From NCBI GenBank assembly GCA_025928535.1, contig JAICJJ010000037.1:1-11301 (forward strand): a stretch of 11,301 nucleotides of DNA, written 5' to 3'. The DNA is from Thermomicrobiales bacterium. Lineage in GTDB: Bacteria; Chloroflexota; Chloroflexia; Thermomicrobiales; UBA6265. The stretch's first letter is position 1; each line of letters opens with the position of its first letter. The position numbers and the translations under genes were made by a program. The notes beneath the pieces were generated by a model, which was not told where the DNA came from, made no database searches, and was given only the letters and a program-made list of their open reading frames with translations. Below are positions 1 to 11,301 of the stretch, in pieces.

Positions 1-455
1 CCATCGACGATCGCCGACAACTCGGCGGCGTCGAGCAGTTGCGCTTCGCTCGCGATCGGGTCGCGATCGATCGCCGTGGCGACGACATCGATCAGGCTGA
101 CCGCACTCTGTATTTCCGTCCGGATGGCCTGTTCGGACGCACGATCCAGCAACACGCCGACGCTCCGCTCCGCAAAGCGGGGATGGCCGGGCACGGCGTA
201 GACGACGGGCCCCGCATTGGCGAACGCGACGACGCGATCGGCGATGGCGTCGTAGACAGCATCGAACGTGTCGCCGCGCTCGTAGAGATCGTCGCATGCG
301 ACAACACGTGAATCGGCGAGCAGATCGGCGACGCCCGGATGAATCGCGGTGCGGAGGACGATGCGCGCGGCTTGGTCAAGCGTCTGCTGGGTCGCCAGCG
401 TCCGCAACGTCGGATCGCCGGGGCCGAGGCCGACGATGGTGATCGGTCCGGTCAT
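1..455 (-). CDS. MazG/YabN-type protein, N-terminal tetrapyrrole-methylase domain (partial)
   Basis: The frame is open from an ATG at 455 to the window edge, giving 151 codons of N-terminus. Residues 5-15 (ITIVGLGPGDP) form the glycine-rich SAM-binding loop of the tetrapyrrole (corrin/porphyrin) methylase fold. The stretch DDLYE at about 55-59, followed by FDAVYDAIADR, and the motif VVYAVPGHP at about 84-92 match the N-terminal half of Bacillus YabN and other long MazG proteins. In that family a C-terminal MazG nucleoside triphosphate pyrophosphohydrolase domain follows; here it would lie outside the window, so its presence is inferred. The catalytic role of the methylase-like domain in such fusions is unclear. 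The ATG is only 4 nt after the lepA stop, which suggests co-transcription and translational coupling. A stand-alone tetrapyrrole methylase is less likely, because the VYAVPGHP signature and its setting are those of YabN. Confidence 0.85.
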   Translation of the reverse strand, partial: MTGPITIVGLGPGDPTLRTLATQQTLDQAARIVLRTAIHPGVADLLADSRVVACDDLYERGDTFDAVYDAIADRVVAFANAGPVVYAVPGHPRFAERSVGVLLDRASEQAIRTEIQSAVSLIDVVATAIDRDPIASEAQLLDAAELSAIVD

Positions 456-459
456 CGGT

Positions 460-2298
<1,839 letters not shown>

Positions 2299-2337
2299 CG
2301 ATGCGTGCTATTCGCTCCTCTCGCCAGTCCGGATCGG

Positions 2338-2343
2338 AGTATA
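2338..2343 (-). promoter_or_regulatory. Possible internal promoter (-10 box) for lepA
   Basis: On the minus strand the murJ-lepA gap contains TATACT, one base from the consensus -10 hexamer, about 40 nt upstream of the lepA ATG. I could not find a good -35 at 16-18 bp: the nearest TTGCGA is only 13 bp away, and there is no TGn extension. It may give lepA and mazG some expression independent of murJ. Confidence 0.3.
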
Positions 2344-2389
2344 GCGGAGCGCGCGCTCGCAACGACGGGCCGAGCGGGTCGGCTGGACT

Positions 2390-4111
2390 TCAGCGCCAGG
2401 CGTCTTCCGGCGCTCCGCCCTTGCGGCGTCGGAAATTGGGGACGCGGCGGCCGACCTGCCCGAGGGCGATCTGCAATTCGGGAATCTTGAGGACGAACGC
2501 CGCCAGCAGGTAGGTCGCGCCGGTGACGATCAGGGCGTAGGCGAAGATCGCCAATTGGACGAGATGCGGCGCGGTTCCCGGCGCGGTCGCCGCCGTGACG
2601 CGCGGCGCGACGAACCAGGCGACGGCCCCCATGACCGCGCCGGCCGCCGCAACCTTGCCGAGCCAGCGAAGGCTGCCGCGGCCGACGCCGCCGAGCCGCC
2701 GACCGAGGACCAGGAAGAGGATCGCTCCTTCGAGCGCGGTCGAGAGGCTGAGGGAAAAGGCGAGCGCGGGAAAGCCGTAGCGCCCGATCAAGGCCAGGCC
2801 GAGCCCAATGTTGAGGCCGATCGTGACGACGCCCGCGACGACCGGCGTCCAGGTGTCGTGCATGGCGTAAAAGGCGCGCGTCAGGACTTCGACGGCGGCG
2901 TAGGCGACGAGGCCGACGGCGAACCAGGCGAGCGGCGCGGCCACGAGGAGCGTCGATTGGCCGGAAAAGGCGCCGCTCTGGAAGATGGTCTGGATGATGG
3001 CGGTGCGATAGAAGTAGAGGCCGATCGCGGATGGGACGGAGAGAAAGAGGAGCGGCCGCAACGCTTGGCCGAACGTGTCGCGCAAGCCGGGCAAATTGCC
3101 GTTCTGGTAGAGGCGCGACATGGTCGGAAAGACCACGGTCGAAATCGACAACGCGAGCACGCCGTGCGGCAGCATCAGGAGTTGCCAGGCGTAGTTGAGC
3201 GCGGAGACGCTTTGCTCGCCGGTGCGCCAGGCAAGATTCGTGACGACGATGAAATTGATCTGGAACGCCGCCTGGCCGAGGATGCGCGGCGCGAGCAGCC
3301 GACCGACCTGTCCGACTCCCTCGGCATGGAGATCGAGCGACGGCGTGTAGTGCATGCGCGTCTGGATCAGGCCCGGCGTCTGGATCAGTATATGGCAGAC
3401 CGCGCCGGCGACGACGCCGATGGCGACGCCGTAGACGCCGATCTTCGGCCCGAGGAGCAGCGCGCCGAGGATGGTGCAGACGTTGTAGACGACCGGAGCG
3501 AAGGCGGGGAGGGTGAAGCGGTCTTGCCCTTCCAGAATCCCTTTGGCGGCGATGCCGAGCCCGAGAAAGATCGGCGACAGCAGCAGAATCCGCATGCAGC
3601 GGGTGGCGATCTGCTGAATCTCCGGCGTCGTGTCCGGGGCGACCACGTAGGCGACGAGCGGGCCGGCGAAGATGAAGGCGAGCGCGGCGCTGGCTGCGAG
3701 CGCGACCGCCGCCAGATTGAGCACCACCGACGCCAGCCGCCAGGCGTCGTGGTCGCGCCCATGTGCTTTCAGGCCGGCGAAGACCGGGATGAACGCCGAG
3801 CCGAACGAGCCGGCCATGATGATCAGGAAGAGGAGATCGGGAATCCGGAACGCCGAGACGTAGGCGCTGTACGCGGGCGTCGTGCCGAACTGGCGGGCGA
3901 GGATGATCTCACGCAGCAAACCCAGGACGCGGCTGAGGACGAAGGCGATCGCGATCACCGCGGCGCTGCGAACGAGCGACGGTCGGGAGTTGCTGGCCGC
4001 CGCGACCTCCCGCGCTTGCCGTCGCCAATCTTCGACCGCGACCGGCACGCCCGGCGCGGGCCAGGTGGGCCAGGCGTCGCGCTGCGCGGTGCGTTGCTCG
4101 TTGGCGCTCAC
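2390..4111 (-). CDS. murJ: Lipid II flippase MurJ (MviN family)
   Basis: This is a polytopic membrane protein of 573 residues. The core from about residue 46 onward is almost continuous hydrophobic segments, as expected for the 14-helix MOP-superfamily flippase that moves the peptidoglycan precursor lipid II to the outer membrane face. Family signatures are SRVLGLLREI (60-69), FRIPDLLF (88-95), GSAFIPVFAG (104-113), the loop EGQDRFTLPAFAPVVYN, and AVEVLTRAFYAMHDTWTP in the second half. Arg61 and Arg67 align by position with E. coli MurJ Arg18 and Arg24, which line the cavity; the Arg52 position is hydrophobic here. The GTG at 4111 gives a 45-residue hydrophilic extension before the first helix, with GAGGG about 11 nt upstream. 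A later start is possible, since most homologues begin close to helix 1. It heads the murJ-lepA-mazG group. Confidence 0.95.
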   Translation of the reverse strand: MSANEQRTAQRDAWPTWPAPGVPVAVEDWRRQAREVAAASNSRPSLVRSAAVIAIAFVLSRVLGLLREIILARQFGTTPAYSAYVSAFRIPDLLFLIIMAGSFGSAFIPVFAGLKAHGRDHDAWRLASVVLNLAAVALAASAALAFIFAGPLVAYVVAPDTTPEIQQIATRCMRILLLSPIFLGLGIAAKGILEGQDRFTLPAFAPVVYNVCTILGALLLGPKIGVYGVAIGVVAGAVCHILIQTPGLIQTRMHYTPSLDLHAEGVGQVGRLLAPRILGQAAFQINFIVVTNLAWRTGEQSVSALNYAWQLLMLPHGVLALSISTVVFPTMSRLYQNGNLPGLRDTFGQALRPLLFLSVPSAIGLYFYRTAIIQTIFQSGAFSGQSTLLVAAPLAWFAVGLVAYAAVEVLTRAFYAMHDTWTPVVAGVVTIGLNIGLGLALIGRYGFPALAFSLSLSTALEGAILFLVLGRRLGGVGRGSLRWLGKVAAAGAVMGAVAWFVAPRVTAATAPGTAPHLVQLAIFAYALIVTGATYLLAAFVLKIPELQIALGQVGRRVPNFRRRKGGAPEDAWR

Positions 4112-4420
4112 GTCGTGCCCGTCCCTCGCCCCATCGTCGTTCGCGAGCGCACTCTACCGCATCGCGACCGGGGGAGGCGGCGCGAGCGCCTGCTCGCTGG
4201 ACGCGACGCGTGCGGTGGACTTTCCGGTTGTCGCACCGCGTCGCCTGGCTGCCCCGAGACCTCGCCCGCGCGACGATTTGCTCGTCCACCACGGGAGCGA
4301 GACCAACAGACCGCCGGCGTCTGGCGATGCAGACACCGGCGGTCGTGGTTTGGCTCGTTTCGATTTCGCGGGCGATCGACCCTTGTCGACTGGATTCGCC
4401 CTCAGCGGCAATTCCGAAGT
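4112..4420. other. Intergenic region between the Cys-rich gene and murJ
   Basis: About 309 bp hold no gene I can support. They contain the hairpin at 4311-4342, described separately. On the minus strand there is also a weak -10-like TAGAGT (4156 to 4151), about 40 nt upstream of the murJ GTG, with no convincing -35. It is the only murJ promoter candidate I see. Confidence 0.5.
4311..4342 (-). terminator. 13-bp hairpin downstream of the Cys-rich gene
   Basis: Arms 4311-4323 and 4330-4342 enclose a 6-nt loop. Read as minus-strand RNA all 13 positions pair, with one G-U wobble; on the plus strand that position would be a C-A mismatch, which favours a minus-strand product. ACCA/TGGT just outside could lengthen the stem. 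It lies 79 nt after the stop at 4421 and is followed by only a modestly U-rich stretch, so it may slow or stop transcription before murJ. Confidence 0.55.
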
Positions 4421-4921
4421 CTATGCCGCAGCGCAGAAGCCGCTGTTGCAGGCGCCGGCCACGCCGCAGCATTCGTCGTTGCTCGAACACGCCATGCCGC
4501 TCGCCTTGCAGCAAACCGTCTGCTGACCATGCTTCCCCGACGAGGTTGCCGCGCAATAGCGGCCTTGGCCGCAGCAGTGATCCGTGTCGCTGCATTTTGC
4601 GCCAAGTTGCAGGCAGTTCGCGCCGGCGCCGGTGGAGTTGGCGCTTTGCGACTTGGAACCGCTGTGAGTTCCTTTTCCGCCGCTCGACCCATGATGATGT
4701 TTCTTCGATTTTCCTGAGTGATGATGGCCGCTCGAATTGGCCGCGGCCTGGTTGCCATTGCCGCCGGACGCCTGGCTGCCGTTGCCTTTGGCGGCCGCCT
4801 CATCAAGCGTCAAGCCGGTCAGAGCGGCGACCGCGCCGGTCGTGAGCAGGCGGACGGCTCCGCGCCGCGACGCGCCGTCGGCCAGGCGCTGCACGAATTG
4901 GTCAAACCCGCGATTCTCCAT
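4421..4921 (-). CDS. Small Tat-type secreted protein with two knottin-like cysteine modules
   Basis: The product has 166 residues in three parts. Residues 1-45 look like a Tat signal: a polar start, SRR (18-20), a hydrophobic stretch GAVRLLTTGAVAALTGL and a possible cleavage after DEAAA. Residues 46-100 are a low-complexity Gly/Ser/Asn/Lys/His linker with HHH at 66-68 and 75-77. Residues 103-163 hold all 12 cysteines, in two modules of spacing C-x6-C-x5-CC-x5-C-xn-C: Cys103,110,116,117,123,137 (n=13) and Cys138,145,151,152,158,163 (n=4). This spacing is that of inhibitor-cystine-knot (knottin) peptides. It suggests an exported disulfide-rich protein, but no function is known to me. The ATG has GGAG about 7 nt upstream. 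Small exported Cys-rich proteins with this N-terminus are common in Thermomicrobia-like Chloroflexota (from memory). It is probably a single-gene unit, ended by the hairpin at 4311-4342. Confidence 0.8.
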   Translation of the reverse strand: MENRGFDQFVQRLADGASRRGAVRLLTTGAVAALTGLTLDEAAAKGNGSQASGGNGNQAAANSSGHHHSGKSKKHHHGSSGGKGTHSGSKSQSANSTGAGANCLQLGAKCSDTDHCCGQGRYCAATSSGKHGQQTVCCKASGMACSSNDECCGVAGACNSGFCAAA

Positions 4922-5267
4922 GCCTCAACTCCGTTCGCTTGGCCCAGGGCCATCTCGCCGCGACGCCGGACGCTCCGCGGACGCGCCAGCGACGATCGCC
5001 GACGGTCGAAGCCTCCCCTCGGCGTGGGCGCGAAGGCGCCGGGCCGTCCGGAGTCTTGGTAGTCGGTGAACATGAAGACCGAATTAGAGTCACGCCCGGC
5101 GGGGCTTGCCTCGCTGGCGCCTTGATTCGCGCGATGGCGTGGTGGCGTGAACCGCGCAAGATCGGCTTGAGTGGCTCGGGTTCGTCTGGTACCATCTGTC
5201 GAGCGTCGCAGAGCCGGCGCGATTTCTCTTGTGCCGAATTGCGCCTGCAAGCGAAGGATGGATCATT
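4922..5267. other. Divergent intergenic region, Cys-rich gene / rpsT
   Basis: The 346 bp hold the rpsT promoter candidate (5167-5195) and the leader of the Cys-rich gene. For the latter the best -10-like hexamer on the minus strand is TCTAAT (5088 to 5083), without a recognisable -35, so that promoter is not assigned. No RNA gene or supported small ORF was seen. Confidence 0.5.
5167..5195 (+). promoter_or_regulatory. rpsT promoter (-35 TTGAGT, extended -10 TGGTACCAT)
   Basis: TTGAGT (5167-5172) and TACCAT (5190-5195) are separated by exactly 17 bp, and the -10 is preceded by TGn, the extended -10 signature. Transcription would start near 5202 and give a leader of about 66 nt ahead of the rpsT TTG. 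It is one of the best sigma70-type promoter matches in the window. Confidence 0.6.
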
Positions 5268-5546
5268 TTGGCGAACTCGAAATCGGCGGAAAAGCGCATC
5301 CGCGTCGCGGAGCGCCGCCGGATGCGCAACAAGCCGCTGCGGACCCAGGCCCGCACCTACGTCAAGAAGGCGGAAGTCGCGATCGCCGGCGCGGATCAGG
5401 CCGACGCGGCCGCGCAGGTGCTGGCCGCCATTCGGAAACTCGATTCGGTCGCGAACAAAGGCGTCATCCACAAGAACAACGCCGCGCGGCGCAAGTCGCG
5501 GTTGATGGCGAAGTACAACGCCCTGGTCGCGCAGGCCAGCGCCTGA
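5268..5546 (+). CDS. rpsT: 30S ribosomal protein S20
   Basis: The product has 92 residues, within the family range. It binds 16S rRNA in the body of the small subunit and is made of three helices. The N-terminus, read from a TTG, is MANSKSAEKRIRVAERRR, the standard S20 opening. Later signatures are RTQARTYVKKAE (26-37), LDSVANKGVIHKNNAARRKSRL (58-79) and a basic C-terminal helix. A longer frame from an upstream TTG at 5229 adds 13 residues with no S20 counterpart and should not be used. The sequence AAGGATGG (5254-5261) lies just upstream as a ribosome binding site. E. coli rpsT also starts at UUG, and that codon is part of its S20 feedback control; a similar control here is an inference. It converges with holA (47 bp between stops), the common rpsT-holA neighbourhood. 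A weak 6-bp hairpin (5544-5549 with 5563-5568) overlaps the stop and may contribute to termination. Confidence 0.95.
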   Translation: MANSKSAEKRIRVAERRRMRNKPLRTQARTYVKKAEVAIAGADQADAAAQVLAAIRKLDSVANKGVIHKNNAARRKSRLMAKYNALVAQASA

Positions 5547-5593
5547 CGCGGCGTCGTTCGTGGCGTCAAAGCAGATGGGGAGCCGGCGAGGCC

Positions 5594-6640
5594 TCAGCGC
5601 CCGCCGGTTCGTCGTGTCCGCGCCGCGGCGAGGCGAGCGATCAGGTCGAACAAGGCGTCGTCCGGCTGTCGGAGTCGGCCGCGTTTGAGGGCGCGGTCGT
5701 TGGCGAGCGCGGCCGTCAGTTTGGCGACCGGATCGGAGTTTGGGCGGCGACTCCGGACGACGCTTGCCATCCGCTGCGGATTGGGCAGCCCGAGGTCGCG
5801 GCCGATGTCCTCGGGACGGCGCGATCCGGCGAACGCGGCGATTGTCGCCAGTTCGACCTGACCCTGTATTTGGGCGGCGAGTTTCGCCGGTTCTTCGCCT
5901 GCCGCGAGCAGGTTGTCGAGGTCGCCGACGGCGCGGTCGAGATCGCCATTGGCGGCGGCGTCGATGAAGGCGAACAAATGGTCCTCAGGCAGGTCGAGCG
6001 TCATCGTCGCGACGTGCCGGACGGCGACCGGATCGGGATAGGCGGCGAGCACCAGTTTGTCGATTTCGTTGCGGAGCCGCTCCATGTCGGGCGGCCGGTC
6101 GTAGCGTGGATTGTTCGGTTTGGCGCGCCATGTCTGGGGAAACAGCGAATCGGCCAACAGTTCGGCCGCCGGCCGCTCGATGTCGCCGCCGGCGTCTTTC
6201 GCCATCGTTGCGATCGCGCTGAGCAAAGCGGCGCCGCGCGGCGGCTCGGAGCCGATCACCTCGGCATGGGGCGGCAACGCCTTCCTGATCGCGGCCGGCA
6301 CGGCGCCAAGCGTCGGCTCGAGCAGGAGGAGCAAATTGTCCGGCGCGACCGCGGCGAAGAGCGGGCCGAGATCGATCGCCGCCTTGCCACGTGGTTGCGG
6401 CCGGTCCGTTTCGCCGTCGTCGCTCGCGCCGCGGCCCGCGCGGGCGAGGAGGCCGTCGACCACGATCGCGCGGCGGCCGAAAAATCCGGCGCTGCCGACC
6501 ATCGCGGCGAGTTGCGCCACGTTCGCCTCGCGCCCATCGAGCCGCGTGGTGTTGTCGCCGCCCGGGTCATGGTCGTCGGCGCGCAGGGCGGCCTGCCGGC
6601 GCGCCAGCGCGGCGTCCGGCCCGAGAACGACGAGGATCAC
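5594..6640 (-). CDS. holA: DNA polymerase III delta subunit (clamp-loader)
   Basis: From a GTG at 6640 the product has 348 residues, the normal HolA length. The N-terminus MILVVLGPDAALARRQAALRA is the degenerate Walker-like start of delta, followed by TRLDG and then FFGRRAIVVDGLL (about residues 53-65), the usual 'FFggrRlVvve' segment of domain I. The middle has MERLRNEIDKLVLAAY, and the C-terminal collar domain has LPEDHLFAFIDAAANGDLDRAVGDLDNLLAAGEEPAKLAAQIQGQV. Delta opens the beta clamp within the delta/tau/delta-prime clamp loader. The open frame runs on upstream to 7168, but that part crosses the 6S RNA candidate and shows no homology I recognise, so GTG 6640 is preferred. GAGG lies 6 nt before it. 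A better AAGGAG (6672-6667) instead serves a 5-codon ATG ORF (6654 to 6637) whose TGA overlaps the GTG, possibly a coupling leader. Confidence 0.9.
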   Translation of the reverse strand: MILVVLGPDAALARRQAALRADDHDPGGDNTTRLDGREANVAQLAAMVGSAGFFGRRAIVVDGLLARAGRGASDDGETDRPQPRGKAAIDLGPLFAAVAPDNLLLLLEPTLGAVPAAIRKALPPHAEVIGSEPPRGAALLSAIATMAKDAGGDIERPAAELLADSLFPQTWRAKPNNPRYDRPPDMERLRNEIDKLVLAAYPDPVAVRHVATMTLDLPEDHLFAFIDAAANGDLDRAVGDLDNLLAAGEEPAKLAAQIQGQVELATIAAFAGSRRPEDIGRDLGLPNPQRMASVVRSRRPNSDPVAKLTAALANDRALKRGRLRQPDDALFDLIARLAAARTRRTGGR

Positions 6641-6684
6641 GACGCGCCTCGCATATCGACCGCGGGCTCCTTCGGAAATCGTTG

Positions 6685-6850
6685 GGGATCGACCGATCCC
6701 GCCTGTGCCGTGTGCAACGGAGCCTTGAACCTGCTTTCGCAGGTGGGCGCCCCGCATTCGCGCGGCGCACCGCGCGGTTTGGGGCTCCCGACTCGTTTCT
6801 GTTGGCTCAAGACCGCGTAAAACATCACGAACACCGCAGGATCGGCCGGG
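6685..6850 (-). ncRNA. ssrS: 6S RNA (regulator of sigma70-type RNA polymerase holoenzyme)
   Basis: The region folds as a 6S-like rod. A 13-bp closing stem pairs 6848-6836 with 6702-6690 (two G-U). GUGUU-c-GUG (6834-6826) then pairs with CACGGCAC (6712-6705). GAGCC (6808-6804) pairs with GGCUC (6724-6720) at the edge of a central bubble. The 3' side of the bubble holds a hairpin with a GAAA loop (6744-6729), and the apical arm pairs GGG-a-GCCCC (6789-6781) with 6753-6745, with an inner 6-bp hairpin (6775-6760). Sequence landmarks shared with E. coli 6S RNA, recalled from memory, are UGUUCG near the 5' end, UUGAGCC/CUGAGCC before the bubble, and the CACCU-hairpin-GGUUCAAGG and CGGCA segments on the 3' side. 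Four G-U pairs would become A-C mismatches on the plus strand, fixing the strand. Length is about 165 nt. 6S RNA mimics an open promoter and sequesters housekeeping holoenzyme. The exact ends are estimated. Confidence 0.8.
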
Positions 6851-6855
6851 CCTGG

Positions 6856-6885
6856 AGCGTAGCATCCCGCAACGCGCCGCGACAA
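6856..6885 (-). promoter_or_regulatory. Promoter of the 6S RNA (and possibly holA)
   Basis: On the minus strand TTGTCG (6885-6880) is followed, after 18 bp, by TACGCT (6861-6856), which is preceded by TGC (extended -10). The start would fall near 6850-6848, exactly where the closing stem of the 6S fold begins. That agreement between promoter and fold supports both calls. Confidence 0.55.
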
Positions 6886-6925
6886 CGTTGCGAGCGCCGG
6901 TTCGCCGCCGGACGGCCCGCGAGGG

Positions 6926-6931
6926 TACGAT
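6926..6931 (+). promoter_or_regulatory. Possible fabF -10 box
   Basis: TACGAT sits 40 bp upstream of the fabF ATG, giving a leader of about 34 nt. No good -35 is present at 16-18 bp, so this is a weak call. The divergent 6S promoter lies about 40 bp to the left. Confidence 0.25.
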
Positions 6932-6971
6932 GATCGGCGCATGGAACCGCAGTTTTGGAGGAACGCACGAC

Positions 6972-8225
6972 ATGGCGCTCAGGCCGGAACAACGGGTCGT
7001 GGTGACCGGCGTCGGCATCGTTAGTCCGGTCGGCGCGACCCGGGAAGCGACCTGGGACGCCATCCGGAACGGGCGATCCGGCGTCGCGCCGATGACCCGC
7101 ATTGACACCGCCGGCCTGGCGACGACGTTCGCCGGCGAGGTGACCGATTTCGATCCGACCGCGATCATGGGGCGGAAAGACGCGCGCCGGGTGGACCGCT
7201 ACACGCAGTTCGCGGTGGCGGCCGCGCTCGAATCGCTCGCCCACGCCGGTTTCACCATCGACGCGGCGAACGCTGATCGGGTCGGGGTGCTCGTCGGCAC
7301 GGGGATGGGCGGCATTGAAACGATCGAGAACGGCGCGCAAACGCTCTTCACGTCGGGACCATCGCGCATCAGTCCATTTTTCGTGCCGATGTTTCTCCCG
7401 AACATGGCGTCGGGCACGGTCGCGATCACGACCGGAGCGAAAGGCCCGAATTTCAGTCCGACGTCGGCCTGCGCCGCCTCGGCGCATGCGTTGGGCGAAG
7501 CGGCCGAGATGATCCGCCGCGGTTGGGCCGACGTGATGCTCGCCGGCGGGGCAGAAGCGCCGCTGGCGCGCTTGAGCGTCGCCGGCTTCAACGCGATGGG
7601 CGCGCTATCGACGCGCAATGACGATCCAATTGCGGCCAGCCGACCGTTCGACGCCGAGCGGGACGGATTCGTGATGGGCGAAGGCGGCGCGATGCTTGTC
7701 CTGGAGTCGTTGCCCCACGCGCTGCGTCGCGACGCGCCGATCATCGCCGAATTGACCGGCTACGCGACCACCGACGACGCAAATCACATGGTGCAGCCGG
7801 CTCCGGGCGGCGCCGGGGCTGCGGCCGCGATGGAATTGGCGTTGGCCAGCGCGGGACTGGAGCCGGAGCGGATCGGCTACATCAATGCCCACGGCACCTC
7901 GACGCAGTTGAACGAAAAACTCGAAACAGAGGCGATGAAACGCGCGTTCGGCGAAGCCGCCTGGCGGACAGCGATCAGTTCGACGAAGTCGATGACCGGC
8001 CATTTGCTCGGCGCGGCCGGGGCGCTCGAAGCGGGTATCGGGCTTCTCGCGCTGCGCGACGGCTTCTTGCCGCCGACGATCAACCAGCAGGTTCCCGATC
8101 CCGATTGCGATCTCGACTACATTCCAAACGAGGGCCGATCCGCGCGGATCGATCATGTGATGAGCAATTCGATGGGGTTCGGCGGACACAATGTTTCGCT
8201 GATCTTTTCGCGGTTATTTGAGTAA
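6972..8225 (+). CDS. fabF: Beta-ketoacyl-ACP synthase II
   Basis: The product has 417 residues, typical of FabF. It condenses acyl-ACP with malonyl-ACP in fatty acid elongation in the cytoplasm. The thiolase-fold triad is intact: nucleophile Cys167 in TSACAASAHA, His307 in NAHGTSTQLNE and His344 in STKSMTGHLLGA, with the conserved Lys339. Cys-to-His and His-to-His spacings match E. coli FabF (163/303/340). The N-terminal VVVTGVGIVSPVG and C-terminal SNSMGFGGHNVSLIF are also standard. The intact Cys rules out a chain-length factor. The chosen ATG is preceded by GGAGG (6957-6961) at 10 nt; an upstream in-frame start would add 28 residues without homology. It is isolated here, without acpP, fabD or fabG beside it, and is followed by a repeat-rich convergent gap. 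Confidence 0.96.
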   Translation: MALRPEQRVVVTGVGIVSPVGATREATWDAIRNGRSGVAPMTRIDTAGLATTFAGEVTDFDPTAIMGRKDARRVDRYTQFAVAAALESLAHAGFTIDAANADRVGVLVGTGMGGIETIENGAQTLFTSGPSRISPFFVPMFLPNMASGTVAITTGAKGPNFSPTSACAASAHALGEAAEMIRRGWADVMLAGGAEAPLARLSVAGFNAMGALSTRNDDPIAASRPFDAERDGFVMGEGGAMLVLESLPHALRRDAPIIAELTGYATTDDANHMVQPAPGGAGAAAAMELALASAGLEPERIGYINAHGTSTQLNEKLETEAMKRAFGEAAWRTAISSTKSMTGHLLGAAGALEAGIGLLALRDGFLPPTINQQVPDPDCDLDYIPNEGRSARIDHVMSNSMGFGGHNVSLIFSRLFE

Positions 8226-8301
8226 AGATGCGAGCCGATTTGTGGCGGATCTACGATTCTGTTGCAGCGAACGTTGCCAATCCGCGTCGCGTGACTTCGT
8301 C

Positions 8302-8501
8302 GCCCGGCGCTAAAGACGCCGGGCTACCGCCGATAACCCGGCTGAAGCCGGCTTGATGATTTGGTTCGGGACATATTCAAGAGCCGCGATTTATTGATGT
8401 GCGTTTCGCGGAATGATTTCGGAAGAACTCGCGATTCAGACGGTAATAATAGCCGGCTTTAGCCGGGTTATTGGCTGAGCCCGGCGTCTTTAGCGCCGGA
8501 C
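8302..8501. repeat. REP/REPIN-like inverted repeat pair, two hairpins per arm
   Basis: Two arms of about 50 bp (8304-8353 and 8499-8451) are inverted copies: outside a 6-7 nt spacer, 42 of 43 aligned positions agree. Each arm holds two hairpins. The larger is CCGGCG-loop-CGCCGG with a 7-nt loop (8302-8309/8317-8324, 8 bp; and 8481-8486/8494-8499, 6 bp). The smaller is CCGGC-loop-GCCGG (8338-8342/8347-8351; 8453-8457/8462-8466). The roughly 96-bp middle is about 44% GC by hand count, well below its surroundings, and has a further CCGCGA/TCGCGG pair (8384-8389/8406-8411). The layout resembles REP doublets and REPINs spread by RAYT-type Y1 transposases; that origin is inferred, as no transposase is in the window. 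Confidence 0.75.
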
Positions 8502-8558
8502 GGGAAAGGCGCAATATCCGAGATCCTCCAATGATTTTGCGCCGCCTCCATTCTCGTC

Positions 8559-8599
8559 GTCATTGGGCGGACCCGGTCTTCGCGCGTCCGCCCAATGAC
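8559..8599 (-). terminator. 14-bp perfect hairpin just after sigA
   Basis: Arms 8559-8572 and 8586-8599 are perfectly complementary (core CATTGGGCGGAC) around a 13-nt loop. The structure starts 14 nt after the sigA stop. There is no U-run on either side, so it is either a terminator without a tail or a 3'-end stabilising hairpin for convergent transcripts. Confidence 0.55.
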
Positions 8600-8613
8600 C
8601 AAACGCACTCCGC

Positions 8614-9783
8614 CTATTCGAGATACCCCCGAAGATTTCGGCTGTAACTTGGATGGCGCAACTTGCGGAGCGCTTTCGCCTCGATCTGGCGGATGCGCTC
8701 GCGGGTGATGCCGAACTCGCGGCCGACTTCTTCGAGGGTGCGGAAGCGGCCGTCTTCGAGCCCGAACCGCAAGACGATGATCTTGCGCTCCCGCTCGGTC
8801 AATTTGCTCAAGGCGTCGGAAATTTGCGACTTGAGGAGTTCCTGCGACGCCAGTTCGATCGGCTGCGGCATCGTCTCGTCTTCGATGAAGTCGCCGAGGA
8901 AGGCGTCGCCATCTTGCCCGACCGGCGCTTCGAGCGAAATCGGATGGCGCGAGACGTCGAGCACCTGCCGCACCTTGTCGTCCGGCACGTCCATCGCCCG
9001 CGCGATTTCTTCCTGCGTCGGCTCGCGTTCGAGAATCTGCTGGAGGCGGTGGCCGGTCTTTTTCACCCGATTGATCGTTTCGCCGACGTGGACCGGCAGA
9101 CGAATCGTCCGGCTTTGATCCGAGATCGCGCGGGTGATCGCTTGCCGGATCCACCAGGTGGCGTAGGTGCTGAATTTGAACCCACGGGTGTAGTCGAACT
9201 TGTCGGTCGCCTTCATCAAGCCGATGTTTCCTTCCTGAATCAGATCGAGGAAGGAAAGCCCGCGGCCGACATACTTTTTGGCGACGGATACGACCAGCCG
9301 CAAGTTGGCCTGAATCAGATGGGCGCGGGCGGCTTCGCCGTCGAGGCGGTCCGCTTCGTAGGTGACGCGCATTTCGGCCGCCAGCCCAATTTCGACGAGG
9401 TGGGCTTCGGCGAGCTTTCCGCGCTCCATCCGCTTCGCCAGCCAGACCTCTTCCGCCATCGTCAGCAGGTCGGTCTCGCCGATCTCCTGCAAATAGAGAC
9501 GGACCGAATCGCCGACGCCGGAGGAGAGGTCTTCGGCCGCGATCTGGCGCTCCAGCCCGCGTTCCACCGGAGGGTGATCGACGCGATGCTCGCGCACGGG
9601 CTCGTCGATCGGGGGCGGCGCGGCCGGAGCCTGCTCGAGCACCTCGATGCCTTCGGCGACCAGCGACGAATAGAACTCGTCGAGGCGATCGACCTGCTCT
9701 TCGATGTTGGGAAACGCCGCGATGATGTCGTCGGCGAGGATATACCCCTGGTCCTTGCCTCGGGAGATCAGGCTCGTAACCAT
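8614..9783 (-). CDS. sigA: Primary RNA polymerase sigma factor (RpoD/SigA)
   Basis: The product has 389 residues, a group 1 sigma70 of the short gram-positive type without the large non-conserved insert. Domains in order are: region 1.1-like (residues 4-50, [20 protein letters not shown]...GIEVLE); a Pro-rich linker; region 1.2 (92-118, [11 protein letters not shown]); region 2 (155-232) with [33 protein letters not shown] and the -10 recognition segment [17 protein letters not shown]; region 3 (233-310); and region 4 (325-380) with the -35 helix-turn-helix [31 protein letters not shown]. Region 1.1 and the completeness of all regions argue for the essential housekeeping sigma rather than a group 2 paralogue. 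The ATG has AAGGTGG about 11 nt upstream. The leader carries a terminator-like structure at 9858-9888. It is divergent from yebC and ends at a strong hairpin. Confidence 0.95.
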
Positions 9784-9857
9784 GGACCGCTACACCACCT
9801 TCACGCGAGAGCGCAGCCGTGGGCTTCGACGTGGGAGGGAGTCGGGTTGCGCGACGA

Positions 9858-9888
9858 CAAACAAAAACCCGCCGCGGCGCGCGGTGGG
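9858..9888 (-). terminator. Intrinsic terminator in the sigA leader (candidate attenuator)
   Basis: On the minus strand a 9-bp GC-rich stem (9888-9880 with 9876-9868; CCCACCGCG / CGCGGCGGG, one pair a wobble) closes a 3-nt loop and is followed at once by TTTTTGTTTG (9867-9858). This is the standard intrinsic terminator layout, and the U-run exists only on this strand. It lies 75 nt upstream of the sigA ATG in the direction of sigA transcription, so it either attenuates sigA or blocks read-through from further upstream. Confidence 0.65.
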
Positions 9889-10050
9889 ATGGCTTTACAC
9901 GAGTAGAATGTGCGGTGGATACCGACCAGTGCGGGCTGGCATAACCCTGCGGGGCCTCTCTCGTTGAACCGTCTCGCGGCACGGGATTGAAGCTGACACG
10001 AGTCTAGACGAGGTTTGCCCATATTTCAAGGGGGTGCAATCGAGCCTTGA

Positions 10051-10059
10051 TGCTATACT
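10051..10059 (+). promoter_or_regulatory. yebC-ruvC promoter, extended -10 TGCTATACT
   Basis: TGnTATACT matches the extended -10 consensus with one mismatch in the hexamer. No clear -35 is present at 17 bp, which extended -10 promoters tolerate. The start would be near 10066, giving a leader of about 75 nt. Confidence 0.5.
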
Positions 10060-10140
10060 CGCGGCCGAATTGAAGTAAAGGATTGCTCGGTTCGGCGGGC
10101 GACGCCCCCGGACGGACCGCCAGGGTAAGCGGAGTCAGCG

Positions 10141-10884
10141 ATGTCCGGACATTCCAAATGGTCGACGATCAAGCGGCAAAAGGGAGCGGCTGACGCCAAG
10201 CGCGGCCAGTTGTTCACCAAGATCGCGCGCGAAATCGCGGTCGCGGCGCGGGCGGGCTTGCCCGACCCGGACGCCAACACGCGGCTGCGGCTGGCGGTCG
10301 AACGCGCGCGCGCGGCAAACATGCCGAAAGACAATATCGAGCGAGCGATCGCCAAGGCGGCCGGCACCGGCGCCGGCGACAACTATGACGAGGTCTACTA
10401 CGAAGGCTACGGGCCGGGCGGCGCGGCGTTGATGATTCATGCGATGACCGACAATCGCAACCGCACCGTCAGCGAAGTGCGCGCCGTGCTGACGCGCAGC
10501 GGCGGAACGCTCGGTGAAAATGGCAGCGTCGGCTGGATGTTCGATCACGTCGGACAACTCGGCCTGGAAGCGGCTGACGCGGATCCGGACGAAATCGCGC
10601 TGGTCGCGATCGACGCGGGCGCGGCCGATGTCACGATCGACGATCGCTACGTGACCGTCTACACGGCGACGGAAGACCTCCACAAGGTGCAGGAATCGCT
10701 GGCGGCGGCGGGCTACGCGGCCGACGAAGCGCAGTTGGCGATGCGGCCGAAAACGGTGCTCGAGCCGGAGGCGGATATCGCGGTGAAGGTGGTTCGGCTC
10801 GTCGAAAAACTCGAAGATCTCGACGACGTGCAGGAAGTCTTCACCAACGTCGATATCTCGGACGAGGTGCTGGCGCAGGTCTAG
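10141..10884 (+). CDS. yebC: YebC/PmpR family protein (TACO1 type)
   Basis: The product has 247 residues, normal for the family. Signatures are the N-terminal MSGHSKWSTIKRQKGAADAKRGQLFTKIAREI (1-32), NMPKDNIERAI (60-70), YYEGYGPGGAALMI (86-99), DNRNRTVSEVRAVLTRSGG (104-122) and GSVGWMFDHVG (128-138). YebC proteins were first described as transcription regulators (PmpR, and control of ruvC or quorum-sensing genes). They are now also linked, like mitochondrial TACO1, to relief of ribosome stalling at proline-rich stretches. Which role applies cannot be read from sequence. The ATG has GGAG (10131-10134) 6 nt upstream. ruvC follows after 18 bp, the widespread yebC-ruvC order, so the two are likely co-transcribed from the extended -10 promoter at 10051. 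Confidence 0.95.
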   Translation: MSGHSKWSTIKRQKGAADAKRGQLFTKIAREIAVAARAGLPDPDANTRLRLAVERARAANMPKDNIERAIAKAAGTGAGDNYDEVYYEGYGPGGAALMIHAMTDNRNRTVSEVRAVLTRSGGTLGENGSVGWMFDHVGQLGLEAADADPDEIALVAIDAGAADVTIDDRYVTVYTATEDLHKVQESLAAAGYAADEAQLAMRPKTVLEPEADIAVKVVRLVEKLEDLDDVQEVFTNVDISDEVLAQV

Positions 10885-10902
10885 CCGGATCGGCGGTTCG
10901 GC

Positions 10903-11301
10903 ATGATCACCCTCGGCGTCGATCCGGGAACGGCGCGGCTTGGCTTCGGCATCGTCCGCGCCGGCGAGCCGCCGATGGCGCTTGAATTCGGCGTCATCGA
11001 AACGCCGGCCGGCGCGCCGATGCCCGATCGGTTGAGCGCCCTCTACGATGGGTTGATCGCCGTCATCGCCGAGCACGCGCCGACGGTGCTGGCGGTCGAG
11101 CAACTCTTTTTCGCCCGCAACGTGACGAATGCGATGACGGTCGGGCAGGCGCGGGGCGTCGTCTTGCTGGCGGCCGCGCGCTCAGGTCTGCCGGTAGCCG
11201 AATACACGCCGGCCGAGGTGAAGCAGGCGGTCGTCGGCTACGGCAAGGCGGACAAGGGGCAGATGCAGGAAATGGTGCGCCTCATCCTCGGGCTCGACCG
11301 G
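10903..11301 (+). CDS. ruvC: Holliday junction resolvase RuvC (partial, 3' end outside window)
   Basis: Translation from the ATG at 10903 gives 133 residues open to the window edge, of about 160-180 expected. RuvC resolves Holliday junctions with RuvAB as a dimeric RNase H-fold endonuclease. The first catalytic Asp is Asp7 in [14 protein letters not shown], and the second acidic residue is Glu66 in [44 protein letters not shown] (101-122) is the DNA-binding/basic segment. The last two catalytic Asp residues (DAADALA-type motif) would lie beyond the edge and cannot be checked. It is 18 bp downstream of yebC; ruvA and ruvB probably follow. Confidence 0.95.

Follow-up and report, generated by a model that had tools for sequence, protein, structure and literature searches.

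6S RNA is a bacterial small RNA that holds RNA polymerase in check. For its refolding on release, the available part of one account (PMC8876501) gives a collapse helix, deduced for B. subtilis 6S-1 by structure probing and with mutants and for A. aeolicus as well, and a hairpin used by E. coli. 6S genes are also known from Chloroflexi, for which the accessible part of PMC7726162 cites Wehner et al. (2014), a report on the same phylum and the same RNA as the present one; PMC11431127, in the portion available, is silent on 6S in Chloroflexi. There is no single 6S neighbourhood for all bacteria, ygfA being among the frequent neighbours in the accessible part of PMC9130861. Within the literature covered, outside which most subscription papers lie, searches for 6S together with Chloroflexi, Chloroflexus, Chloroflexota or genus names found no study in this lineage, nor did we find a comparative study of the collapse helix; we claim no priority.

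The window considered here, a stretch of 11,301 nucleotides from a Thermomicrobiales bacterium, carries on its minus strand a locus that we take, with a probability of about 0.96, to be the host's 6S RNA gene (ssrS). As a 6S gene it is ordinary and to be expected in a little-studied lineage of a phylum from which 6S has already been reported; what the analysis adds is a link to holA in each class locus examined, together with covariation in support of a collapse helix that accompanies a lengthening hairpin. A cmscan search of 4227 Rfam families matched RF00013 (6S) to positions 6692-6845 of the minus strand with 73 bits (gathering score 46.4, E 3e-13), the alignment covering model positions 1-187 of 187, and none of the other nine Rfam matches listed for the window reached its own gathering score. 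This is the one RF00013 match in the host genome, and no second 6S gene was found by that model in an assembly of 3.39 Mb in 646 contigs that is 64% complete. The strand is set by R1, a model that we built from the 30 best-scoring loci, the window among these training sequences: it gives 162.6 bits on the minus strand and 45.7 on the plus strand, and the fold energies (-84.1 minus, -72.6 plus) agree. An RNA from the plus strand is ruled out by these strand scores and energies, and a coding reading was set aside because the overlapping 101-amino-acid frame at 6637-6942 has no Pfam match, whereas the RNA evidence is positive. By analogy with its family, the RNA would imitate an open promoter and so hold the housekeeping RNA polymerase.

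E. coli ssrS itself scores 139.8 bits with RF00013, roughly twice as much as the window, R1 finds no match in the E. coli ssrS stretch, and a plain alignment of the two RNAs is poor. The sequence-only reading had nevertheless recognized E. coli landmarks here, and it was right as far as the Rfam model and short segments go (UGUUCG, UGAGCC, CACCU, GGUUCAAGG and CGGCA are common to both), though the plain alignment does not bring them out. Like ssrS, the window RNA has a closing stem, a helix P2 and the UGAGCC template, with the CACCU and GGUUCAAGG segments; it is 29 nt shorter, mostly in the apical arm, and its downstream gene is holA where E. coli has fau.

The fold of 6685-6850 on the minus strand has an energy of -91.4 kcal/mol, where shuffled sequences average -67.5 +/- 4.0 (z -5.97, 0 of 200 as low). 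It contains the elements of the 6S-like rod originally drawn by hand: a 13-bp closing stem, a central bubble, a 3'-side hairpin with a GAAA (GNRA) cap and an apical arm. All RNA features below are on the minus strand. From the Rfam pairs and pair counts, the closing stem occupies 6828-6844 (5' strand) and 6694-6710 (3' strand), and helix P2 pairs 6804-6813 (GUCUUGAGCC) with 6722-6731 (GGUUCAAGGC). The hairpin of the 3' central bubble (ACCUGC-GAAA-GCAGGU) lies at 6729-6744, as seen in both the free and the blocked folds described below, and the apical arm (GGGAGCCCC ... GGGGCGCCC) spans 6745-6789 according to the fold and the pair counts. The matched segment is 65% G+C and its complementary strand also folds well, as a chance G+C-rich palindrome would, yet the odds of such an accident are vanishingly small given the depth of the fold, the E value, the covariation and a conserved position in 44 loci; we regard the chance reading as refuted by the RF00013 match and the covariation.

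That covariation was assessed by mapping the Rfam pairs onto the window and counting them on a sequence-only MAFFT alignment (A2) of 44 sequences, 43 of them distinct rows. Standard pairs fill 84.3% of cells, compared with 38.9-46.0% in controls in which the structure was slid, and both sides have changed in 141 cells (40-81 in the slid controls), so that the compensatory changes proposed as a check on the structure are present in its relatives. The number of pairs with changes on both sides (26 of 39 for the real structure, 17-24 for the slid ones) is a measure that discriminates poorly. None of 500 shuffles reached the real structure on any of five measures. P2 is paired in 97.0% of cells, and one of its pairs changes from U-A to C-G in four sequences of family f2 (L108, L113, L125 and L127). 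The long rod of closing stem, large central bubble and apical arm is thus kept by covariation, except that the tip of the arm is poorly preserved (helix 6, 37.5%); one closing-stem pair, a G-G in the window, is also weak. Most of the near-invariant columns belong to the pRNA template, P2, a GGG/CCC helix and the 3'-bubble hairpin.

The 5' end of the RNA is preceded by a promoter-like site, TTGTCG-N18-TACGCT with an extended -10, at 6885-6856, which ends 10 nt before model position 1 and bears out the earlier proposal of a promoter at the 5' end of the closing stem. Its -35-like TTGTCG (6880-6885), with similar sites in relatives, is separated by an 18-nt spacer from the extended -10 (6856-6864), made up of TG (6864-6863), C and TACGCT (6861-6856). 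In a scan that favoured TG, the best site close to the corresponding position was TGN-TA in 27 of 30 loci, one of them the window. At the level of sequence, then, the 6S gene appears to have its own promoter, and by family it would be transcribed from a sigma-70-type promoter of its own. Were transcription to start about 7 nt past the -10, the first nucleotide would be near 6849; with the Rfam bounds of 6692-6845, this makes the 6685-6850 proposed in the sequence-only reading a fair estimate of the extent. At the 3' end of the window RNA a GGGAUC-GGUC-GAUCCC hairpin is possible, but since no U run follows it we do not claim an intrinsic terminator. In two relatives (L018 and L023), inspection by eye shows an alternative partner for GGTGGGG, the closing stem's 3' strand: a CCCCACC with TTTTT after it. 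The terminator-like hairpin that these can form would be in competition with the closing stem.

Judged by position, the predicted pRNA template is 6801-6814, beside P2, with the pRNA starting opposite 6801, a C in the place of E. coli U44; the predicted 14-mer is GUUGGCUCAAGACC and its predicted 5' end GUUGGCUCAAG. A pyrimidine stands at the predicted start in 43 of 44 sequences and is missing in one, and the C of the window corresponds to C40 of B. subtilis in the available part of PMC8876501. By analogy with the family, the return of nucleotides would let the polymerase copy a pRNA from the 5' central bubble, starting opposite 6801, and be released. The free fold of the window RNA has an intact P2 and a 3-bp 3'-bubble hairpin, and when the 14 nt of the pRNA region are blocked the hairpin reaches 6 bp and a second helix, GAGUC:GGCUC, appears. 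Of 44 sequences, 37 form a longer hairpin under the block and seven one of equal length; without a block it has at least 5 bp in six of the 44, and P2 is missing from two of the 44 free folds (L016 and L022). We suggest that the pRNA would displace P2 and that the 3' strand of P2, once free, would be captured at both its ends: at the inner one by the 3'-bubble hairpin, which lengthens from 3 to 6 bp, and at the outer one by pairing with the distal 5' bubble in a collapse helix. We lean towards such a double capture in this clade, with the timing of the collapse helix taken from the modelled folds.

In this respect the window RNA shares features with each of the described systems. As in E. coli, its 3'-bubble hairpin competes with P2, but it grows only to 6 bp where the E. 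coli hairpin reaches 9, and the same block that yields a predicted collapse helix in the window gives E. coli the 9-bp hairpin and none of that helix. The window RNA therefore does not show the E. coli pattern, in which a 9-bp 3'-bubble hairpin forms only on P2 opening; the principle is similar, with a shorter helix that is partly formed beforehand. As in B. subtilis, in the accessible part of PMC8876501, a small 3'-bubble hairpin is already in the free RNA, and its predicted collapse helix, like those of B. subtilis 6S-1 and A. aeolicus, is formed by pairing of the distal 5' bubble with the 3' strand of P2. Two features go beyond what that part of PMC8876501 describes for B. subtilis and A. 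aeolicus: in the modelled folds the window hairpin also lengthens at the cost of P2, and covariation across several families of the class supports the collapse helix.

In the window, the blocked fold and the permutation of strands described below place the collapse helix between GAGUC of the distal 5' central bubble (6790-6794) and GGCUC, which overlaps the 3' strand of P2 (6720-6724). The helix is exclusive with P2 and needs it open, because it crosses P2 and would make a pseudoknot if both formed. A helix of at least 4 bp was predicted in one of 44 sequences without a block, and in 20, 33 and 34 of them with 9, 12 and 14 nt blocked. Since its register shifts between families, we permuted duplex energies rather than counting columns: for each sequence we excised both strands and compared the energy of their duplex with that obtained when strands were exchanged between sequences. 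The strands were cut from 52 of 58 sequences, six (L132-L136 and L139) being left out for want of the searched core. Over 37 genus representatives the native energy was -6.87, compared with -4.70 +/- 0.31 after permutation (0 of 10000 as low); with two miscut rows (L137 and L020) set aside, the 35 remaining gave -6.69 kcal/mol and -4.26 +/- 0.34, respectively (0 of 2000 as low). P2, as a positive control, gave -14.55 against -12.71 (0 of 2000 as low). When the partner window was shifted, a signal appeared only at offsets -5, 0 and +5 of the 12 tried, and when one strand was reversed it was gone (384 of 2000 as low). Poor pairing was seen at two f7 loci (+1.1 and -1.2 kcal/mol) and five f3 g31 loci (-1.1 to -3.3).

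A simpler account would have the polymerase released in the E. coli manner only, by the 3'-bubble hairpin, with the collapse helix a by-product of relatedness. The hairpin is indeed nearly invariant and attains 5 bp or more in 43 of 44 folds whether 9, 12 or 14 nt are blocked, the collapse helix is absent from 10 of the 44 single-sequence folds with 14 nt blocked, and its signal is weak when the 20 representatives inside the window's family are taken by themselves (48 of 2000 permuted sets as low). We nonetheless consider release by the hairpin alone unlikely, because over eight families the native strands pair better than permuted ones (-6.24 against -3.89 kcal/mol), because none of 2000 permutations was as low among the 15 representatives outside the window's family, and because different sequences make the helix: GAGUC:GGCUC in the window becomes GAGUC:GACUC in L010, GAACC:GGUUC in L029, CUAGUUUU:GAAACUAG in L113 and GUUUCGA:UCGAAAC in L128. 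With a cruder cut, 10 genus representatives from other classes of the phylum gave no signal (-4.14 against -3.98, 669 of 2000 as low). For that test 24 of the 29 loci L070-L098 were given, four of the 24 could not be cut, the bubble strand was fixed at 16 nt, and L095, which looks miscut, was kept among the 10. We take the covariation as supporting evidence, drawn from sequence comparison by a permutation that leaves some relatedness in place, for a collapse helix in the class alongside the hairpin. The related genomes thus suggest that a 6S refolding step has been preserved by evolution. Covariation across the families of the class would be evidence, independent of probing and mutants, for selection on the alternative pairing, and it shows exactly which base pairs to mutate.

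The genes around the locus were named with NCBIfam as lepA, murJ, rpsT (S20), holA, fabF, an RpoD-type sigma factor, yebC and ruvC. Directly downstream on the same strand is holA (5594-6640, minus), for the DNA polymerase III delta subunit, and fabF (6972-8225, plus) is the divergent neighbour. With the in-frame GTG at 6640 taken as the holA start, 51 nt separate it from the 3' end of the 6S RNA. A 524-codon frame in phase with holA (5594-7168) spans the 6S locus, so the earlier remark that annotation based on open reading frames would miss the gene is sound, although annotation that uses Rfam should call it. FabF relatives named Thermomicrobiales, Chloroflexia or Chloroflexi are 64-72% identical to the window protein (one is 54%), and the other loci listed, among them Cohnella and Streptomyces, reach at most 50%, which places the host in or near Thermomicrobiales, Chloroflexota.

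The holA arrangement is conserved. In the order we examined 44 loci (30 plus 11 with RF00013 matches and three found by R1), and in all 44 holA follows in the same orientation, no more than about 300 nt away; fabF was detected within the examined flank at 24 of 30 loci. Five other families of the class supplied 14 more loci, and at all 14 the next long frame is also HolA: ten of ten exceed the TIGR01128 cut-off and the other four have both Pfam delta-subunit domains; L082 was left out of this downstream-frame comparison. Among the 29 loci L070-L098, the window HolA matches two by tblastn, both of the same class, and no HolA was matched at the 27 RF00013 loci from other classes of the phylum, a search that a distant HolA could escape; inspection of nine of those 27 by eye saw no HolA-like downstream frame. 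The link in 44 order loci and 14 from other families lends weight to weak 6S matches, and it points to lineages in which the expected position appears to lack a 6S gene.

Such a constant neighbour raises the question of whether the structure is instead a cis-acting leader of holA, an attenuator or structured 5' untranslated region, rather than a free 6S RNA. The short distance, the common strand and the presence of holA at every order locus are what a leader would predict, as is a TACACT box that stands 33-35 nt before the holA match in four of five g22 loci lacking 6S, as if the promoter had stayed. We judge a leader in place of a 6S RNA to be highly improbable: the match to the 6S model is full-length and includes the bubble, the pRNA template and the hairpin, the near-invariant columns fall mostly in the pRNA template, P2, the GGG/CCC helix and the hairpin, and the 27 loci of other classes carry an RF00013 match without a HolA match by tblastn, which a distant HolA could escape. 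The locus could, however, be both 6S RNA and leader. Because the gap to holA is only 51 nt, we think that holA is probably read from the 6S promoter as well. More tentatively, and on slightly less than even odds, we entertain the idea that the holA-linked 6S RNAs of this Chloroflexota class combine dual-capture release (the inner end of the P2 strand on the E. coli principle, the outer end on that of B. subtilis), selection on the refolded, pRNA-bound state and a 6S promoter that drives holA and so would tie a clamp-loader gene to 6S transcription.

With Infernal filters stricter than usual, RF00013 matched at least 41 of 61 genomes of the order, the host included, at least 28 of them over the cut-off; with the same stricter filters and part of the candidates scored, it matched at least 58 of 101 genomes of the class and at least 77 of 300 drawn from the phylum. 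R1, run on 20 RF00013-negative genomes and the host, found 6S in three of the 20; these belong to family f2, and in all of them the match adjoins holA. Since their scores (41.2-49.7 bits) are about that of the window's own palindromic antisense strand (45.7), these three matches rest on the holA neighbour. Neither model found a 6S match in 17 of the 61 order genomes. Four of these are incomplete genomes of the window's family in which the absence says little, since three have no holA match and the fourth has holA at contig base 12, and another three (G037, G057 and G058) have no holA match. In the remaining ten, from genera g22, g29 and g32 (loci L104-L107, L110-L112 and L114-L116), holA and its upstream DNA were examined and neither RF00013 nor R1 found a 6S; the gene may have been lost or moved, or may have diverged too far for either model. 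The TACACT box in g22 looks as if 6S had been lost while the promoter was kept, and in g29 a leader remains, by eye, between a TAGAAT box and holA. In a member of another Chloroflexota class (G139), two RF00013 matches, at G139:C4:337188-337363 and G139:C5:648395-648571, score 51.8 and 33.5 bits and are possibly two 6S genes.

Three further observations concern the window itself. A 166-amino-acid frame at 4421-4921 (minus) has, by eye, a twin-arginine-like N terminus and a Cys-rich C terminus and no NCBIfam or Pfam match. RF02746 (AsrC) gives a sub-threshold match at 2210-2265 (plus; 30.9 bits, gathering score 111), opposite the start of lepA. AsrC covers the rseC region, which adjoins lepA in enterobacteria, and the match is therefore probably a similarity to lepA coding sequence. 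Finally, the RpoD-type sigma factor at 8614-9783 (minus), close to the 6S gene, scores 366.6 bits to RpoD_Cterm, and a better match to that model (396.7 bits) lies on another contig of the assembly (G000:C438).
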